A stretch of DNA of 64,000 bases from Mesorhizobium sp. (lineage in GTDB: Bacteria > Pseudomonadota > Alphaproteobacteria > Rhizobiales > Rhizobiaceae), in NCBI GenBank assembly GCA_004017535.1, contig SAJS01000025.1, positions 18,948 through 82,947 of the forward strand, given 5' to 3'. Below the pieces are notes generated by a model. That model did no database searches. It was given only the letters and a program-made list of their open reading frames with translations, and was not told the origin of the DNA. Position numbers and translations under genes: made by a program. This document shows positions 1 through 64,000 of the stretch, in pieces. Every line of letters begins with the position of its first letter. Position 1 is the stretch's first letter.

Positions 1-766
1 CCTTGTCGCGGTTCTGGTCCGCCCATTTCGCCGCGTCGCCGAGCGCGGCGATCGTCGTCGAGACGAAATCCGGATGCGCCTTGGCGAAATCCTTGTTGGC
101 GAGGAAATAGGTGTTGACCTTGAGCACGTCGCTCGAGCGGGCAAGCACGCGCGGCTGGTAACGGGTCTCGGCGATGGCGAAGAAGGGATCCCACACCGCC
201 CAGGCGTCGATCTGGTCGCTGGCGAAAGCGGCGGCCGCATCCGCCGGGCTGAGATAGACCGGCGTGACCTGGTCGAACGCGACGCCGGCTTTCTCCAGCG
301 CCGCGACCAGGAGATTATGCGCGCTGGTGCCCTTGCCGACGCCGATACGCTTGCCCTTGAGATCGGCCAGCGACTGGATCGGCGAGGCCGGCTTGACGAA
401 GATCGCCTCGCCCTCGCCATTGGAGGGCAGCGCCGCCGCATAGACGATGTTGGCCCCGGCCGACTGGCCGAAGATCGGCGGCGCGTCGCCAGTCCAGCCG
501 ACATCGATGGCGCCGACATTCAAGGCTTCCACCAGCGGCGGGCCGGCGGTGAACTCGACCCACTTCACCGTCACGCCCTTGTCGGCAAGCGCTTTTTCGA
601 TGATCTGCTGCTGCCTGGCGATCACCGGCAGGCCGGTCTTCTGGTAGCCGATGTTGAACGCCTTGGGGTTCTGCGCGGCGGCGGGGGATTTCGTCCCAAA
701 GGATGCGGCAAAACCCGCCGCTGCCAGCAGGCCGACGCCGAATGCGCGTCTCGTCAGATTGAACAT
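1..766 (-). CDS. Aliphatic sulfonate/taurine-type ABC transporter substrate-binding protein (3' part off the window)
   Basis: Periplasmic binding protein of the SsuA/TauA/NrtA type that would deliver a sulfonate-like substrate to an ABC importer. The reading frame starts at ATG 766 and runs off the left edge, so the C-terminus is missing. The N-terminus (MFNLTRRAFGVGLLAAAG) has a twin-Arg-like pair followed by a hydrophobic segment ending near AAAQ, which suggests export. The mature part begins FNIGYQKTGLPVI and later has DVGWTGDAPPIF and VGKGTSAHNLL, typical of the family. It lies downstream of tauABC but has its own upstream motif (829-845), so it may be transcribed separately. Substrate is inferred from family and neighbours only. 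Confidence 0.85.
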   Translation of the reverse strand, partial: MFNLTRRAFGVGLLAAAGFAASFGTKSPAAAQNPKAFNIGYQKTGLPVIARQQQIIEKALADKGVTVKWVEFTAGPPLVEALNVGAIDVGWTGDAPPIFGQSAGANIVYAAALPSNGEGEAIFVKPASPIQSLADLKGKRIGVGKGTSAHNLLVAALEKAGVAFDQVTPVYLSPADAAAAFASDQIDAWAVWDPFFAIAETRYQPRVLARSSDVLKVNTYFLANKDFAKAHPDFVSTTIAALGDAAKWADQNRDK

Positions 767-828
767 GACCCTCTCCTTCGTTGGTCCCGAATTGCCGGGC
801 CGATTGGAATAAGGTCATGTTAGTTAAG

Positions 829-845
829 TCTATAAAGCTAGTAGA
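829..845 (-). promoter_or_regulatory. 17-bp motif shared with the tauA promoter
   Basis: The plus strand reads TCTATAAAGCTAGTAGA, an imperfect palindrome (TCTA-N9-TAGA) preceded by GTTAAG. It sits 63 nt upstream of the binding-protein ATG at 766. A near-identical copy in the same orientation lies 55 nt upstream of tauA (4025-4041). Shared sequence and spacing suggest one regulator or a shared promoter; the factor is unknown. Confidence 0.55.
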
Positions 846-949
846 GAAATGATCTTACGAGTTCGCGACGCAAATCGGAATCATTTTCTACGACCGGCTT
901 CGAAACCATAGAGCGCTCCGCCTCTAACAAGGAGCGCCCCGCGGTCCGA

Positions 950-1131
950 TCATTGCGACCAGTACTGCCAGGCCCAGTAGAAGCTCTCGTCGCGCGGCGG
1001 CAGGCGATCGCGGTCGCCGGCAAGCAGCACCGACGTCGGCGATTTCGGTTCGTCTGCTGTTTGTCGCTCGGCGGCAGGCGCAACAGCCATGTGCCGACAT
1101 GCGCGAACAGCACTGCGGTGGAATGGGTCAT
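950..1131 (-). pseudogene. Small ORF downstream of tauC, apparently frameshifted
   Basis: An ATG at 1131 has a good Shine-Dalgarno (AAGGAG) 22 nt after the tauC stop and opens a frame beginning MTHSTAVLFAHVG with strongly GC-ending codons. Near 1055-1060 the coding signal moves to another frame, which ends DESFYWAWQYWSQ at TGA 950-952. Adding one A to the AAA run in GACAAACAGCAG would join the two into a protein of about 60 residues. In the second frame alone an ATG at 1090 would give 46 aa. It is either a one-base deletion or sequencing error, or a short 46-aa gene. Function is unknown; position suggests it belonged to the tau operon. Confidence 0.4.
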
Positions 1132-1153
1132 CGTCCTTCTCCTTCGCTTGAGC

Positions 1154-2014
1154 TCATTCCCGTCCCGCCCAGGGCACCAGCACCCGCTCGATCCGGCGGA
1201 TGACGAATTCGAGCGCAAAGGCGATGATCGCGATCACCAGTATGCCCATCACCACCACGTCGGTGACCAGGAATTGCGCCGCCGACTGGATCATGAAGCC
1301 CAGCCCCCGCGTCGCCGCGACCAGCTCGGCTGCGACCAGCGTCGACCAGCCGGCGCCGAGCGCGATGCGCAGGCCGGTGAGGATCGAAGGCAGGGCGCTG
1401 GGCAGGATCACATGGCGGATGACCTGGGCGCGGGTGGCGCCGAGCGAGCGCGCCGCGTCGACGCGCTCGCGCGAAACGCCGCGCACGCCGGCGGCGGTCG
1501 ACAGCGCCACCGGCGCCAGCATGGCGATGGCGATCACCAGGATTTTCGACGGCTCGCCGATGCCGAACCAGATGATGATCAGCGGCAGATAGGCGAGCGG
1601 CGGGATCGGCCGCAGGAATTCGAGCAGCGGATCGAACACGCCGCGCCCGATTCGGCTGATGCCGATGGCGAGGCCGACCGGTACGCCGACGAGGATGGCC
1701 GCGATCAGCGCCGCGAATACGCGCCAAAGCGAGGCGAGGGTGTGCTGGAGCAGCGTCGCGTCGACGAAACCGTCGCGGGCGACGACGACGAACTTGGCCC
1801 AGACCGCGGCGGGCGAGGGTAGGAAGACCGGCGATACCAGCTGCAGCGAGGCCGCCGCCGTCCAGGCGGCGAGCAGCGCCAGGATGGTGATCGCGCTGAC
1901 CAGCCTGGCTGAAAAAACCGTCCGTTTCGGCCGCGGCCGCGACCAGAGCACGGAAAACCCGTCGGTCTCGCCGGATTTCGCGGCCGGACGTTCGTTATAG
2001 GTGCTAACGCTCAT
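1154..2014 (-). CDS. tauC: Taurine/sulfonate ABC transporter permease TauC/SsuC
   Basis: Inner-membrane permease of the BPD_transp_1 family, 286 aa, forming the channel of a taurine/aliphatic sulfonate importer. ATG 2014 (MSVSTYNERP) overlaps the TGA of the ATPase gene by 4 nt, which indicates translational coupling and decides the start. A hydrophobic segment (SAITILALLAAWTAAASL) is followed by several more membrane spans and the cytoplasmic EAA loop (VDAARSLGATRAQVIRHVIL) that contacts the ATPase. Length is usual for the family. Taurine rather than another sulfonate is inferred mainly from the TauA-like binding protein upstream. Confidence 0.88.
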   Translation of the reverse strand: MSVSTYNERPAAKSGETDGFSVLWSRPRPKRTVFSARLVSAITILALLAAWTAAASLQLVSPVFLPSPAAVWAKFVVVARDGFVDATLLQHTLASLWRVFAALIAAILVGVPVGLAIGISRIGRGVFDPLLEFLRPIPPLAYLPLIIIWFGIGEPSKILVIAIAMLAPVALSTAAGVRGVSRERVDAARSLGATRAQVIRHVILPSALPSILTGLRIALGAGWSTLVAAELVAATRGLGFMIQSAAQFLVTDVVVMGILVIAIIAFALEFVIRRIERVLVPWAGRE

Positions 2015-2799
2015 GCCGCCTCTCCTTCGAAGATCGCATCGGTGAGCTCGGCGCGGGCCGCGGCGAAGGCGGGGTCCGCCTTGATCGCGCGGATCGGCTC
2101 GCCGGCTGCGTAGCGGCGGCCGAAATTCGTTTCGAAAGTCCGCACCACATGGCCGGGTCCGGGCGCCAGCACGACGATGCGGGTCGCCAGCACCAGCGCC
2201 TCCTCGATGCCGTGCGTCACCATCAGCACGCCGACTTGGGCCGCTGCCCACAGGTCGAGCAGCGTCGTCTGCATGCGCTCACGCGTCAGCGCGTCGAGCG
2301 CGCCGAGCGGCTCGTCGAGCAGAAGGAATTGGGGTTCGGCGGCCAAAGCCCGGGCAAGGCCGACGCGTTGGCGCATGCCGCCGGAAAGCTCCCAGATGCG
2401 CTTGTCGCCGGCATCACCGAGCTTGACCAGCGACAGCAGCTCGTCGGCGCGACGCGCCCTTTTGTCGGCGGATACGCCACGCAGCCTGAGCGCGAAGGCG
2501 ACATTTTCCCGCGCCGTCAGCCAGGGGAACAGAGCGTCGTTCTGGAACACCACGGCGCGATCGGATCCGGGCCCGGTGATTGGCTTGCCGCCCACCGTGG
2601 CGAGTCCCCCCGCGGGCTCGACCAGGCCGGCGGCGACATTGAGCAGCGAGGTCTTGCCGCAGCCGGAACGGCCGACCAGCACCACGAAATCGCCCCTGCC
2701 CGAATCGCTTCTGCCGATGTCGAGCGAAACACGCTCGACGGCCGGGGCCGGCTGGCCATCATAATGGACGCTGACCTTGTCGAGGATGAGATGCGCCAT
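2011..2799 (-). CDS. tauB: Taurine/sulfonate ABC transporter ATP-binding protein TauB/SsuB
   Basis: Cytoplasmic ATPase (262 aa) that powers import through TauC. Walker A is GRSGCGKTS, the Q-loop region reads VVFQNDALFPW, the ABC signature is LSGGMRQRVGLARAL, Walker B is FLLLDEPLGALD, and the switch histidine is in MVTHGIEEAL. All nucleotide-binding elements are intact. It lies second in the order tauA-tauB-tauC on the minus strand, 154 nt after the tauA stop and overlapping tauC by 4 nt. A strong hairpin (2828-2868) lies in the tauA-tauB gap. Confidence 0.9.
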   Translation of the reverse strand: MAHLILDKVSVHYDGQPAPAVERVSLDIGRSDSGRGDFVVLVGRSGCGKTSLLNVAAGLVEPAGGLATVGGKPITGPGSDRAVVFQNDALFPWLTARENVAFALRLRGVSADKRARRADELLSLVKLGDAGDKRIWELSGGMRQRVGLARALAAEPQFLLLDEPLGALDALTRERMQTTLLDLWAAAQVGVLMVTHGIEEALVLATRIVVLAPGPGHVVRTFETNFGRRYAAGEPIRAIKADPAFAAARAELTDAIFEGEAA

Positions 2800-2827
2800 C
2801 GGGGTTTAGCCTCACTGCATTAACGGG

Positions 2828-2868
2828 CCTGCCCCGAAGCCGCGCCTCGTAAGCGGCTCCGGGACAGG
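2828..2868 (-). other. Intercistronic hairpin between tauA and tauB
   Basis: Two 16-nt arms, 2828-2843 and 2853-2868, are complementary except for two positions that can form G-U pairs in one strand, with a 9-nt loop. No T-run follows on the minus strand. In binding-protein transporter operons such stems often protect the 3' end of the binding-protein mRNA or attenuate downstream genes; that role is inferred here. Confidence 0.5.
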
Positions 2869-2953
2869 CAAGCGCAAGGCCAGGGAAGGAGGCCGCGCTT
2901 CCGGACAATCCCCGGAAAGGCGGTCATCCTCCCGGGAATTGCATGGAGAAAGC

Positions 2954-3970
2954 TCAGTTCGAGGCGAGCGCCTCGCTGGCATATTTCGCCGTCACATATT
3001 TCGAATAGTCGGGCAGCACGGCATCCACCTTGCCCTGCTCCTTAAGGAAGGCGGACGTTGCCGCGACGGCCTTGACGGTCGCGCCGCCGAGGAACTTGTC
3101 CGAAGCCTGCTCTTCGAGCGACGGGAAGACATAGCCCTTGAGCAGCTCCGGCACCTCTTCCAGCTTGGCGGCGGTGAGCTTGGCGATCTTGCCGGCTTCC
3201 GGCGATGACACCGACCAGGCCTCCGGCTTGGCGAGGAACTTGGCATAGGCCTCGCCGGTCACCTTGACGAAGTCGCGCACGGCCTCGGGGTGCTTTTCGG
3301 CAAAATCGATGCGCACGATCCAGGCGTCGAAGGTTGGCGCTCCCCAGGCGGCCACCTGGGAGGAGTCCAGCACCACCTTGCCGGTGTTCTTCACCTGGCC
3401 GAGCGCCGGGTCCCAGACATAAGCCGCGTCGATGTCGCCGCGCGCGAAGGCGGCGGCGATCTCCGGCGGCCTCAGATTGAGGATCTGTACCGACTTCGGA
3501 TCGACATTCTCATGCTTTAGCGCCGCGAGCAGGCTGTAATGCGTGGTCGAGACGAACGGCACGGCGACCTTCTTGCCGGCAAGGTCGGCGACCTTCTCGA
3601 TGCCGGCGCCGTTGCGGGCGACCAGAGCCTCCGACGGACCGATCAGCCCGACGACGAAGATGGTCTGGATCGGCAATTCGCGGCTGGCAGCCGCGGCCAG
3701 CGGGCTCGAGCCGACATAGCCGATATCGACCGAGCCGGAGGCGATCGCGGCGATGACGTCGGCGCCGGAATCGAACTTGCGCCAGTCGATCGTGGCCTTG
3801 GTCGTCTTCTCATAGGCACCGTCGGCCTGCGGCACTTTCGAAGGCTCGACCACTGTCTGGTAGCCGATGGTGATCTTGAGATCCTCGGCGCTGGCCGGAC
3901 CGAGCAGGGCGGCGCCGGCAACAGCGGCGGCCGACGAAAGCAACAGAATGCGTCGTGAAAGGATTGACAT
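2954..3970 (-). CDS. tauA: Taurine ABC transporter substrate-binding protein TauA
   Basis: Periplasmic taurine-binding protein, 338 aa. The N-terminus MSILSRRILLLSSAAAVAGA is a signal peptide with likely cleavage near PASAED. The mature protein starts LKITIGYQTVVEPSKVPQ and has DSGADVIAAIASGSVDIGYV and ARGDIDAAYVWDPALG, all characteristic of TauA and closer to TauA than to SsuA. It is first gene of the tau operon. The shared 17-bp motif lies 55 nt upstream of its ATG. No taurine-catabolic gene (tauD, tpa, xsc) is seen in the window, so whether taurine serves as sulfur or carbon source cannot be told. Confidence 0.9.
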   Translation of the reverse strand: MSILSRRILLLSSAAAVAGAALLGPASAEDLKITIGYQTVVEPSKVPQADGAYEKTTKATIDWRKFDSGADVIAAIASGSVDIGYVGSSPLAAAASRELPIQTIFVVGLIGPSEALVARNGAGIEKVADLAGKKVAVPFVSTTHYSLLAALKHENVDPKSVQILNLRPPEIAAAFARGDIDAAYVWDPALGQVKNTGKVVLDSSQVAAWGAPTFDAWIVRIDFAEKHPEAVRDFVKVTGEAYAKFLAKPEAWSVSSPEAGKIAKLTAAKLEEVPELLKGYVFPSLEEQASDKFLGGATVKAVAATSAFLKEQGKVDAVLPDYSKYVTAKYASEALASN

Positions 3971-4024
3971 TGAAAGGCTCCATAAACCCCTGAAAACTGG
4001 ATTGCCTCTCTATCGTCCGTTAAT

Positions 4025-4041
4025 TCTATAAGGTTTGTAGA
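4025..4041 (-). promoter_or_regulatory. 17-bp motif upstream of tauA
   Basis: The plus strand reads TCTATAAGGTTTGTAGA, again TCTA-N9-TAGA, preceded by GTTAAT. The consensus with the copy at 829-845 is TCTATAARGYTWGTAGA. The rest of the 3971-4273 gap shows no gene. Confidence 0.55.
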
Positions 4042-4273
4042 GTTAAATCCTTCCAACGAAGAGCGCTTTGTTGGAAAAGTGTCGCCGGGTAACGGCAGCG
4101 GAAGCGCAAAAGGACGGTCGCGGATAGGCCTTCGATCGCCCTATTGGCCAGGGCCATCGCATATGGCTCTTGGGTGTTCGGATAACCTGCAAGCCCGAGG
4201 ATGACGGCGTTGTGTTGGCATTCGCCGATGAACCCATATGCGATAACCCTGCCCACGAGGGGGAGGGTAAGCC

Positions 4274-5080
4274 TCACCCCCAAACCATCAGCGCCGCCAG
4301 CCCCGCTACCCCGACCGCAAGCCGCCACCAGCCGAATAGCGCGTAGCCGTTGCGCGAGACGTAATCGAGCAGGAAGCGCACGACGATCAGCGCGGCGACG
4401 AAGGCGGCAATGAAGCCGACGGAAATGATCGGCAGGTCGGCCGCGGTCAGCACGTTGCGGTTCTTGTAGAGGTCGAAGGCGAAGGCGCCGACCATGGTGG
4501 GCATGGCGAGGAAGAAGGAAAATTCCGCCGCCGCGCGCTTGTCGACGCCCATCAGCAGCGCGCCGACGATGGTCGAGCCGGAGCGCGAGGTGCCGGGGAT
4601 CAGCGACAGGCACTGGAACAGGCCGATCTTGAGATAGACGCTCAACGGGAAGCGCTCGACGTCGTGGAAGCGCGGCTTGAAGTTGATGCGGTCGACGACG
4701 AGCAGCACCACGCCGCCAATGATCAGCATGCTGCAGATCAGTTTTGGCGATTCGAACAGATAGTTTTTGATAAAGTCGTGACCCACCGCGCCGATCACCG
4801 CCGCCGGCAGGAAGGCAACCAGGATGCCGATGACGAAATGCCTTATTTGCGGGTCGCTGGGCAGCTTGACCAGCATCTGCCAGAGCTTGCCGAAATAGAC
4901 ACTCAAAATGGCCAGGATGGCGCCAAGCTGGATCAGGATCTCGAAGGCCTTGCCGGTGGAATGGAAGCCGAGGAAATGGCCGGCAAGCAGGATGTGGCCG
5001 GTCGAAGACACCGGGATGAACTCGGTCAGGCCCTCGAGCAGCCCAAGCAGCAGCGCTTCGACGATGGTCTGGCTTTCCAT
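4274..5080 (-). CDS. uppP: Undecaprenyl-diphosphatase UppP (BacA)
   Basis: Integral membrane phosphatase (268 aa) that converts undecaprenyl diphosphate to the monophosphate lipid carrier used for peptidoglycan and other envelope polymers; overproduction gives bacitracin resistance. Both signature regions are present: the N-terminal [19 protein letters not shown] (Glu-rich motif) and the [10 protein letters not shown] motif about residues 167-176. Multiple hydrophobic segments span the rest. The length matches the family. It stands alone on the minus strand, divergent from the GST gene. Confidence 0.95.
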
Positions 5081-5241
5081 GGCAACCTCTGCTTTTGGAT
5101 GACGGCTAAGGGAAGGGTTTGCTTGTCATGGGGCGGAAGTGCCCCTATAGGTCGCAACACCATGACAGTCCCTGGAATCGGGCGGCCAAGACTTACCGTC
5201 GCCGTTAGCGATTTGCCAGTGCGCCCTATCATCGCGGAACC

Positions 5242-5934
5242 ATGCTGACGCTTTTCCATCATCCCATGTTCGCCACCTGCCGGTTCGTCCGCCTCGCCTT
5301 CGGCGAGTATGGCGAGGAGCTGGCGCTGATTGAGGAAAAGCCGTGGACGCGGCGCAAGGAGTTCCTGGCGCTGAACCCGGCCGGGACGCTGCCGATCCTG
5401 CTCGCCGAAGGCGACGTGCCGATCGTCGGCGCCATGGTGATCGCCGAATATCTTGACGAGACGCGCGGGGTCTTGAAACGCGACAAAAGGCTGTTCGCCG
5501 AGGACCCGATGCAGCGGGCCGAAATCCGTCGGCTCACCGACTGGTATTTGGCGAAGGCCGAAAGCGAGGTCACCCGCCATCTGGTGCGCGAGCGCGTGCT
5601 GAAGCCGGTGATGCCGGAAACCGCCGGCGGCGGCTCGCCGGACTCGGCGGCGATCCGGGCGGCGCGCGCCAACATCCGCCAGCACATGAAATACACCAAT
5701 TGGCTGGCCGGCACGCGCCATTGGCTGGCCGGCAACAAGGTGACCTATGCCGACCTCGCGGCGGCGGCGACGCTGTCGGTGCTGGACTATCTGGGCGAGA
5801 TCGACTGGCGCGAACACAGCGCCGCGCGCGAATGGTACACGCGGGTGAAATCGCGGCCGTCGTTCCGGCCGCTGCTCTCCGACCGGGTGCGCGGCCTGTC
5901 GCCGGTATCGCATTATGCGGACCTCGACTTCTGA
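5242..5934 (+). CDS. Glutathione S-transferase family protein
   Basis: Soluble GST-fold protein, 230 aa. The N-terminal thioredoxin-like half has [20 protein letters not shown] and the cis-proline region NPAGTLPIL, followed by the usual acidic GSH-binding stretch near AEYLDETRG. The C-terminal half is all-helical with the N-capping region [12 protein letters not shown]. It overlaps queG by 20 nt, so the two are probably co-transcribed; GST-queG-SDR is a recurrent rhizobial order to my knowledge. The substrate is unknown. Confidence 0.85.
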
Positions 5935-7066
5935 AACCTTACGCGCGCTGATCGAGGCGGAGGCGCGCCGCGCCGGCTTCGAGGCGGTCGCCGTGACCCG
6001 GCCGGACGCGATCCCGCTGGCGCCCGCACGCTTAGCCGAATTCGTCGCCGACGGCTTCCACGGCTCGATGGACTGGATCGCCGAGACGCTTCAACGCCGC
6101 GCCGAGCCCTCGACGCTGTGGCCGGAAGTGCGCTCGATCATCGTGCTGGCGATGAATTACGGCCCCGACCGCGATCCGCGCGGATTGCAAGCAAAGCGCG
6201 ATGTTGGCGCGATCTCGGTCTATGCGCAAAACCGCGACTATCACGCCGTGATGAAGGGCCGGCTGAAGGAGATCGCCGGCAAGATCGTGGCCAAGGCGGG
6301 CGGCGGCGTGAAGGTGTTCGTCGACACCGCGCCGGTAATGGAGAAGCCGCTGGCGGAAGCCGCCGGGCTCGGCTGGCAGGGCAAGCACACCAACCTGGTC
6401 AGCCGCGCGCATGGCTCGTGGCTGTTCCTCGGCACGATCTTCACCACGGCCGAGCTTGAGCCGGACCAGGCCGAGATCGACCATTGCGGCTCCTGCCGCG
6501 CCTGCCTCGACGCCTGCCCGACCAACGCTTTTCCCGCGCCCTACCGGCTCGACGCGCGGCGCTGCATCTCCTACCTCACCATCGAGAACAAGGGGCCGAT
6601 CCCGCGCGAATTCCGCGACAAGATCGGCAACCGCATCTATGGCTGCGACGACTGCCTGGCGGCCTGCCCGTGGAACAAATTCGCCAGCGCGGCCTCGGAG
6701 GCGAAGCTTGCCGCGCGTAACGATCTGCTCGAACCTAAGCTTTCGGACCTGCTCGCGCTCGACGATGCGGCGTTCCGCGCGTTCTTTTCGGGCTCGCCGG
6801 TCAAGCGCATCGGCCGCGACCGTTTTGTGCGCAACGTGCTGATCGCCGCCGGCAATTCGGGCGACGCATCGCTGACGCCCATCGTGCAAGGTCTGCTCGG
6901 CGACGCCTCGCCGCTGGTGCGGGGTGCGGCAATCTGGGCCCTGTCGCGACTGCTGTCCGACCGCGAATTTGGCGAGCTTGCCGCCACCGCGTTGAAGACC
7001 GAGCCCGATGCGGCGGCCCGGCACGAATGGCTGGCGGGCTTGGCATCCGCAGAGGTTCATCGATGA
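5915..7066 (+). CDS. queG: tRNA epoxyqueuosine(34) reductase QueG
   Basis: Cobalamin-dependent iron-sulfur enzyme (383 aa) that reduces epoxyqueuosine to queuosine in the wobble position of tRNAs with GUN anticodons. Two [4Fe-4S] motifs are intact: [16 protein letters not shown] and [13 protein letters not shown]. The N-terminal domain has the family's HGSMDWI and [10 protein letters not shown], and [19 protein letters not shown] carries the active-site region. The C-terminal 100 residues ([16 protein letters not shown]) look like a HEAT-like repeat. It overlaps GST by 20 nt and the SDR gene by 4 nt (ATGA), so it sits in the middle of a three-gene unit. Confidence 0.94.
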
Positions 7067-7965
7067 GCGAAAGACGCTTCTTCATCTTCGGCGCCGGCTA
7101 TTCCGGCAAGGCTTTCGCGCGGGCCAACACCCAACATGCGCCAATTTTCGGCACGACCCGGGTACCGGAAAAGTTCGAGGCGCTGCGATCGGCCGGTATC
7201 GAGCCGCTGCAATTCGACGGCGCGCTGTCGCCCGAGCTCGGCGACGCACTCGTCAAAACCACGCATCTCATCGTCTCGGTCGCTCCCGACGATGCCGGCG
7301 ACCCGGTTCTGAACGTCGTCGGCGATGCGCTGCGGCAAGAGATGCCGGCGCTGGAGTGGATCGGCTATTTGTCGACCGTCGGCGTCTATGGCGATCATGG
7401 CGGCGCCTGGGTGGATGAGGCGAGCGACTGCCGGCCGGTGTCGAAGCGCTCGGTGATGCGGGTCGCGGCTGAACAGGACTGGCTGAGGCTTGGCCGCGAG
7501 ATCGGCAAGCCGGTGGCAATCCTGCGACTTTCGGGCATTTACGGGCCCGGTCGCAATGCGCTGGCCAATCTCGAGGAGGGCACGGCGCGGCGGCTGGTCA
7601 AGCCGGGGCAGGTGTTCAACCGCATCCATTGCGACGACGTCGCCGGCGCGCTGTGGCTGCTCGCCGAAAACAATCTCGGCGGCATCTTCAACGTCACCGA
7701 CGACGAGCCGGCGCCGCCGCAGGATGTCGTGGCCTACGCCGCCCGGCTCATGGGCGTCCAGCCGCCGCCGGAAATTCCCTTCGAGACCGCCCAACTTTCG
7801 CCCATGGCGCGGTCTTTCTATGGCGAGAACAAGCGTGTCGCCAACAAGGCGATCAAGGCGGCCGGCTATCGCTTCCGGTTCCCGAACTACCGGGTGGCGC
7901 TGGAGCGAATGTGGGCCGAGGGCAACTGGCGGGACGGGGCGCCGCGCAGCCCGATGAGGCGCTGA
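7063..7965 (+). CDS. SDR-family NAD(P)-binding protein (atypical epimerase type)
   Basis: Protein of 300 aa with an N-terminal Rossmann fold ([16 protein letters not shown], GxGxxG-like). The active-site region [13 protein letters not shown] and [11 protein letters not shown] are typical of extended/atypical SDRs related to sugar-nucleotide epimerases. The ATG at 7063 overlaps the queG stop as ATGA; a longer frame upstream lies within queG and was not used. Substrate is unknown. Co-transcription with queG is suggested by the overlap only. Confidence 0.8.
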
Positions 7966-8047
7966 AGATCGATGCGGGACGCGCGGCGTGGTATGATTCG
8001 TTTCTGACCGTGCCGCAAACGGATAGACTGGAGAGGGATCCGGCCTG

Positions 8048-9130
8048 ATGAATTTGCGATCGCTGCCCGATAGGAAGCCGTTCCTGACCGCCGCACTGGC
8101 GCTGGTGACCTTGGCAGCGCTGGTCGCGGCGGCGATTTCGGCCGAACCGCGCGCCAAGGACCTGTTCGGCGCCAAGAAACTGCCGGCGGTGGTCCCCGCG
8201 CAATCCTTCGGCTTCTACTCCAAGGGCTGCTTTGCCGGCGGGGTCGCCCTGCCGATGGAAGGCCCGACCTGGCAAGTGATGCGCCCCTCGCGCAACCGCC
8301 GCTGGGGCCATCCGGCCATGATCGCGCTGATCGAGAAGCTCTCGCGCGACGCGGCAGCCGATGGTTGGCCAGGACTTCTGGTCGGCGACGTCTCGCAGCC
8401 GCGCGGTGGACCGATGATGACCGGCCATGCCTCGCACCAGATCGGGCTCGACGCCGACATCTGGCTGACGCCGATGCCGAAGCGGCCGCTGACCATCGCC
8501 CAGCGCGAATCGATGAGCGCCACGCTGATGGTCGACGAGAAGACGCATCTGGTGAAGGACGCGCTGTGGACGCCGGCGCACACAAGGCTGCTCAAGCGCG
8601 CCGCGAGCTATCCGGAAGTCGAGCGCATCCTGGTCAATCCCGGCATCAAGAAGGAGCTTTGCGACACCGTCACCGGCGACCGGTCCTGGCTGCGCAAGAT
8701 CCGGCCGTTCTGGGGCCATGACTATCACTTCCATATGCGCATCGGCTGCCAGCCGGGCTCGCCCGGTTGCAAGGGGCAGGAGGCGACGCCCGCGGATGAC
8801 GGCTGCGGCAAGCCGCTGGCCTGGTGGTTCACCGAGGAGCCGTGGCGGCCCAACAAGAACCCCGATGCGCCCAAGGCGCGCGATCTGATGACGATGGCCA
8901 ATCTGCCGAAGGAGTGCCAGGCGGTGCTCGCCGCGACGGATGCGCCGTCGCTGGCGGCCGTGACCTATCAGGGCGGCAGCACCGCCGCGGTCGCCGTGGC
9001 CGAACCGCAGCCGACCGAGCCGGCGGAGACGATCTCCAGCGGCAATGCCGCGATGCCGGCGGCCGCAAGCGCTTTCGCGCCGACGCCCAAGATCGGCATT
9101 CCGCTGCCAAGGCCCAGACCGGGAAACTGA
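8048..9130 (+). CDS. mepA: Penicillin-insensitive murein endopeptidase MepA
   Basis: Periplasmic LAS-type zinc peptidase (360 aa) that cleaves D-Ala-meso-DAP crosslinks in peptidoglycan. A hydrophobic N-terminal segment ([19 protein letters not shown]) serves as signal peptide or anchor. Metal and catalytic regions are visible: [11 protein letters not shown] and [12 protein letters not shown]; conserved cysteines fit the family's disulfides. The C-terminal 100 residues are Ala/Pro-rich and end [16 protein letters not shown], an extension beyond the enterobacterial protein that is common in rhizobia. It is followed at 89 nt by glk. Confidence 0.9.
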
Positions 9131-9219
9131 CGCCGAAGCGGGCTTCCCCTTTCCGGGGTCATGCGCTAGTCAATCGATTGAAACGGCGCAGTGGCGCCGC
9201 AACGAGGACGATCACGAGC

Positions 9220-10239
9220 ATGGCAGGAGAAGACGAGAAGGGACTGAGATTCCCGGTCCTGATCGGCGACATTGGCGGCACCAATGCGCGCTTCTCGATC
9301 GTTCTCGACGCCAATTCCGAAGCGACCGAGCCGCAGATCGTCCAGACGGCGAATTTCAAGACCATCGACGACGCGATCCAGGCGGCGGTGCTCGACCGCT
9401 CGTCCATCCAGCCGAACTCGGCGGTGCTGGCGATCGCCGGGCCGGTCGACGGCGACGAGATTCCCCTCACCAACTGCCCCTGGGTCGTGAAACCCCGGCA
9501 GATGATCGCCAATCTGGGCCTGAGCGAGGTGGTCGTGCTCAACGACTTCGAGGCGCAGGCGCTGGCCGTCGTGGCGCTCGGCGAAGAGCATATGGAAAAG
9601 ATCGGCGGCGGCACGCCGGAACCCAATGCGAGCCGCGTCGTGCTCGGCCCAGGAACCGGGCTGGGCGTCGCCGGGCTGATCTACGCGCTCGACCACTGGA
9701 TCCCGGTGCCGGGCGAGGGCGGGCATATGGATATCGGCCCGCGCACGCCGCGCGACTTCCAGGTGTTCCCGCATATCGACAAGCTGGAAGGCCGCATCTC
9801 CGGCGAGCAGATCCTGTGCGGGCGCGGGCTGGTCAATGTCTATCGCGCCGTGGCCAAGGCCGATGCCAAGCCGGCGCCCTTCACCACGCCGGCCGAGATC
9901 ACCGCGGCGGCGCTTGCGAAATCCGACCCGGTGGCCGAAGAGGCGCTGGAACTGTTCGTCACCTGCCTCGGCCGCACCGCGGGCGACCTGGCGCTGGTGT
10001 TCATGGGCCGGGGCGGTGTGTTCCTGACCGGCGGCATCGCGCAGAAGATCGTGCCGGCGCTGAAGGAAGGCAATTTCCGCGCCGCCTTCGAGGACAAGGC
10101 GCCGCACAGCGCGCTGATGCGCGAAATGCCGGTCTATGTCATCACCCATCCGCTGGCGGCGCTGCTTGGGCTTGCCGCCTACGCCAGGACGCCTTCGCTG
10201 TTCGGCGTCAACACGGCGGGGCGGCACTGGCGGGGCTGA
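9220..10239 (+). CDS. glk: Glucokinase
   Basis: Cytoplasmic glucokinase of the bacterial Glk (ROK-unrelated) family, 339 aa, phosphorylating glucose with ATP to enter the Entner-Doudoroff or pentose phosphate pathway. It has the phosphate motif [14 protein letters not shown] near the N-terminus, [37 protein letters not shown], the [10 protein letters not shown] loop and [13 protein letters not shown] 9220 was chosen because the frame upstream is the mepA region read out of frame. Length fits the alphaproteobacterial family. Confidence 0.93.
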
Positions 10240-10327
10240 TCGCGCAAGGTTTCGGGCCGGCGATCGGCCGCCGCGACGAAGTTTCGCCATAGGCAAGCCG
10301 TAGCCGGGGCTATCCCTTTGTTTTGAC

Positions 10328-10373
10328 GCAATTCCGGACGGAAAACCGCTCACACTTTTCTTGGAATTGCTCT
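10328..10373. repeat. Rhizobial intergenic palindrome (AATTCC family), copy 1
   Basis: Inverted arms CGCAATTCC and GGAATTGCT flank GGACGGAAAACCGCTCACAC. The same element recurs at 23096-23218, 44521-44570 and 63811-63906. Confidence 0.8.
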
Positions 10374-10431
10374 AAGAGGATGCCGAAATGCGGCCCATCC
10401 TACACGCGGAAAACCACGAAGCGCCCCTGAT

Positions 10432-12303
10432 TTGACCGTTCAAACTTCCCTCAAACTGAAAGTCCAGCCCACCGAGGTCAGCGCGGTGCTGCGCCGCATC
10501 CTGGCCGAAAACGGCAAGGAATATCGCTGGACCTATGTCGTTGCCGTCGCCTGCCTGCTGATTGTTTCGGGCACCACCGCCTTCACGGCGTGGATCATGG
10601 CGCCGATGATCAACCAGATCTTCTACGACCGGCGCAGCGACATGATCGTCTGGATCTGCGCCGGTTTCATGGGCGCCTCCGTGCTGCGCGGCTTCGCCGG
10701 CTATGGCCAGGCGGTGGCGCTGGCCAGGATCGGCAACAATCTGGTCGCCCGCTACCAGAAGCGCAGCTTCGACCATCTGATGAAGCTCGGCGTCAACTTC
10801 TTCAACGAGACCCGTTCCGGCCGGCTGGCGGCTCAGGTGAATGAGAATGTCGGCGGCATCCGCGATCTCCTGTCGCTGACGCTGACCTCCATCAGCCGCG
10901 ACGCGGTCTCGCTCGTCGCCCTCGTCGGCGTGATGATCTACCAGGATCCGGTGCTGTCGCTGAGCTCGCTGCTGATCGGGCCGCCGCTGATCTGGGCCGT
11001 CGTGTACATCACCCGCCGCCTGCGCAAGATCAACCGGGAATCCGTGCTGATCAACTCGCGGCTGAACGGGTCCGTGCAGGAGGCCACGCAAGGCATCGCC
11101 ATCGTCAAGGCCTTCACCCTGGAGGACGAGCTGGCGCGCCGCATCGGCATCATGGCTGACACGGCCGAGCAGCGTAACAACAAGATCGCCCGCGTCGCGG
11201 AGCGGCTGTCGCCGATTTCCGAGATCCTGGGCGGCCTCGCCATCACCGCCGTTCTTGCCTATTCCGGCTATCGGGCGCTGGTGCTCGGGCAGCCGCCGGG
11301 CGCGGTGTTTTCCTTCATCACCGCGCTGATCCTGGCCTACGACCCGGCGCGGCGCCTGGCGCGCACGCAGGTCGGCATGGAACGCGCCCTGGTCAATGCG
11401 CGCATGATCTACGAGCTGCTCGACCTCGAGCCGAAGCAGGGCGACGCGCCCGATGCGGTCGAGGCGAAGGTCACCACCGGCGAGGTGCGCTTCTACAATG
11501 TGACCTTCGGCTACAACGCCTACACCCCGGTGCTGCGGGACCTGAGCTTCACCGCCGCGGCCGGCAAGGTGACGGCCATCGTCGGCGCTTCGGGCGCCGG
11601 CAAGTCGACGCTTGTGGCGCTGCTGCAGCGCTTCTACGACGTCGACAAGGGCTCGATCGAGGTCGACGGTCAGGACATCGCCAAGGTGACCAAGCATTCG
11701 CTGCGCCAATCGATCGCCTATGTGGCGCAGGCGCCCTATCTGTTCGACGGTACGATCCGCGACAACATCCGCTTCGGCCGGCTGTCGGCCACCGATGCCG
11801 AGATCGAGCAGGCGGCGAAACTGGCGGCGGCCGACGAGTTCATCCGCCAGCAGCCGCAAGGCTACGACACGCCGGTCGGCGAGGGCGGCTCGACGCTGTC
11901 CGGCGGCCAGCGCCAGCGCGTTTCGATCGCGCGCGCCATCGTGCGCCAGGCGCCGATCCTCCTGCTCGACGAGGCGACCTCGGCGCTCGACAACGAGGCG
12001 GAAGCGCGCGTTCAGGAGGCGCTGACCCATGTCATGGAAGGCCGCACGACGATCGTGATCGCGCACCGGCTTTCGACGGTGGTCAATGCCGACCATATCA
12101 TCGTGCTGGAAGAGGGCAGGTTGGTCGAGGAAGGCACGCATGCGACGCTGATGGCCGACCCGCACGGCATCTATGCCCGTTTCCATCGAATCCAGGGCAA
12201 GAAAGGCCTGGGGCTTGTCGACGACGCCAAGGCAAGCCAGACTTCGGGCCAAACTCCGGCGCCGCGCAGCCGCGCCAGGAAAACCGTCAGGAGAAGCGCA
12301 TGA
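10432..12303 (+). CDS. ABC exporter, fused permease-ATPase (MsbA/lipid-exporter-like)
   Basis: Half-transporter of 623 aa with an N-terminal six-helix ABC membrane domain and a C-terminal ATPase. Walker A is [14 protein letters not shown], the signature [16 protein letters not shown], Walker [13 protein letters not shown], and the switch region [10 protein letters not shown]. It probably homodimerises and exports a lipid or hydrophobic compound; substrate is not shown. No ATG lies between the upstream region and the first membrane helix, so the start is set at TTG 10432 ([15 protein letters not shown]), with only a weak ribosome-binding site; this start is uncertain. It overlaps dapB by 4 nt. 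Confidence 0.87.
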
Positions 12304-13121
12304 GTGAAGCCGGCGATATGGGCCTGGTCGTGGTGGGCGCCGCCGGCCGCATGGGCCAGACGCTGATCCGCGCCATCCACAGCATGCCCGGCGCGCGCGT
12401 CGCCGCCGCGATCGAGCGGCCGGATTCCCCCCATCTCGGCAAGGACGCCGGCGAGCTTGCCGGCATCGGCATCATCAAAGTGCCGATCGTCGACGATCCG
12501 CTGCCGGCCTTCGCCAAGGCCGACGGCGTGCTCGATTTCACCGCGCCGGCGGCAAGCGTCGAATTCGCCGGCTATGCCGCGCAGGCGCGCATCGTCCATG
12601 TCATCGGCACCACCGGCTGCTCGGCCGACGACAATGCCAGCATCGCCGCCGCCGCGCGGCATGCGACGATCGTCAAATCCGGCAATATGAGCCTCGGCGT
12701 CAATCTTCTGGCGGTGCTGGTCGAGCAGGCCGCGAAGGCGCTCGACCCGGAGGATTTCGACATCGAGATCCTGGAAATGCATCACCGGCACAAGGTCGAC
12801 GCGCCGTCCGGGACGGCGCTGCTGCTCGGCGAGGCGGCGGCCAAAGGGCGCGGCATCGATCTCGCCGGCAACAGCGTGCGGGTGCGCGACGGCCATACCG
12901 GCGTGCGCAAGGCAGGCTCGATCGGCTTCGCCGCGCTGCGCGGCGGCTCCGTGGTCGGCGACCACAGCGTGATCCTTGCCGGCACCGGCGAGCGCATCAC
13001 ACTGTCCCACCATGCCGAGGACCGGGCGATCTTCGCCCGCGGCGCGGTCAAGGCGGCGCTCTGGGCGCGCGGCAAGAAGCCCGGACTTTATTCAATGCGA
13101 GACGTGCTCGGCCTGAGCTGA
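12300..13121 (+). CDS. dapB: 4-hydroxy-tetrahydrodipicolinate reductase
   Basis: NAD(P)H-dependent enzyme (273 aa) of the diaminopimelate/lysine pathway. It has an N-terminal dinucleotide-binding motif ([14 protein letters not shown]), [11 protein letters not shown], and the signature [16 protein letters not shown] with the catalytic His and Lys. Length fits the family. The ATG overlaps the ABC exporter stop (ATGA), and gpmA follows after 34 nt, an order seen in other rhizobia. Confidence 0.95.
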
Positions 13122-13155
13122 GGCGTCTCTTCCGTAAAATTCCAAAGGAGCAAAC

Positions 13156-13776
13156 ATGTCGGGAACTCTCGTGCTCGTGCGCCACGGCCAGAGCGAATGG
13201 AACCTGAAGAACCTGTTCACCGGCTGGCGTGATGTCGGCCTGACCGAGCAGGGCACCGCCGAGGCGTTGGCCGCCGGCGAAAAGCTCAAGGCGCGCGGCC
13301 TGAAATTCGACATCGCCTACACCTCGGCGCTGCAGCGGGCGCAGAAGACCTGCCAGCTCATCCTCGACGTGGTCGGCCAGGGCGATCTGAAGACCATCCG
13401 CGACCAGGCGCTCAATGAGCGCGACTATGGCGACCTCTCCGGCCTCAACAAGGATGACGCGCGCAAGAAATGGGGCGAGGAGCAGGTGCATATCTGGCGC
13501 CGCTCCTACGACATCGCGCCGCCCGGCGGCGAAAGCCTGAAGGACACCGGCGCGCGCGTGTGGCCCTATTACCTGCACGAGGTGCAGCCGCATGTGCTGC
13601 GCGGCGAGACCGTGCTGGTCGCCGCGCACGGCAATTCGCTGCGCGCGCTGATCATGGCGCTGGACGGCAAGTCGGGCGAGGAAATCGTCAAGCTCGAGCT
13701 CGGCACCGGCGTGCCGGTGATCTACAAGCTCAACGCGGATTCCACCGTGGCGAAGAAAGAAGTGCTGGAGGGGTGA
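13156..13776 (+). CDS. gpmA: 2,3-bisphosphoglycerate-dependent phosphoglycerate mutase
   Basis: Glycolytic/gluconeogenic enzyme (206 aa) interconverting 3- and 2-phosphoglycerate. The phosphohistidine motif [10 protein letters not shown] is at residues 7-16, [10 protein letters not shown] follows, and [10 protein letters not shown] provides the second catalytic histidine. It belongs to the shorter alphaproteobacterial form, about 40 residues less than the E. coli enzyme. A ribosome-binding site (AAAGGAG) precedes ATG 13156. Confidence 0.93.
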
Positions 13777-13786
13777 GGCGCAGCTT

Positions 13787-13973
13787 CCTTCTCCCCGTCA
13801 CTATACGGGGAGAAGGTGCCCGAAGGGCGGATGAGGGGCAACTCCGGCTTCGGCGACTAACTCCTCCGTGCTCCAAGTGGAGCCGGAACCCCACCCGATC
13901 AGCGTCGGCGCCGCCCCTCACCTGCCTGCCGGCATCCTCTCCCCGTATAGTGACGGGGAGAGGGAAGCTCCCG
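13787..13973. repeat. Paired inverted intergenic repeat after gpmA
   Basis: A hairpin built on CTCCCCGTCACTATACGGGG and a second inverted copy near the right end flank GGATGAGGGG and its complement. It belongs to the CTTCTCCCC...GGATGAGGGG family found in many gaps here. The rest of the 13777-14048 gap has no gene. Confidence 0.7.
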
Positions 13974-14048
13974 CCGCCGGTTTCGCCAATCGCTGGCGTC
14001 GCAGGAAGGGCAATGACGGGCAGCGCCAGTGCCGACGAAAAAAGCGCG

Positions 14049-14077
14049 TTGACACATATCGTTTGCCCGCTTACATG
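14049..14077 (+). promoter_or_regulatory. Sigma-70-type promoter of tRNA-Leu
   Basis: A perfect -35 box TTGACA (14049-14054), a 17-nt spacer and a -10-like TACATG (14072-14077) end 11 nt before the tRNA. Confidence 0.65.
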
Positions 14078-14088
14078 AGCGCCCACCA

Positions 14089-14173
14089 GCCCAGATGGCG
14101 GAATTGGTAGACGCGCACGGTTCAGGTCCGTGTTCCGCAAGGAGTGGAGGTTCGAGTCCTCTTCTGGGCACCA
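14089..14173 (+). tRNA. tRNA-Leu (anticodon CAG)
   Basis: The 5' acceptor arm GCCCAGA pairs with TCTGGGC (14163-14169), followed by A and an encoded CCA. The anticodon stem-loop GCACGG-TTCAGGT-CCGTGT carries CAG, which reads CUG Leu codons. A long variable arm follows, as expected for tRNA-Leu, and the T loop reads TTCGAGTCC. Its 3' end is the left boundary of a genomic island. Confidence 0.96.
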
Positions 14174-14198
14174 TCTCATCCCGACTGCCAACGGGATC
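14157..14198 (+). repeat. Left attachment-site repeat (attL-like)
   Basis: It starts TCCTCTTCTGGGCACCATCT within the T-arm/acceptor of tRNA-Leu and continues past the CCA. It pairs as a direct repeat with 17164-17205. Confidence 0.78.
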
Positions 14199-14275
14199 AA
14201 GAAGATAAGCGTTTTCAATTATTGCGCTCGCCCTTGTATCGGGCCTCAATTTGTGACGCCAAATTCGTTGTGCCG

Positions 14276-16000
14276 TTATCTTGGGCCGTTCCAACTCCTG
14301 ATCGCATCACAGAGGCCGGCCAGCATTGGCGCCAAATCAAGGTGCCCGCTCAAGTCTTCACTCGTAGCAAGCTCCGCCACGCGATGCGCTAGTGCTATCT
14401 TGTCTCCGTTAAATTCGCCCAGCTCCGGCGACTCCAATACCGACTCATACTGGCCCACGGCTGCGTTGCTGGCCAGTCGCGCTAGCAGAGGCGGAGAGAT
14501 GTAGTTTTCGACCTCCCGGCCGTCCGTGACCCAAACATACCCGCCCATACCCAAAAGCTCACTCTTCAATCGGGTCTTGGTTTCGTTTAAGTTCATGCGA
14601 GGCTTGCGGGCTGGCTTCCCATCTCTAGCCGGCTTTCCGAGGTGTCTATCACTGTCCATTAACAGGGCGGCATTGCGATTGAGGGAGAGCAGCGAGATTA
14701 GCTTGCTGGCTTCCTCGCGCGGAGCCATCGCATTCAGGTGAGAAAGTAGCTTTCCCCCGTAGAACATGATCGAATAGTGGACGCCTTCTTTCAGGGTGTT
14801 GTTGTTAGAGGACAGCTCGATCCATTTGTTCAGGTAGATGCGATCCGAAGGCCCCTCGACCCAGATAACGCCATTCGCTTGAAGGATATCGGACGCCCGG
14901 ATATCCAGATCGTCGAGTATGTCGCGGCTACCAGTGTAGCCAATGGCCACGTGCGCCGAAGCGGAAACGCCATCGTGCTTAACATGAATGATTTGGCTGT
15001 CGTTCCGTTTGGTTGACCAATCGATGCCGGCCGGCGAATGGGTGGCAATTATCAGGGTAAAGCCACGTTCCTCTCTACGCTCAGCAAGGAAATTTAATAA
15101 GCGCCTGAGAAGCGCGGGGTGAAGGTTATTCTCCGGCTCTTCGACGCAAAGGACTACTTTGTCCCAGGCTATCTTTTCAGTTTCTGGCATCAGCCGCAGC
15201 GTGGATAGGATAATGAAGACTGACTTCAGGCTGCTGCCCGATTCCGAAAGACGGATGTCGCCTTTGCTCTCTTCGCGTAAGAATATCTCCCATACCCCGC
15301 CGCGGTTTTCCCGGCAGATTACCGCCGTAAAGAGACTATCTCCTCGGTAGATCTCATTCAGATCGCGTAGCAATCCGATCTCCACCTCTGCTCGCGGAAG
15401 ATCGTCCCTGTTGATAAAAGCCCTCACTAGGTTAGTCACGCCGCGACCACTCGGTGTGATTCCTATTTCGTTGTCTCTGGGCTCGGGCTGCACGTCTCGT
15501 TCCGCGGCCACGCGCAACAGTCGCGTTCCATCGAAAAGTGGCGGTAACTGCTGCGCTAAGGATTTACGAAATTGCTCGGGAATCGAGCGAAGCCCCGCGT
15601 GGCTCGCTGGTAGGTCGGCAAACTCAACGTTCCAGTTCGGGCCAAAGGCGAGTATGGCATTTGCCCCGACAAACTGCCTCCCGTAAACCCAATGATTACC
15701 GTCTATCAGTCCTCCTCCGGAAATGCTTTCTTGAAAGACTCTGCGAAGCGACGCCTCATCTATTACATGCTTGAGGTAGGCCGTGAAAGGTCTGCCGCTT
15801 ACGTTGTGTTTAGTGTGGTCGTATGTCTGCCCTGCGGAAGCGAACAAGCCGACCAAATCTATGAGGGATGACTTCCCTGAGTTGTTTCTGCCAATTACGA
15901 TATTGATAGGCTGGAAGCCCAGCATTGGGAACATATCCTCGCCGAAGCTCTTGAAGTTTTTGGCAGATATGCTGATCCCTCGTAATGGATGATTCGCCAT
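14276..16000 (-). CDS. OLD-like ATP-dependent endonuclease (AAA/ABC-type ATPase plus TOPRIM)
   Basis: Protein of 574 aa from ATG 16000 (MANHPLRGISIS); in-frame upstream starts at 16024, 16045 and TTG 16060 are possible. The N-terminal ATPase has FKSF, Walker A GRNNSGKSS (37-45), signature-like LSESGSSLKSV, Walker B VVLCVEEPENNLHP and a switch-type IIATHSPAG. The C-terminal half carries TOPRIM-like acids: WVEGPSDRIYL, LLMDSDRH and REVENYI. This is the OLD family layout, related to Gabija GajA and P2 Old, which act in phage defence or on foreign DNA. No GajB-type helicase is next to it. It is the main cargo of the tRNA-Leu island. Defence function is inferred. Confidence 0.8.
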   Translation of the reverse strand: MANHPLRGISISAKNFKSFGEDMFPMLGFQPINIVIGRNNSGKSSLIDLVGLFASAGQTYDHTKHNVSGRPFTAYLKHVIDEASLRRVFQESISGGGLIDGNHWVYGRQFVGANAILAFGPNWNVEFADLPASHAGLRSIPEQFRKSLAQQLPPLFDGTRLLRVAAERDVQPEPRDNEIGITPSGRGVTNLVRAFINRDDLPRAEVEIGLLRDLNEIYRGDSLFTAVICRENRGGVWEIFLREESKGDIRLSESGSSLKSVFIILSTLRLMPETEKIAWDKVVLCVEEPENNLHPALLRRLLNFLAERREERGFTLIIATHSPAGIDWSTKRNDSQIIHVKHDGVSASAHVAIGYTGSRDILDDLDIRASDILQANGVIWVEGPSDRIYLNKWIELSSNNNTLKEGVHYSIMFYGGKLLSHLNAMAPREEASKLISLLSLNRNAALLMDSDRHLGKPARDGKPARKPRMNLNETKTRLKSELLGMGGYVWVTDGREVENYISPPLLARLASNAAVGQYESVLESPELGEFNGDKIALAHRVAELATSEDLSGHLDLAPMLAGLCDAIRSWNGPR

Positions 16001-16091
16001 ATGCCATTCCCCGCTGGCTCGCATCGGGAGAGTCCTAACCTTCATGACTTTGCCGTTCAATGTCTTTCCGGTAAGGCAAGAAGGACCGCGA

Positions 16092-16102
16092 GGGGGGGGG
16101 GG
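16092..16102. repeat. G11 homopolymer tract between the two island genes
   Basis: Eleven consecutive G on the plus strand (C on the coding strand) lie 34 nt after the stop of the upstream gene and before the possible starts of the OLD-like gene. Such tracts slip readily. Confidence 0.7.
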
Positions 16103-16135
16103 AACCTCGCCGCCCCTCAGATAATCGGCCCGAGC

Positions 16136-16857
16136 CTAGCCGCCGGTGCCCGCCGCTCGTGGAGGGGCGAGAGGGTGCCGCTGGTCCAGCGCCGCGTAGA
16201 CTCGCAGAAGGGCCACGCGGTATTGGTCGGGCGAGGTGAATAGCAGGCCCTCACGCCATAGCCTGAGGGATGCATCCACAGCTTCCGCCCGTGTTGCCTT
16301 CCCTGTGGATCGTTCATTCTCACGACCCAGCTGGGCGACGACCTCGCGCTCTGTGGTGGGCCTAATGTTGGCCCGCGTGTGGTTGTGGTAGTCGTGCGGG
16401 TCCGCCAGCCGGGCGTCTTGGTAAGCGCTGACCCCCCAATATACCGGTCCACATTCACCGTCCTGGCGAACCCGTCGATACGAATGTAAGGATAGTAGTA
16501 TCCACTGGGTTTGCCGGGTTTGCCGACCTTGCTTTTGTAGACGCCAAGCCGCCCTCCGTAGAGGATATGGGCTTGGAGCAGCCAGACGGCTTCCTGGTCA
16601 AACCAATACTCGGTTGATGGCGCTTCGCCTTCCGGGTGGCCCGTCGGCTTTGGTAGTTTCAGGACGATCTTTGTGGGGTCCCTCGGATGTTGCCATGCGT
16701 CCGCGACACCGATCTCCCACCGGTGAAGATCGGAGGCGGAGACCCCCGTAAGGAGCTTGGCGGGGTCTCCCAGTTCCCCGCGTTGCACTTGGGTAAGCCA
16801 TGCCAGTCGGTCGGCCTGGATTGTTTCGCTAGGGAGGGTGACGTTTCGGTGATTCAA
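16136..16857 (-). pseudogene. Island gene of unknown function, frameshifted in a G6 tract
   Basis: From ATG 16857 (MNHRNVTLPSETIQADRLAW) the frame codes plausibly for 140 residues up to GYYYPYIRIDGFARTVN and DRYIGG. At the six-base G tract (16432-16437 as C on the plus strand) the coding signal moves to another frame, which reads on as AYQDARLADPHDYHNHTRA and later YRVALLRVYAALDQRHP to TAG 16136. Continuing in the original frame gives a low-complexity TTTTTT/Pro-rich tail. One extra G would restore about 239 aa. I do not recognise the family. It lies directly upstream of the OLD-like gene and may be its partner. Confidence 0.6.
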
Positions 16858-17163
16858 AGGATTGTCTCCTATCTATGGGTTACGGGCTGGCGGTGCAGTC
16901 GCAGGGTCGCATTCCCCCTCGTGGATTAAGTGGTGCTCTCCGGGGAGGAACTGCGCGGCGAGGTTCAAACGACAGAAAGGCCTCGGCGATGGCGCGGCTG
17001 TTTCACCTTCGTAAGTGGGTGGTATTGCCGAAAGGGAACTTGGCGTGTCCCTTTCTAAAATAGGGGGTATTTGCCTGAATGCGTCACAGGCCTGTGTTAC
17101 AAGAGCTTGCTCTGGCGACGGTTTTTCTTTAGAAATCAACGAAGAAGCGGCTTTCGAGCGCAA
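16858..17163. other. Right part of the island, no gene supported
   Basis: Only overlapping short open frames without coding character are seen on either strand. It probably holds the promoter for the island genes reading leftward; no convincing -35/-10 was found. Confidence 0.4.
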
Positions 17164-17205
17164 TCCTCTTCAGGGCACCATCTCATCCCGACTACCAACG
17201 GGGTC
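17164..17205 (+). repeat. Right attachment-site repeat (attR-like)
   Basis: It starts TCCTCTTCAGGGCACCATCT and matches 14157-14198 at 39 of 42 positions. Confidence 0.75.
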
Positions 17206-17241
17206 GGCCTTATCCGCCAGCGCTCAAGATTAGCCTTTGAC

Positions 17242-17432
17242 CTCGGAACTTCGTTATCCCAGGGCGGAGCAGGAGCGAAGCTCCGTCGCGGAGACCCTAG
17301 GATCCATACCGTGAGGTCGAGGCGTTGCGGCGCTCCAGAATTCTGCTCTGCTGCGTTCTCCGACAAAGGTCACGGCATGGATCCTCGTGTCTGCGCCGTC
17401 GCTCCGTTCCTTGCTCCGCCCGTGGATGACGA
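17242..17432. repeat. Long palindromic intergenic repeat (GGCGGAGCA family)
   Basis: Ends carry inverted CAGGGCGGAGCAGGAGCGAA and TTGCTCCGCCC, with inner copies of ACCCTAGGATCCATACCG and CACGGCATGGATCC. Relatives lie at 27655-27855, 38530-38586 and 53555-53745. Confidence 0.65.
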
Positions 17433-17521
17433 AGGCGTGTAAGCCATCAGCCACCTGCCCTTCCGGCCAGTCCTTCAACAAACCGCTTCAAACCCGCCGC
17501 CGTGGGCGCTACGGTCGCGCC

Positions 17522-19195
17522 ATGGCCCCTTCCGTCAGCCCGACCATTGCCGCCCGCCGCGACCAGATGTTCCCGATCCTCTCGGATGCGGACATCGAGC
17601 GCATGCGGCGCTTCGGCGAGGCGCGCTCCTATGCCGCCGGCGATCATATCGTGACGGCCGGCACGGTTTCGCCGGGCGTGATCCTCATCCTGTCGGGCAA
17701 GGTCGCCATCACCCAGGCCGGCGGGCTCGGCCGGCCTGAGCCGATCGTCACCCATGGCGCCGGCAATTTCATCGGCGAGCTGGCGCAGCTGTCGAACCGG
17801 CCGTCGCTGGTCAATGCCGAGGCGGTCGAGCCGGTCGAGGCGATCGTCATCCCCTCGCAGCGGCTGCGCGACCTAATGGTGCAGGAGGCCAATCTCGGCG
17901 AGCGCGTCATGCGGGCGCTGATCCTGCGCCGCGTCGGCCTACTCGAAAGCGGCGCCAGCGGGCCGGTGGTCATCGGTCCTCCGGGCAATGGCGACGTGCT
18001 GCGGCTTGAAGGGTTTCTGCGGCGCAGCGGACTTCCTCATCGCGCGCTCGATTCCGACACCGACCCTTGCGCCAAAACCCTGATCGAGCGGTTCCATGTC
18101 GATCCGCACCATCTGCCTATCGTGCTCTGCCCGAACGGCAAGCTGATGCACAATCCGGGCGAGAACGAGCTTGCCCGCTGCGTCGGCCTGCTGCGGCCGA
18201 TCGATGCTGAGAAGATCTATGACGTGGCGATCGTCGGCGCCGGGCCGGCGGGGCTGGCGGCGGCCGTCTATGCGGCCTCCGAAGGGCTGTCGACCATCGT
18301 GCTCGACTGCCGCGCCTTCGGCGGGCAGGCGGGCGCCTCGGCCCGCATCGAGAACTATCTCGGCTTCCCGACCGGCATCACCGGCATGGCGCTGATGGCG
18401 CGCGCCTATAACCAGGCGCAGAAATTCGGCGTCGAGATGGTCATACCCGACGAGGCGAAGCTGCTCGACGATGCCGGCGATGGCGCCCGCTACAGCCTTG
18501 CGATCGGCGACGGCGAGAGCGTGCGCTCACGCGCGGTGGTGATCGCCAGCGGCGCGCGCTACCGCCGCCTCGATATCGCCAACCTGGCGCAGTTCGAGGG
18601 GACGTCAGTGCATTACTGGGCCTCGCCGATCGAGGCCAGGCTTTGCCAGAGCCAGGAGGTGGCGCTGGTCGGCGCCGGCAATTCGGCCGGACAGGCGGCC
18701 GTCTATCTGGCGAGCCAGGTGCGCAAGGTGACGCTCTTGGTGCGCCGCGACAGTCTCGACGCGACCATGTCGCGCTATCTGGTCGAGCGCATCAAGGCGC
18801 AGCCCAACATCGAGGTGCTGACGCAGACCGAGGTGGCGGCGCTGGAGGGCCATGACGGCAATCTCGAGCGGCTGCGCTGGCGCAACCGGGTGACCGGCGA
18901 GGAGACGGAGCGCGCCATCCACCATCTCTTCCTGTTCATCGGCGCCGATCCGAACACAGACTGGCTGGCGAACTGCAATGTGGCGCTGGACGCCAAGGGC
19001 TTTGTGCGCACCGGGCCGGACACGACGCCTGGGCACGGGCCGATGGAGACGAGCCGCAGCGGCGTCTTCGCCATCGGCGACGTGCGCTGCGGCTCGACCA
19101 AGCGCGTCGCGGCCGCCGTCGGCGAGGGCGCGCAGGTGGTGGCGGCCTTGCATGCCTATCTGGCGCGGGACGGCGGCGGCGCCGTGAACGAATAG
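17522..19195 (+). CDS. Cyclic-nucleotide-binding domain fused to a thioredoxin-reductase-like flavoprotein
   Basis: Fusion of 557 aa from ATG 17522. Residues about 20-140 form a CRP-type cNMP-binding domain (FIGELAQLSNRPSLV is the phosphate-cassette region). A middle segment (GPPGNGDVLRLEGFLRRSG) has a thioredoxin/glutaredoxin-like look. From about 235 an FAD domain starts VAIVGAGPAGLAAAVYAASE, with GGQAGASARIENYLGFP, a NADP-site VALVGAGNSAGQAAVYLASQ and GVFAIGDVRCGSTKRVAAAV. The redox CxxC of true thioredoxin reductase is absent, as is known for this subfamily. It probably senses a nucleotide and carries out an NAD(P)H/FAD redox step; partner unknown. A UBP zinc-finger gene follows at 26 nt. 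Confidence 0.82.
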   Translation: MAPSVSPTIAARRDQMFPILSDADIERMRRFGEARSYAAGDHIVTAGTVSPGVILILSGKVAITQAGGLGRPEPIVTHGAGNFIGELAQLSNRPSLVNAEAVEPVEAIVIPSQRLRDLMVQEANLGERVMRALILRRVGLLESGASGPVVIGPPGNGDVLRLEGFLRRSGLPHRALDSDTDPCAKTLIERFHVDPHHLPIVLCPNGKLMHNPGENELARCVGLLRPIDAEKIYDVAIVGAGPAGLAAAVYAASEGLSTIVLDCRAFGGQAGASARIENYLGFPTGITGMALMARAYNQAQKFGVEMVIPDEAKLLDDAGDGARYSLAIGDGESVRSRAVVIASGARYRRLDIANLAQFEGTSVHYWASPIEARLCQSQEVALVGAGNSAGQAAVYLASQVRKVTLLVRRDSLDATMSRYLVERIKAQPNIEVLTQTEVAALEGHDGNLERLRWRNRVTGEETERAIHHLFLFIGADPNTDWLANCNVALDAKGFVRTGPDTTPGHGPMETSRSGVFAIGDVRCGSTKRVAAAVGEGAQVVAALHAYLARDGGGAVNE

Positions 19196-19221
19196 ATCAG
19201 CGAACCGGCGAGGAACCCGCG

Positions 19222-19527
19222 ATGGACGAATGCAGGCACACCGGGGACATCAAGAAGGTCACGCCGAGCGCGCTGGGCTGCGAGGAATGCCTGAAGAGCG
19301 GATCCTGGTGGGTGCATCTGAGGCTCTGCCGCACCTGCGGCCATGTCGGCTGCTGCGACGACTCGCCCAACCGCCACGCGACGAAGCATTTCCACTCCAC
19401 GCAGCATCCGATCATCGAAGGCTACGACCCGCCGGAAGGCTGGGCCTGGTGCTTTGTCGACGAGGTGTTCGTCGACCTCGAGGGCGATACCACGCCGCAG
19501 AACGGGCCGATCCCGAAGTTTGTTTGA
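19222..19527 (+). CDS. UBP-type zinc-finger protein
   Basis: Small protein of 101 aa with the whole ZnF-UBP pattern: CRHTGDI, CEECLKSG, CRTCGHVGCCDDSPNRHATKH and HSTQHPIIEG. In eukaryotes this fold binds the C-terminus of ubiquitin; in bacteria its ligand is unknown. It lies 26 nt after the cNMP-binding/FAD fusion and is likely co-transcribed with it, a linkage that recurs in actinobacteria and rhizobia to my knowledge. Confidence 0.85.
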   Translation: MDECRHTGDIKKVTPSALGCEECLKSGSWWVHLRLCRTCGHVGCCDDSPNRHATKHFHSTQHPIIEGYDPPEGWAWCFVDEVFVDLEGDTTPQNGPIPKFV

Positions 19528-19546
19528 GGCAACGCCTCGAGCCCGC

Positions 19547-19723
19547 TCAGCGCACGGAGCCCGTCACGGTCGGATCGATGGCGTCGGGCACGGATTTGCG
19601 CTCATTGCCGGCGAAGATGCCGATGAGGAGCAGGCTGAGCACGACCGGCACAAACAGGATGGCGACGCGGGCCTGCACGTAGAAAATGGCGCGCCATTCA
19701 TTTCGCTTTTCGTCGTTCATCAT
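19547..19723 (-). CDS. Small single-span membrane protein, hypothetical
   Basis: Protein of 58 aa starting MMNDEKRNEWRAIFYVQ (ATG 19723 or 19720), with one hydrophobic span (VAILFVPVVLSLLLIGIFA) and a short polar tail. GAGCG lies upstream of the first ATG. No family recognised. Confidence 0.55.
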   Translation of the reverse strand: MMNDEKRNEWRAIFYVQARVAILFVPVVLSLLLIGIFAGNERKSVPDAIDPTVTGSVR

Positions 19724-19854
19724 GCTCGCTCTGTCTGCGCCTCCCCAGGGCGGGACATAGAGACGAAGCGTTAAACATCTCCTTCCGATTCGGTTAACGG
19801 GCGGAGGAAAGCAAATGTCGTCCCTCGCTACCTGAGGCCAATCGCCCATGGCAG

Positions 19855-20024
19855 CGCTGGCCCCCGCTCCGTCTCGGCGCTACGCGCCGATCCACCTCTC
19901 CCCCACTTTGTGGGGGCGAGGAAACGCTAATCGTCGACGGCGCGGCCTTCACAAGCCTGGGTTCCTCGCCCCGCCAGAGGCGGGGAGAGGTGGCTCGGCG
20001 AAGCCGAGACGGAGAGGGGAGCGC
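19855..20024. repeat. Intergenic inverted repeat (CTCGGCG / GAGGTGGCTCGGCG family)
   Basis: Arms starting GCTGGCCCCCGCTCCGTCTC and ending GAAGCCGAGACGGAGAGGGG are largely complementary. The element is closely matched at 52383-52572. The rest of the 19724-20071 gap shows no gene. Confidence 0.7.
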
Positions 20025-20071
20025 CCTTCGCGATTAACCGCCGGATGCGCTTCCTTTCGCCTGCAAGCCAA

Positions 20072-20878
20072 TCAATCTGCCGGCAGCGCGAACAGCCTTC
20101 CACCCGCCGGCACCACGTCGTCGATGCCGGCGAGGCGCAGGCAGTGCCAGGCCATGGCGTGGTTGGAGGAGGTGACGGGAATGCCGATGCGCCGCTCCAG
20201 ATCGGCAACCGCCTCGGCGACGCGCAGGCTGGTGCAGGAGATGAAGATCGCATCCACGCCGGGCACCTCAGCCATGCGTTCGGCGGCCGCTTCGATCGAG
20301 GCAAGCGAGATGCGGGCGGCCTCGCGGTCGTCGCGGCGGTCGAAGGTGGCGACGGCGGCAATGTCGAGGCCGCGGCCGGTGAAGTAGCGCACCAGGCCCT
20401 GGTTGATCTCGGGCGCGTAAGGGGTGAGCAGGCCGATGCCCTTGGCGCCCAGCGCCTTGAAGGCGGCCAAGGCGCCGGTGACGGGCGTGGTGCAGGCGAC
20501 GCCCGGCCGCGCCTTGCGGATTTCGGCGAAGACGGCTTCCTCGCCGAGCGTCATGGTGGCCGAAGTGCAGCCGAAGCCGACGACGTCGAGCGGGATGCTG
20601 GGCAGGATGAGTTCCACCGTAGGCGCGATGCGCGGGCCGATGGCGCGCAAAGTCTCCGGCGTGATGTCGTTGTCGTTGAACAGGCGCGCCTCGTAGAAGG
20701 CGACGCCCGGAATGCGCACCAGCGCGCGGAACTCGTGCTCCAGCGTCTGGTCGGTGGCAAGGATCGCCAGGCCGATCGCCGCGCGCGAGGCGAGGCCGCC
20801 ATCGATCACAGATGGCAGCACACCCAGATCGATTGGTCCGGAGGCGGAACGCGGCGCGGCGGCAAGACTGGCGGACAT
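20072..20878 (-). CDS. Asp/Glu racemase / maleate isomerase superfamily protein
   Basis: Protein of 268 aa from ATG 20878. The two catalytic cysteines expected of the superfamily are in VGFGCTSATM (about residue 100) and IFISCTSLRV; the fold-typical GIGLLTPYAPEIN and PVTSSNHAMAWHCLRLAG near the C-terminus match maleate isomerase/arylmalonate-decarboxylase-like members rather than glutamate racemase MurI. It follows the DadA-like gene by 42 nt, so the pair probably interconverts and oxidises an amino or dicarboxylic acid. Substrate is not known. Confidence 0.75.
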   Translation of the reverse strand: MSASLAAAPRSASGPIDLGVLPSVIDGGLASRAAIGLAILATDQTLEHEFRALVRIPGVAFYEARLFNDNDITPETLRAIGPRIAPTVELILPSIPLDVVGFGCTSATMTLGEEAVFAEIRKARPGVACTTPVTGALAAFKALGAKGIGLLTPYAPEINQGLVRYFTGRGLDIAAVATFDRRDDREAARISLASIEAAAERMAEVPGVDAIFISCTSLRVAEAVADLERRIGIPVTSSNHAMAWHCLRLAGIDDVVPAGGRLFALPAD

Positions 20879-20920
20879 GGCATTCCCTTTCCTGGTCGAT
20901 CCCGTCGGGGGATCCTGCCT

Positions 20921-22162
20921 TCAGTTCAAAAGTCCATCCATCGAGATGGCCGGCTTCCGGCCGGCAAGCAGGTCGGCGGTGATGCGGGCGGACCCGTGCG
21001 ACATGGTCCAGCCGATATGGCCGTGCCCGGTGTTGAGGTAGAGATTGCGGAGGCGCCGCTGGCCGAATTCGGGGAGATTGTTGGGCGTCATCGGCCTGAG
21101 ACCCGCCCACATCTCAGCGCGGTCGTAATCGGCGCCTTCCGGATAAAGCTCCTCGGTCACGCCCTTCATGAAGGCGAAATCGGCTGGCTTGTGGCTGGTG
21201 TCGTAGCCGGCGAATTCGGCGGTGGCGGTGACGCGCAGCCGGTCGCCGAAGCGCGAGACGGCGACCAGATTGTGCTCGTCGATTGCGGCGATGGTCGGCG
21301 GCCGCGGGCGGTTGCCGATCGGAATGGTCAGCGAATAGCCCTTAACCGGATAGATCGGCAGGCTGATGCCGATCGTCTTGGCGATCAGCGGGCTGTAGGA
21401 GCCGAGCGCCAGCACATAGGCATCGCCCTTGACCGCCCCCTTGTCCGTCATCACCTGCGCGACGCCGTCACCCGACGTCTCTATGCCGGTGATGGTGGTG
21501 CCGGTGCGGATCTCACCGCCGCGCTCGACCACCTTGGCGGCAAGCGCCCGGGTGAACTTCGCCGGGTCGCCGGTCTCGTCGGTCGGGCAATGGATGCCGC
21601 CGGCGATCTTTTCCTTCGCCGAAGCCAGCGAGGGATCGAGCGCGACGATGGCGTCGCGGTCGAGCACCTTGATCAGCTGGCCGTCGGATTCCAGCAGCTT
21701 CATATGCTCGACGCCTTTGTCGAGCGCCTGCTGGCTGCGGTAGAAATAGAGGATGCCGCGATCGTTGCGGTCGTAGTCGATGGCCTCATCGGCGACGACC
21801 TCTTGCAGCACCGATTGCGAATAGACGGCGAGCCGGTGCTTGAGCAGCGTGTTGCGCCTGGCCTTCTGCGCCGTGCATTCCATCAGGAACAGCCACGACC
21901 AGCTGTAGAGCCGGGGATCGGCCGAAAGCTTGAAGCGCAGCGCCTGGTCCTTCAGCACCAGCGATTTCAGAAGGATCATCGGCGCCCGAGGCGAGGACCA
22001 GACGAAGGAATGCCCCGGCGCGATCATGCCGGCATTGCCCCAGCTGGTCTCGGCAGCGACCTGTTGCTGGCGCTCAAGGATGACGACCTCGTGCCCATCC
22101 TTCTGCAGCTGGAAAGCGGTGGTGACGCCGACCACGCCGCCACCCAACACGATCACGCGCAT
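20921..22162 (-). CDS. D-amino acid dehydrogenase / DadA-like FAD oxidoreductase
   Basis: FAD-dependent oxidoreductase of the DAO/DadA family, 413 aa. The N-terminus MRVIVLGGGVVGVTTAFQL is the FAD-binding Rossmann motif, followed by ETSWGNAGMIAPGHSF, and GLRPMTPNNLPEFG and LNTGHGHIGWTMSHGSA close the family pattern. It would deaminate a D-amino acid to the keto acid at the membrane. ATG 22162 follows an in-frame GTG at 22165; the ATG matches family starts. It lies between the GntR gene and the racemase gene, all on one strand; a palindrome upstream (22176-22196) may be the regulator's site. Confidence 0.88.
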   Translation of the reverse strand: MRVIVLGGGVVGVTTAFQLQKDGHEVVILERQQQVAAETSWGNAGMIAPGHSFVWSSPRAPMILLKSLVLKDQALRFKLSADPRLYSWSWLFLMECTAQKARRNTLLKHRLAVYSQSVLQEVVADEAIDYDRNDRGILYFYRSQQALDKGVEHMKLLESDGQLIKVLDRDAIVALDPSLASAKEKIAGGIHCPTDETGDPAKFTRALAAKVVERGGEIRTGTTITGIETSGDGVAQVMTDKGAVKGDAYVLALGSYSPLIAKTIGISLPIYPVKGYSLTIPIGNRPRPPTIAAIDEHNLVAVSRFGDRLRVTATAEFAGYDTSHKPADFAFMKGVTEELYPEGADYDRAEMWAGLRPMTPNNLPEFGQRRLRNLYLNTGHGHIGWTMSHGSARITADLLAGRKPAISMDGLLN

Positions 22163-22175
22163 CACGCCTCCGGAG

Positions 22176-22196
22176 ATCGCAAAGTGAGTACACTTT
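22176..22196. promoter_or_regulatory. Putative GntR operator upstream of the DadA-like gene
   Basis: ATCGCAAAGTG followed by AGTA and CACTTT gives the inverted pair AAAGTG/CACTTT, 14 nt before ATG 22162. The sequence ATCGCAAAGTG recurs upstream of the GntR gene (23069-23079). Confidence 0.5.
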
Positions 22197-22288
22197 AGAA
22201 TCTATCGCGAGATCCGCAAGGGGCAGCCTGCAAAATGGCCGTCTTTTGAGACACCGCCGGGATAGGCGCTGAGGTTTCCGCGAAAGCT

Positions 22289-23011
22289 CTACGCCGCGGT
22301 CTCCGGAAAAAGCCGCGCCAGGCCGCGCGCAGCCACTTCGATGGCGTGCTCAGAGCTCAGCGTGATGTGCTTTTCGAGCAGGCTCGCTCCGCCCGCGGCG
22401 TCGCGGCGGCGCAGGGCGCCAATGATCGCGTCATGCTCCCGATAGGTGCGCTCGCGACGCGATGAAGACTCTAGGTCAATGCACCTGAAGAAGCGGATAC
22501 GCGAGCAGAGGCCTTCGAGCGCGCTGATCATCTGCGCATTCTTCGACAATCGCGTCAGCGCCGTGTGGAAGCTCTCGTCGGCGACGGCGATCTTCGCCCA
22601 TGAGCCCTCGTCTTCCGGGTTGCTGTGTCTTGTCCAGGTCCCGGCCGCCGCCTCGATCTCGGCATCGCTCGCCCGCTCGCAGGCAAGCACGAAGGCGGCA
22701 CGCTCGATCGCCGCGCGAAGCTCATAGAGATCGCGCACCGCCTCCGGCGTCAGCTCGCGGGCGAAAAAGCCCTTGTTCGGCACGGAGGTGACAAAACCAT
22801 CGCGCTCCAGCCGATTGAGCGCGGCGCGCACCGGCGTGCGGCTGACCGCCAGCTCAGCGGCGAGCTCGACCTCGTTGATCCGCTCGCCCGGCCGGAAACG
22901 ATAGTCGATCGCAAAGTCCTTGATCCGGGCATAGACACGCTCGACGCAATCGGCCGCGCGGACGGCACGCGTAGTCGCCGATTTCTCACTACCGCTGCGT
23001 CCTTGTGTCAT
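22289..23011 (-). CDS. GntR-family transcriptional regulator (FadR/FCD subfamily)
   Basis: DNA-binding regulator of 240 aa. The N-terminal winged helix contains RPGERINEVELAAELAVSRTPVRAAL and LERDGFVTSVPNKGFF; the C-terminal FCD ligand domain includes DLYELRAAIERAAF, ADESFHTALTRLSKN and REHDAIIGALRRRDA, with the His/Asp positions that often bind metal. ATG 23011 is used rather than an in-frame TTG at 23038. It is co-oriented with and upstream of the dadA-like and racemase genes and probably regulates them and itself through the shared ATCGCAAAGTG motif. Confidence 0.88.
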   Translation of the reverse strand: MTQGRSGSEKSATTRAVRAADCVERVYARIKDFAIDYRFRPGERINEVELAAELAVSRTPVRAALNRLERDGFVTSVPNKGFFARELTPEAVRDLYELRAAIERAAFVLACERASDAEIEAAAGTWTRHSNPEDEGSWAKIAVADESFHTALTRLSKNAQMISALEGLCSRIRFFRCIDLESSSRRERTYREHDAIIGALRRRDAAGGASLLEKHITLSSEHAIEVAARGLARLFPETAA

Positions 23012-23068
23012 CAGCCTCGTCCCTGCGCCGCCGGCCAATCGGCGGGCACTTCTATGATACGTTCCGAA

Positions 23069-23079
23069 ATCGCAAAGTG
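23069..23079. promoter_or_regulatory. Putative autoregulatory site upstream of GntR
   Basis: ATCGCAAAGTG, identical to the core at 22176-22186, followed by CACTCAGTG, lies 58 nt before ATG 23011. Confidence 0.4.
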
Positions 23080-23095
23080 CACTCAGTGGCGCTTA

Positions 23096-23218
23096 GAGCG
23101 TTTCAGCGTTTCAGGGAAACGGTGATGCGCTCCATCTCTTTGTTTGTCGCAATTCCCGGGCGGAAGGCTACGGCGAAGGCGCCGAGCCTAACCGCTCACA
23201 CTTTTCCTGGAATTGCTC
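23096..23218. repeat. AATTCC-family intergenic palindrome, copy 2
   Basis: It contains a CGTTTCAGGGAAACGG half and the GCAATTCCC...GGAATTGCT arms, with about 26 extra nt inside compared with the other copies. Its last bases supply the stop codon of the PLP enzyme gene. Confidence 0.7.
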
Positions 23219-24386
23219 AGTGCGCCAGCGCCTGCTCCAGGTCCGCGACCAGATCATCGCCGTCCTCGATGCCGCAGGAGAGCCGCACCAGCGAATCGGT
23301 GATGCCGATCGCCCCGCGCTTCTCTGCCGGGATCGAGCCGTGCGTCATCAGCGCCGGGTGCTCGATCAGGCTTTCGACGCCGCCGAGGCTTTCGGCCAGC
23401 GTGAAGAGCTGGGTGCGTTCGAGGAAGCGTTTCGTCCCGGCAAGATCGCGGTCGAGATCGACCGAGATCATGCCGCCGAAGGCATGCATCTGCTGCACGG
23501 CGATGGAATGCTGCGGGTGGCTGGCGAGGCCGGGATAGATGACCCGGCGGACATCTTTTCGCGTTTCCAGCCATTGCGCTATTTTCAGGCCATTGGCCGA
23601 GTGGCGCTCCATCCTCAGCGCCAGGGTTTTTATGCCGCGCAGCGCCAGGAAACTGTCGAAGGGGCCGGAGATGGCGCCGATGGCGTTCTGCAGGAATTTC
23701 AGTTGGTCGGCGAGATCCTTGTTGTCGCCGACCACCGCCACGCCACCGACCATGTCGGAATGGCCGTTCAAATATTTCGTCGTCGAATGCACCACGATGT
23801 CGATGCCGAGCTCCAGCGGGCGCTGGATATAGGGGCTGCAAAAAGTATTGTCGGCGACGGTAAGCAGACCCTTACGCTTTGCAAGCGCCGCGAGAGCCTC
23901 GAGATCGACGATGCGCAGCAGCGGATTGGTCGGCGTCTCGACCCAGAGCAGCTTCGTGTCCGGCCGGATCGCTGCCTCGACTGCGGCAAGGTCGGTGAAG
24001 TCGGCGAAGCTCACCTGCAGCCCCGCCGAGCGCTTGCGCACCCGTTCCATCAGCCGGAACGAGCCGCCATAGATATCGTCGGTGGCAACGATATGGGCGC
24101 CGGAATCGAGCAGCTCGAGCACCGTCGAGATCGCCGCCAGGCCGGAGGCGAAGGCGAAAGCCCTGGTGCCGCTTTCAAGATCGGCGACCGCGCGCTCGAA
24201 GGCAAAGCGCGTCGGGTTCTGGCTGCGGGCGTATTCAAAGCCCTTGTGCACGCCGGGCGACTGCTGGCCGTAGGTGGAGGTGGCGTAGATCGGCACCATC
24301 ACCGCGCCGGTCAGCGGGTCGTGGCTCTGGCTGCCATGGATGGTGCGGGTGGAAAAGGCCAGGCGGTTCTTGCCGTTTGAAGTCAT
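23217..24386 (-). CDS. Cystathionine gamma-lyase / gamma-synthase family PLP enzyme
   Basis: PLP-dependent Cys/Met metabolism enzyme, 389 aa. The Schiff-base lysine is K204 in HSTTKYLNGHSD; FEYARSQNPTR and FASGLAAIST are the phosphate-binding and aromatic-stacking regions. It overlaps the cystathionine beta-synthase gene by 4 nt (ATGA), so the pair forms a reverse transsulfuration unit (homocysteine to cystathionine to cysteine); cystathionine gamma-lyase is therefore the likelier activity, though gamma-synthases look alike. The TGA stop lies in an intergenic palindrome. Confidence 0.87.
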   Translation of the reverse strand: MTSNGKNRLAFSTRTIHGSQSHDPLTGAVMVPIYATSTYGQQSPGVHKGFEYARSQNPTRFAFERAVADLESGTRAFAFASGLAAISTVLELLDSGAHIVATDDIYGGSFRLMERVRKRSAGLQVSFADFTDLAAVEAAIRPDTKLLWVETPTNPLLRIVDLEALAALAKRKGLLTVADNTFCSPYIQRPLELGIDIVVHSTTKYLNGHSDMVGGVAVVGDNKDLADQLKFLQNAIGAISGPFDSFLALRGIKTLALRMERHSANGLKIAQWLETRKDVRRVIYPGLASHPQHSIAVQQMHAFGGMISVDLDRDLAGTKRFLERTQLFTLAESLGGVESLIEHPALMTHGSIPAEKRGAIGITDSLVRLSCGIEDGDDLVADLEQALAH

Positions 24387-25816
24387 TTTGCGCGGCGCCT
24401 CAGATGGTTGATCAGGTCGATGCGGGTTATCAGGCCGATGAACTCCTCGCCATCGAAGACGATGGCGACCTCGTTGCGGTCGAAAACAGGCAGCAGAGCG
24501 TCCAGCGTCTGGTTGGCCTGCAACGTGTGCAGGTTCGACGTCATGGCCGTGCGCACCGGCGCGTTGAAGCGGTCCCAGCGGCCGTCATAGGGGCCATCGA
24601 CCTTGGCCAGGATATCGCTTTCGTCGACGATGCCGACCAGCCTGCCCTCGTCCAGCACCGGCAATTGCGAGACGTCGGAACGGCGCATGCGGCCATAGGC
24701 GTTGAGCAGGCTTTCCTCCGGGCCGACCCAGACGGTGTCGCCGGTGCGGTGCGAGCGCATGACGAGGTCGCGCAGATCGCCATGCTGCTCCTGCTCGGCA
24801 AGGCCCTGCTCGGCCAGCCAGAAATCGTCGAAGACTTTCGACAGGTACTTGTTGCCGCTGTCGCAGACGAAGGTGACGACCCGCTTGGGGGCCGTCTGCT
24901 CGCGGCAATAGCGAAGCGCCGCCGACAGCAGCGTGCCGGAGGACGAGCCGGCGAGGATGCCTTCCTTGGACAAGAGATCGCGCACCGCCAGCATGCTTTG
25001 CTTGTCGGGGATGGAATAGGCCTTCTTCACCAGCGAGAGATCGGCATTGGGCGGCACGAAATCTTCGCCGATGCCTTCGACCGTCCAGCTGCCCGCCTCC
25101 TCCATCTTGCCGGTCTTGATCAGCGGCGCCAGCACCGAGCCGACGGGATCGGCGAGCACCATCTCGGTCTTCGGCGAATGCTTTGCGAAAAAGCGGCCGA
25201 GGCCGGTGAGCGTGCCGCCGGAGCCGACACCGACCACCACGGCGTCGACGTCGCCGTCGAGCTGCCAGAAGATTTCCGGCCCGGTCGTCTTCTCATGCGC
25301 CAGCGGATTGGCCGGGTTAGCGAACTGGTTGGCATAGAAGGCGCCGGGCAGCTCGGCGGCGATCTTCTCTGCCATGTCCTGATAATATTCGGGGTGGCCC
25401 TTGCCGACATCGGAGCGGGTCATGCGCACCTCGGCGCCGAGCGCGCGCAGATGCTGGATCTTCTCGCGCGACATCTTGTCGGGCACGACCAGGATGATGC
25501 GATAGCCTTTGGGGATGCCGACCTGGGCGAGGCCGAGACCGGTGTTGCCGGCAGTGGCCTCGACAATGGTGCCGCCGCGCCTCAACTTGCCCGCCTTCTC
25601 GGCGGCGGCGATCATCGACAGCGCGATGCGGTCCTTGATCGAGCCGCCGGGATTCTGGCTTTCGAGCTTGATGAACAGCCGGCATTTGCCGGTGTCGAAT
25701 TTGGTCAGCTCGACGATCGGCGTCTGGCCGATCAGGTCGAGCACCGAAGCGTAAGGCGGGCGAAGCCTCGACAGGTTGGTGTGCGCGCCGCCGGGCGCCT
25801 TTGTCTGCTCGCTCAT
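24383..25816 (-). CDS. Cystathionine beta-synthase with C-terminal CBS domains
   Basis: PLP enzyme of 477 aa that condenses serine and homocysteine to cystathionine. The PLP lysine is K61 in NPGGSIKDRIALSM, the asparagine loop EATAGNTGLGLA follows, and VGSGGTLTGLG binds phosphate. The last 120 residues hold two CBS motifs (MRRSDVSQLPVLDEGRLVG and NEVAIVFDGEEFIGLITR) expected to bind adenosyl ligands. No N-terminal haem-binding region is present. ATG 25816 was chosen; the frame extends further upstream without family similarity. Translationally coupled to the downstream PLP enzyme. Confidence 0.9.
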   Translation of the reverse strand: MSEQTKAPGGAHTNLSRLRPPYASVLDLIGQTPIVELTKFDTGKCRLFIKLESQNPGGSIKDRIALSMIAAAEKAGKLRRGGTIVEATAGNTGLGLAQVGIPKGYRIILVVPDKMSREKIQHLRALGAEVRMTRSDVGKGHPEYYQDMAEKIAAELPGAFYANQFANPANPLAHEKTTGPEIFWQLDGDVDAVVVGVGSGGTLTGLGRFFAKHSPKTEMVLADPVGSVLAPLIKTGKMEEAGSWTVEGIGEDFVPPNADLSLVKKAYSIPDKQSMLAVRDLLSKEGILAGSSSGTLLSAALRYCREQTAPKRVVTFVCDSGNKYLSKVFDDFWLAEQGLAEQEQHGDLRDLVMRSHRTGDTVWVGPEESLLNAYGRMRRSDVSQLPVLDEGRLVGIVDESDILAKVDGPYDGRWDRFNAPVRTAMTSNLHTLQANQTLDALLPVFDRNEVAIVFDGEEFIGLITRIDLINHLRRRAK

Positions 25817-26059
25817 CTTGAGTGCTCCATCGAAGCAGTTCGAGGCGGATGTCGGCAATCTCGCGCAACAAGCCGCCGGAATCCATTCCGGCTTGGCGGA
25901 TCGCGCGCCCTGTCTTTTCCAGCCCTTTTCATCCGGAAAGAAGATAGATCGTGCCAATCCGGCGGCGAGTCGGGGAATGGAATTTCGCGGAGAGGCACTG
26001 CGCTACCCCTCATTGTTGAAGCCAGCGCCAGGCTGTCCCGCCAGCGTCGATAGGTGTGG

Positions 26060-27400
26060 CTACCCCAGCAGCTGCTTGCTCAGCTTCGCGCATTGCACGC
26101 GGATGTCCGGGATGGCGTCGATCTCGAAGAAGGTGCCGCGCGTCAGCGGGCCGACGGCGAGCAGCTTCGACGACACCGTGCCGTCGGCCGCGATCAGCTC
26201 GCATTTGGCGGTGACGTCGAGACCGAGGCGCAGCGGATCGGGGCGCGCCACGCCGCGCTCGAGCAGCGCGCGCACGAGGCCGTTCGACGTCCTCGAAATG
26301 TCGCGGGCGATGCCCATGCAATCATAAAGACGGGCGACCTCCAGGGTCTCGATGTCCTGCGTGCTGCGCGGCTGGATTTTTACGGTGAAACCGCCGTTCG
26401 CCTCGACATTCACGACCCTGCCGGCGACGAGGCGGATGCGGCCTGACCCGACCGCCTCGGTGACGCGTGCGTAGACTTCCGGCGCCATGCGGTGACGGTG
26501 GATGTCCCACCAGGCCTTGGTGTGCTCGACGAAGCGGCGCTTGACGGAGGAGGGCCAGTTCTGCCAGATCGTCTGGTTGAAGGGCCGCAAGCCGTCGACG
26601 ACGTCGCGCCAGTCGCCGCCGGCCTTCTGGGTCTCGCGGATCAGCTTGCGGAACCAGGCGACGAAATAGGAAAGCTCGGTGCCGAGCGGGATGTCGGCGA
26701 TGTCGAGCTTGATCGGGTTGCCCTTGCGATGCGGTGACGGCAGCAGGCCGCGCCGCGACACCGCGACGATCGGGCCGCGATGACCGCGCTGCTCCAGCGA
26801 CAGGAAGGCATCGACCATGCTGAGGCCCGTGCCGAGCAGCAGGACACCGGCTTGCGGATCGAGCGCGGTGTCGGCCTCCGTGCCCATGCGGATGGCGTGG
26901 CCCTGGAAGGCGCCGGGCTGCTCGTCGTGGCCGGTGGCAAGCACGGCCAGATGGCCAACGACGCTGGTGCCGTTGGCGAGCACCACTTCGACACCGGCCG
27001 GCGTCGGTGAGATCGACAGGCTCTCCTCGGCAATCAGCCGCAACCGGCCGGTCTCGCGCTCACGTTCCACAAGATCGTCGAGCAGCTCCTTCAGATAGCG
27101 CGCATAGAGGCTGCGCGGCGCATAGAATGGCCCCTGGTCGGGTTTGGCGAAGCCGTGCTCCAGCACCCAGCGTGCGAAATGGGTCGGATCGTCGGCATAG
27201 GCGCTCATCCCGGAGGCTTTGACGTTGAGCACATGCGCCGACAGCAAAGTGGAATAGGCCATGCCCTGGCCGAAATGCGGCCGCTTCTCGATCAGCGTGA
27301 CGCGCAGATCGGAGTTTGACGACATCAGCAGATGCGCGGCCAGCACCACGCCGCTGGCGCCGCCGCCGACAATGATGATGGAATTGCCGCGTCCAACCAT
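26060..27400 (-). CDS. FAD/NAD(P)-binding protein, uncharacterised
   Basis: Flavoprotein-like protein of 446 aa. The N-terminus SIIIVGGGASGVVLAAHLL is a dinucleotide-binding motif; HFGQGMAYSTLLSAHVLNVKA marks the FAD_NAD_binding_9 family, and VLLLGTGLSMVDAFLSL is a second Rossmann motif. Members of this group are predicted oxidoreductases of unknown substrate, sometimes linked to siderophore or amino-acid N-hydroxylation; nothing nearby settles it. A 26-codon ORF lies just upstream. Confidence 0.75.
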   Translation of the reverse strand: MVGRGNSIIIVGGGASGVVLAAHLLMSSNSDLRVTLIEKRPHFGQGMAYSTLLSAHVLNVKASGMSAYADDPTHFARWVLEHGFAKPDQGPFYAPRSLYARYLKELLDDLVERERETGRLRLIAEESLSISPTPAGVEVVLANGTSVVGHLAVLATGHDEQPGAFQGHAIRMGTEADTALDPQAGVLLLGTGLSMVDAFLSLEQRGHRGPIVAVSRRGLLPSPHRKGNPIKLDIADIPLGTELSYFVAWFRKLIRETQKAGGDWRDVVDGLRPFNQTIWQNWPSSVKRRFVEHTKAWWDIHRHRMAPEVYARVTEAVGSGRIRLVAGRVVNVEANGGFTVKIQPRSTQDIETLEVARLYDCMGIARDISRTSNGLVRALLERGVARPDPLRLGLDVTAKCELIAADGTVSSKLLAVGPLTRGTFFEIDAIPDIRVQCAKLSKQLLG

Positions 27401-27426
27401 GGTTGCGAGCCGGTTTTGTCGAGCGA

Positions 27427-27507
27427 TCAGCGTGCGGCGAGCACCGCGGGCGGCCTCGGCCGCAGGCCACGAACGATCGCCGGAACGGTTTTCAGAAGGT
27501 CGCGCAT
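27427..27507 (-). CDS. Very short ORF upstream of the FAD protein
   Basis: MRDLLKTVPAIVRGLRPR plus 8 more residues, with GGGAGTGAGAG before the ATG and GC-ending codons. It ends 26 nt before the FAD gene. It could be a leader peptide or a small protein; unproven. Confidence 0.3.
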   Translation of the reverse strand: MRDLLKTVPAIVRGLRPRPPAVLAAR

Positions 27508-27654
27508 CGTTCTCTCACTCCCAATGTTGATAAGATTACTATACTAAGCAACGCAGGCACGAAATCCGAGTTTCAATTCGCCGGCGATTTGAAGCATGGA
27601 TTTGCCGCGATGAGCCGATCGGAGAATTTTCGTTCGCTGCGCTCGCATCCACGC

Positions 27655-27855
27655 GGTCATTCTAGGGCGAAGCGACGCAAAGCGTCGCGCAGACCCTGGA
27701 ATCCATACCGCTACGTACATGATAGGCGCCACGGTGCAGAATGATGGCCTCGCGCGCACCGGACGCTTTGCACCGCAGTATCGCTTCTATATCGCGGCAT
27801 GGCTTCCAGGGTCTGCACGCGTCGCTTCGCTCCTTGCTCTGCCCTGAAATGACGA
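27655..27855. repeat. Long palindromic intergenic repeat (GGCGGAGCA family)
   Basis: Inverted segments CATTCTAGGGCGAAGCGACG and CGTCGCTTCGCTCCTTGCTC bound inner copies of CAGACCCTGGAATCCATACC and TGGCTTCCAGGGTCTGCA. No gene is seen in 27508-27907. Confidence 0.6.
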
Positions 27856-27907
27856 CGGACAGGGACCGCTCAGCCAATACCCTCCACAACGGGGAGGGTA
27901 AGCCCGC

Positions 27908-28285
27908 TCAATTCCGTCCATAAAACGCGTTCTCGACATGCACCGGCCAGCGCCAGGGCAGCACCGCCACCATGTCGAAACGCATCGAAAGCCGCCCGTA
28001 GTCAGGCTGGCGCGACAGCCACAGATCCGCGGCGCCCTCGATGCGGCGCTCCGACTCGTGCCCGATCGCTTCCATCGCCTCGATCAGCGTGCGGCGCGCC
28101 TTGACCTCGACGAACAGCACGAGATCGCCGCGCCGGGCGATCAGGTCGATCTCGCCGAGCCTGGTGCGGTGGCGGCGGGCAAGGATGCGGTAGCCCTTCA
28201 GCATCAGCGCCAGCGCCGCCAGCCATTCGCCGCGATGACCGCGCCGATAGGCCTTTCGACGATGACCGGCCGTGCGTTCAGCCAT
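27908..28285 (-). CDS. YraN/UPF0102 family nuclease-fold protein
   Basis: Small protein of 125 aa from ATG 28285 ([20 protein letters not shown]). It has the family pattern [44 protein letters not shown], a PD-(D/E)xK-like core (E-x-D ... E-V-K) of the Holliday-junction-resolvase fold. Biological role is unknown. It is directly downstream of rsmI, the usual neighbour, with an intergenic palindrome between. Confidence 0.88.
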
Positions 28286-28298
28286 CTTTCTGGTTGAC

Positions 28299-28344
28299 CA
28301 TGATGTTGTCCAAAAACCGGCTTCCACTTTCTGGGATCATGCTC
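28299..28344. repeat. RIME-like intergenic palindrome (ATCATG family), copy 1
   Basis: CATGATGTTGTCCAAAAACC...GGATCATGCTC, related to copies at 40411-40460 and 50275-50326. It overlaps the last codons and stop of rsmI. Confidence 0.75.
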
Positions 28345-29260
28345 TGTCCTTCAGCTCCAAGAGCCGCCGGTAAAGCGCCTGTTTCTGCCCGCCGGTCATC
28401 TTTGCCGCCTCCGACGCTGCTTTCGAGGCCGGCATTTCCGCCGCCAGCGACAACAGCAGCCGGTCGATTTCCGCCGGCTGGTCCTCTGCTGCCTCGGGCG
28501 GACCGACGCAAATGACGATCTCTCCCTTCGGTGTGTCGGCCGCCGCATAATGGTCTGCCAGTTCGGCCAGCGTTCCCGCGCGCATCTCCTCGAAGGCCTT
28601 GGTCAGCTCGCGCCCGATCGCGGCCTTCCGCGCGCCCCCCAGCGCCTCGACCATGGCGGCAAGCGTCTCGGCCAGCCGCCTGGGCGACTCGAAGAAGATC
28701 AGCGTTGCCGGCACCGTCTTGAAGGTTTCCAGCTTGGCCAGCCGCTGCCCTGCCTTCGCGGGCAGGAAGCCGGCGAACAGGAAAGCGTCGGAGGGCAGGC
28801 CGGAAGCCGTCAGCGCGGCGAGCGCGGCCGAAGGCCCTGGGATTGGCACCACGCGGATACCATGCTCCAGCGCCTCGCCCACCAGCCGGTAACCAGGATC
28901 GGAGACCAGCGGCGTGCCGGCGTCGGAGATCAGCGCCACGCTCCGCCCGGCCACCAGCGCCTCGATCAGCTTCGGCCCGGCCTCACTTGCATTGTGTTCA
29001 TGATAGGCGGTGGTGCGGCGGCGGATGCCGTAGCGTTCGAGCAGCACGCGCGAGACGCGCGTGTCTTCGCAGGCGACGATGTCGGCAGCGGCCAGCGTCT
29101 CCAGCGCGCGCAGCGTGATGTCGGCCAGGTTGCCGATCGGCGTCGCTACCAGATAGAGCGCCGGCGAGAGCGGCCGCGCCGCGATCTCGGTCTGTCCGAT
29201 CAGGTAGCTGCGTTTGTCGCCGGTCACCGATTGCCCCTCATAACCGGCCTTGTTTGGCAT
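28337..29260 (-). CDS. rsmI: 16S rRNA (cytidine(1402)-2'-O)-methyltransferase RsmI
   Basis: SAM-dependent tetrapyrrole-methylase-fold enzyme (307 aa) that methylates C1402 in the ribosomal P site. Family motifs are LYLVATPIGNLADITLRAL, CEDTRVSRVLLERYGI, LISDAGTPLVSDPG and VPIPGPSAALAALTASGLP. It precedes yraN on the same strand. The final residues and TGA come from an intergenic palindrome (28299-28344), so the native C-terminus may have been replaced or extended. Confidence 0.93.
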   Translation of the reverse strand: MPNKAGYEGQSVTGDKRSYLIGQTEIAARPLSPALYLVATPIGNLADITLRALETLAAADIVACEDTRVSRVLLERYGIRRRTTAYHEHNASEAGPKLIEALVAGRSVALISDAGTPLVSDPGYRLVGEALEHGIRVVPIPGPSAALAALTASGLPSDAFLFAGFLPAKAGQRLAKLETFKTVPATLIFFESPRRLAETLAAMVEALGGARKAAIGRELTKAFEEMRAGTLAELADHYAAADTPKGEIVICVGPPEAAEDQPAEIDRLLLSLAAEMPASKAASEAAKMTGGQKQALYRRLLELKDRA

Positions 29261-29387
29261 GGCTGACGCCTCGTTGCAAAACGTGAGGTCGGGTTAAGGA
29301 AATCGCCATGCCTTTGCCACAGTGAGGAACGAAACCCACAGCGGCGAATTTAACCCCTGATTCCCCGGGAGGAGGCAGGACCGAACG

Positions 29388-29576
29388 ATGCCCAATCGCT
29401 TCGACATTTTCATCAGCCGACTTGAAAGCAAGACCGCCCGCGAGGGCATCCCTCCACACCCCATCGCCGCCCAGCCCGGCGTTCGCCGCGACAAGGCCAA
29501 TGCGAAGCCTGCCCGACCCGATGAGGCGCATGGCGAGAAGCACCGCGGCAAGCACCGCCAGAAGCACGACGCTTAA
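29388..29576 (+). CDS. Hypothetical basic small protein
   Basis: Protein of 62 aa (MPNRFDIFISRLESKTAREG...) with a strong ribosome-binding site GGGAGGAGG 9 nt before the ATG. The C-terminal half is rich in Lys, His and Arg. It is divergent from rsmI and overlaps the convergent phosphatase gene by 4 nt. No family recognised; it may be spurious. Confidence 0.4.
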   Translation: MPNRFDIFISRLESKTAREGIPPHPIAAQPGVRRDKANAKPARPDEAHGEKHRGKHRQKHDA

Positions 29577-29893
29577 AGATACCGGGACACCCTCGCGTCC
29601 AGCAGCCGTACCAGCTCCGGGTCCATGAATTCGTAATCGTCTGGGATATCGAGGCAGATCACCCTGGCACCCTTCAGACTCGACCGGAACTTCTTTTGCA
29701 GCTTGGCGCGATGCGTCTTTTCCATGACGAAGATGATGTCGGCCCAGGCGACCAGTTCACGCGTCAGCGGGTTGTCGGCGTCATGATTGGTGCCGGCCGA
29801 TTCGACCTCGATGTCGCGGCGCTTGGAAAACACTTGCTCGGCGGTTGGGCTGCGCAACCGGTTCTGGCTGCAGACGAACAGGACGTTCTTCAA
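29573..29893 (-). CDS. Short low-molecular-weight protein-tyrosine-phosphatase-like protein
   Basis: Protein of 106 aa. The N-terminal P-loop VCSQNRLRSPTAE gives C8-x5-R14-S15, the LMW-PTP signature, and IPDDYEFMDPELVRLL carries acidic residues near the C-terminus. It is about 50 residues shorter than classical LMW-PTPs and matches a compact bacterial subgroup (COG4551-like). Activity on phosphotyrosine is inferred. It is separated by 30 nt from the upstream hypothetical gene. Confidence 0.75.
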   Translation of the reverse strand: MKNVLFVCSQNRLRSPTAEQVFSKRRDIEVESAGTNHDADNPLTRELVAWADIIFVMEKTHRAKLQKKFRSSLKGARVICLDIPDDYEFMDPELVRLLDARVSRYL

Positions 29894-29923
29894 GACCTGC
29901 CACTCTCGATTCGAGCACCGCAG

Positions 29924-30244
29924 CTACTCATCCCAGATATCTCGGATCGTCTTGGTCAGAGGTATGTACTCATCCAGGGTGAGTCCGTTTAGGTCGAATT
30001 CTATCGAATCGTCTTTTGCGACCGCCCTCAAATTGATCCCAATGTAGGTCATGAAATTGCGCACGACATCAAACTCGCTCAAGCCCGATGTTTTATGCTT
30101 CTTCGCTCTCTGGTTCCTTGCGAACACGGCCACTGCTTCGTAGAGGTCGGGATGCTCACGGGATTTCGAAATCTCCGTCAATCCAAACTCAAAAACGTCA
30201 TCCGTGTTTAAAGTCCGCAGCGTCTCATGGATCAGGAACTTCAT
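29924..30244 (-). CDS. Hypothetical protein, lower-GC gene
   Basis: Protein of 106 aa from ATG 30244 (MKFLIHETLRTLNTDDVFEF), ending IPLTKTIRDIWDE. Acidic, no membrane segment or known motif. Codons are clearly more A/T-ending than in hemW or rsmI on either side, which suggests acquisition. Function unknown. Confidence 0.6.
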   Translation of the reverse strand: MKFLIHETLRTLNTDDVFEFGLTEISKSREHPDLYEAVAVFARNQRAKKHKTSGLSEFDVVRNFMTYIGINLRAVAKDDSIEFDLNGLTLDEYIPLTKTIRDIWDE

Positions 30245-30339
30245 TGCAGGTCCCACTGGATGCACGGAAATGGCATTCGGCTAGCCAAGCCAGATACCTA
30301 CCATCATCGCGCAGACGGACAAACAAGTTGGCTGCTGCT

Positions 30340-31512
30340 CTACCGCGCCAGATCCGCCACCACCGCATCCAGCACGATCATCCCTGCCGTCGTGGCGCGG
30401 AGCCTTGCATTGCCGACCGGCGCCACCAGGCCTTCTTCCTGCAGCACCGAGAGCCGCGCGCTCGAAAGGCCGCGCCCCGAGAGCGCCTCGTAGCGCTGCA
30501 GGTCGATGCCTTCGGCGAGTCGCAATCCCATCAGCAGGAACTCGTCGGCCTCTTCCGCGCGTGTCAGGACCTCGCCGCCGGTGACGCCATGGGCCTTGGC
30601 CTCGACGAGATTGGCCCAGGTCTCCGGCATCCTCTCCGCTATCGTCACCGTGCGGCGGCCGTTCTCGACGAAGCGCCCATGCGCGCCCGGACCGACGCCG
30701 ACATATTCGCCATAGCGCCAGTAGGTGAGGTTGTGCCGGCTCTCGGCACCCGGCCGGGCGTGGTTGGAAATCTCGTAGGCCGGCAGCCCGTGCGCCGCCG
30801 TCACCTCCTGCGTCAGCGCGTAGAGGTCGGCGGCATGGTCGTTGTCGGGCAACGTGAATTTCTTCGCCGCGTGCAGCGCGTGGAAGGGCGTGCCCTCCTC
30901 GATGGTGAGCTGGTAGAGCGAAAGATGGTCGACGGCATAGCCGATCGCCTGCTCCAGCTCCGCACCCCATACCTCCGGCGTCTGGCCGGGCCGCGCGTAG
31001 ATCAGGTCGAAGGAGAGGCGCGGAAAGATCTCGCGCGCAAGCCCGATGGCATAAAGCGCTTCCTCGACATTGTGCAGCCGGCCGAGGAAACGCAGGTCCT
31101 TGTCGTTCAGCGCCTGCACGCCAAGCGAGACGCGGTTGACGCCGGCGGCGCGATAACCGCGGAAGCGCTCGGCCTCGACCGAGGACGGATTGGCTTCCAG
31201 CGTCACCTCGATGCCGGCCGGCACCGTCCAGTTCCTCGCCACTGCCTCCAGCACCGCAGCGACCGTTTCCGGCTTCATCAGCGACGGCGTGCCGCCGCCG
31301 AGAAAAATGCTGGTCACCTCGCGCGGCCCGGTGCGGGCGCGCATGGTCGCAAGCTCCGTCTCGAAGGCGCGGGCAAAGCGCTCCTGGTCGACCGGCTGGT
31401 GGCGGACATGGCTGTTGAAGTCGCAGTAAGGGCACTTGGCCGCGCAGAACGGCCAGTGGATATAGACGCCGAAGCCGGGGCTGCGGTCGAGCGGTATGGT
31501 CACTGCGCTCAT
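30340..31512 (-). CDS. hemW: Radical SAM family haem chaperone HemW
   Basis: Protein of 390 aa, once annotated as coproporphyrinogen III oxidase-like. The radical-SAM cluster motif is C23-x3-C27-x2-C30 ([11 protein letters not shown]), followed by [11 protein letters not shown] and [18 protein letters not shown]; a C-terminal HemN_C-like domain closes it. It lacks the extra N-terminal features of true HemN and is thought to deliver haem to respiratory enzymes. ATG 31512 overlaps the rdgB stop by 4 nt, so the two are coupled. Confidence 0.9.
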
Positions 31513-32186
31513 GCCGTTCCTGATCGCGCCAGACCCAATCTGGCCAAATCCAATCGCGCTTCGGCGAATTTCTGGAAGGCGCGGGCGCGGTGCGAAAGCG
31601 CCGTCGCCTGGCCGGGCTTCCAGCCGTGCTTTTCTTCCGCGCTCATCTCGCCAAAAGTCTTGTCGAAACCGTTGGGCAGAAACACCGGATCGTAACCGAA
31701 GCCCAGTGCGCCGCGCGGCGGCCATACCAGCGTGCCTTCGGCCTCGCCGCGATAATATTCAGCCCCGCCGTCCGGAAAGGCGAGACAGATGACGGCGACA
31801 AACCGGCCGGTGCGCCTTGAAGGCTCGGTCGCGCGGGCCTCCTGCAGCGCGGTCTCCGTCTTCTGCATGGCCATGCCGAAATCGCGTGACCCGTCCGGCT
31901 TTTCAGCCCAATTGGCGGTATAGACGCCCGGCGCGCCGTCGAGCGCGTCGACGCATAGACCGGAATCGTCCGACAGCGCCGGCAGCCCGGTGGCCTTGGC
32001 GGCGGCGAAGGCCTTGATATAGGCGTTCTCCTCGAAGGTCGTGCCGGTCTCGTCCGGTTCGGGCAGGCCGTATTCCTTGGCCGATTTCGCCTCGAAACCG
32101 AACGGCGCCATCAGGTCGGCGAATTCGCGGAGCTTGCCGGCATTGTGGCTGGCGACGACGATCTTCTTTCCGTTCAAAGAATGCAT
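31509..32186 (-). CDS. rdgB: XTP/dITP diphosphatase (non-canonical purine NTP pyrophosphatase)
   Basis: House-cleaning enzyme (225 aa) that hydrolyses dITP, dXTP and related bases to keep them out of DNA. Family motifs are [47 protein letters not shown] and [15 protein letters not shown] 32186 abuts the VOC stop (TGATG) and the stop overlaps hemW, placing it in a tight VOC-rdgB-hemW operon downstream of rph. Confidence 0.94.
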
Positions 32187-32596
32187 CAGAAACCCCAGAT
32201 CCTTGGCTCGGCGAACTCGATCGAATTGCCAGACGGGTCGCGGATATAGATCGAGTGCCCGCCTTGCGGCCATTCGAAATCGCTTTCGATGGCGATGTTG
32301 CTGGCGGCGAGATGGTCGCGCCACGCAGCGATCTCTTCGGCGGTTGCGGCAAAGCAGAGATGGCCCTCGCCGGCCGTGCCATGCGGCGGCACCTTCAGGC
32401 GAGCGTCCGGCGCCGGCGGGATTTTCGTCGCCTCTGCGTTGAAGAGAAGCAATACGCCATCGCCGCAGCGGAAGAAGACGTGCCGACCCTCGACTTTGCC
32501 TAGTGGCTTGAGACCTATGATGTCGCGATAAAATGCCTCCGCCGCAGCCAGATCGGTGACGTAAAGAGCCGATTCGAGGATGGCGGAAGGTCTCAT
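32186..32596 (-). CDS. VOC-family (glyoxalase/bleomycin resistance) protein
   Basis: Protein of 136 aa with the paired beta-alpha-beta-beta-beta layout: [22 protein letters not shown] at the N-terminus, GEGHLCFAA in the middle and [20 protein letters not shown] at the C-terminus, with likely metal ligands H and E. Substrate unknown. It lies 7 nt after the rph stop and overlaps rdgB by one base, so it is an operon member. Confidence 0.85.
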
Positions 32597-32603
32597 AAGT
32601 ACC

Positions 32604-33320
32604 CTACGCCACCGCCATCTGCTGCAGGCTCACCAGCCGCGAAATGCCCTTCTTGGCCAGCCCCATCAGCGCCGCGAACTGCTCCTCTGAGAAAGGCTCG
32701 CCTTCGGCCGTGCCCTGGATCTCGACGATGCCGCCCTTGCCGGTCATGACGAAATTGGCGTCGGTGCCGGCCGAGGAATCCTCGAGGTAATCGAGGTCGA
32801 TGACTGGCTGGCCGTCATGGATGCCGCAGGAAATCGCCGCGACATGGTCCTTCAGCACCTTGGCGACGCTGACCATCTGGCGCGCTTCCATCCAGCGCAG
32901 GCAGTCATAGAGCGCCACCCAGCCGCCGGTGATCGAGGCGGTGCGGGTGCCGCCATCGGCCTGAATGACGTCGCAGTCGACGGTGATCTGCTGTTCGCCC
33001 AGCGCCTGCAGGTCGACCACGGCGCGCAACGAACGGCCGATCAGCCGCTGGATCTCAAGCGTGCGGCCGCCCTGCTTGCCGGCGGAGGCCTCGCGCCGCA
33101 TGCGCTCGCCGGTCGAGCGCGGCAGCATGCCGTATTCGGCCGTCACCCAGCCCTTGCCGGAATTGCGCATCCAAGCCGGCACTTTTTCCTCAAGGCTCGC
33201 CGTGCACAGGACATGCGTGTCGCCGAACTTCACCAGGCACGAGCCTTCGGCATGCTTGGACACGCCGCGCTCGAAGGAGATGGCGCGCATTTCGTCGGCT
33301 TGGCGTTTGGAGGGGCGCAT
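32604..33320 (-). CDS. rph: Ribonuclease PH
   Basis: Phosphorolytic 3'-to-5' exoribonuclease (238 aa) for tRNA 3'-end maturation. The start [19 protein letters not shown] is the canonical one (ATG 33320). [52 protein letters not shown] and [13 protein letters not shown] are all intact. It faces hrcA across 147 nt and leads the VOC-rdgB-hemW group. Confidence 0.96.
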
Positions 33321-33413
33321 CGAGGCTCTTTCTGTTCTTTTCCCGGATTCGTTGGCGGCTTGTAAACGCATGCAGCCTCCCGCGCAAAGGAAAAGGGGGC
33401 GGGCCAGGGCGGG

Positions 33414-33441
33414 TTGCGCGGGCCGACCGGGAGTCTATATC
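33414..33441 (+). promoter_or_regulatory. Possible hrcA promoter
   Basis: TTGCGC (33414-33419), 16 nt, then TATATC (33436-33441), 26 nt before ATG 33468. No CIRCE element (TTAGCACTC-N9-GAGTGCTAA) is visible in this gap. Confidence 0.3.
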
Positions 33442-33467
33442 TTTCCGGTAGGAGGTTTCTCGCCGGA

Positions 33468-34565
33468 ATGAACAAACCAGTCGATCCGACATCGCAGTCG
33501 CCCGGGCTTCAGTCGCCGGTGCTTCAGTCACTTGACATGCGCTCGCGCGATATTTTCCGGCGGATTGTCGATTCCTATCTGCGCGACGGCGAGCCGGTCG
33601 GTTCGCGCAGCCTGTCGCGTATCCTGCCCTCCTCGCTGTCGCCGGCCACCATCCGCAACGTGATGAGCGACCTTGAGCATCTGGGCCTGATCTACGCGCC
33701 ACATGTTTCCGCCGGGCGGCTCCCGACCCAGACGGGCCTGCGCTTCTTCGTCGACGCCTTCATGGAGCTCGGCGATCTTTCGGACGATGAGCGCCGCATC
33801 ATCGAGGCGCAGGTTCGCGCCTCTGGCTCCGGCGCGACGCTGGAGCATATGCTGACCGAGGCCAGCCAGATGCTGTCCGGCATGTCGCGCGGCGCTGGCC
33901 TCGTGCTCGCCTCCAAGAACGAGGTGGCGCTGAAGCACATCGAATTCATCCAGCTCGAGCCTACCAAGGCCCTGGCCGTGCTGGTGTCGCAGAACGGCGA
34001 TGTCGAGAACCGCGTCGTCGACCTGCCCGCCGGCACCACCGTGTCGCAACTGCACGAGGCGTCCAATTTCCTTAACGCCCATATCCGGGGCCGCACGCTT
34101 GCCGAGGCGCGCGCCGAGATCGCCCGTATCAAGGACGAAACCAAAGCCGCCCTCGACACCCTGTCGCAGGATCTGGTCGAGAAGGGGCTGGCGGTCTGGG
34201 CCGGCGCCGAAAGCGGCCTGCCGGCGCGTCTCATCGTGCGCGGCCGCGCCAACCTGCTGGAAAACGTCACCGCCCAGGCCGATCTCGAACTGCTGCGCCA
34301 TCTGTTCGAGGACCTGGAGACGCAGGACGGGCTGCTCCAGCTGCTCGACCTCGCCGAGGAAGGGCCGGGCGTGCGCATCTTCATCGGCTCGGAGAACAAG
34401 CTGTTCTCGCTGTCCGGCTCGTCGTTGGTCGTCGCGCCCTATCGCGACAAGGACGCCCGCGTCATCGGCGCGCTCGGCGTCATCGGACCGACGCGGCTGA
34501 ATTACGCTCGCATCGTGCCGATGGTCGATTATACGGCACAGCTGATTTCGCGCATGCTGCGTTAG
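33468..34565 (+). CDS. hrcA: Heat-inducible transcription repressor HrcA
   Basis: Repressor of groESL-type heat-shock operons via CIRCE, 365 aa. The winged-helix N-terminus contains IVDSYLRDGEPVGSRSLSRI and LSPATIRNVMSDLEHLGLI, followed by HVSAGRLPTQTGLRFFVD. The C-terminal half has the family's IFIGSENKLFSLSGSSLVVAPYR and GALGVIGPTRLNYARIVPMV. ATG 33468 has TAGGAGG 12 nt upstream. grpE, the common next gene, is not here. Confidence 0.95.
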   Translation: MNKPVDPTSQSPGLQSPVLQSLDMRSRDIFRRIVDSYLRDGEPVGSRSLSRILPSSLSPATIRNVMSDLEHLGLIYAPHVSAGRLPTQTGLRFFVDAFMELGDLSDDERRIIEAQVRASGSGATLEHMLTEASQMLSGMSRGAGLVLASKNEVALKHIEFIQLEPTKALAVLVSQNGDVENRVVDLPAGTTVSQLHEASNFLNAHIRGRTLAEARAEIARIKDETKAALDTLSQDLVEKGLAVWAGAESGLPARLIVRGRANLLENVTAQADLELLRHLFEDLETQDGLLQLLDLAEEGPGVRIFIGSENKLFSLSGSSLVVAPYRDKDARVIGALGVIGPTRLNYARIVPMVDYTAQLISRMLR

Positions 34566-34610
34566 GTGTATCGATATTCAGGTGAGGCCGGCCTGCGAAC
34601 GACGGCTTCC

Positions 34611-34659
34611 TGCGCTTCCGGTGCTCACGTACTTCAAGTACGCTCCGCTCCGGTTCTCG
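34611..34659. repeat. 49-bp palindromic repeat, copy A
   Basis: GCGCTTCCGGTGCTCACGTA pairs with a downstream complement around a centre of ACTTCAAGTA; the second copy is at 53452-53500. It may fold at the 3' end of the hrcA transcript. Confidence 0.75.
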
Positions 34660-34736
34660 GAAGTCATCGTTCTCGTCTCGACCTGACCTGAATCTCGCCG
34701 CACCTAGGGTCGCGGCAGCTGCAGAGGGAGAAAAAA

Positions 34737-34934
34737 ATGGCGCTGGAAGCAATCAAGGCCCAGATCGACCTCCTGCTTCAGGAAATGATCAACCAGCCCG
34801 AGGACGACCACGAGATCCAGGAGCAGCTGCGCGAGAAATTGCAGGAGCTCCGCGCCATGGGCCTGCCCTTGCCGGCCGATCTCGTCGAGCTGGAAAAGCG
34901 CCTAGGCGACGACCTGGATGCCGAGGAGACCTAA
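34737..34934 (+). CDS. Conserved small acidic protein, hypothetical
   Basis: Protein of 65 aa starting MALEAIKAQIDLLLQEMINQ, predicted almost wholly helical with a heptad-like Leu pattern and many Glu/Asp. GGAGGG-like purines (GAGGGAG) precede ATG 34737. It is followed at 116 nt by the sorbosone-dehydrogenase-like gene. I recognise similar short proteins in rhizobia but not a function. Confidence 0.65.
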   Translation: MALEAIKAQIDLLLQEMINQPEDDHEIQEQLREKLQELRAMGLPLPADLVELEKRLGDDLDAEET

Positions 34935-35050
34935 GCTCCGGCGCTACGTCAAATCCGCGTGCGCAAGCTTCTCTTTTCGGTCGTTTGCCCAATATGTCCT
35001 GCTCGGAGCGCCTGACCGAGCGAGGCGCATGGCAGACGACGGAGAACAGC

Positions 35051-36385
35051 ATGATACGGATCGCCGGCCTTGCGGGCATTGCCTTGATTCTCGCCACCGG
35101 TGCCTTTGCGCAGAAGGCCCCCTTGCTCAGCGGCGAAAAGGCCTTCGGCGACTGGAAAGCCGATCGTCCGGGCGTGCGTCGGCTGCTGAAGCCGCAGGAT
35201 CAGCCGAAACCCGATGTGGCGGAGTCCGCCTCGAATGGCGGCGGCGTCACCGATCGCCCGGAGGGCGCGAAGCCACAGCTTCCGCCGGGCTTTTCCGCCG
35301 AGCTGGTGGCATCGGGTATCGACAGTCCACGCGTGGTCCGCGTGGCGCCGAACGGCGACCTCTTCGTCGCCGACAGCCGGGCAAATCAGGTCCGCGTCTA
35401 TCGCCTGGCCGAGGGCAGCGCGAAGCCCGCCGAGACCTCGATCTTCGCCAAGGGCCTGACGCGACCCTACGGCATCGCCTTCTATCCGCAGGGCGACAGG
35501 CCGCAATGGGTCTATGTGGCCAACAGCAACAGCGTCGTGCGCTTCCCCTATCGCGACGGCGACCTCGAAGCGTCCGGCGAGCCGGAAACTATTGTCGCCA
35601 AGGTTCCCGCCAGCCACCACTGGACGCGTGACATCGCCTTCGCGCCCGACGGCAACACGCTCTATCTGTCGGTCGGCTCCGGCTCCAACATCGCCGAGGA
35701 TATGGGATCGAAGCCGAAGGGTGGTGTCGAGGCGTGGGCGAAATCGCAGCCGCTGGGCGAGGCCTGGGGCCCGGAGCAAGGCCGCGCCGATGTGCTCGCC
35801 TTCGACCCCAATGGCAGCAACCGCAGGACCGTCGCCACCGGCCTGCGCAACTGCTCCGGCATGACCGTGCAGCCGGCGACCGGCGCGCTCTGGTGCGTCG
35901 TCAACGAGCGCGACGAGCTTGGCGACAATGTCCCTTTCGAGTATGCGACCGCCGTGAAGGAAGGCACCTTCTACGGCTGGCCCTGGTATTATATCGGCAG
36001 CAATGAGGACCCGCGCCACAAGAGCGCGCGGCCTGACCTTGCCGGGAAGGTCACGGTTCCGGATGTGCTGATCCAGGCGCATTCGGCGCCGCTCAATATC
36101 GCCTTCTACGATGGCGGCAATTTCCCGGCCGACTATAGGGGCGACGCCTTCGTCACCCTGCACGGCTCGTGGAACCGCAATGTCCGCACCGGCTACAAGG
36201 TGGTGCGGCTGCGGTTCAAGGACGGCAAGCCGACCGGCGAATATGACGACTTCGCGACCGGCTTCGTCATATCCGACGACGCGGTCTGGGGCCGGCCGGT
36301 CGGCGTCGCCGTTGCCAAGGACGGCGCGCTGATCCTCACCGAGGACGGCAACGGTACGATCTGGCGTGTGACGTATGGTGGCTAA
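35051..36385 (+). CDS. PQQ-dependent sugar dehydrogenase-like protein (sorbosone dehydrogenase family)
   Basis: Exported beta-propeller protein of 444 aa. A signal peptide (MIRIAGLAGIALILATGAFA) precedes the mature domain, which contains LPPGFSAELVASGIDSPRVV, GLTRPYGIAFYP, HHWTRDIAFAPDGNTLYLSVGSGSNI, FYGWPWYYIG, APLNIAFYDGGNFPADYRGDAFV and HGSWNR, as in soluble aldose/sorbosone dehydrogenases. PQQ binding and substrate are inferred. ATG 35051 follows GGAGAACAGC. No PQQ synthesis genes are in the window. Confidence 0.82.
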   Translation: MIRIAGLAGIALILATGAFAQKAPLLSGEKAFGDWKADRPGVRRLLKPQDQPKPDVAESASNGGGVTDRPEGAKPQLPPGFSAELVASGIDSPRVVRVAPNGDLFVADSRANQVRVYRLAEGSAKPAETSIFAKGLTRPYGIAFYPQGDRPQWVYVANSNSVVRFPYRDGDLEASGEPETIVAKVPASHHWTRDIAFAPDGNTLYLSVGSGSNIAEDMGSKPKGGVEAWAKSQPLGEAWGPEQGRADVLAFDPNGSNRRTVATGLRNCSGMTVQPATGALWCVVNERDELGDNVPFEYATAVKEGTFYGWPWYYIGSNEDPRHKSARPDLAGKVTVPDVLIQAHSAPLNIAFYDGGNFPADYRGDAFVTLHGSWNRNVRTGYKVVRLRFKDGKPTGEYDDFATGFVISDDAVWGRPVGVAVAKDGALILTEDGNGTIWRVTYGG

Positions 36386-36420
36386 GCGGTGGTCGGGCGT
36401 TCGACCGTGCGTCGAGGGGC

Positions 36421-36568
36421 CCCCTCACCCGGATTGCCAACCGAATTGCGAAGGGCAATTCGGGGCAATCCGACCTCTCCTCAAGGGGAGAGGAGCAGGC
36501 GAGCGCCAGCGCCAACCTCTTCTTCCCTCGGGGGAGAAGGTGGCCGCGGTACGGCCGGATGAGGGGGC
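36421..36568. repeat. Intergenic inverted repeat (CTCCCC/GGATGAGGGG family)
   Basis: It contains GGATTGCCAACCGAATTGCG with its inverted partner, CTCTCCTCAAGGGGAGAG, and ends GGCCGGATGAGGGGGCTGA. No gene in this 267-nt gap. Confidence 0.6.
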
Positions 36569-36652
36569 TGACGCAAACGAATCCGGCTCTAAGCGAATTC
36601 ATTCCCGATCCGTTTCGTGCGACAAGCGCGTCCCTATCTCGGGATCGCAACC

Positions 36653-37270
36653 ATGACACTCACCGGTTTCCTCGCTTACAGCGCAGCCCTCGGCGTCGCC
36701 GCCGCCATTCCCGGCCCCGGCGTCACGGCGCTTGTCGCCCGCGCGCTCGGCTCCGGGTTCCGTTCCTCGCTCGCCATGTCGTTTGGCCTGATGCTTGGCG
36801 ACCTCACCTATCTCACCGCCGTGGTGTTGGGCCTGGCCTTCGTCGCTCAGACCTTCGGCATGGTCTTCCTCGCCATCAAATGGGCCGGCGTCGCCTATCT
36901 CGCCTTCCTCGCCTGGCGCTTCTGGACCAGCGGCATCACGCCGGAAAACATCGAGGCGCGCAAGGCCAAGGGTGGGCTGGTGTCGAGCTTCATCGCCGGG
37001 CTGACGGTGACGTTGGGCAATCCCAAGACGATGATCTTCTATCTCGCCATCACGCCGACCATCGTCGACCTGAAGACGATCACGTTCGCCGACTACGCCA
37101 TCCTCGCGGTGCTCACCGTGGCGGTGCTGTTCGTGGTGTTGGTGCCTTATCTGGCGTTGGCCGCCAAGGCGCGGTGGTTCCTGAAATCGCCGCGCGCGCT
37201 GAAGGTGCTGAACCGCACCGCCGCCGGCTTCATGATGGGCGCGGCTGCCGCGATCGCGGCCCGCCAGTAG
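36653..37270 (+). CDS. LysE/RhtB family amino-acid exporter
   Basis: Integral membrane exporter of 205 aa with about six hydrophobic segments. The N-terminal [20 protein letters not shown] is the LysE/RhtB signature, followed by [25 protein letters not shown] and the [17 protein letters not shown] loop. The exported amino acid is not shown; the cysK gene downstream may suggest a cysteine-pathway link, but a hairpin separates them. Confidence 0.87.
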
Positions 37271-37320
37271 GCTCGGATGTCAGCCGCTCCCGGATTTCAG
37301 CCAAACCATTCCTGAAACCC

Positions 37321-37351
37321 GCTGCAGCGGAAAATGCATTTCCGCTGCAGC
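37321..37351. terminator. Perfect 13-bp hairpin between the LysE-type gene and cysK
   Basis: Arms GCTGCAGCGGAAA and TTTCCGCTGCAGC surround ATGCA. A short T-rich stretch (CTTTTC) follows 4 nt later. It could end the exporter transcript or be a protein-binding palindrome upstream of cysK. Confidence 0.4.
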
Positions 37352-37460
37352 GCGCTTTTCAGCAACCGCTCCACTCGGATATTTTCAGTGGCCGGCCTAT
37401 CTTGCGCGGTTGAAAGCCCTATTCTGTTTTGCCTATGCCATTACCCTGGGAGCGAACCAA

Positions 37461-38441
37461 ATGAACAAGCCCGTCACCTCCGCGCGCGTGCCCGGCCGCG
37501 GCCGCGTCTTCAATTCGATCACGGAGACGATTGGCGACACGCCGCTGGTCAGGCTGGACAAGTTCGCCAGGGAGAAGGGCATCGTCGCCAACCTGATGGC
37601 CAAGCTCGAATTCTTCAACCCGATCGCCTCGGTCAAGGACCGCATCGGCGTCGCCATGATCGAGACGCTGGAGGAGGCCGGCAAGATTGCGCCCGGCAAG
37701 ACCACGCTGATCGAGCCGACCTCCGGCAACACCGGCATCGCGCTCGCCTTCGCCGCCGCCGCCAAGGGCTACAAGCTGATCCTCACCATGCCCGAGACCA
37801 TGTCGGTCGAGCGTCGCAAGATGCTGGCGCTCCTCGGCGCCGAGCTGGTGCTGACCGAAGGGCCGAAAGGCATGAAGGGCGCCATCGCCAAGGCCGACGA
37901 GCTTGCCGCCACGCTGCCCAACGCCATCATCCCGCAGCAGTTCGAGAATCCCGCCAATCCCGAGATCCACCGCCGCACCACGGCCGAGGAGATCTGGAAC
38001 GACACCAATGGCGAGGTCGATATCTTCGTTGCCGGCATCGGCACCGGCGGCACCATCACCGGCGTCGGCCAGGTGTTGAAGAAGCGCAAGCCTTCGGTGC
38101 ATATCGTCGCGGTCGAGCCGGAGGCCTCCCCGGTTCTGTCCGGCGGCCAGCCCGGCCCGCACAAGATCCAGGGCATCGGCGCGGGCTTCGCGCCGAAGAT
38201 CCTCGACACGTCCATCTATGACGAGATCGTCAGGGTGTCGAACGAGGATTCGGTCGCCAATGCCCGCCTCGTCGCCCGCCTCGAAGGCGTGCCGGTCGGC
38301 ATCTCCTCGGGTGCCGCGCTCCAGGCGGCCATCGTCGTTGGCTCGCGGCCGGAGAACAAGGGCAAGAACCTCGTCGTCGTCATCCCCTCCTTCGCCGAGC
38401 GCTATCTCTCGACCATCCTGTTCGACGGGCTGGGGGCGTAG
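37461..38441 (+). CDS. cysK: Cysteine synthase A (O-acetylserine sulfhydrylase)
   Basis: PLP enzyme of 326 aa that makes cysteine from O-acetylserine and sulfide. PLP lysine K59 is in [26 protein letters not shown] is the substrate loop, [13 protein letters not shown] binds phosphate, and [12 protein letters not shown] is typical of CysK. ATG 37461 ([20 protein letters not shown]) follows GGGAGCGAACCAA. Together with CBS/CGL it gives two routes to cysteine in this window. Confidence 0.94.
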
Positions 38442-38529
38442 GCGCGCACATACCTCGGGAAGTGGCTTCAGTGGTCCAGAACGGATGACGTACGTCGCTG
38501 CATGCCTTGGAGATTGACCGAAGCCTTCC

Positions 38530-38586
38530 AACCTCGTCATCCACGGGTGGAGCAAGGAGCGAAGCGACGCGCGCAGACCCTAGAAT
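38530..38586. repeat. Partial GGCGGAGCA-family repeat
   Basis: CGTCATCCACGGGTGGAGCA...GCGCAGACCCTAGAATGACG, a shortened relative of 17242-17432 and 53555-53745, in the gap between cysK and the sigma-factor gene. Confidence 0.6.
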
Positions 38587-38631
38587 GACGACGTTGGGGA
38601 GGTCGGCGGGCTCGCCGATAAACAGCACCCC

Positions 38632-39879
38632 CTAACCCCCCACAAGCTTCGCCTTCTCGCCTTGCAGGAAGCGGCGCAGCGCCGGATCGCGCTCGAGACC
38701 GATCGCCTGGTCGTAGGCCTGCGCCGCCTGCTTCGTGTTGCCGAGTCTGGCCAGCAACCCGGCGCGCGCGGCCCAATAGGGCTGGTAGTCCTGCAGCCGC
38801 CTGTCGTCGCCCAGCACGTAGAGCGCCGCCAGCCCGGCTGTTGCGCCCTCGGTCTCGGCGATCGCTACCGCGCGGTTGATCGCCACCACCGGTGAACCGG
38901 CGACGGAAAGCAGCGCGTCGTAAAGCTGGCGGATCGCCGCCCAGTCCGTGCCGCTGCCACGCCGGCGCGCCGTGTGGGCGGACTGCACGGCGGCCTCGAG
39001 CTGGTAGCGGCCGATGACACCCCTTTGCGCGGCGCGCACCAGCAATGCTTCTGCCTCGTCGATCAGGCTGTCGTCCCAGAGCGCGATATTCTGCTCGGCC
39101 AAAGGCACGAAGTCTCCATCCGGGCCGCGCCGTGCCGAGCGGCGCGCCTCGGCGAACAGCATCAGCGCCAACAGTCCCAGCGCCTCCGGCTCGTCCGGCA
39201 TCAGCGAGGCGACGAGCCGTCCGAGCCAGATGCCTTCGCCGGCGAGGTTGCGCCGCCTGGTATCGGTGCCGGTCGGATCCGACCAGCCTTCGGCGAAGGT
39301 GGCGTAGATCGCCTCCAGCACGGCACCCAGCCGCTCGCTGAGCTCCGCCTGTTCCGGCACGCGGAACGGGATTCCGGTCTCGCGGATGCGCGCCTTGGCG
39401 CGCACCAGCCGCTGCCCCATCGTCGCCGGCGAGACCAGGAAGGCCGAGGCGATGGTCGCGGCGTCGAAGCCGAGGATCGTCTGCAGGATCAGCGGCGCGC
39501 GCACGCTGGCCTCGATCGCCGGATGGGCGCAGGCGAACATCAGCCGCAACCGGTCGTCGGGCAGATCCTCGCCGCTCATGCGCGCCTCCATCTCCTCGGC
39601 AATCAGCTTCAGGTGGTCGCGCGCCGCCTCGCCGGTCAGCCGCCGCCGCACGGCGTCGACGTCGCGCCGGCGCGCCACCGCGAGCAGCCAGGCTTCCGGC
39701 TGCTCCGGCACGCCGGTCCTGGGCCAGCGCTCCAGCGCCGCGGCGAAGGCATCGGCCAGCGCGTCCTCGGCGCCGGCGACGTCGCGCGTGCGCGCCGCCA
39801 TCCAGGCGACCAGCTTGCCGTAGCTGCGCCGGGCGGCCGCTTCCGCCGCCGCCCGCGCAATCTCCGAGCGATCGTCCAT
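38632..39879 (-). CDS. ECF-type sigma factor of the ECF42 type (DUF6596)
   Basis: Protein of 415 aa. The N-terminal third has sigma-70 region 2 (GKLVAWMAARTRDVAGAEDA, DAFAAALERWPRTGVPEQPE) and region 4 (AFLVSPATMGQRLVRAKARI). The remaining 230 residues form the long helical/TPR-like extension typical of this group (QLYDALLSVAGSPVVAINRA, YQPYWAARAGLLARLGNTKQ). Such factors have no classical anti-sigma and occur next to YCII/DGPF proteins, as here, 6 nt upstream. They are proposed to be controlled through the extension. Targets unknown. Confidence 0.88.
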   Translation of the reverse strand: MDDRSEIARAAAEAAARRSYGKLVAWMAARTRDVAGAEDALADAFAAALERWPRTGVPEQPEAWLLAVARRRDVDAVRRRLTGEAARDHLKLIAEEMEARMSGEDLPDDRLRLMFACAHPAIEASVRAPLILQTILGFDAATIASAFLVSPATMGQRLVRAKARIRETGIPFRVPEQAELSERLGAVLEAIYATFAEGWSDPTGTDTRRRNLAGEGIWLGRLVASLMPDEPEALGLLALMLFAEARRSARRGPDGDFVPLAEQNIALWDDSLIDEAEALLVRAAQRGVIGRYQLEAAVQSAHTARRRGSGTDWAAIRQLYDALLSVAGSPVVAINRAVAIAETEGATAGLAALYVLGDDRRLQDYQPYWAARAGLLARLGNTKQAAQAYDQAIGLERDPALRRFLQGEKAKLVGG

Positions 39880-39885
39880 CGCGGC

Positions 39886-40257
39886 TCACTCCGCGGCGGC
39901 GGCGTACTCTGCCATTTCCCAGATCGGCCGCACCTCGACCGTGCCGGTGGAGGACGCGGGACAGCGCGCGCCCCATTCGATGGCGGTATCGATGTCGGCC
40001 GCCTCGATCATGTAGAAGCCTGCCAGTTGCTCCTTGGTGTCGGCATAGGGGCCGTCGAGCACATTGGTTTTGCCGCCGGCGAGCCGCACCGAGGTGGCCG
40101 CCTGGGTCGGGCGCAGCCGCTCGCCGGCGATATACGCCCCGGATTTCTTCAGCGCCTCGGTATAGGCGCCATAGGCCGCGAGCACCTGGTGGGTCTGCTC
40201 CTTTGGAGCATTCGCCATCGCGGCTTCGTCATTGTAGATCAAAAGCATGTATCGCAT
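39886..40257 (-). CDS. YCII/DGPF-domain protein paired with the ECF sigma factor
   Basis: Protein of 123 aa starting MRYMLLIYNDEAAMANAPKE, with the family motif VLDGPYADTKEQLAGFYMIEA and EVRPIWEM. The fold is a dimeric alpha/beta barrel. In ECF42 loci one or more such genes precede the sigma gene and are its probable targets. The ATG 40257 was chosen over upstream in-frame starts that lie in non-coding sequence. An upstream RIME-like palindrome lies in the 40258-40567 gap, which otherwise shows no gene. Confidence 0.87.
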   Translation of the reverse strand: MRYMLLIYNDEAAMANAPKEQTHQVLAAYGAYTEALKKSGAYIAGERLRPTQAATSVRLAGGKTNVLDGPYADTKEQLAGFYMIEAADIDTAIEWGARCPASSTGTVEVRPIWEMAEYAAAAE

Positions 40258-40410
40258 GGTCTTCTCCCGTTTCTTGAAGGCCGCGTCGTTGCGTGCCGAA
40301 CCTATGTCGTGTGGCATCGACCGATTTCGACAGGCGCCCGAAAAATCTTCGTCCCCAAAGCAGCCAAGCGCAAGCCGGCGCTTTTTCGTCGCCACTCAAC
40401 CGTTCGTCCA

Positions 40411-40460
40411 GATCATGATCCCAAAAAATGGACCCCGGTTCTTGGAAACGACCATGATCG
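40411..40460. repeat. RIME-like intergenic palindrome (ATCATG family), copy 2
   Basis: GATCATGATCCCAAAAAATG...GGTTCTTGGAAACGACCATG, related to copies at 28299-28344 and 50275-50326. Confidence 0.75.
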
Positions 40461-40567
40461 AACAAGGCTTTGCAATTGCGGGTTGGCATTTGGCTCCTCC
40501 TGTCTAAACTCCGGCTTCGCGCTGGGGAGGCGGTGCGACGCGACCGTTTTCAGGAGGAGGAAACCCT

Positions 40568-41527
40568 TTGCTCGACTTCAGGACGAAATTTGTGGCCGCC
40601 GGCGCTTTGGCGCTGTCGCTTGGTCTCGGCATCGTGTCGGCCGGGGCGCAGGAGTTCATCAATGTGCTTACAGGCGGCACGTCGGGCGTCTACTATCCGC
40701 TCGGCGTCGCGCTGTCCGAAATCTACGGCAAGGGCATTGAGGGCTCGCGCACGCAGGTTCAGGCGACTAGGGCTTCGGTCGAGAACCTCAACCTCCTGCA
40801 GCAGGGCAAGGGCGAGATCGCGTTCGCGCTCGGCGATTCGGTCAAGATGGCCGCCGAGGGCAACACCGAGGCCGGCTTCCCGGGCAAGCTCGACAAATTG
40901 CGCGGCATTGCTGCGATCTATCCCAACTACATCCAGATCGTTGCCAGCCAGGACTCCGGCATCAAGACGCTCGCCGACCTCAAGGGCAAGAGCCTGTCGG
41001 TGGGCGCCCCCGCCTCCGGCACCGAGCTCAACGCGCGCGCCATCTTCGCCGCCGTCGGTCTCAAATACGAGGATCTCGGACGCGTCGAATATCTGCCCTT
41101 CGCCGAATCGGTCGAGCTGATCAAGAACCGTCAGCTCGACGCCACCTTGCAGTCGGCCGGCCTCGGCGTCGCCTCCATCCGCGATCTCGCAACTTCCGTG
41201 CCGATCAACGTCGTCGCCGTGCCGGCCGAGGACGTCGCCAAGATCGGCGCGCCCTATCTTTCCGTGGTCATCCCGAAAGGCACCTATGAAGGCCAGGCGG
41301 AAGATGTCCCGACCGCCGCGGTGGGCAACTTCCTGATCACCCGCGCCGACGTTTCCGACGAGACCGCCTATCAGATGACCAAGCTCTTGTTCGAGCATCT
41401 CGACCAGCTCACCGCCGCTCATGCCGCCGCCAAGGCGATCGATCCGGCCAAGGCGCTGGACGGCATGCCGGTGGCGCTGCATCCCGGCGCGGAGCGCTAC
41501 TACAAGGAAAAGGGCCTGCTGAAATAG
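40568..41527 (+). CDS. TAXI-family TRAP transporter solute-binding protein
   Basis: Periplasmic binding protein of 319 aa for a TRAP importer. The start is TTG 40568, decided by AGGAGG 7 nt upstream and the signal peptide that follows (FVAAGALALSLGLGIVSAGA, cleavage near AQEF). Family motifs are INVLTGGTSGVYYPLGVALS, IQIVASQDSGIKTLADLKGK and VGAPASGTELNAR. The TAXI ligand may be glutamate/glutamine-like or other; not shown. The permease follows after 23 nt. Confidence 0.9.
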   Translation: MLDFRTKFVAAGALALSLGLGIVSAGAQEFINVLTGGTSGVYYPLGVALSEIYGKGIEGSRTQVQATRASVENLNLLQQGKGEIAFALGDSVKMAAEGNTEAGFPGKLDKLRGIAAIYPNYIQIVASQDSGIKTLADLKGKSLSVGAPASGTELNARAIFAAVGLKYEDLGRVEYLPFAESVELIKNRQLDATLQSAGLGVASIRDLATSVPINVVAVPAEDVAKIGAPYLSVVIPKGTYEGQAEDVPTAAVGNFLITRADVSDETAYQMTKLLFEHLDQLTAAHAAAKAIDPAKALDGMPVALHPGAERYYKEKGLLK

Positions 41528-41550
41528 GGAATGCTCCACAGGAGCCCGCT

Positions 41551-43638
41551 ATGACGCATTCCGAACCCAGTTCGGAAGAAGAACCGCTCGAAGGGCTGCC
41601 GCCGGGCTTCGGCGACGGTCTCGCCGGCAAGGCCGCCTTTGCCATCGCCGTCGCCTTCTCCGTCTTCCAGATCTACATCGCCGCTTATGGCAGCCTGCCT
41701 AGCCAGGTGGTGCGAGCCATGCATGTCGGCTTCCTGCTGCTGCTCGGTTTCGGCCTGATCGCCAATTTGCGCGCCACCGGCGTGGCGGCGAAGGCGGCAT
41801 TCTGGACACTCGGCGTGCTGGGCTTCGCGACCGGTCTTTACAACTGGGTCTTCTATGCCGACCTCATCCGCCGCTCCGGCTTCCTCACCACGCCGGACCT
41901 CATCGTCGGCACGCTGCTGGTGGTGCTGGTCTTCGAGGCCGCTAGACGGCTGATGGGCCTGCCGCTGGCGGTCATTGCCTTCATCTTCCTCGCCTATTGC
42001 TTCGTCGGCAATCATCTGCCGCCGCCCTTCATCCATCGCGGCTATGATTTCGCGCAGCTGGTCGACACTTTCGCCTTCGGCACCGAGGGCATATACGGCA
42101 CGCCGGTCTATGTCTCGGCCGCCTATATCTTCATCTTCGTCGTCTTTGCCGCCTTCCTCGAGCGGGCCGGTATGATCGCGCTGTTCAATGATTTCGCGCT
42201 CGGCCTCGTCGGCTCATGGCGCGGCGGCCCGGCGCAGGTCTGCGTGCTCTCCTCCGCGCTGATGGGCACCATCTCCGGCTCGGGCGTCGCCAATGTCGTC
42301 GCCAGCGGCCAGTTCACCATTCCGCTGATGAAGCGCTTCGGCTTCCGCTCGGCCTTTGCCGGCGCGGTCGAGGCGACCTCCTCGATGGGAGGCCAGATCA
42401 TGCCGCCGGTCATGGGGGCCGTCGCCTTCATCATGGCCGAGACACTGAACATCCCTTATGCCGAGGTCGTCAAGGCGGCGATCATCCCGGCGCTGCTCTA
42501 TTTCGGCGCCTGTTTCTGGCAGGTACATCTGGAGGCCGGCAAGGCCGGGCTGCATGGCATGGCCAAGGCCGAGTTGCCCAATCCCTGGGAGGCGGTGCGA
42601 AAGCACTGGCCGCTCGTGCTGCCGCTCGCCGTGCTGGTCTACCTGCTGTTTGCCGGCTACACGCCGATCTTCGCCGGCACGATGGGCCTCGCACTGACCA
42701 TCGTGCTCATACTCGGCACACCGCTGGCGGCGTTGATCGGACCGCTCGCCTTCCGCGTCGTCTTCTGGCTGGCCCTCGGGCTTGCCGCCGCGTCCTTCAT
42801 GCGCTTGGGTGTCAATGTGCTGAGCCTCGTCATCGCGGCGCTCGTCATTGCCTGCCTCGCCTTCAAGGGTGGGCGCGAGACGCTGCGCATCTGCGTCGAC
42901 TCGCTTGCCGAAGGAGCCAAGAACGCGCTGCCCGTCGGTATCGCCTGCGCCATCGTCGGCATCGTCATCGGCACGCTGACGCTCACCGGCATCGCCTCCA
43001 CCTTCATCGGCTGGATCATCTCCATCGGCGAGAACAATCTGTTCCTGTCGCTGGTGTTGACCATGCTCACCTGCCTGGTGCTCGGCATGGGCATTCCGAC
43101 GATCCCCAACTACATCATCACCTCCTCCCTTGCCGGTCCGGCGCTGCTGTCGCTCGGTGTGCCGCTGGTGGTCAGCCATATGTTCGTCTTCTATTTCGGC
43201 ATCATGGCGGACCTGACGCCGCCAGTGGCGCTCGCCGCCTTCGCCGCCGCGCCGATGGCCAAGGAAAGCGGATTGAAGATCGGCATCCAGGCCACCAAGC
43301 TCGCCATTGCCGGCTTCGTCGTGCCGTTCATGGCCGTCTACACGCCGGCCCTCATGCTGCAGGACGCCGGCCCGATCGCGGCCTCGTTCGGCTATCCCGT
43401 CGAGGTCGCCTATATCGTCGCCAAGGCCTGCATGGGCATCGTGTTGTGGGGCGCCGCCGCCGTCGGCTTCCTCGCCCGGCGCATGGCCTTGTGGGAGCGT
43501 CTCGTCGCTTTCGCAGCCGGCCTGCTCCTGGTGGTCGCGTTGCCGCTCACCGATGAGACCGGCTGGGCGCTGGCGCTGGCGTGGATCGGCTGGCATTGCT
43601 GGCGCGCGCGCCGGCTGTCCATGGCCGGCGCCGCATGA
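41551..43638 (+). CDS. TRAP transporter fused permease (4TM/12TM), TAXI-associated
   Basis: Membrane protein of 695 aa combining the small (DctQ-like) and large (DctM-like) TRAP subunits. The N-terminal part has about five spans; the large domain has VLSSALMGTISGSGVANVVA, TSSMGGQIMPPVMGAVAFIM and MGIPTIPNYIITSSLAGPAL, the conserved motifs of TAXI-TRAP permeases. Uses an ion gradient for secondary uptake. The stop overlaps the DUF1850 gene as ATGA. Confidence 0.93.
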   Translation: MTHSEPSSEEEPLEGLPPGFGDGLAGKAAFAIAVAFSVFQIYIAAYGSLPSQVVRAMHVGFLLLLGFGLIANLRATGVAAKAAFWTLGVLGFATGLYNWVFYADLIRRSGFLTTPDLIVGTLLVVLVFEAARRLMGLPLAVIAFIFLAYCFVGNHLPPPFIHRGYDFAQLVDTFAFGTEGIYGTPVYVSAAYIFIFVVFAAFLERAGMIALFNDFALGLVGSWRGGPAQVCVLSSALMGTISGSGVANVVASGQFTIPLMKRFGFRSAFAGAVEATSSMGGQIMPPVMGAVAFIMAETLNIPYAEVVKAAIIPALLYFGACFWQVHLEAGKAGLHGMAKAELPNPWEAVRKHWPLVLPLAVLVYLLFAGYTPIFAGTMGLALTIVLILGTPLAALIGPLAFRVVFWLALGLAAASFMRLGVNVLSLVIAALVIACLAFKGGRETLRICVDSLAEGAKNALPVGIACAIVGIVIGTLTLTGIASTFIGWIISIGENNLFLSLVLTMLTCLVLGMGIPTIPNYIITSSLAGPALLSLGVPLVVSHMFVFYFGIMADLTPPVALAAFAAAPMAKESGLKIGIQATKLAIAGFVVPFMAVYTPALMLQDAGPIAASFGYPVEVAYIVAKACMGIVLWGAAAVGFLARRMALWERLVAFAAGLLLVVALPLTDETGWALALAWIGWHCWRARRLSMAGAA

Positions 43639-44012
43639 GCCTGTGCATCCTCGCCGCCGGCAAGACGGTGACGCTCGCCGCCGCCGCCTTCACCCTATCC
43701 TGGACGCATTCGGTGGAACGGACGCGCTGGCAGGAGGATTGGAAAGTGTCGCCCGCCGGACTGCAAGTTGTCGCGGCGCGGGTCAAAGGCTCCGGCGCCG
43801 GCATGGAGCCGCCCGAGGGCTCGGTGCTGCGGGACGGCTGGTGGGTCTATGCGCCACGGATCGGCCCTCAGCCGCGTCTGGTGCTCGCGGCGTCCGGCGC
43901 CACCGGGGAAGGCTGGACGCTGTGCACGGTCATGGGTTGCCGGGAGCTGGGCGGGACCGCCGGCGAACCCACCGTGCTCGAACGTTGCGCCGGCTCGAGC
44001 CAACCGCTATAG
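43635..44012 (+). CDS. DUF1850 protein, TAXI-TRAP accessory
   Basis: Protein of 125 aa with an N-terminal hydrophobic segment (TVTLAAAAFTLSWTHSVERT) where SWTHSVE matches the DUF1850 motif, then WQEDWKVSPAGLQVVAARVK and GSGAGMEPPEG. Genes of this family nearly always sit beside TAXI-TRAP permeases; the ATGA overlap shows coupling. The role is unknown, possibly assembly or substrate handling in the periplasm. Confidence 0.8.
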   Translation: MSLCILAAGKTVTLAAAAFTLSWTHSVERTRWQEDWKVSPAGLQVVAARVKGSGAGMEPPEGSVLRDGWWVYAPRIGPQPRLVLAASGATGEGWTLCTVMGCRELGGTAGEPTVLERCAGSSQPL

Positions 44013-44019
44013 CGCACCA

Positions 44020-44493
44020 TCAGCCCGGCCACCCCGCCGATCTACCGATCCGCCGCTCCCGCAACTCGGCCGAAGGAATCTCGCAACTGTCCTTGCGGCC
44101 GAACAGCGCGTAGCGGTTCCTGGCAAGGCGGTCGTAGAGCCAGTCGCGCAGCGGTCGCGGCAGGATGAGCAGCGCCTTGGCGGCGCGCCAAGGCCAGCCG
44201 AGCGCGGCCATGACCGCGATGAAACTGTCGAGCTTGGTGAAGGGGGCGCCGTCGATGATGGCGAGATTGCTGTCGTAGTCGTCGGTCGGCAGGCCGTGCC
44301 GGCGAAACAGCGCCTCGCCGAGCGGCGATTGCGCCGTGGCGAAGCGGAAGCGTTCTTCCCGGTCGAGCTTGAGGATGAGCTGGACGAAGCCCGAGCAGAA
44401 CACGCAGATGCCGTCGAAGACGATCAGCGGGCAGCGGGCGTCATAGGCCTGGCTTGGAGAGGCGGGACGGTTCGGTTCGGGCAGGTCGGTCAT
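44020..44493 (-). CDS. DCC-family thiol-disulfide oxidoreductase (DUF393)
   Basis: Protein of 157 aa from ATG 44493. It has the defining motif LIVFDGICVFCSGFVQ (D-G-x-C-x-x-C), LDREERFRFATAQSPLGEAL, and the C-terminal RPLRDWLYDRLARNRYALFGRKDSC. Predicted thioredoxin-like redox protein; partner unknown. It ends 7 nt from the convergent DUF1850 gene. Confidence 0.88.
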   Translation of the reverse strand: MTDLPEPNRPASPSQAYDARCPLIVFDGICVFCSGFVQLILKLDREERFRFATAQSPLGEALFRRHGLPTDDYDSNLAIIDGAPFTKLDSFIAVMAALGWPWRAAKALLILPRPLRDWLYDRLARNRYALFGRKDSCEIPSAELRERRIGRSAGWPG

Positions 44494-44520
44494 GGCGGCC
44501 CCGGCTGCTTGTGTCCCCAA

Positions 44521-44570
44521 AGCAATTCCAGGAAAAGTGTGAGCGGTTTTCCGTCAGGAATTGCGTCAAA
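44521..44570. repeat. AATTCC-family intergenic palindrome, copy 3 (inverted)
   Basis: AGCAATTCCAGGAAAAGTGT...CAGGAATTGCGTCAAAC is the reverse complement of the element at 10328-10373. Confidence 0.8.
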
Positions 44571-44730
44571 CTAGCGAGACATTAAGCCAGCCGGCGGCTG
44601 CGTCAAAGTCGCGGCGTTGTCGCACGCCAGTTGGCGGCGAGCACAAGGCGCTCGGCGCGATAGGTGGTGGCGCGCTGGTCGGCGGCCGGCCGACAGATGC
44701 GGCTGTGGTGGGCGCGTTGGCGGGTCATGA

Positions 44731-44877
44731 TCAGTTCGCGCTGACGCCCAGCGAGTTGCCGCGGCGGGCGCAGGCCGGCCCCGGGCCGCGCATGTAATAG
44801 CGCTCGGGCCGATAGGTCGGCGCGACGAATTCGCGGATGGCGGCGGCGTAGCCTGTAATGTGGTTCCAGAAGGTCAT
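44731..44877 (-). CDS. Small hypothetical protein
   Basis: Protein of 48 aa (MTFWNHITGYAAAIREFVAP...GNSLGVSAN) from ATG 44877; GGGACTAAG lies upstream. Tyr/Arg/Pro-rich middle. Codon use is G/C-ending as for real genes. No family recognised. The surrounding 44571-44730 stretch shows nothing else. Confidence 0.5.
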   Translation of the reverse strand: MTFWNHITGYAAAIREFVAPTYRPERYYMRGPGPACARRGNSLGVSAN

Positions 44878-45159
44878 TTTACTTAGTCCCTGTCCCGCTT
44901 TCGGATGTCCCGTCCGAATTGTTCGAGAGCATAGCGTCGAGGCGTGAATAGTCGGTGAACGTGATGTTAATTTCTGGTCCGAAACTCGTTGCATCGTGGC
45001 CGGATTGCGGCTGATTCACGGTGTTTCGGTGCCTTTCGTCGCCTTTCCGCGCCGTGTGACTTTTGCGGCACATATGTTTCGTTCCGATGTCGCTTAGGCG
45101 CGCTTCCGTTTCACCTTCTTCCGACGACGGGAAATTCCTTTCTCGCGGCCGGGCGGACA

Positions 45160-45184
45160 GGAACCTGTCGCGGAAGCCGACGTT
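45160..45184 (+). promoter_or_regulatory. EcfG-type general stress promoter upstream of the YciF-like gene
   Basis: GGAAC (45160-45164), 16 nt, CGTT (45181-45184) matches the alphaproteobacterial general-stress sigma consensus. It lies 92 nt upstream of ATG 45277. No gene is supported in 44878-45276. Confidence 0.6.
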
Positions 45185-45276
45185 GACCCGGCAGGGCCGG
45201 GAGCGAACCCGGTCGCGTTGGCGGCTGTCCCGCCGCGCAACTTCCCCACAACGCGAAACATGGAAAGGCAACCGCC

Positions 45277-45783
45277 ATGGGCTTCTTTTCGAAGGACATC
45301 AAGACACTGGACGATCTCTTCATCCACACGCTGCGCGACATCTATTATGCCGAAAAGCAGAGCGAGAAATCGCTGCCGAAGATGATCGACAAGGCGACTG
45401 ATCCGCAGTTGAAGGCCGGCTTCGAGAAGCATCTCACGCAGACCAAGGGTCACATCGAGCGGGTCGAGCAGGTGTTCGAGCTGCATGGCGTCAAGGCCAA
45501 GACCGTCAACTGCCCGGCCATCGACGGCATCCTCGCGGAGGCCGACGAGGTGAGCGGCGATGTCTACGACAAGGAGGTCCTCGATGCGGCGCTGATCGCC
45601 TCGGCGCAGGCCGTCGAGCACTATGAGATAACGCGCTACGGCACGCTGATCGCCTGGGCCAAGCAGCTGGGCCGCAGCGATTGCGCCAATGTTCTGGCCA
45701 AGAACCTCAAGGAAGAAGAGGCGACCGACCGCAAGCTCACCGAGATCGCCGAAAGCAAGATCAACCTGCAGGCGGCCGAATAG
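45277..45783 (+). CDS. YciF/YciE-type ferritin-like stress protein
   Basis: Four-helix protein of 168 aa (MGFFSKDIKTLDDLFIHTLR, DIYYAEKQSEKSLPKMIDKA, EHYEITRYGTLIAWAKQLG). Glu/His spacing fits a ferritin-like di-metal site. Family members are induced under general stress. It has an EcfG-type promoter and precedes ku, so it may share stress control with DNA repair. Biochemical activity is not established for the family. Confidence 0.88.
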   Translation: MGFFSKDIKTLDDLFIHTLRDIYYAEKQSEKSLPKMIDKATDPQLKAGFEKHLTQTKGHIERVEQVFELHGVKAKTVNCPAIDGILAEADEVSGDVYDKEVLDAALIASAQAVEHYEITRYGTLIAWAKQLGRSDCANVLAKNLKEEEATDRKLTEIAESKINLQAAE

Positions 45784-45792
45784 CCTGACGAT

Positions 45793-45817
45793 AAGGCCGG
45801 CGCATGGCGTCGGCCTT
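45793..45817. terminator. Hairpin after the YciF-like gene
   Basis: Arms AAGGCCG (45793-45799) and CGGCCTT (45811-45817) with an 11-nt loop, 9 nt after the stop; the following CCCGTCCCC lacks a T-run, so termination is uncertain. Confidence 0.4.
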
Positions 45818-45828
45818 CCCGTCCCCGG

Positions 45829-45854
45829 GGAACCGAAGCGGCGTTCCGGCCGTT
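45829..45854 (+). promoter_or_regulatory. EcfG-type promoter upstream of ku
   Basis: GGAAC (45829-45833), 17 nt, CGTT (45851-45854), 44 nt before ATG 45899. Confidence 0.5.
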
Positions 45855-45898
45855 TCGGTTTGTCCGATGTTGCCCCGATGTTGCAAGGAGTGTTCGTC

Positions 45899-46759
45899 AT
45901 GGCGCCGCGCCCCGCCTGGAGCGGTTATCTCAAGCTTTCACTGGTCACCTGCGCCATCCAACTGAGCAACGTCGTCACCCACGCCGAAAAGGTGTCCTTC
46001 CACATCCTCAACCGCAAGACCGGCAACAGGGTCCGGCGCGTCTATGTCGACCAGAAAAGCGGCAAGCCGCTGGAAGAGGATGAGGAGGTCAGGGGCTTCG
46101 AGGTCGGCAAGGACGAATTCATCCGCATCGAGGACGAGGATATCGAGGCAGTCCAGATCGAATCCTCGCACACGCTCGACCTCGACGGTTTTGTCGACAA
46201 GGCCTCGATCGACCAGGTCTATCTCGACACGCCCTATTACGTCTCCCCCGCCGACAAGGTCTCGCAGGAGGCCTTCGCCGTCATTCGCGATGCGCTTGCC
46301 GAGAAGAAAATGGCCGGCCTCGCCCGCATCGTGCTTTACCAGCGCGAGCGCCCGGCGATGATCGAGCCGTTCGGCAAAGGCATGCTGCTGACGACGCTGC
46401 GCTATGGGGATACGGTGCGCGACGCGTCCGGCGTCTTCGCCGACATTCAGTCCGCGAAGCTGGACGGCGAGATGGTCGGGCTGGCCGAGACTATCATCGA
46501 CAAGAAGAAGGCGAAGTTCGACCCTGCAAAGTTCAGGGATCGCTATGAGGAATCGCTGCTCGAGCTGGTTCGCTCCAGGAAGGCCGGGAGAAAGGCGCCA
46601 AAGGCTAAGGCATCGCCGAAACCGTCCAATGTCGTTAACCTGTTCGACGCGCTGAAGAAGAGCCTCAACGCCGACGACGGTAAAGCCGGCAAGGCCTCGT
46701 CCAAAGCGCCGGCCAAACGAGCGAAGGCCAAGGCCGCGCCGAAGCGCAAGTCCGCATAG
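45899..46759 (+). CDS. ku: Non-homologous end-joining protein Ku
   Basis: Ku homodimer subunit of 286 aa that rings broken DNA ends and recruits LigD. The start MAPRPAWSGYLKLSLVTCAI is typical, with AAGGAG upstream. YLDTPYYVSP, MAGLARIVLYQRERP and PFGKGMLLTTLRYGDTVRD follow. The last 50 residues are a Lys/Ala-rich basic tail (KAPAKRAKAKAAPKRKSA-like), known to strengthen DNA binding in bacterial Ku. ligD follows after 9 nt. Confidence 0.95.
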   Translation: MAPRPAWSGYLKLSLVTCAIQLSNVVTHAEKVSFHILNRKTGNRVRRVYVDQKSGKPLEEDEEVRGFEVGKDEFIRIEDEDIEAVQIESSHTLDLDGFVDKASIDQVYLDTPYYVSPADKVSQEAFAVIRDALAEKKMAGLARIVLYQRERPAMIEPFGKGMLLTTLRYGDTVRDASGVFADIQSAKLDGEMVGLAETIIDKKKAKFDPAKFRDRYEESLLELVRSRKAGRKAPKAKASPKPSNVVNLFDALKKSLNADDGKAGKASSKAPAKRAKAKAAPKRKSA

Positions 46760-46768
46760 GAGCCCGCA

Positions 46769-49267
46769 ATGGCGAGCCTGGAGCAATATCACGCCAAGCG
46801 CGATTTCAAGAAAACCGCCGAGCCGTCCGGCAAGGTGAAGCGCGGCAAGCAGGCCGGCGGCATCTTCGTCGTCCAGAAGCATGCAGCCACGCGGCTTCAC
46901 TATGATTTCCGGCTGGAGCATGACGGCGTTCTATGGAGCTGGGCGGTGACGCGCGGCCCGAGCCTCGACCCGCATGAGAAGCGCCTGGCCGTGCATGTCG
47001 AGGATCACCCGATCGACTACGCCTCCTTCGAAGGCACCATTCCAAAGGGCCAGTATGGCGGCGGCTCGGTCCTGGTCTGGGACGAAGGCAGATGGGTGCC
47101 CGATGGCGATCCGGCCAAGGGCATGAAGAAGGGTCATATCGACTTCGAGCTCGAGGGCCACAAGCTCAACGGCCGCTGGCATCTGGTCAGGCTGAGGCCC
47201 CGCCCCGGCGAGAAGCGTGACAACTGGCTGCTGATCAAATCCGACGATGCCGCCGCCCGTCCTGGCGAGGATATCCTCGAAGAAGAACCGAAATCGGTGA
47301 AATCGGGCCTGACCATCGAGGAGGTCGGCGAAGGCAAGGCGGCCAAGGGGCAGACGCCGAAGGTCTGGCAGTCCAACAGGCCGGCCGCCGGAAAGGCCAA
47401 GGCCGGCCAGACCCGGAAGCTCGAATTCATCGAGCCGCAGCTGGCGACGCTGGAGAAGGAAGCACCTACCGGCGACGACTGGCTGCACGAGGTGAAATTC
47501 GACGGCTATCGCATGCAGGCGCAGATCGAAGGCAGCGAGGTCAGGCTGCTGACCCGCGCCGGCCTCGACTGGACCGGCAAATTCGAGGGGCCGGTCACCG
47601 CGGCGCTGGCCAAACTGAAATGCCGCGACGCCATCATCGACGGCGAGGTGGTGGTGCTGGCCGACAGCGGCGTGTCGTCCTTCCCGCTGCTGCAGGCGGA
47701 CCTCTCGGCCCGCCGCGCCGACCGCTTCATCTATTATGTCTTCGATTTGATGAGGCTCGACGGCGAGGATTTGCGCCGCGAGCCGCTGGTCGAGCGCAAG
47801 CAGGCGCTGGCCGAACTGCTCGGCGAACAGCCCCAGGATTCGGCGCTGCGCTTCAGCGACCATTTCCACGAACCCGGCAAGGTCATGCTGCAGCATGTCT
47901 GCCGCATGGGCCTGGAAGGCGTGGTGTCGAAGCGCGCCGATGCGCCCTATCGCAGTGGGCGCGGCCTCACCTGGATCAAGTCGAAATGCACGCTCCGGCA
48001 GGAATTCGTCATCGGCGGCTATCTGCCTTCGGACAAGGCGGGGCGCGGGGTGCGCTCGCTGCTGGTCGGCTATTACGAGGGCGGCAAGCTCAACTATGCC
48101 GGCCGTGTCGGCACCGGCTTTTCCGGCAAGGTGATGGCGGATTTGAAGAAGAAGCTCGATCGTCTCGAGGCGAAGACATCGCCTTTCTCGGCCGCGGTGC
48201 CCAAGGGCAAGGGGCTTACCTTCGTCAAGCCCGAGCTTGTCGGCGAGGTGGAGTTCCGCAGCTGGACATCCGACCGTATAATCCGCCACGCCTCGTTCCA
48301 GGGGCTGCGCGAGGACAAGCCGGCGGAGGAAGTCGTGGAGGAAAAGCCGAGCAAGGCCGGGAGCCAGGCAAAGCCGGGCGCAAAACCCGCCAAGACCTCG
48401 GCCGGAACGGCGAAGACCTCGATAAAGCTCTCGCATCCCGACAAGCTGCTATGGCCCGACGAGAAGGTTTCGAAGCAGGACCTGCTCGAACACTACGCTC
48501 TCGTCTGGCCGCGCATGGAGCAATTCGTCGTCAACCGGCCGCTGAGCCTGGTGCGCGCGCCGGACGGCATCCACGGCCAGCGTTTCTTCCAGAAACACGC
48601 CTCGCCCGGCATGAGCGACAAGATCGCCCGCATGAAAGATCCGACCGATGGCGAGGAGATCCTCTACATCAAAGACTTCGACGGGCTTGCGGCGCTGGTC
48701 CAGTACGGCGTGGTCGAGGTCCACATCTGGGGCTCGACGATCGATGCGCTGGAAAAGCCGGACCAGATCATCTTCGACCTCGATCCGGACGAAGGCGTCG
48801 ATGTCTCCAAAGTGCGCGAGGCGGCGCTCGACATCCGCAAGCAGCTCGACGATTTGTCGCTGCCGAACCTGGTCAAGACCTCCGGCGGCAAGGGCTATCA
48901 CGTGCTGGTGCCGCTGAAGCCCTCGGCGGAATGGGACGAGGTCAAGGACTTCGCCCACGACTTCGCCCGCGCGCTGGAGCAGGCCTCGCCGGACCGCTAC
49001 ACGGCGACGCTGTCGAAGAAGGCGCGCACCGGAAAGATCTTCGTCGATTATCTGCGCAACGGCCGCGGCTCGACCACGGTCGCGCCCTATTCCTCACGCG
49101 CCAAGAAGGGCGCCACGATATCGATGCCGGTGACCTGGCCGGAGATCGAGAAGGGTCTTCCGCCGAATTCCTTCCCGCTGGGGGATAAGACGACGCTGGC
49201 GCAACTGAAGAAGGCCGATCCGTGGAGGGAGTTCTTCAAGCTGGGGAAGGCGTTGAAAAGGGGGTGA
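46769..49267 (+). CDS. ligD: DNA ligase D (phosphoesterase-ligase-polymerase)
   Basis: Three-domain NHEJ enzyme of 832 aa. The 3'-phosphoesterase domain (1-170) has RLHYDFRLEHDG with H44, D46 and R48. The ATP-dependent ligase domain has the nucleotidyl lysine K243 in EVKFDGYR and YRSGRGLTWIKSK near its end. An Ala/Lys/Pro-rich linker near residue 520-550 joins the primase/polymerase domain, with the metal acids D670 and D672 in FDLDPDEGVD and GGKGYHVLVPL. All catalytic parts are intact. Domain order PE-LIG-POL is the rhizobial/Pseudomonas one. Operon with ku. Confidence 0.95.
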   Translation: MASLEQYHAKRDFKKTAEPSGKVKRGKQAGGIFVVQKHAATRLHYDFRLEHDGVLWSWAVTRGPSLDPHEKRLAVHVEDHPIDYASFEGTIPKGQYGGGSVLVWDEGRWVPDGDPAKGMKKGHIDFELEGHKLNGRWHLVRLRPRPGEKRDNWLLIKSDDAAARPGEDILEEEPKSVKSGLTIEEVGEGKAAKGQTPKVWQSNRPAAGKAKAGQTRKLEFIEPQLATLEKEAPTGDDWLHEVKFDGYRMQAQIEGSEVRLLTRAGLDWTGKFEGPVTAALAKLKCRDAIIDGEVVVLADSGVSSFPLLQADLSARRADRFIYYVFDLMRLDGEDLRREPLVERKQALAELLGEQPQDSALRFSDHFHEPGKVMLQHVCRMGLEGVVSKRADAPYRSGRGLTWIKSKCTLRQEFVIGGYLPSDKAGRGVRSLLVGYYEGGKLNYAGRVGTGFSGKVMADLKKKLDRLEAKTSPFSAAVPKGKGLTFVKPELVGEVEFRSWTSDRIIRHASFQGLREDKPAEEVVEEKPSKAGSQAKPGAKPAKTSAGTAKTSIKLSHPDKLLWPDEKVSKQDLLEHYALVWPRMEQFVVNRPLSLVRAPDGIHGQRFFQKHASPGMSDKIARMKDPTDGEEILYIKDFDGLAALVQYGVVEVHIWGSTIDALEKPDQIIFDLDPDEGVDVSKVREAALDIRKQLDDLSLPNLVKTSGGKGYHVLVPLKPSAEWDEVKDFAHDFARALEQASPDRYTATLSKKARTGKIFVDYLRNGRGSTTVAPYSSRAKKGATISMPVTWPEIEKGLPPNSFPLGDKTTLAQLKKADPWREFFKLGKALKRG

Positions 49268-49307
49268 TCGCGGGCAAGACCCAGGTCGCTTATGCCGAGA
49301 TCCTTCG

Positions 49308-49463
49308 CCCCCCTCTCTGTCCTGCCGGACATCTCCCCCTCAAGGGGGGATATTGGCGGTCTCGACGCCTCGCTTGTCCTGCAATGTTGACGGTTGGCGA
49401 AAGCCGACGTGACATCGATCTCGCCCCTCGTGGGGGAGATGGCCGGCAGGGCAGAGGGGGGTG
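49308..49463. repeat. Intergenic inverted repeat (GGCAGGGCAGAGGGGGG family)
   Basis: CCCCCTCTCTGTCCTGCCGG pairs with GGCCGGCAGGGCAGAGGGGG; inner stems use CATCTCCCCCTC and GGGGGAGATGG. No gene lies in 49268-49503. Confidence 0.7.
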
Positions 49464-49503
49464 CCTCGCGCCAACATTGCGGGCCTGTTGTTTCTGCGCA
49501 GCC

Positions 49504-50178
49504 CTACGCCAGAAACACCCTCTCGAACTCCCGCTTTCCTCCGGGCGAGAACACCACGGCGCGGCTGTCCTTCTCGCGCCGCGCCCATTTCTCGGTGATG
49601 ATCTTGTCGAGGATGGCGGCGCCGAGCGTGCCGGCGAGATGCGAGCGCCGCACGCTCCAGTCGAGGCAGGCGCGGCACAGCGGCCGCCGCGCCTTGGCCT
49701 GGATCTCGATGCCGAGCGCTGAAAAATGCGAGGCGCCGGCTGACGATAGCCGGATCTCATTGTGCTCGCGCAGCAGAAGCTTCCGGTCGAAAAGCCGGTC
49801 GAGCATCGCCACCGCCTGCTCGCCGGCAAGGTGGTCGTAGCAGACCCGCGCCACGCGCATGGCCGCGTCGCGCGGCCCCGGCCGCACCCGCTTCGGGCCG
49901 ACCGCCTCGGCGACGCCGATGATCGCCTCGATCATGCCCGCCACCTGCGCGCTGGCAAGCCCGTAATAGCGGTGGCGGCCCTGGCTCGCCAAGGTGAGCA
50001 GCCCGCCCTCCATCAGCTTCGACAGATGCGAGGAAGCGGTGGGCAGCGACACGCCGGCTTCCAGCGCCAGTTCCGACGCCGTCAGCGCGGTGCCGCCCAT
50101 CAGCGCGTTCAGCATGTTGGCGCGGGCCGGGTCGCCGACCAGGCTGGCAATGCGGGCGATATCGGGTCCTTCACGCAT
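49504..50178 (-). CDS. ArsR-family winged-helix regulator
   Basis: Protein of 224 aa. The HTH lies about residues 12-75 (GDPARANMLNALMGG, LTASELALEAGVSLPTASSHLSKLMEGGLL, RHRYYGLAS). The extra C-terminal half (VRVCYDHLAGEQAVAMLDRL-like, LCRACLDWSVRRSHLAG with CRxC) is found in a larger ArsR subgroup and may bind a ligand or metal. It is divergent from the NIPSNAP/ABM pair, its likely targets. Confidence 0.85.
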   Translation of the reverse strand: MREGPDIARIASLVGDPARANMLNALMGGTALTASELALEAGVSLPTASSHLSKLMEGGLLTLASQGRHRYYGLASAQVAGMIEAIIGVAEAVGPKRVRPGPRDAAMRVARVCYDHLAGEQAVAMLDRLFDRKLLLREHNEIRLSSAGASHFSALGIEIQAKARRPLCRACLDWSVRRSHLAGTLGAAILDKIITEKWARREKDSRAVVFSPGGKREFERVFLA

Positions 50179-50274
50179 GGTTCGATCCTCATCGAAGCAT
50201 TCCCGTCAGGCAAGCATTATTCTGGGGCCATCTCAAGCAGCCCAGGCAAACACTCCTGACAGGAGGATGCGTAG

Positions 50275-50375
50275 AGCATGATCCCGAAAAGTGGGAACCG
50301 GTTTTCGGAAAGATCATGCTCCAACAAAGAGTTAGAGCAGGATGACGATTCAACGAAACGTCATCCTGCTCTAGC
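50275..50375. repeat. RIME-like intergenic element, copy 3 with a second palindrome
   Basis: GAGCATGATCCCGAAAAGTG...GAAAGATCATGCTC is followed by AGAGCAGGATGACGATTC and its complement GAAACGTCATCCTGCTCT. It fills the divergent gap between the ArsR gene and the NIPSNAP gene. Confidence 0.8.
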
Positions 50376-50448
50376 ACAGAGCCGCCAGCGATGTTTCGAT
50401 CACGGTCGAAGCATCGATGTGCGCAAGCCAGCCGACGAGGAGACCGAC

Positions 50449-50817
50449 ATGACCATCACCTGCTTCATCCGCTACGAGATCGACCCGTTCGGCAAGGCGG
50501 CCTTTGAGCAATATGCGCGCGCCTGGGGCCAGGCCATTCCGCGCTGCGGCGCCGACCTAATCGGCTATTTCGCGCCGCATGAAGGCTCGGCCACCACGGC
50601 CTATGCCGCCTACAACATCGAGAGCCTCGCCGCCTACGAAGCCTATCGCGCGCGGCTTGCCGCCGACCCCGCGGGCAAGGCAAATTACGAGTTCGCCAGG
50701 CGCGAGAAGTTCATCTTGAAGGAAGATCGCGTCTTCCTGAAGCTGGTGTCGGGGCCGCACGGTCCAAGGCAGCTCTTTCGCACCGACGTGACCGTCAAGG
50801 AAGGAATAGAGGCATGA
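50449..50817 (+). CDS. NIPSNAP-family protein
   Basis: Protein of 122 aa (MTITCFIRYEIDPFGKAAFE, FAPHEGSATTAYAAYNIESL, GPRQLFRTDVTV) with a predicted dimeric ferredoxin-like barrel. ATG 50449 has GACGAGGAGACC upstream. It overlaps the ABM-domain gene as ATGA; both have related folds and may form one redox or stress module under the divergent ArsR regulator. Function unknown. Confidence 0.82.
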   Translation: MTITCFIRYEIDPFGKAAFEQYARAWGQAIPRCGADLIGYFAPHEGSATTAYAAYNIESLAAYEAYRARLAADPAGKANYEFARREKFILKEDRVFLKLVSGPHGPRQLFRTDVTVKEGIEA

Positions 50818-51158
50818 TCGCTGTCATCTTCGAGGTCGAACCGACGGAAGGGAAGCGCGATGCCTATCTCGGCATTGCCGCCGAGCTCAGGCCGTTGCTC
50901 GAAAGCATCGACGGCTTCATCTCGGTCGAGCGCTTCCAGAGCCTGACCGATCCGAAGCGGGTGCTGTCGCTGTCCTTCTGGCGCGACGAGGAAGCGGTGA
51001 AAGCCTGGCGCAACACCGAGGAGCACCGCCAGGCGCAGCAGGCCGGCCGCGGCGGCATCTTTGCCGGCTACCGTCTGCGCATCGCCCAGGTCGTGCGCGA
51101 TTACGGGGTGACGGAAAGGGCCGAAGCGCCGCAAGATAGCCGCGCGGTGAACGGATGA
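50814..51158 (+). CDS. Antibiotic biosynthesis monooxygenase (ABM) domain protein
   Basis: Protein of 114 aa (MIAVIFEVEPTEGKRDAYLG, IDGFISVERFQSLTDPKRVL, FWRDEEAVKAWRNTEEHRQA). The ABM fold is a small dimeric barrel used by quinol monooxygenases and haem-degrading proteins; no catalytic assignment is possible. Translationally coupled to the NIPSNAP gene. Confidence 0.85.
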   Translation: MIAVIFEVEPTEGKRDAYLGIAAELRPLLESIDGFISVERFQSLTDPKRVLSLSFWRDEEAVKAWRNTEEHRQAQQAGRGGIFAGYRLRIAQVVRDYGVTERAEAPQDSRAVNG

Positions 51159-51274
51159 GCCTTCTTCCGCGATCGGAGCAGAAGCGGCCTGCAATCACAA
51201 ACCGGTGAAGCCTGTAACGAAGCGATCCGCGGTGGCGAAATGGGAGCATGACCCCGCTACGGAGATTTCTTCCC

Positions 51275-51961
51275 ATGACCGGATTCAAGACAGGCCTGCT
51301 TGCCGGCGCGATGCTCGCGGCCACGATCGGCGCGGCGGCCGCGCAGCCGCTGACCGTGGTCGAGCTGTTCACCAGCCAGGGCTGCTCGTCCTGCCCGCCG
51401 GCCAATGCCAACCTGATCAAGGTCAAGGACCAGCCGGACGTGCTGGCGCTGTCGTTCAACGTCACCTACTGGGACTATCTCGGCTGGAAGGACACCTTTG
51501 GCCGCAAGGAATTCACCGACCGCCAGGTGACCTACGAGCCGCCGCTCGGCCGCGACGGGCCGTTCACGCCGCAGGTGGTGGTGAATGGCCGCGCGGATGG
51601 CGCCGGTGCTCGGTCGGGCGAGATCCAGGGCCTCATCGCCAACAGCGGCCGCCCGCAGGGTCCGGAGCTTTCGCTCGGGCAGGGCAAGGTCAGCATCGGC
51701 GCCGGCAAGGCGCCGGGCGGCGGCGCCGACATCTGGCTGGTGCGCTATACAAAAGGCGTCGTCGAGGTGCCGGTGGCGCGCGGCGAGAACACCGGCCGCA
51801 CGCTGCCGCATGCCAATGTCGTGCATGCGCTGACGAAGCTCGGCAGCTGGAACGGCGAAGCGACGACGCTGCCGCTGCCGGCAGCCAGCGGCGGCTTGAG
51901 CACCGCCGTGCTGGTGCAGGCGCCGCGCGGCGGACCGATCATGGCCGCTGCCACTGACTGA
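51275..51961 (+). CDS. DUF1223 thioredoxin-like exported protein
   Basis: Protein of 228 aa. The start at ATG 51275 (MTGFKTGLLAGAMLAATIGA) has GGAG at good spacing; an in-frame ATG at 51248 has its purine tract too close. A signal peptide ends near AAAQPL. The domain opens VVELFTSQGCSSCPPANANL with a CxxC redox motif, and NVTYWDYLGWKDTFG is the family signature. Probably a periplasmic thiol protein of unknown partner. Confidence 0.85.
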   Translation: MTGFKTGLLAGAMLAATIGAAAAQPLTVVELFTSQGCSSCPPANANLIKVKDQPDVLALSFNVTYWDYLGWKDTFGRKEFTDRQVTYEPPLGRDGPFTPQVVVNGRADGAGARSGEIQGLIANSGRPQGPELSLGQGKVSIGAGKAPGGGADIWLVRYTKGVVEVPVARGENTGRTLPHANVVHALTKLGSWNGEATTLPLPAASGGLSTAVLVQAPRGGPIMAAATD

Positions 51962-52048
51962 TCTTTCTTTCCCTTCGCGCGGGGCCGCATGGGCGGCAAC
52001 GCTTCACCAAGGCCCGCATGCGCGCGCCAAAACCCAAGGAGTACGACC

Positions 52049-52333
52049 ATGACCAAGTTCCTCACGCTGCCGGCTCTGGCCCTCGCGCTTTCCGCTTCGG
52101 TCTTCGTTGCCGGCGCCCGCGCCGACGACACGACAAATGCGATGAAGCCCGCCAATGCGATGGCGACGGATGCGATGAAGCCGGCGACGGACGCGATGAA
52201 GCCGGCCGACGCCATGAAGCCCGATGCGATGAGCACTGAGGCGATGAAGCCGGCGACAGATGCCATGAAGCCTGCAACCGACGCCATGAAGCCGGCGGAT
52301 GCGATGAAGCCGGCGGATAGCACTGCTCAGTGA
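52049..52333 (+). CDS. Exported DAMKP-repeat protein (MXKDX-like pentapeptide repeats)
   Basis: Protein of 94 aa: a signal peptide (FLTLPALALALSASVFVAGA, cleavage near ARADD) and about ten copies of a short unit built on DAMKPA, including DAMKPATDAMKPADAMKP, so the mature protein is almost only Asp, Ala, Met, Lys and Pro. It resembles proteins annotated as pentapeptide MXKDX repeat proteins. AAGGAG precedes ATG 52049. The Met-rich repeats might bind metal (copper) or act as methionine antioxidant; an exported MsrA gene lies 330 nt downstream. Function unknown. Confidence 0.75.
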   Translation: MTKFLTLPALALALSASVFVAGARADDTTNAMKPANAMATDAMKPATDAMKPADAMKPDAMSTEAMKPATDAMKPATDAMKPADAMKPADSTAQ

Positions 52334-52382
52334 GGCTAGGCTTGCGGCGCAGCCGGCTCGGAGCCAATCGCGAATGTCAGCG

Positions 52383-52572
52383 CTGGCCCCCGCTCCGTCT
52401 CGGCGCTGCGCGCCGATCCACCTCTCCCCCGCTTTGCGGGGGCGAGGAAACGCTAACCGCGAAGGGCGAGGACGCCAATGAGCCACGGAGAGGCCTTCGC
52501 AAGCCTGGGTTCATCGCCCCCGCCAAAGGTGGGGGAGAGGTGGCTCGGCGAAGCCGAGAGAGGGGGAGCGCC
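52383..52572. repeat. Intergenic inverted repeat, close relative of 19855-20024
   Basis: Starts GCTGGCCCCCGCTCCGTCTC and ends GGCTCGGCGAAGCCGAGAGA GGGGGAGC; inner arms CACCTCTCCCCCGC and GGTGGGGGAGAGGTGG pair. No gene in 52334-52661. Confidence 0.7.
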
Positions 52573-52661
52573 GTTGGCGGTTGCACACCGCCGCACGGCA
52601 AAGTGAGAACCTCCCGACGGCTTCCTTCGTATATACTGAGACAACAGCAAGGAGATCAGAC

Positions 52662-53405
52662 ATGAACGGCATAAAGACAAAGGCCGCGCGGCGATCGCCA
52701 TTTTTCGCGCGCGGCGCCCTGGCCGTGCTCGGCCTTGCGGCCGTTGCGGCTACCGCCCTGTGGCAGAGCCCGGCCCGCTCGGCCGAGGACGCGGTGGTGA
52801 TCCCGCCGCCGGCTATGGACGAGAAGGCGGCGAGCGGCACGGAGAAGGCGATCTTCGCCGGCGGCTGCTTCTGGGGCGTGCAGGGCGTGTTCCAGCACGT
52901 CAAGGGCGTCAGCAAGGCGGTATCCGGCTATACAGGCGGCAGCGCCGAGAACGCCGTCTATGAGGTGGTCGGCACCGGCCGCACGGGCCACGCCGAATCC
53001 GTCGAGATCACCTACGACCCGTCGAAGGTCACCTACGGCCAGCTGCTCCAGGTCTATTTCTCGGTCGCGCACAACCCGACGCAGCTCAACTATCAAGGGC
53101 CGGATTCCGGCACGCAGTATCGCTCGACGATCTTCGCCGAGAATGACGAGCAGAAGAAGGTTGCCGAAAGCTACATCGCCCAGCTCGACAAGGCCAAGGT
53201 GTTTGCGAAGCCGATCGTCACCACGCTGGAAACCGGCAAGACCTTCTACCCGGCCGAGGATTACCATCAGGACTTCCTGACGCTGAACCCGACCTACCCC
53301 TATATCGTCTACAACGACCTGCCGAAGATCGAGAATTTGAAGTCGCTGTTCCCAAAGCTCTACAGCGAGAAGCCGGTGCTCGTGCTGGCCTCCAGCAAGA
53401 GCTGA
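52662..53405 (+). CDS. msrA: Peptide methionine-(S)-sulfoxide reductase MsrA, exported form
   Basis: Repairs methionine-S-sulfoxide in oxidised proteins. The 247-aa protein has an N-terminal basic stretch and hydrophobic segment (GALAVLGLAAVAATAL), so it is periplasmic or membrane-anchored. The catalytic Cys is C69 in IFAGGCFWGVQGVF; VSGYTGGSAENAVYEVV, GTGRTGHAESVEITYDP and AEDYHQDFL complete the family. ATG 52662 follows CAAGGAGATCAGAC. Its neighbour encodes a methionine-rich exported repeat protein, a plausible substrate. Confidence 0.93.
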   Translation: MNGIKTKAARRSPFFARGALAVLGLAAVAATALWQSPARSAEDAVVIPPPAMDEKAASGTEKAIFAGGCFWGVQGVFQHVKGVSKAVSGYTGGSAENAVYEVVGTGRTGHAESVEITYDPSKVTYGQLLQVYFSVAHNPTQLNYQGPDSGTQYRSTIFAENDEQKKVAESYIAQLDKAKVFAKPIVTTLETGKTFYPAEDYHQDFLTLNPTYPYIVYNDLPKIENLKSLFPKLYSEKPVLVLASSKS

Positions 53406-53451
53406 GAGACCGTTTGGAAATTCTACTCCGGCGGCCATCTGCTGGCGATTT

Positions 53452-53500
53452 CTGCGCTTCCGGTGCTCACGTACTTCAGTACTCTCCGCTCCGGTTCTCG
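53452..53500. repeat. 49-bp palindromic repeat, copy B
   Basis: CTGCGCTTCCGGTGCTCACG...CTCCGCTCCGGTTCTCG, matching 34611-34659 except at the centre. Confidence 0.75.
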
Positions 53501-53554
53501 AAACCACCACCATATGACTCGCCGGAACGAATTTCGAAACGGTCTCCGGGCCCC

Positions 53555-53745
53555 CGTGGCTTCGTCATCCACGGGCGGAGCAAGGAGCGAAGCGACGCGC
53601 GTAGACCCGAGGATCCATTCCGTGACTTTCGAGCGCTGCAGCGGTGCAGAATTCTGCTCCGCTGCGCGCTCTGATCAGCGTAACGGCATGGATTCCAGGG
53701 TCTCCGCGACGCCGCTTCGCGGCTGCTCCGCCCAGGAATGACGAG
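53555..53745. repeat. Long palindromic intergenic repeat (GGCGGAGCA family)
   Basis: CGTCATCCACGGGCGGAGCA at the left and GCTCCGCCCAGGAATGACGA at the right are inverted; inner GACCCGAGGATCCATTCCGT pairs with ACGGCATGGATTCCAGGGTC. Within the 53406-53995 gap nothing else is seen except an AT-richer stretch at 53770-53920. Confidence 0.7.
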
Positions 53746-53995
53746 GTTCGAGCGGCTTTAGCCAAGCCCCAACGTCTGCGTTTGCTGGTGAACTGAACGC
53801 AATGTGAAGCAGTTCATAGTATTATACTTGGTGCTGCAAAACATTGACGTTCGATCTTCTGCCGCCACATAATCATCGCCGTCACCTTTTCGAAAGCTCT
53901 GTTTCAATTGATCCCGACCCCCTGCGTCCGGCGCGGATCTTGTTGGCTGCATTTACGCACCGGACCAGCCGGCGCTGCATCGGGGAGGACCGACA

Positions 53996-55702
53996 ATGGC
54001 CGTCGAGATAAAGGTTTCCGTCTACACCAATGGCGACGACGCTTTCGTCGCCTGGGCGCCGAGCGACTTCATCGCCGGATGCCGGGGTTTCCTGCTCGAG
54101 CGCGGCCGCAAGGTCGGCGCGACCGAGAAGATCGAGCCGGTGGAGAACCGCGTCGGCTTCACCAAGGACAGGCCGAAATCGGGCGACCACAGGCCGTCGG
54201 ACGTCTGGCCGTTCCAGCGCTTCAACTGGAGCGATCATGCGGCCGATGTCGGCAATGTCGTGCGCTATCGGGTCACCGCGATGATGAGCACGGGCCCCGG
54301 CAAGCCGCTGACCAAGGGCGTTTCCAGCGACTGGACGGAGTGGAAGACGCTTGCGACCGACGCAGGAGGCGGCTTTTCCTGCTACTTCAACCGCGGCCTG
54401 GTGCTGTCGCAGTTCGTCGCCCGCTACATGGCCAAGAACAGGCTTACGCCGGCGGCCTTCAAGAAGAGCCTGCAGACCAATGGCGACGCGAAATTCCGCG
54501 CCTTCCTCGAAGGCGATCTCGGCCTGCGCATGGTCGGGCTGACGCAAGGCGCCGGCGACGAGCTGCATGCCGCGCTCTACGAGCTCGGCGACGCGACGCT
54601 GGAGACGGCGCTGATCGGGCTCGGGCCGAGGCTCAACCTCATCCTCGCCAACGGTTCCGACAAAAGCGGCGACGGCAACAAGGCGGCGCGCAAGAACCTC
54701 AACGACCACGGCATCGCGACCATCGACCGGATGCTGAAATCGAAAGGGCTCGGCCACAATAAGTTCGTCGTCGTCTCCGAAGATGGCGAGCCGAAGAAGG
54801 TGTGGACCGGCAGCACCAACTGGAGCACCACGGGCCTGTGCACGCAGGTCAACAACGGTCTGCTGATCGAGGACACGGCAGTCGCCGCGCATTTCCGCAA
54901 GCATTGGGACCTGCTCAAGGATGCCTCGCCGCCGAAGACCGACCCGGCCAATTTCACGCCGGCGCTGGTGGCCGACAACGACGCGCCTAAAACCTTCACG
55001 ATCGGCAGCGCCAAGACGACCGTCTGGTTCACCCGCACCTCGAACGGCGCCGACATGGATGCGCTGCGCGAGGTCATCACCTCGGCCAGGCAGGCGGTGC
55101 TGTTCCTGATGTTCACGCCGGGCAAGCAGGGGCTGCACACGCTTGCCGGAGAGCGGGCCAAGGAAAAGGGCATGTATGTGCGCGGCGTGGTCTCGACGCT
55201 GAGCGCCGACGAGGGCGGCACCGAGCAGAATTTCCTCGACATCGACCTGGTGAGCAGCGACCGCAAATTCACGCCCGACCGCTACGCGGTGGCGCAGCCG
55301 CAGGGCCTCGACGCGGCGCTCGGGCCATGGATCGCCGAGGTCAACCGGCGGGAGTTCCTGTCGCAGATCGGCCACGCCATCGTGCACTCGAAGATACTGG
55401 TCACCGACCCGCATTCGAAGGATTGCGTGGTGGTGACCGGCAGCCACAATTTCTCGGCGCCGGCGAGCCGGAAGAACGACGAGAACATGGTCATCATCCG
55501 CGGCCACCGCAAGCTTGCCGCCGCCTATGCCACCTACGCCATGTCGGTCTACAGCCACTACCGCTACCGCTCCTACATCCGCGAGATGCGGGCGCAGGGC
55601 AAGACGCCGTGGAGCTATCTCGACGACGACGACCAGTGGCTGAAGACCGAGCTCCGCACCAAGGCGCAGGAGATCGCGTTCTGGACGGCAGAGCTAGCGT
55701 AA
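53996..55702 (+). CDS. Phospholipase D-like protein with two HKD motifs
   Basis: Protein of 568 aa, no signal peptide. The first HKD motif is HNKFVVV at H254, followed by GSTNWSTTG; its usual Asp position is Ser (HxKx4S with E/D next), so it may be weakened. The second, HSKILVTD at H464, followed by VVVTGSHNFSAPA, is canonical. The N-terminal 120 residues (VSVYTNGDDAFVAWAPSDFI) resemble a fibronectin-like lead domain. It could be a phospholipase, a nuclease or an effector; the context gives no partner. It is monocistronic. Confidence 0.8.
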   Translation: MAVEIKVSVYTNGDDAFVAWAPSDFIAGCRGFLLERGRKVGATEKIEPVENRVGFTKDRPKSGDHRPSDVWPFQRFNWSDHAADVGNVVRYRVTAMMSTGPGKPLTKGVSSDWTEWKTLATDAGGGFSCYFNRGLVLSQFVARYMAKNRLTPAAFKKSLQTNGDAKFRAFLEGDLGLRMVGLTQGAGDELHAALYELGDATLETALIGLGPRLNLILANGSDKSGDGNKAARKNLNDHGIATIDRMLKSKGLGHNKFVVVSEDGEPKKVWTGSTNWSTTGLCTQVNNGLLIEDTAVAAHFRKHWDLLKDASPPKTDPANFTPALVADNDAPKTFTIGSAKTTVWFTRTSNGADMDALREVITSARQAVLFLMFTPGKQGLHTLAGERAKEKGMYVRGVVSTLSADEGGTEQNFLDIDLVSSDRKFTPDRYAVAQPQGLDAALGPWIAEVNRREFLSQIGHAIVHSKILVTDPHSKDCVVVTGSHNFSAPASRKNDENMVIIRGHRKLAAAYATYAMSVYSHYRYRSYIREMRAQGKTPWSYLDDDDQWLKTELRTKAQEIAFWTAELA

Positions 55703-55740
55703 ACGACCCACAAGGGGGAGATCAGCAGCCTTCGGCGCCC

Positions 55741-56112
55741 CTACTCCTCCAGGTCGATCTCCTCGGTCTGGCCGCCGCTGCAGGTATAGCAGCAATCCTC
55801 GCAGCTCTCCTGGTTGTTGGGGCCGACGCCCCAATAGGTGCTTTCGTCGCCGTCCACCCAGGCGCCGTAGCAGATCTTCTCGCCGTCGTTGCAGGAGATC
55901 GGCAATTGCTTGGTCTCGCCATCGTCGAGATAGAAATCCTTGCCGTTGCCCGGCCAGACATAGTCGCGGTCCTGGCTGTAGAGCTCGACGCGCATGGCGT
56001 TGGGATGGTTGTTCCTGATCTGGAAGGTGACGTCGCCTGCATGGGCGGCGGGCGCGATGAGGACGGCAAGCGAAAGCGCGACGGCGGCGCGGCGCGCGAA
56101 AGAGATGGACAT
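55741..56112 (-). CDS. Exported Cys-rich protein, paralogue A
   Basis: Protein of 123 aa from ATG 56112: signal peptide (AVALSLAVLIAPAAHA, cleavage before GDV) then VTFQIRNNHPNAMRVELYSQ, VWPGNGKDFYLDDGET, PISCNDGEKICYGAWVDGDE, GVGPNNQESCEDCCYTC. Six cysteines, four in CxxCCxxC. Closely matches paralogue B (56974-57321) in order and motifs. Probably a small periplasmic or secreted domain held by disulfides or metal. Family not identified. Confidence 0.75.
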   Translation of the reverse strand: MSISFARRAAVALSLAVLIAPAAHAGDVTFQIRNNHPNAMRVELYSQDRDYVWPGNGKDFYLDDGETKQLPISCNDGEKICYGAWVDGDESTYWGVGPNNQESCEDCCYTCSGGQTEEIDLEE

Positions 56113-56227
56113 GAGAACCCCCGAGATAGAATCGGCCCCCACGGCCGATGCGGGATGATGGCATGAGGCGCGGCGATGCCAAGGGGGTGGGGAGGAAAAT
56201 AGCTGGGTGAAGTGGCGCGACCTCCTC

Positions 56228-56372
56228 CTTCTCCCCTTGTGGGGTGAGAGGCGGTCCGCACAGCGGACGAAAAGCCAATTGCTTGGCTTTTCGAGCTTCG
56301 AACGCCCTGAGCCTGCGAAGGGCCGGGCAGAGGCTCGGCGCGCAGCGCCGAGACGGATGAGGGGTGCTCCAG
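56228..56372 (+). repeat. Left arm of the DUF559 inverted repeat
   Basis: Starts CTTCTCCCCTTGTGGGGTGA and ends GGATGAGGGGTGCTCCAG. Confidence 0.9.
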
Positions 56373-56394
56373 CTTGGCGAAACCGCCAACCTCA

Positions 56395-56766
56395 CTACCG
56401 CCAAGGCTGCAGACTTTGATCCCTAACATAAGCAATGATGGTATCGCACACCGCATCGAGCTCTTTCAGCACCTCATCGTTCCAGAACCGCAGCACGCGA
56501 AAGCCCCTCGCCTTCAATGCGGCGTCGCGTTCCTGGTCATGCCGCGATTCCGCATGCTGGCTGCCGTCGATTTCGACGATGAGCCTGGCCTCGGCACAGA
56601 CAAAGTCCGCCACGTACCTGCCCATCGGCACCTGCCGCTTGAACTTGATATTGTCGAGTCGCCGGCCGCGCAGTTCTTGCCACAGGCGATCTTCCGCCTC
56701 TGTCGGCTCACGGCGCATAGAACGGGCGAAATTCCGTTTGGCGGGGGTCACGGGTTGGTGCGGCAT
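56395..56766 (-). CDS. DUF559 endonuclease-fold protein (Vsr-like)
   Basis: Protein of 123 aa. It has the whole DUF559 pattern: RREPTEAEDRLWQELRGRRL, KFKRQVPMGRYVADFVC (D54), LIVEIDGSQHAES (E65, D67, H71), D..R and GFRVLRFWNDEVL. The fold is that of very-short-patch-repair and restriction-like nucleases, so it is a predicted DNA nuclease or nickase; activity unproven. It is the only gene in the inverted-repeat cassette, with 22 nt to the left arm and 54 nt to the right arm. Confidence 0.88.
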   Translation of the reverse strand: MPHQPVTPAKRNFARSMRREPTEAEDRLWQELRGRRLDNIKFKRQVPMGRYVADFVCAEARLIVEIDGSQHAESRHDQERDAALKARGFRVLRFWNDEVLKELDAVCDTIIAYVRDQSLQPWR

Positions 56767-56820
56767 GGTGCGAGATTAGCCGGCCTTCGTTATTGCTCAA
56801 ATATCCGGCGTTGCACTCCG

Positions 56821-56965
56821 CTGGAGCACCCCTCATCCGTCTCGGCGCTGCGCGCCGATCCTCTGCCCGGCCCTTCGCAGGCTCAGGGCGTTCGAAGCTC
56901 GAAAAGCCAAGCAATTGGCTTTTCGTCCGCTGTGCGGACCGCCTCTCACCCCACAAGGGGAGAAG
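56821..56965 (-). repeat. Right arm of the DUF559 inverted repeat
   Basis: Reverse complement of 56228-56372 with 144 of 145 identities; ends 8 nt before the stop of paralogue B. Confidence 0.9.
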
Positions 56966-56973
56966 GGGAAGAG

Positions 56974-57321
56974 CTACTCCGCCAAATCCACCGTCTCTGT
57001 CGAATGCTCGGTGCAGATGAAGCAGCAGGTGTCGCAGGGCTGATCGTTGTCGGGGCCGACGCCGGCGCTGACGGTGTCGTCGCCGTCCACCCAGGCGCCC
57101 CAGCAGATATGCTCGCCGGGTTCGCAGGAGATCGGCACGGACTTGCGTGCCTTCGGCCGGATGAGGAAGACCTTGTCGCCGCCCGGCCAGACTTTCTGGC
57201 TGTCGCGGCTGAACAGTTCCACCGCGACGCCGTCCGAGCGCTGGTTGCGCACGAAGACCGACATGTCGGCGGCGAAGGCCGGCGTGGTGAGGAGAAGCAA
57301 GGCGAGCAGAGCGCGAATCAT
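56974..57321 (-). CDS. Exported Cys-rich protein, paralogue B
   Basis: Protein of 115 aa from ATG 57321: signal peptide (MIRALLALLLLTTPAFAAD), then MSVFVRNQRSDGVAVELFSR, VWPGGDKVFL, VPISCEPGEHICWGAWVDGDD, GVGPDNDQPCDTCCFIC. Six cysteines aligned with paralogue A, including CxxCCxxC. The two genes are a tandem duplication on the same strand, now split by the DUF559 cassette. Confidence 0.75.
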   Translation of the reverse strand: MIRALLALLLLTTPAFAADMSVFVRNQRSDGVAVELFSRDSQKVWPGGDKVFLIRPKARKSVPISCEPGEHICWGAWVDGDDTVSAGVGPDNDQPCDTCCFICTEHSTETVDLAE

Positions 57322-57370
57322 GGCGAGGTCCCCGGGGGAGTAGAGCATGGGAGCGGACGCCGCGCGACCT

Positions 57371-57546
57371 CCCTTCCCCCCTTGTGGGGGAAGGTGGCTC
57401 GGCGCGTAGCGCCGAGACGGATGAGGGGTGCTCCAGCTTGGCAAGGACGTTCGCTACAAAATTGTGGATCGCCGACGCCTCACTCCGCTGGAACACCCCT
57501 CATCCGGCCGCTTCGCGGCCACCTTCCCCCACAAGGGGGGAAGGGA
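57371..57546. repeat. Intergenic inverted repeat (CTTCCCCC...GGATGAGGGG family)
   Basis: Arms CCCTTCCCCCCTTGTGGGGG and CCCCACAAGGGGGGAAGGGA are inverted around a 50-60 nt centre; both halves contain GGATGAGGGGTGCTCCAG or a close inverted copy. Confidence 0.75.
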
Positions 57547-57554
57547 AGCCGGCG

Positions 57555-58058
57555 CTACCGCCTCACCACCACATGCGGCGCGAATGTCTTCACCGCATCC
57601 ACCAGGTCCTGCCCTCGCACGTCGAGCGAGGAGATCTCCATATGCACGGTGTTCCGGCCGACCAGGCCGAAGGCGTTGGCGGACGAGTATCTGATCTCGT
57701 CGGGCGGCTCTTCGGTGAGCTCGAAATTGAGCATCGCCGCGCCCTTGCCGCCGGCGGCAAGGCGCATGCTTTTCACCTTGCTCCACGGCACCAGCACGTC
57801 GCCGGCGCGAGCATCGCGGAAACCACGCTGATCCAAGACGACCTTGACCGAGGTGTCGAAGGCGCCGCGCGCGATGAAGGCGCCGAGCGCGAGACAGGCG
57901 GCGGCGAGCAGCGCGATCCACAGCACATGCCCGCCATCCGCCCCCGAAGCCACGCCCTGCAGCGCGCCGAAGCCGAAGACGCCGCCGATGAGGAACGGTC
58001 CGAGCGCCGGAAAGATCTTTCCCGATGGGCTGTTGCGGAGTTCGAGCGGCGCGGCCAT
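57555..58058 (-). CDS. Membrane protein, hypothetical
   Basis: Protein of 167 aa from ATG 58058 (MAAPLELRNSPSGKIFPALG), with two hydrophobic spans (FLIGGVFGFGALQGVASG and VLWIALLAAACLALGAFIA) and a soluble C-terminal beta-rich domain (VVLDQRGFRDARAGDVLVPWS) that resembles bacterial PH-like domains. It follows the upstream membrane-protein gene by 11 nt. Function unknown. Confidence 0.7.
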   Translation of the reverse strand: MAAPLELRNSPSGKIFPALGPFLIGGVFGFGALQGVASGADGGHVLWIALLAAACLALGAFIARGAFDTSVKVVLDQRGFRDARAGDVLVPWSKVKSMRLAAGGKGAAMLNFELTEEPPDEIRYSSANAFGLVGRNTVHMEISSLDVRGQDLVDAVKTFAPHVVVRR

Positions 58059-58069
58059 GGCCTTGGCAC

Positions 58070-58582
58070 TCAGCGCCCCGTTTTCGGCAGCGTCCAGATC
58101 CAGCCGATGAAGGTCAGCACCAGGAACGGATAGCCGAGCGCCGGCAGCGGTGCGGAGGTGGGCAGAAGCGGCGCGCCCCACAGGATCATCAGGACCGAAA
58201 CAGTGAAGAGCGCGGCGGCAATGAGCCCCGTGAGCCGCATCCACAGCGCGAAGATGGCCTGCGCACTGACCATGACCAGCCCCGCCGCCCAGAGCGCAAT
58301 GCCGCCGGCATAGGAAGGCACGCTCGCCTGCAGCCCCGCCGCATTGCCGGCCAGAAGCAGGCTTTCGCCGGCGAGGAAAGTGAGGAAGCCGGCCGCGACG
58401 AGATCATTGCCGAGCCGCTGGTATTTCATCGTCAGCAGCGCCGTGGCGACGACGATGCCCACGCCGTCGATGGTCCACAGCGTCTCGCGCAGCGCATCGC
58501 TGGCGACGAACGTGCCCGCCATGCCCAAAGCGCCGCCGATGGCGAGGCCGATCGCGGCGATGGTGTCAGAGGTGGAGCGCAT
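58070..58582 (-). CDS. Multi-span membrane protein, hypothetical
   Basis: Protein of 170 aa (MRSTSDTIAAIGLAIGGALG...) with about five hydrophobic segments (LAAGFLTFLAGESLLLAG-like, GGIALWAAGLVMVSAQAIFAL, AAALFTVSVLMILWGAPLL) and no known motif recognised. Forms a two-gene unit with the PH-like membrane protein. Confidence 0.68.
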   Translation of the reverse strand: MRSTSDTIAAIGLAIGGALGMAGTFVASDALRETLWTIDGVGIVVATALLTMKYQRLGNDLVAAGFLTFLAGESLLLAGNAAGLQASVPSYAGGIALWAAGLVMVSAQAIFALWMRLTGLIAAALFTVSVLMILWGAPLLPTSAPLPALGYPFLVLTFIGWIWTLPKTGR

Positions 58583-58850
58583 GTGTGACGTCTCCCCAAG
58601 CTGGGGAGAGGATACAACTAGGTGGGGGGATGGTGAAGGTGGACATACGATAAAGGGCGATAGCGGTTCGCACCGGGATCACAACTTTGTCGCTCAGCTT
58701 CGCAGATTACGGCCCAAGTATCTCTGAGGGCTTTTTGTGCATTCGACCGGTGCTTTTCCAGAGAGTAGACACAGCGTGCCATTGCAAGCTGCGGCGTTCG
58801 CGCTGATAGTTGCCATTGCGGAATAAACCCTTGAAGTGGTCCGACCTCGC
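58583..58850. other. AT-richer gap upstream of the second OLD-like gene
   Basis: No gene is supported. It probably contains the promoter of the OLD-like gene; no repeat matching the right side was found. Confidence 0.4.
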
Positions 58851-60530
58851 ATGAAAGTCAAACGCGTTCATATCCGAAACTTCAAAGCGGTAAGAAATGT
58901 CGACTTGGAGCTCACGGACGTAACTCTCCTAGTTGGATCCAATAACTCGGGAAAATCGTCCACGCTGCAAGCAATTCATTTCGCAAGTAGGGCATTCTTT
59001 CAGGCCAGTGAGGCCAACAAGCAATCGACTATCTCGCTGAGAGAATTGGAATACATCCCATCTGAGGACTACAGAGAGTTAGCTCACAATGATTTGTGGG
59101 GAAATCGCCAGATCGCCCCGGAAAGCGTTGTATCGTTTACAATTGAGGATGACATAACAGACGGCCGTGCCGATTATACGGCATCGATTTCACTAAAGTC
59201 TGCTCGCAATGAGGGAATAGCGATAAACCCAAACGTCTCTCCGCAACTGATCCCCCTATTTAGATCGCGGGACAATGTATTTTCATCTTACATTCCCGGA
59301 ATCGCTGGCGTTCCTCTGCAGGAACAACGTCTCTCAAAACGAAACGTTTATCGCAAAGCCGCATCGGGAGACAGCAACGTCGTCCTTAGAAATATTCTTC
59401 TAATTCTAGACGAGAAAGGCGAGCTCGGGAACGCCATCAACGCAGTCAGGGACGTATATGCTGACGGCAGCATCACCTTAACTGCGCTTTTTAACAATGA
59501 TACGGATTACAACATTCGGTCAACTGTTGCCACCGACGGTATGAACCGAGCCAAGCCCCTGGAGTATGCGGGCACCGGAATATTGCAGGTTGTTCAGATA
59601 TTTTCTTATCTTTACCTGTTTCGCCCGAAACTTATATTGATCGACGAGCCAGAGGCTCATTTGCATCCAACACTTCAAACTCGGTTACTTGGCGTTTTGC
59701 AGGAGCGGGTAAGAGACTGTGGTTCAGCCGCCTTGATTACGACCCACAGTCCTTTTATCGCCGCAGGATTGTCTGAGGGTGCGCAGTCTGTCTGGTTGGA
59801 GCGGGGGACGGTGGCGGCAGCGACCATTGGCAGCCAGATAAGAGACGCCTTGGGCTGGGGCGCATTGGACAAGAAAGTCATTGTTTGTGCTGAGGACCGA
59901 AACACAAAACCCTTGGAAACGATCCTCTTCCAGGACCCCGATCTGTCCCGCGACGTTTCGGTAGTTCCATTTTCTGGCGTTTCGAAACTCGGTACGGCAG
60001 CAGCGTTAAGAGCCTTTCTTGCTGCACTTGGAAACCGACATAGGCTTGCGATTTATCGCGATCGCGATTGTCTAACAGACGCCGAGATCGATACCTGGTT
60101 TCAGGAATACGGCCAGGTTGGTTTTGGAAAAGCCGTCAGCAGTGGCGTCGAGATTGAGAATTACTTTTGCCTGCCTGAGCATTTAAGCGCGCGATTGGCA
60201 ATACCATACCAAACGGCCGTCGAAATCGTTGCGGCTGCATTCCGTGACAATGAGCAAGAGATAGAGTCCAAGTTCCGTACCAAACGACAAGAGGCAAATC
60301 TAAAGTTTCATCGTGACGGCGGATCCCCGGAAACCGGCGTCCTTTGGCGGGAACTCGATCTTCCTGCCAAGAGTGGAGGGAAAATCCTGACCAGCAAGAT
60401 AAATGCAGAACTGCAGAAGAGGGGCGTCCGGTCGCAGAACTTGGAAGTCAGGACAGGCGACGTCGTAATCGGATCTGATTTGATTTCTCAGTTGCGCCGT
60501 TTTGCATACCCAAACAGGAGGTTGCCTTAG
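58851..60530 (+). CDS. Second OLD-like ATPase/TOPRIM protein
   Basis: Protein of 559 aa from ATG 58851 (MKVKRVHIRNFKAVRNVDLE); an in-frame GTG at 58836 is possible. Walker A is VGSNNSGKSS (28-37), Walker B LILIDEPEAHLHPTLQT, and LITTHSPFIAAG the switch region. TOPRIM-like acids follow: VCAEDRNTKPLE, IYRDRDCLTD and VEIENYFCLPEHL. The E-G motif of canonical OLD TOPRIM is AED here. Codons are far more A/T-ending than in lepA or the genes to the left, pointing to transfer. It stands alone, with no helicase or reverse transcriptase beside it. Defence function inferred. Confidence 0.8.
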   Translation: MKVKRVHIRNFKAVRNVDLELTDVTLLVGSNNSGKSSTLQAIHFASRAFFQASEANKQSTISLRELEYIPSEDYRELAHNDLWGNRQIAPESVVSFTIEDDITDGRADYTASISLKSARNEGIAINPNVSPQLIPLFRSRDNVFSSYIPGIAGVPLQEQRLSKRNVYRKAASGDSNVVLRNILLILDEKGELGNAINAVRDVYADGSITLTALFNNDTDYNIRSTVATDGMNRAKPLEYAGTGILQVVQIFSYLYLFRPKLILIDEPEAHLHPTLQTRLLGVLQERVRDCGSAALITTHSPFIAAGLSEGAQSVWLERGTVAAATIGSQIRDALGWGALDKKVIVCAEDRNTKPLETILFQDPDLSRDVSVVPFSGVSKLGTAAALRAFLAALGNRHRLAIYRDRDCLTDAEIDTWFQEYGQVGFGKAVSSGVEIENYFCLPEHLSARLAIPYQTAVEIVAAAFRDNEQEIESKFRTKRQEANLKFHRDGGSPETGVLWRELDLPAKSGGKILTSKINAELQKRGVRSQNLEVRTGDVVIGSDLISQLRRFAYPNRRLP

Positions 60531-60563
60531 AGCATAGAGGCTCTCGACGGTCACCCCTGCCTC

Positions 60564-62369
60564 TCAATCCCCCATCTTCAGCGCCTGGATAAACGCCTCC
60601 TGCGGGATATCCACCTTGCCGAACTGGCGCATCCGCTTCTTGCCCTCTTTCTGCTTGTCGAGCAGCTTGCGCTTGCGGGTCACGTCGCCGCCATAGCATT
60701 TGGCGGTGACGTCCTTGCGCAGCGCCGAGACGGTCTCGCGGGCGATGATGCGGCCGCCTATTGCCGCCTGGATCGGGATCTTGAACAGGTGCTGCGGGAT
60801 CAGCTCCTTCAGCTTCTCGCACATCTGCCGGCCGCGCTTTTCCGCCGCTGACCGGTGCACCAGCATGGACAATGCGTCGACCGGCTCGTCATTGACCAGG
60901 ATCGACATCTTCACCAGGTCGCCCTCGCGATAGTCGGTCAAATGATAGTCGAAGGAGGCGTAGCCCTTGGAGATCGACTTCAGGCGGTCGTAGAAATCGA
61001 ACACCACCTCGTTGAGCGGCAGATCGTAGGTCAGCATGGCGCGCTTGCCGACATAGGAAAGGTCGGCCTGTATGCCGCGCCTGTCCTGGCAGAGTTTCAG
61101 GATGCCGCCGAGATAGTCGTCGGGCGTGAGGATGGTGGCGCGGATCCACGGCTCCTCGATCGAGGCGATCTTGACCACGTCGGGCATGTCGGCCGGGTTG
61201 TGCAGCTCCTTCACCGTGCCGTCGATGAGGTTCATGCGGTAGACGACGGATGGCGCGGTGGCGATGAGGTCGAGGTTGAACTCGCGCTCCAGCCGCTCCT
61301 GGATGATCTCCAGGTGCAGCAGCCCGAGGAAGCCGCAGCGGAAGCCGAAGCCGAGCGCGGCCGAGGTCTCCATTTCATAGGAGAAGCTGGCGTCGTTGAG
61401 GCGCAGCTTGCCGACGGCGGCGCGCAGGTCCTCGAAATCGGCGGCGTCGACCGGGAACAGGCCGCAGAACACCACCGGCTGCGCCGGCTTGAAGCCGGGC
61501 AGAGCCTTCTGGGTCGGGCGGCGGTCCTCGGTGATGGTGTCGCCGACGCGCGTATCGGCCACTTCCTTGATCGAGCCGGTGAAGAAGCCGAACTCGCCGG
61601 GGCCGAGCTCGTCGACATTGACGCGGGCCGGCTTGAACACGCCGGTACGCTCGACGAGATATTTCGCGCCGGTGCCCATCATGCGGATGGTCTGGCCCTT
61701 CTTCATCACGCCGTCGATGATGCGCACCAGCACGATCACGCCGAGATAGGCGTCGTACCAGCTGTCGACCAGCATCGCCTTGAGCGGCGCCTTGATGTCG
61801 CCCTCGCGCGGCGGCGGTAGCTGGTGGACGATCGCCTCCAGCACGTCCGGCACGCCCTGCCCGGTCTTGGCCGAGATCAGCACGGCGTTGGAGGCGTCGA
61901 GGCCGATCACCTCCTCCACCTGCTCGCGGATGCGCTCGGGCTCGGCCGCCGGCAGGTCGACCTTGTTCAGCACCACGACGATCTCGTGGTTGTTGTCGAT
62001 GGCCTGGTAGACATTGGCCAGCGTCTGCGCTTCGACGCCCTGGGAGGCGTCGACCACCAGCAGCGAGCCCTCGCAGGCGGCGAGCGAACGCGACACCTCA
62101 TAGGCGAAGTCGACATGTCCGGGCGTGTCGATGAGGTTCAGCACATAATCCTCGCCGTTCCTGGCGCGGTAGTTGAGCCGAACGGTCTGGGCCTTGATGG
62201 TGATGCCGCGCTCGCGCTCGATGTCCATCGAGTCCAGCACCTGCTCCTTCATGTCGCGCTCCTCCAGCGCGCCGGTGAGCTGGATCAGCCGGTCGGCAAG
62301 CGTGGATTTGCCATGGTCGATATGGGCGACGATGGAGAAATTGCGGATGTGGTCGAGCGGCGTCGTCAT
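60564..62369 (-). CDS. lepA: Elongation factor 4 (LepA)
   Basis: Ribosome-associated GTPase of 601 aa that acts in translation under stress or in initiation/assembly. G1 is [13 protein letters not shown]2/G3 RGITIKAQT and DTPGHVDF, G4 NKVDLP, G5 SAKTG. The LepA-specific C-terminal domain ends [23 protein letters not shown] 62369 ([20 protein letters not shown]) is the usual start and length matches the family exactly. Confidence 0.97.
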
Positions 62370-62420
62370 GCGGCGCGCTTTAGCAGGGGCGGGGTTGAGG
62401 GGCAAGCGCAACGCCTTTTT

Positions 62421-62566
62421 CCTTCCCCCCTTGTGGGGGAAGGTGGATCGGCGCGTCAGCGCCGAGACGGATGAGGGGTATTCCAGCGGAGTGAGACGCT
62501 GGCTTTCCCTGGAGCACCCCTCATCCGGCCGCTGCGCGGCCACCTTCTCCCACAAGGGGAGAAGGA
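62421..62566. repeat. Intergenic inverted repeat (CTTCCCCC...GGATGAGGGG family)
   Basis: CCTTCCCCCCTTGTGGGGGA and CTCCCACAAGGGGAGAAGG are inverted; inner GAGACGGATGAGGGGTATTC and CACCCCTCATCCGGCCG match the DUF559 arms. Confidence 0.75.
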
Positions 62567-62637
62567 AAAGGCGCCCCATCACGTCCCGCACCCGAAACAT
62601 TCAAATGCGCTTAAACATTCCTCCACCGCTTTAGGGC

Positions 62638-63795
62638 ATGCTCCGCGCCCGGATGGTAAACCGGCTCGATGCCGCGACGATGAAGGCCTTAAGCATGCCC
62701 AGTTCTGCCCGAAAGTTCAGCCCGGCCGCGCTGGCCGGAACGGCGACGCGATTTCTCGCGCACTGCCACGGCTCGATGATGCCGATGATGGTGCTGCTGA
62801 CGATCCCGCTGGTGACGGCAGTCGGCTTTTCGGTCGACTACACCTCGGCCGTGACCACCCGCAGCGACATGCAGAACGCGCTCGACGCCGCGATCATCTC
62901 GATCACCACGCTGCCGACCACGACATCCCTGGCCGACCGCCAGAAGGCGCTGCAGCAGGCCTATGCGGCCAATAGCGGCCAGGGCACGGCGACGCTCACC
63001 AGCGTCAATGTCGACAGTTTCGGCGCGGCGACCTTCACCGCCAAGGCCAGCTATCCGATGCCGACCAATTTCATGCAGATCGCCCGCATCAACACGGTGC
63101 AGGTCGGCGTCGGCTCCGCGGTGCGCAAGACGCCGGCGCTGGTGCAGTCCACCTTCAAGGTGACGAAGGTGTCGGGTTACTGGGCAAAGACCATGACGCT
63201 CTATGGCACCAAGTTCGGCGACACGGTGGCCAAGCCGCTGATGACGATCAGCTATAGCTACAACGGCTATGGCGATCCGAAGGGCTACGGCACGACCACG
63301 GTGAGCACTGTCAACGGCTCCACCAGCACGGTGGTGCAAAAGCAGGTGTGCACGACCGGAACGCTGAAGTCCCTCCAGAAAAACCTGCCCGCCGGATCGG
63401 TGATCCAGACCGATCAATACGGCACCAACTATTCTTGCGCCGACACCTTCTATCCCGCCAATGGTGCCGGCGCGGTGATCGACGTCAGCCAGATGGACCA
63501 GCTCTATCTGGAGATGGACGTGCCGTCGGGCAACCCGAAGGTGCTGAAGTCGAACGACCCCGCCACCTCGAACCGGCTCTATATCGGCGCCAGCACCACC
63601 AACATGCCGGAGGTGGCGACCGGCCAGACCGTCAACATCTTCACGGCCGTGCCCTGCGGTCAGCCCGGCTACCAGGCCTGGGAAGACGGCGGCAACCCTG
63701 TGCCTGCCGATGTCAGCAACGCCGACTTCTTCTATACCACCACAGGCAAATGCGCCTACAACCAGCGCCCGTCGGAAACGGTGCTGACGCAGTAG
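62638..63795 (+). CDS. TadE/TadG-like pilus-assembly or Flp-related surface protein
   Basis: Protein of 385 aa. After about 45 residues there is one hydrophobic span (MMPMMVLLTIPLVTAVGFSV) followed by DYTSAVTTRSDMQNALDAAI, the TadE/TadG pattern of a type-IV-prepilin-like N-terminal region. The rest is Ser/Thr/Gly-rich and extracytoplasmic, with paired cysteines. Start is uncertain: ATG 62638 (MLRARMVNRL) or later in-frame ATGs. No tad operon is adjacent. Likely exported, envelope-anchored; function not fixed. Confidence 0.72.
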   Translation: MLRARMVNRLDAATMKALSMPSSARKFSPAALAGTATRFLAHCHGSMMPMMVLLTIPLVTAVGFSVDYTSAVTTRSDMQNALDAAIISITTLPTTTSLADRQKALQQAYAANSGQGTATLTSVNVDSFGAATFTAKASYPMPTNFMQIARINTVQVGVGSAVRKTPALVQSTFKVTKVSGYWAKTMTLYGTKFGDTVAKPLMTISYSYNGYGDPKGYGTTTVSTVNGSTSTVVQKQVCTTGTLKSLQKNLPAGSVIQTDQYGTNYSCADTFYPANGAGAVIDVSQMDQLYLEMDVPSGNPKVLKSNDPATSNRLYIGASTTNMPEVATGQTVNIFTAVPCGQPGYQAWEDGGNPVPADVSNADFFYTTTGKCAYNQRPSETVLTQ

Positions 63796-63810
63796 GGCGC
63801 TGTGCAGCGC

Positions 63811-63906
63811 GGTTCACCGTTTCACGGAAACGGTGAACGGCTCTACCTCCTTGTTTTTACGCAATTCCGGACGGAAAACCGCTCACACTTTTCCTGGAAT
63901 TGCTCT
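63811..63906. repeat. AATTCC-family intergenic palindrome, copy 4 (most complete)
   Basis: GGTTCACCGTTTCACGGAAA with GGTGAACG forms one stem; CGCAATTCCGGACGGAAAAC...CCTGGAATTGCTCTA the second. The remaining 63907-64000 shows no gene. Confidence 0.8.
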
Positions 63907-64000
63907 AAAGCGCGTCGCGATCTTTCAGATTCCACAGTACACGACTCATAGGTTTTTGATGCGTTTAGGGAACTCGCTTTGCCATGCTCGCAGAGCGTTT

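What the first reader, a model, noticed from the sequence alone, without database searches (positions are those of the whole stretch)
56228..56965. Lone DUF559 nuclease gene bounded by near-perfect 145-bp inverted repeats
The arms match at 144 of 145 positions, have equal length, and enclose only a predicted Vsr/restriction-like nuclease gene; the cassette splits a tandem gene pair. The arm ends and inner stems match dispersed palindromes in this window that have no gene inside. This looks like an autonomous element with non-autonomous derivatives, by analogy with RAYT/REP or IS/MITE pairs, but with a DUF559 protein as the candidate mobility or repeat-maintenance enzyme. I know of no described element of this kind.
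Basis: partly seen in the sequence, partly recalled or inferred. Interest (0 to 1): 0.78.

Follow-up and report, generated by a model that had tools for sequence, protein, structure and literature searches.

The report
DUF559 nuclease nested in triplex palindromes
A small Vsr-like nuclease gene sits inside a long DNA palindrome in a Mesorhizobium-type genome, and relatives of the gene in other bacteria often sit in or beside palindromes of the same triple-helix-forming type, which makes the nuclease a strong candidate for the unknown enzyme that spreads or maintains these repeats.

Summary
In detail: arms 56228-56372 and 56821-56965 match at 144 of 145 positions around one DUF559 gene (56395-56766, minus). 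It is one case of a wide pattern. Inverted arms flank 80 of 116 DUF559 genes in the genus (2 of 3000 random intervals), 26 of 47 across the class, 52 of 81 in named loci (40 of 64 outside Mesorhizobium) and 13 of 28 in other classes of the phylum; ParE genes gave 0 of 29. Arm family tracks protein clade. Clade A gene presence goes with A-unit number (median 26 vs 5), not B-unit number; the B gene behaves alike. One orthologous site holds, in different genomes, nothing, a gene-free palindrome, or the cassette. In seven of eight clades the arms keep a hairpin plus a fitting purine third strand: the intrastrand-triplex motif of Holder et al., reported from over 260 genomes, with no mobility gene found around the E. 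coli copies. E. coli's ycjD (DUF559) lies 180 bp from one. The fold resembles homing endonuclease I-Bth0305I. This looks like REPIN-RAYT with an unrelated enzyme; binding, cutting and copying are inferred. Short GIY-YIG genes show a parallel link to other palindromes (17 of 43).

The parts
56222..56373 (+). Left arm of the inverted repeat: stem 1 (CCTTCTCCCC..), an extra segment of about 80 nt, stem 2 (TCGGCGC/GCGCCGA), tail GGATGAGGGGTG pointing to the gene
56395..56766 (-). DUF559 (PF04480) Vsr-like nuclease gene, 123 aa; E25, D54, E65, D67, H71 and D77 invariant in the 61-sequence alignment A2
   Evidence: AF2 model pLDDT 85, nearest solved folds 3hrl, then I-Bth0305I, with Vsr weaker
56820..56971 (-). 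Right arm (reverse complement of the left arm, 149 of 152)
57372..57544 (.). Gene-free palindrome of the same family; its loop keeps the cassette's 5' inner end (TTCCAGCGGAGTGAGGC) and 3' inner end (TTGCCAAGCTGGAG)
62439..62547 (.). Second pair of units of the family without a gene (tails inward)
55741..56142 (-). Gene Y, small-protein paralogue beside the cassette; marker for the orthologous site in relatives
56974..57444 (-). ORF holding gene X (paralogue of Y) on the other side of the cassette

Best explanation
The cassette is the enzyme-bearing member of a two-part palindromic repeat system that works like REPIN-RAYT but uses an unrelated enzyme. The repeat unit folds, in single-stranded DNA, into a hairpin (CCCTCTCCC..GGGAGAGGG) whose purine strand is covered by a downstream purine tail (GGGTGAGGG), an intrastrand triplex. 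Two units in inverted orientation make the palindrome. The DUF559 protein, a Vsr-like endonuclease, most likely recognises its cognate folded unit and nicks or cuts there, so that repair or replication copies the unit to new intergenic places (at the two sites examined here, just after a stop codon). Gene-free palindromes are served in trans; the gene itself is usually kept by vertical descent. SHOWN by sequence: the association, gene-repeat pairing, hairpin-tail fit, site polymorphism, purifying selection on the gene, conservation of the arms, nuclease fold. INFERRED: triplex formation by these arms, binding, cleavage, and that cleavage causes copying.
For: Flanking arms (score 40 or more): 80 of 116 genus genes vs 2 of 3000 random intervals; 23 of 26 clade-by-locus groups, covering 113 of the 116 genes, hold a flanked member; 26 of 47 class-wide, no null run there; 52 of 81 genes in 80 named loci vs 2 of 3000, of which 40 of 64 outside Mesorhizobium (with the genus split); 13 of 28 in other classes of the phylum, 11 of 20 genomes, vs 0 of 2000. 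ParE control 0 of 29. Two resident clades without flanking pairs still carry their own cognate arm within 450 bp: 21 of 23 (B) and 9 of 9 (D), random 20 and 3 of 609. Arm family tracks protein clade, read by eye on the tree. Counts: A gene/A units 26 vs 5, p=3.5e-6; B gene (flanked or resident)/B units 77 vs 11, p=2e-4; crosses p=0.91 and 0.31 (counts). Tail-inward A pairs, 122 places of six genomes: 24 at 32-74 bp, 3 at 459-460 that are all DUF559 cassettes, plus 654 and 2793. Site polymorphism. Five of 11 longer gene-free loops keep both cassette inner ends. Median dN/dS 0.04-0.13 in ten clades; arms better conserved than outer flanks in five of six clades. Third-strand run 8-10 vs about 5 shuffled in seven of eight clades. 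Fold of I-Bth0305I. No PF01797 (Y1) match in the own genome.
Against: No movement was seen; target-site duplications were not examined. 36 of 116 genus genes lack a flanking pair. Clades C, D, F, G and H showed no dispersed units away from the genes in 1.3 Mb with my patterns. Some genomes without the gene hold many units (A: G015 40, G033 26; B: G008 100, G034 81). The count comparison ignores phylogeny, gene presence rests on a listing that was cut, and three genomes (G002 for A, G015 and G017 for B) were assigned without the tree. Three of the five gene-free loops with both inner ends are the same orthologous place in different genomes. Arm homogenisation holds for clade A only. Clade F arms are no better conserved than their flanks. 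Clade D scores low in the triplex test (5.0 vs 4.1), and tails fit some other families' hairpins equally well. A within-E. coli count test could not be run.
Confidence: 0.58

Rival explanations
1. Host maintenance: the nuclease is a cellular enzyme that trims or resolves folded triplex/hairpin DNA or mismatches at these repeats (Vsr-like repair). It sits beside them because its expression or targeting uses them. Repeats spread by replication errors, not by the enzyme.
For: Purifying selection and mostly vertical inheritance. [quoted passage not shown] Holder et al. link the triplex motif to local instability (PMC4666352, abstract and passages).
Against: Does not by itself explain the gene-specific copy-number link or gene-free copies that keep the cassette's inner ends.
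Confidence: 0.21
2. Homing-type selfish gene: like EDxHD and GIY-YIG homing endonucleases, the gene invades the loop of existing palindromes by cutting gene-free copies and being copied in by recombination through the arms.
For: Nearest fold after a DUF559 structure is homing endonuclease I-Bth0305I. A second nuclease family with the same habit is GIY-YIG. One site is empty, gene-free or gene-bearing in different genomes. Cassette and some gene-free loops share inner ends.
Against: In the listed genomes there are 1-3 clade A genes beside up to 94 A units, and six of eight flanked clades stay at one or two loci, where homing would spread the gene.
Confidence: 0.14
3. Passenger or coincidence: short intergenic genes are simply surrounded by common palindromes.
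For: Units are numerous: up to 94 A and 193 B units per genome.
Against: ParE 0 of 29, random intervals 2 of 3000, clustered spacing, clade-specific arms, same motif outside Mesorhizobium: 39 of 40 arms with CTCYCC vs 7 percent background.
Confidence: 0.03
4. A different mobility enzyme, such as a RAYT or IS transposase, moves the palindromes, and DUF559 has an accessory role.
For: Movement by DUF559 is not shown.
Against: No PF01797 match in the own genome; Holder et al. report no mobility activities around the E. coli motifs (PMC4666352, passage). Other transposase families were not searched here.
Confidence: 0.04

Closest known systems
REPIN-RAYT / REPtron (TnpA-REP) systems
   Same: Palindromic repeats in inverted pairs, an associated enzyme gene co-evolving with its repeat, mostly vertical inheritance, more repeats in genomes that hold the enzyme (PMC8049555 passages; PMC8266576 abstract and outline); RAYT genes flanked by their repeats (PMC3733652 passages)
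   Different: Enzyme is a DUF559 Vsr-fold nuclease, not a HuH/Y1 transposase. Repeat is hairpin plus purine third strand; in the arms listed I see no GTAG at the hairpin foot.
Intrastrand triplex motifs TM_ECO (Holder et al. 2015, PMC4666352; also called PIT elements, a name I recall)
   Same: Same sequence logic: CCCTCTCCC-loop-GGGAGAGGG-NNN-GGGTGAGGG, intergenic, five times as inverted pairs in MG1655 (passages). Their copy no. 9 (1351204-1351239) is the one 180 bp from ycjD, the E. coli K-12 DUF559 gene.
   Different: In the passages I read no enzyme is linked to them; many Mesorhizobium arms carry an extra stem between hairpin and tail.
Vsr-like (EDxHD) homing endonuclease I-Bth0305I
   Same: Predicted fold, E=2.2e-5, TM-score 0.70 by target length
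   Different: Not in an intron or intein; associated with palindromes; homing not shown.
IS / MITE pairs
   Same: Gene-bearing element and gene-free copies with the same arms, some with the same inner ends
   Different: No known transposase inside; target-site duplications not examined.
CGTC-tagged REPs (Di Nocera et al. 2013, PMC3733652)
   Same: Palindromes that apparently lack a dedicated transposase (passages)
   Different: Different sequence; palindromes of this look are here linked to short GIY-YIG genes instead.

Membership tests
REPIN-RAYT (REPtron) | HuH/Y1 tyrosine transposase as the repeat-associated enzyme | tested here: not met
   Gene is DUF559; no PF01797 match in own genome at E<=0.001
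REPIN-RAYT (REPtron) | GTAG tag at the foot of the hairpin | tested here: not met
   By eye on the clade C-H arms listed; GTAG appears only in second-stem loops of H arms, not at the foot
REPIN-RAYT (REPtron) | Enzyme gene flanked by the repeat; dispersed gene-free units | tested here: met
   for A and B; E also has dispersed units; not seen for C, D, F, G, H
REPIN-RAYT (REPtron) | More repeats where the cognate enzyme is present | tested here: met
   for A and B, without phylogenetic correction
REPIN-RAYT (REPtron) | Enzyme cleaves cognate folded repeat | not testable with these tools
   needs biochemistry
Intrastrand triplex motif (TM/PIT) | Hairpin with purine 3' strand plus downstream matching purine third strand | tested here: met
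   median run 8-10 vs about 5 shuffled in seven of eight clades; clade D 5.0 vs 4.1
Intrastrand triplex motif (TM/PIT) | Triplex formed in vitro | not testable with these tools
   reported for the E. coli motif in PMC4666352 (abstract, section headings)
EDxHD (Vsr-like) homing endonucleases | Vsr-like catalytic fold | tested here: met
EDxHD (Vsr-like) homing endonucleases | E-D-x-H-D catalytic residues | tested here: inconclusive
   E25, D54, H71, D77 invariant, but the sequence alignment to 3r3p covers only the C-terminal half and puts W opposite H71
EDxHD (Vsr-like) homing endonucleases | Homing into empty alleles | not testable with these tools
   site polymorphism only
Vsr mismatch repair | TIGR00632 vsr family membership | tested here: not met
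   17.6 bits, cut-off 97.85
IS element | Recognised transposase inside terminal inverted repeats | tested here: not met
   the annotated family inside is DUF559
IS element / MITE | Target-site duplication | not tested
   -
Anti-phage defence system | Match to a defence model over most of the protein | tested here: not met
   PADLOC: window protein one match, DpdF E 4.5e-4 over residues 53-99; L003 four weak matches to parts of larger models, best 2.1e-5

The most novel reading that the evidence does not exclude
Small lone nucleases are the missing enzymes of 'orphan' bacterial palindromes. DUF559 proteins copy or maintain the intrastrand-triplex repeats found in hundreds of genomes including E. 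coli (ycjD), and short GIY-YIG proteins do the same for CGTC-type REPs. This would be a class of repeat-spreading systems independent of HuH and DDE transposases, with recognition of a folded triplex or hairpin rather than a plain duplex site.
Probability: 0.45. Interest if true: 0.93.

Novelty: new variant of a known kind. Interest (0 to 1): 0.86.

Why it matters
Triplex-forming motifs occur in over 260 bacterial genomes, and their describers found no mobility activities around the E. coli copies (PMC4666352, abstract and passage); [quoted passage not shown] A candidate enzyme for each, with the first one present in E. coli K-12, makes the question of how these repeats arise and persist directly testable. 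It would also give a function to DUF559, a family Pfam lists as of unknown function, and suggests that Vsr-like and GIY-YIG nucleases drive repeat families outside introns and inteins.

Tried and rejected
Chance or common-repeat background: rejected by random intervals and ParE. GIY-YIG was meant as a second control and turned out flanked (11 of 25; 17 of 43 short-ORF ones, of which 10 of the 17 have GTCAT/ATGAC in the arm, against 9 percent of background 50-mers), so it is reported as a lead. Trivial inheritance as the reason for arm-protein congruence: partly accepted, since clades C-H are each one or two loci; A and B have 6 and 10 locus groups by the looser flank test, 10 and 11 by the stricter one. 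Arm homogenisation as a general feature: rejected, only clade A shows it. Known RNA families: only a tRNA matched in the seven sources searched. RAYT-type transposase in the own genome: none. Clean empty site at E. coli ycjD: not found; both ycjD-lacking strains that I opened hold other genes beside fabI. Matches of the profile to enterotoxin B chains at E 0.27-0.85 are chance and were not followed.

Literature (listings only unless stated): DUF559 with 'inverted repeat' 0 papers, with 'palindromic' 2 unrelated, DUF559 alone 14, REP-associated/transposase/nuclease terms 9, a RIME search swamped by other meanings, REP with Vsr 0, REP with GIY-YIG 0, REPIN/RAYT/nuclease 17, EDxHD, CCCTCTCCC with palindrom 9 (which gave Holder et al.). 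The library holds only open-licence papers, so 'not in print' is limited to these searches. Passages read: PMC12907096, PMC3733652, PMC3943268, PMC8049555, PMC4666352 (also its outline); PMC8266576 abstract and outline only.

Rows left out: one search dropped 7 fragments, 5 duplicates and 3 short-flank genes, and weaker genus matches (listing itself cut) were not all fetched. One search dropped 2 short-flank genes and tested part's list. One search tested 28 genes, part's other-class matches, and set aside 2 fragments. One search dropped 5 truncated GIY-YIG loci and 1 ParE locus. One search added 20 short-ORF GIY-YIG loci of those listed. One search was given 122 of the A places listed; the listing shows two further tail-inward pairs, at 71 and 82 bp (G019, G020), that I did not give it. 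One search used 23 of 30 loci (the 7 without gene X dropped) and a crude motif test for DUF559. Counts are of single units, not palindromes. On rechecking, 3 of the 5 gene-free loops with both inner ends proved to be one orthologous place; for this I lowered the main confidence from 0.60 to 0.58.

Full report
CHECK. The arms are real: 144 of 145 positions match between 56228-56372 and 56821-56965, around a single 123-aa DUF559 gene (PF04480, E 2.9e-41). The window lies in a 6.86-Mb genome with three other DUF559 genes. Two of these also lie between inverted arms, of different sequence (L003, L004), and the third (L002) has a palindrome just upstream. Named relatives of the gene and contig are Mesorhizobium, from which I infer the genus.

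SCALE. I scored inverted arms by local alignment of the 450 bp left of the DUF559 domain with the reverse complement of the 450 bp right of it. In 41 genomes of the genus (40 hold DUF559), 80 of the 116 genes that I tested reach the threshold of 40, against 2 of 3000 random intervals from the same loci. Many of these are orthologues: 113 of the 116 fall into ten clades and 26 clade-by-locus groups by flanking DNA, and 23 of the 26 groups hold a flanked member. Of the resident genes without a flanking pair, 21 of 23 in one clade have a B-type arm and 9 of 9 in the other have a D-type arm within 450 bp; random intervals have these in 20 and 3 of 609. Beyond the genus: 26 of 47 genes across the class (no null run), 52 of 81 in 80 named loci from several phyla, some of them metagenome bins (null 2 of 3000), of which 40 of 64 lie outside Mesorhizobium, and 13 of 28 genes, in 11 of 20 genomes, in other classes of the phylum (null 0 of 2000). 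ParE toxin genes in the genus gave 0 of 29.

ARMS. The arm families in the genus share one plan: a hairpin with a pyrimidine-rich 5' strand and purine-rich 3' strand, a spacer that may be a second stem, and a purine tail pointing toward the gene. Outside Mesorhizobium 39 of 40 arms hold CTCYCC (background 7 percent) and 33 of 40 a purine tail of this kind (4 percent). The tail can lie antiparallel on the hairpin's purine strand by G.G, A.A and T.A contacts. The median unbroken run is 8-10 against about 5 for shuffled tails in seven of eight clades (clade D 5.0 against 4.1). In the cross-table each hairpin family scores best with its own tail or within 0.5 of the best, but some foreign tails fit as well (E on A, D on B, C on G, F on H). 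This is the sequence logic of the intrastrand-triplex motif of Holder et al. 2015 (PMC4666352; abstract, outline and passages with Table 1), reported from more than 260 genomes. The authors say they never found mobility activities around the E. coli sites. In E. coli K-12 MG1655 the DUF559 gene ycjD (1351407-1351760) has an exact motif core 180 bp away, starting at 1351204, which is copy no. 9 of their Table 1.

GENE AND REPEAT GO TOGETHER. Arm family follows protein clade (read by eye). Genomes with a clade A gene (20) hold a median of 26 A units against 5 without (21; p=3.5e-6), with no difference in B units (p=0.91). Genomes with a B gene, flanked or resident (30), hold 77 B units against 11 (11; p=2e-4), with no difference in A units (p=0.31). 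Relatedness was not corrected for, gene presence comes from a cut listing, and there are exceptions (A: G015, G033; B: G008, G034). In 122 places of six genomes, tail-inward A pairs lie 32-34 (8), 49 (1), 66-74 (15), 459-460 (3), 654 (1) or 2793 bp (1) apart; the three at 459-460 are DUF559 cassettes and the last two run across elements. In 1.3 Mb around the genes, 58 of 64 inverted pairs with loops of 300-500 bp enclose DUF559 (loci were chosen for the gene, so this is not an unbiased rate).

SITES. Between genes X and Y, 23 genomes (the window's included) show: 9 with a DUF559 cassette, 6 with gene-free palindromes of three families, 4 with no element, and 4 partial or unclassified (families judged by eye). 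The site after Y varies in the same way. Of 11 gene-free A palindromes with loops of 61-81 nt, 5 keep both of the cassette's inner ends; three of these five are one orthologous place, so 3 independent places. That is the relation of a MITE to its parent, or of an empty site to an invaded one.

SELECTION AND FOLD. Median dN/dS is 0.04-0.13 in all ten clades, with median dS about 1 or more. At orthologous loci arms are better conserved than the 60 bp outside them in five of six clades (for example C 0.82/0.84 against 0.37/0.48; F is the exception). The AF2 model (pLDDT 85) matches the Neisseria structure 3hrl, then the catalytic domain of homing endonuclease I-Bth0305I (E 2.2e-5), and more weakly Vsr (E 0.016-0.02).

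MECHANISM. Shown: nuclease fold, gene-repeat pairing, hairpin-tail fit, site polymorphism. Inferred: the protein recognises its folded arm, cuts there, and this seeds copying of the palindrome. The nearest functional analogue is REPIN-RAYT (PMC8049555 passages, PMC8266576 abstract), where the enzyme is also vertical and repeats are more numerous when it is present. It is not a member: no HuH/Y1 transposase is involved and none is found in this genome. The main rivals are a host repair/maintenance role and homing into existing palindromes.

EXTENSION. Short GIY-YIG genes, chosen as a control, are themselves flanked in 17 of 43 cases (null 0 of 2000); 10 of the 17 arms carry GTCAT/ATGAC and look like CGTC-type palindromes (GTCATCCCCGCG..CGCGGGGATCC). 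That label is mine, from the description in Di Nocera et al. [quoted passage not shown] This is a lead with fewer tests behind it.

Noticed in passing
L312, L318, L323, L304, L308, L364, L367, L369 (GIY-YIG loci): Short lone GIY-YIG genes are flanked by inverted arms in 17 of 43 cases, 10 of them with GTCAT as in CGTC-type palindromes; a possible second nuclease-repeat pair.
   Followed up: partly
window 17252-17431 and 53563-53743: Two pairs of CGTC-type units in the window; the same genome holds flanked GIY-YIG genes elsewhere (L312, L367).
   Followed up: no
window 49309-49460: A gene-free B-type pair in tails-outward order (minus unit then plus unit); this order is frequent among the B places listed, while the B cassettes are tails-inward. 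Unexplained.
   Followed up: no
window 56222-56373 and 56820-56971; L207: The window's arms hold the same extra segment of about 80 nt in both arms; a gene-free palindrome at the same site in another genome (L207) holds a similar segment in one arm only.
   Followed up: partly
contigs C25, C26, C28, C5, C19, C2 of the own genome: Six contigs begin within about 200 bases of a repeat unit, so the repeats probably break the assembly.
   Followed up: no
L422 (E. coli K-12 MG1655): ycjD has a triplex motif downstream and a second, imperfect one at its 3' end (by eye); ycjD is found in 3365 of 5426 E. coli genomes.
   Followed up: partly
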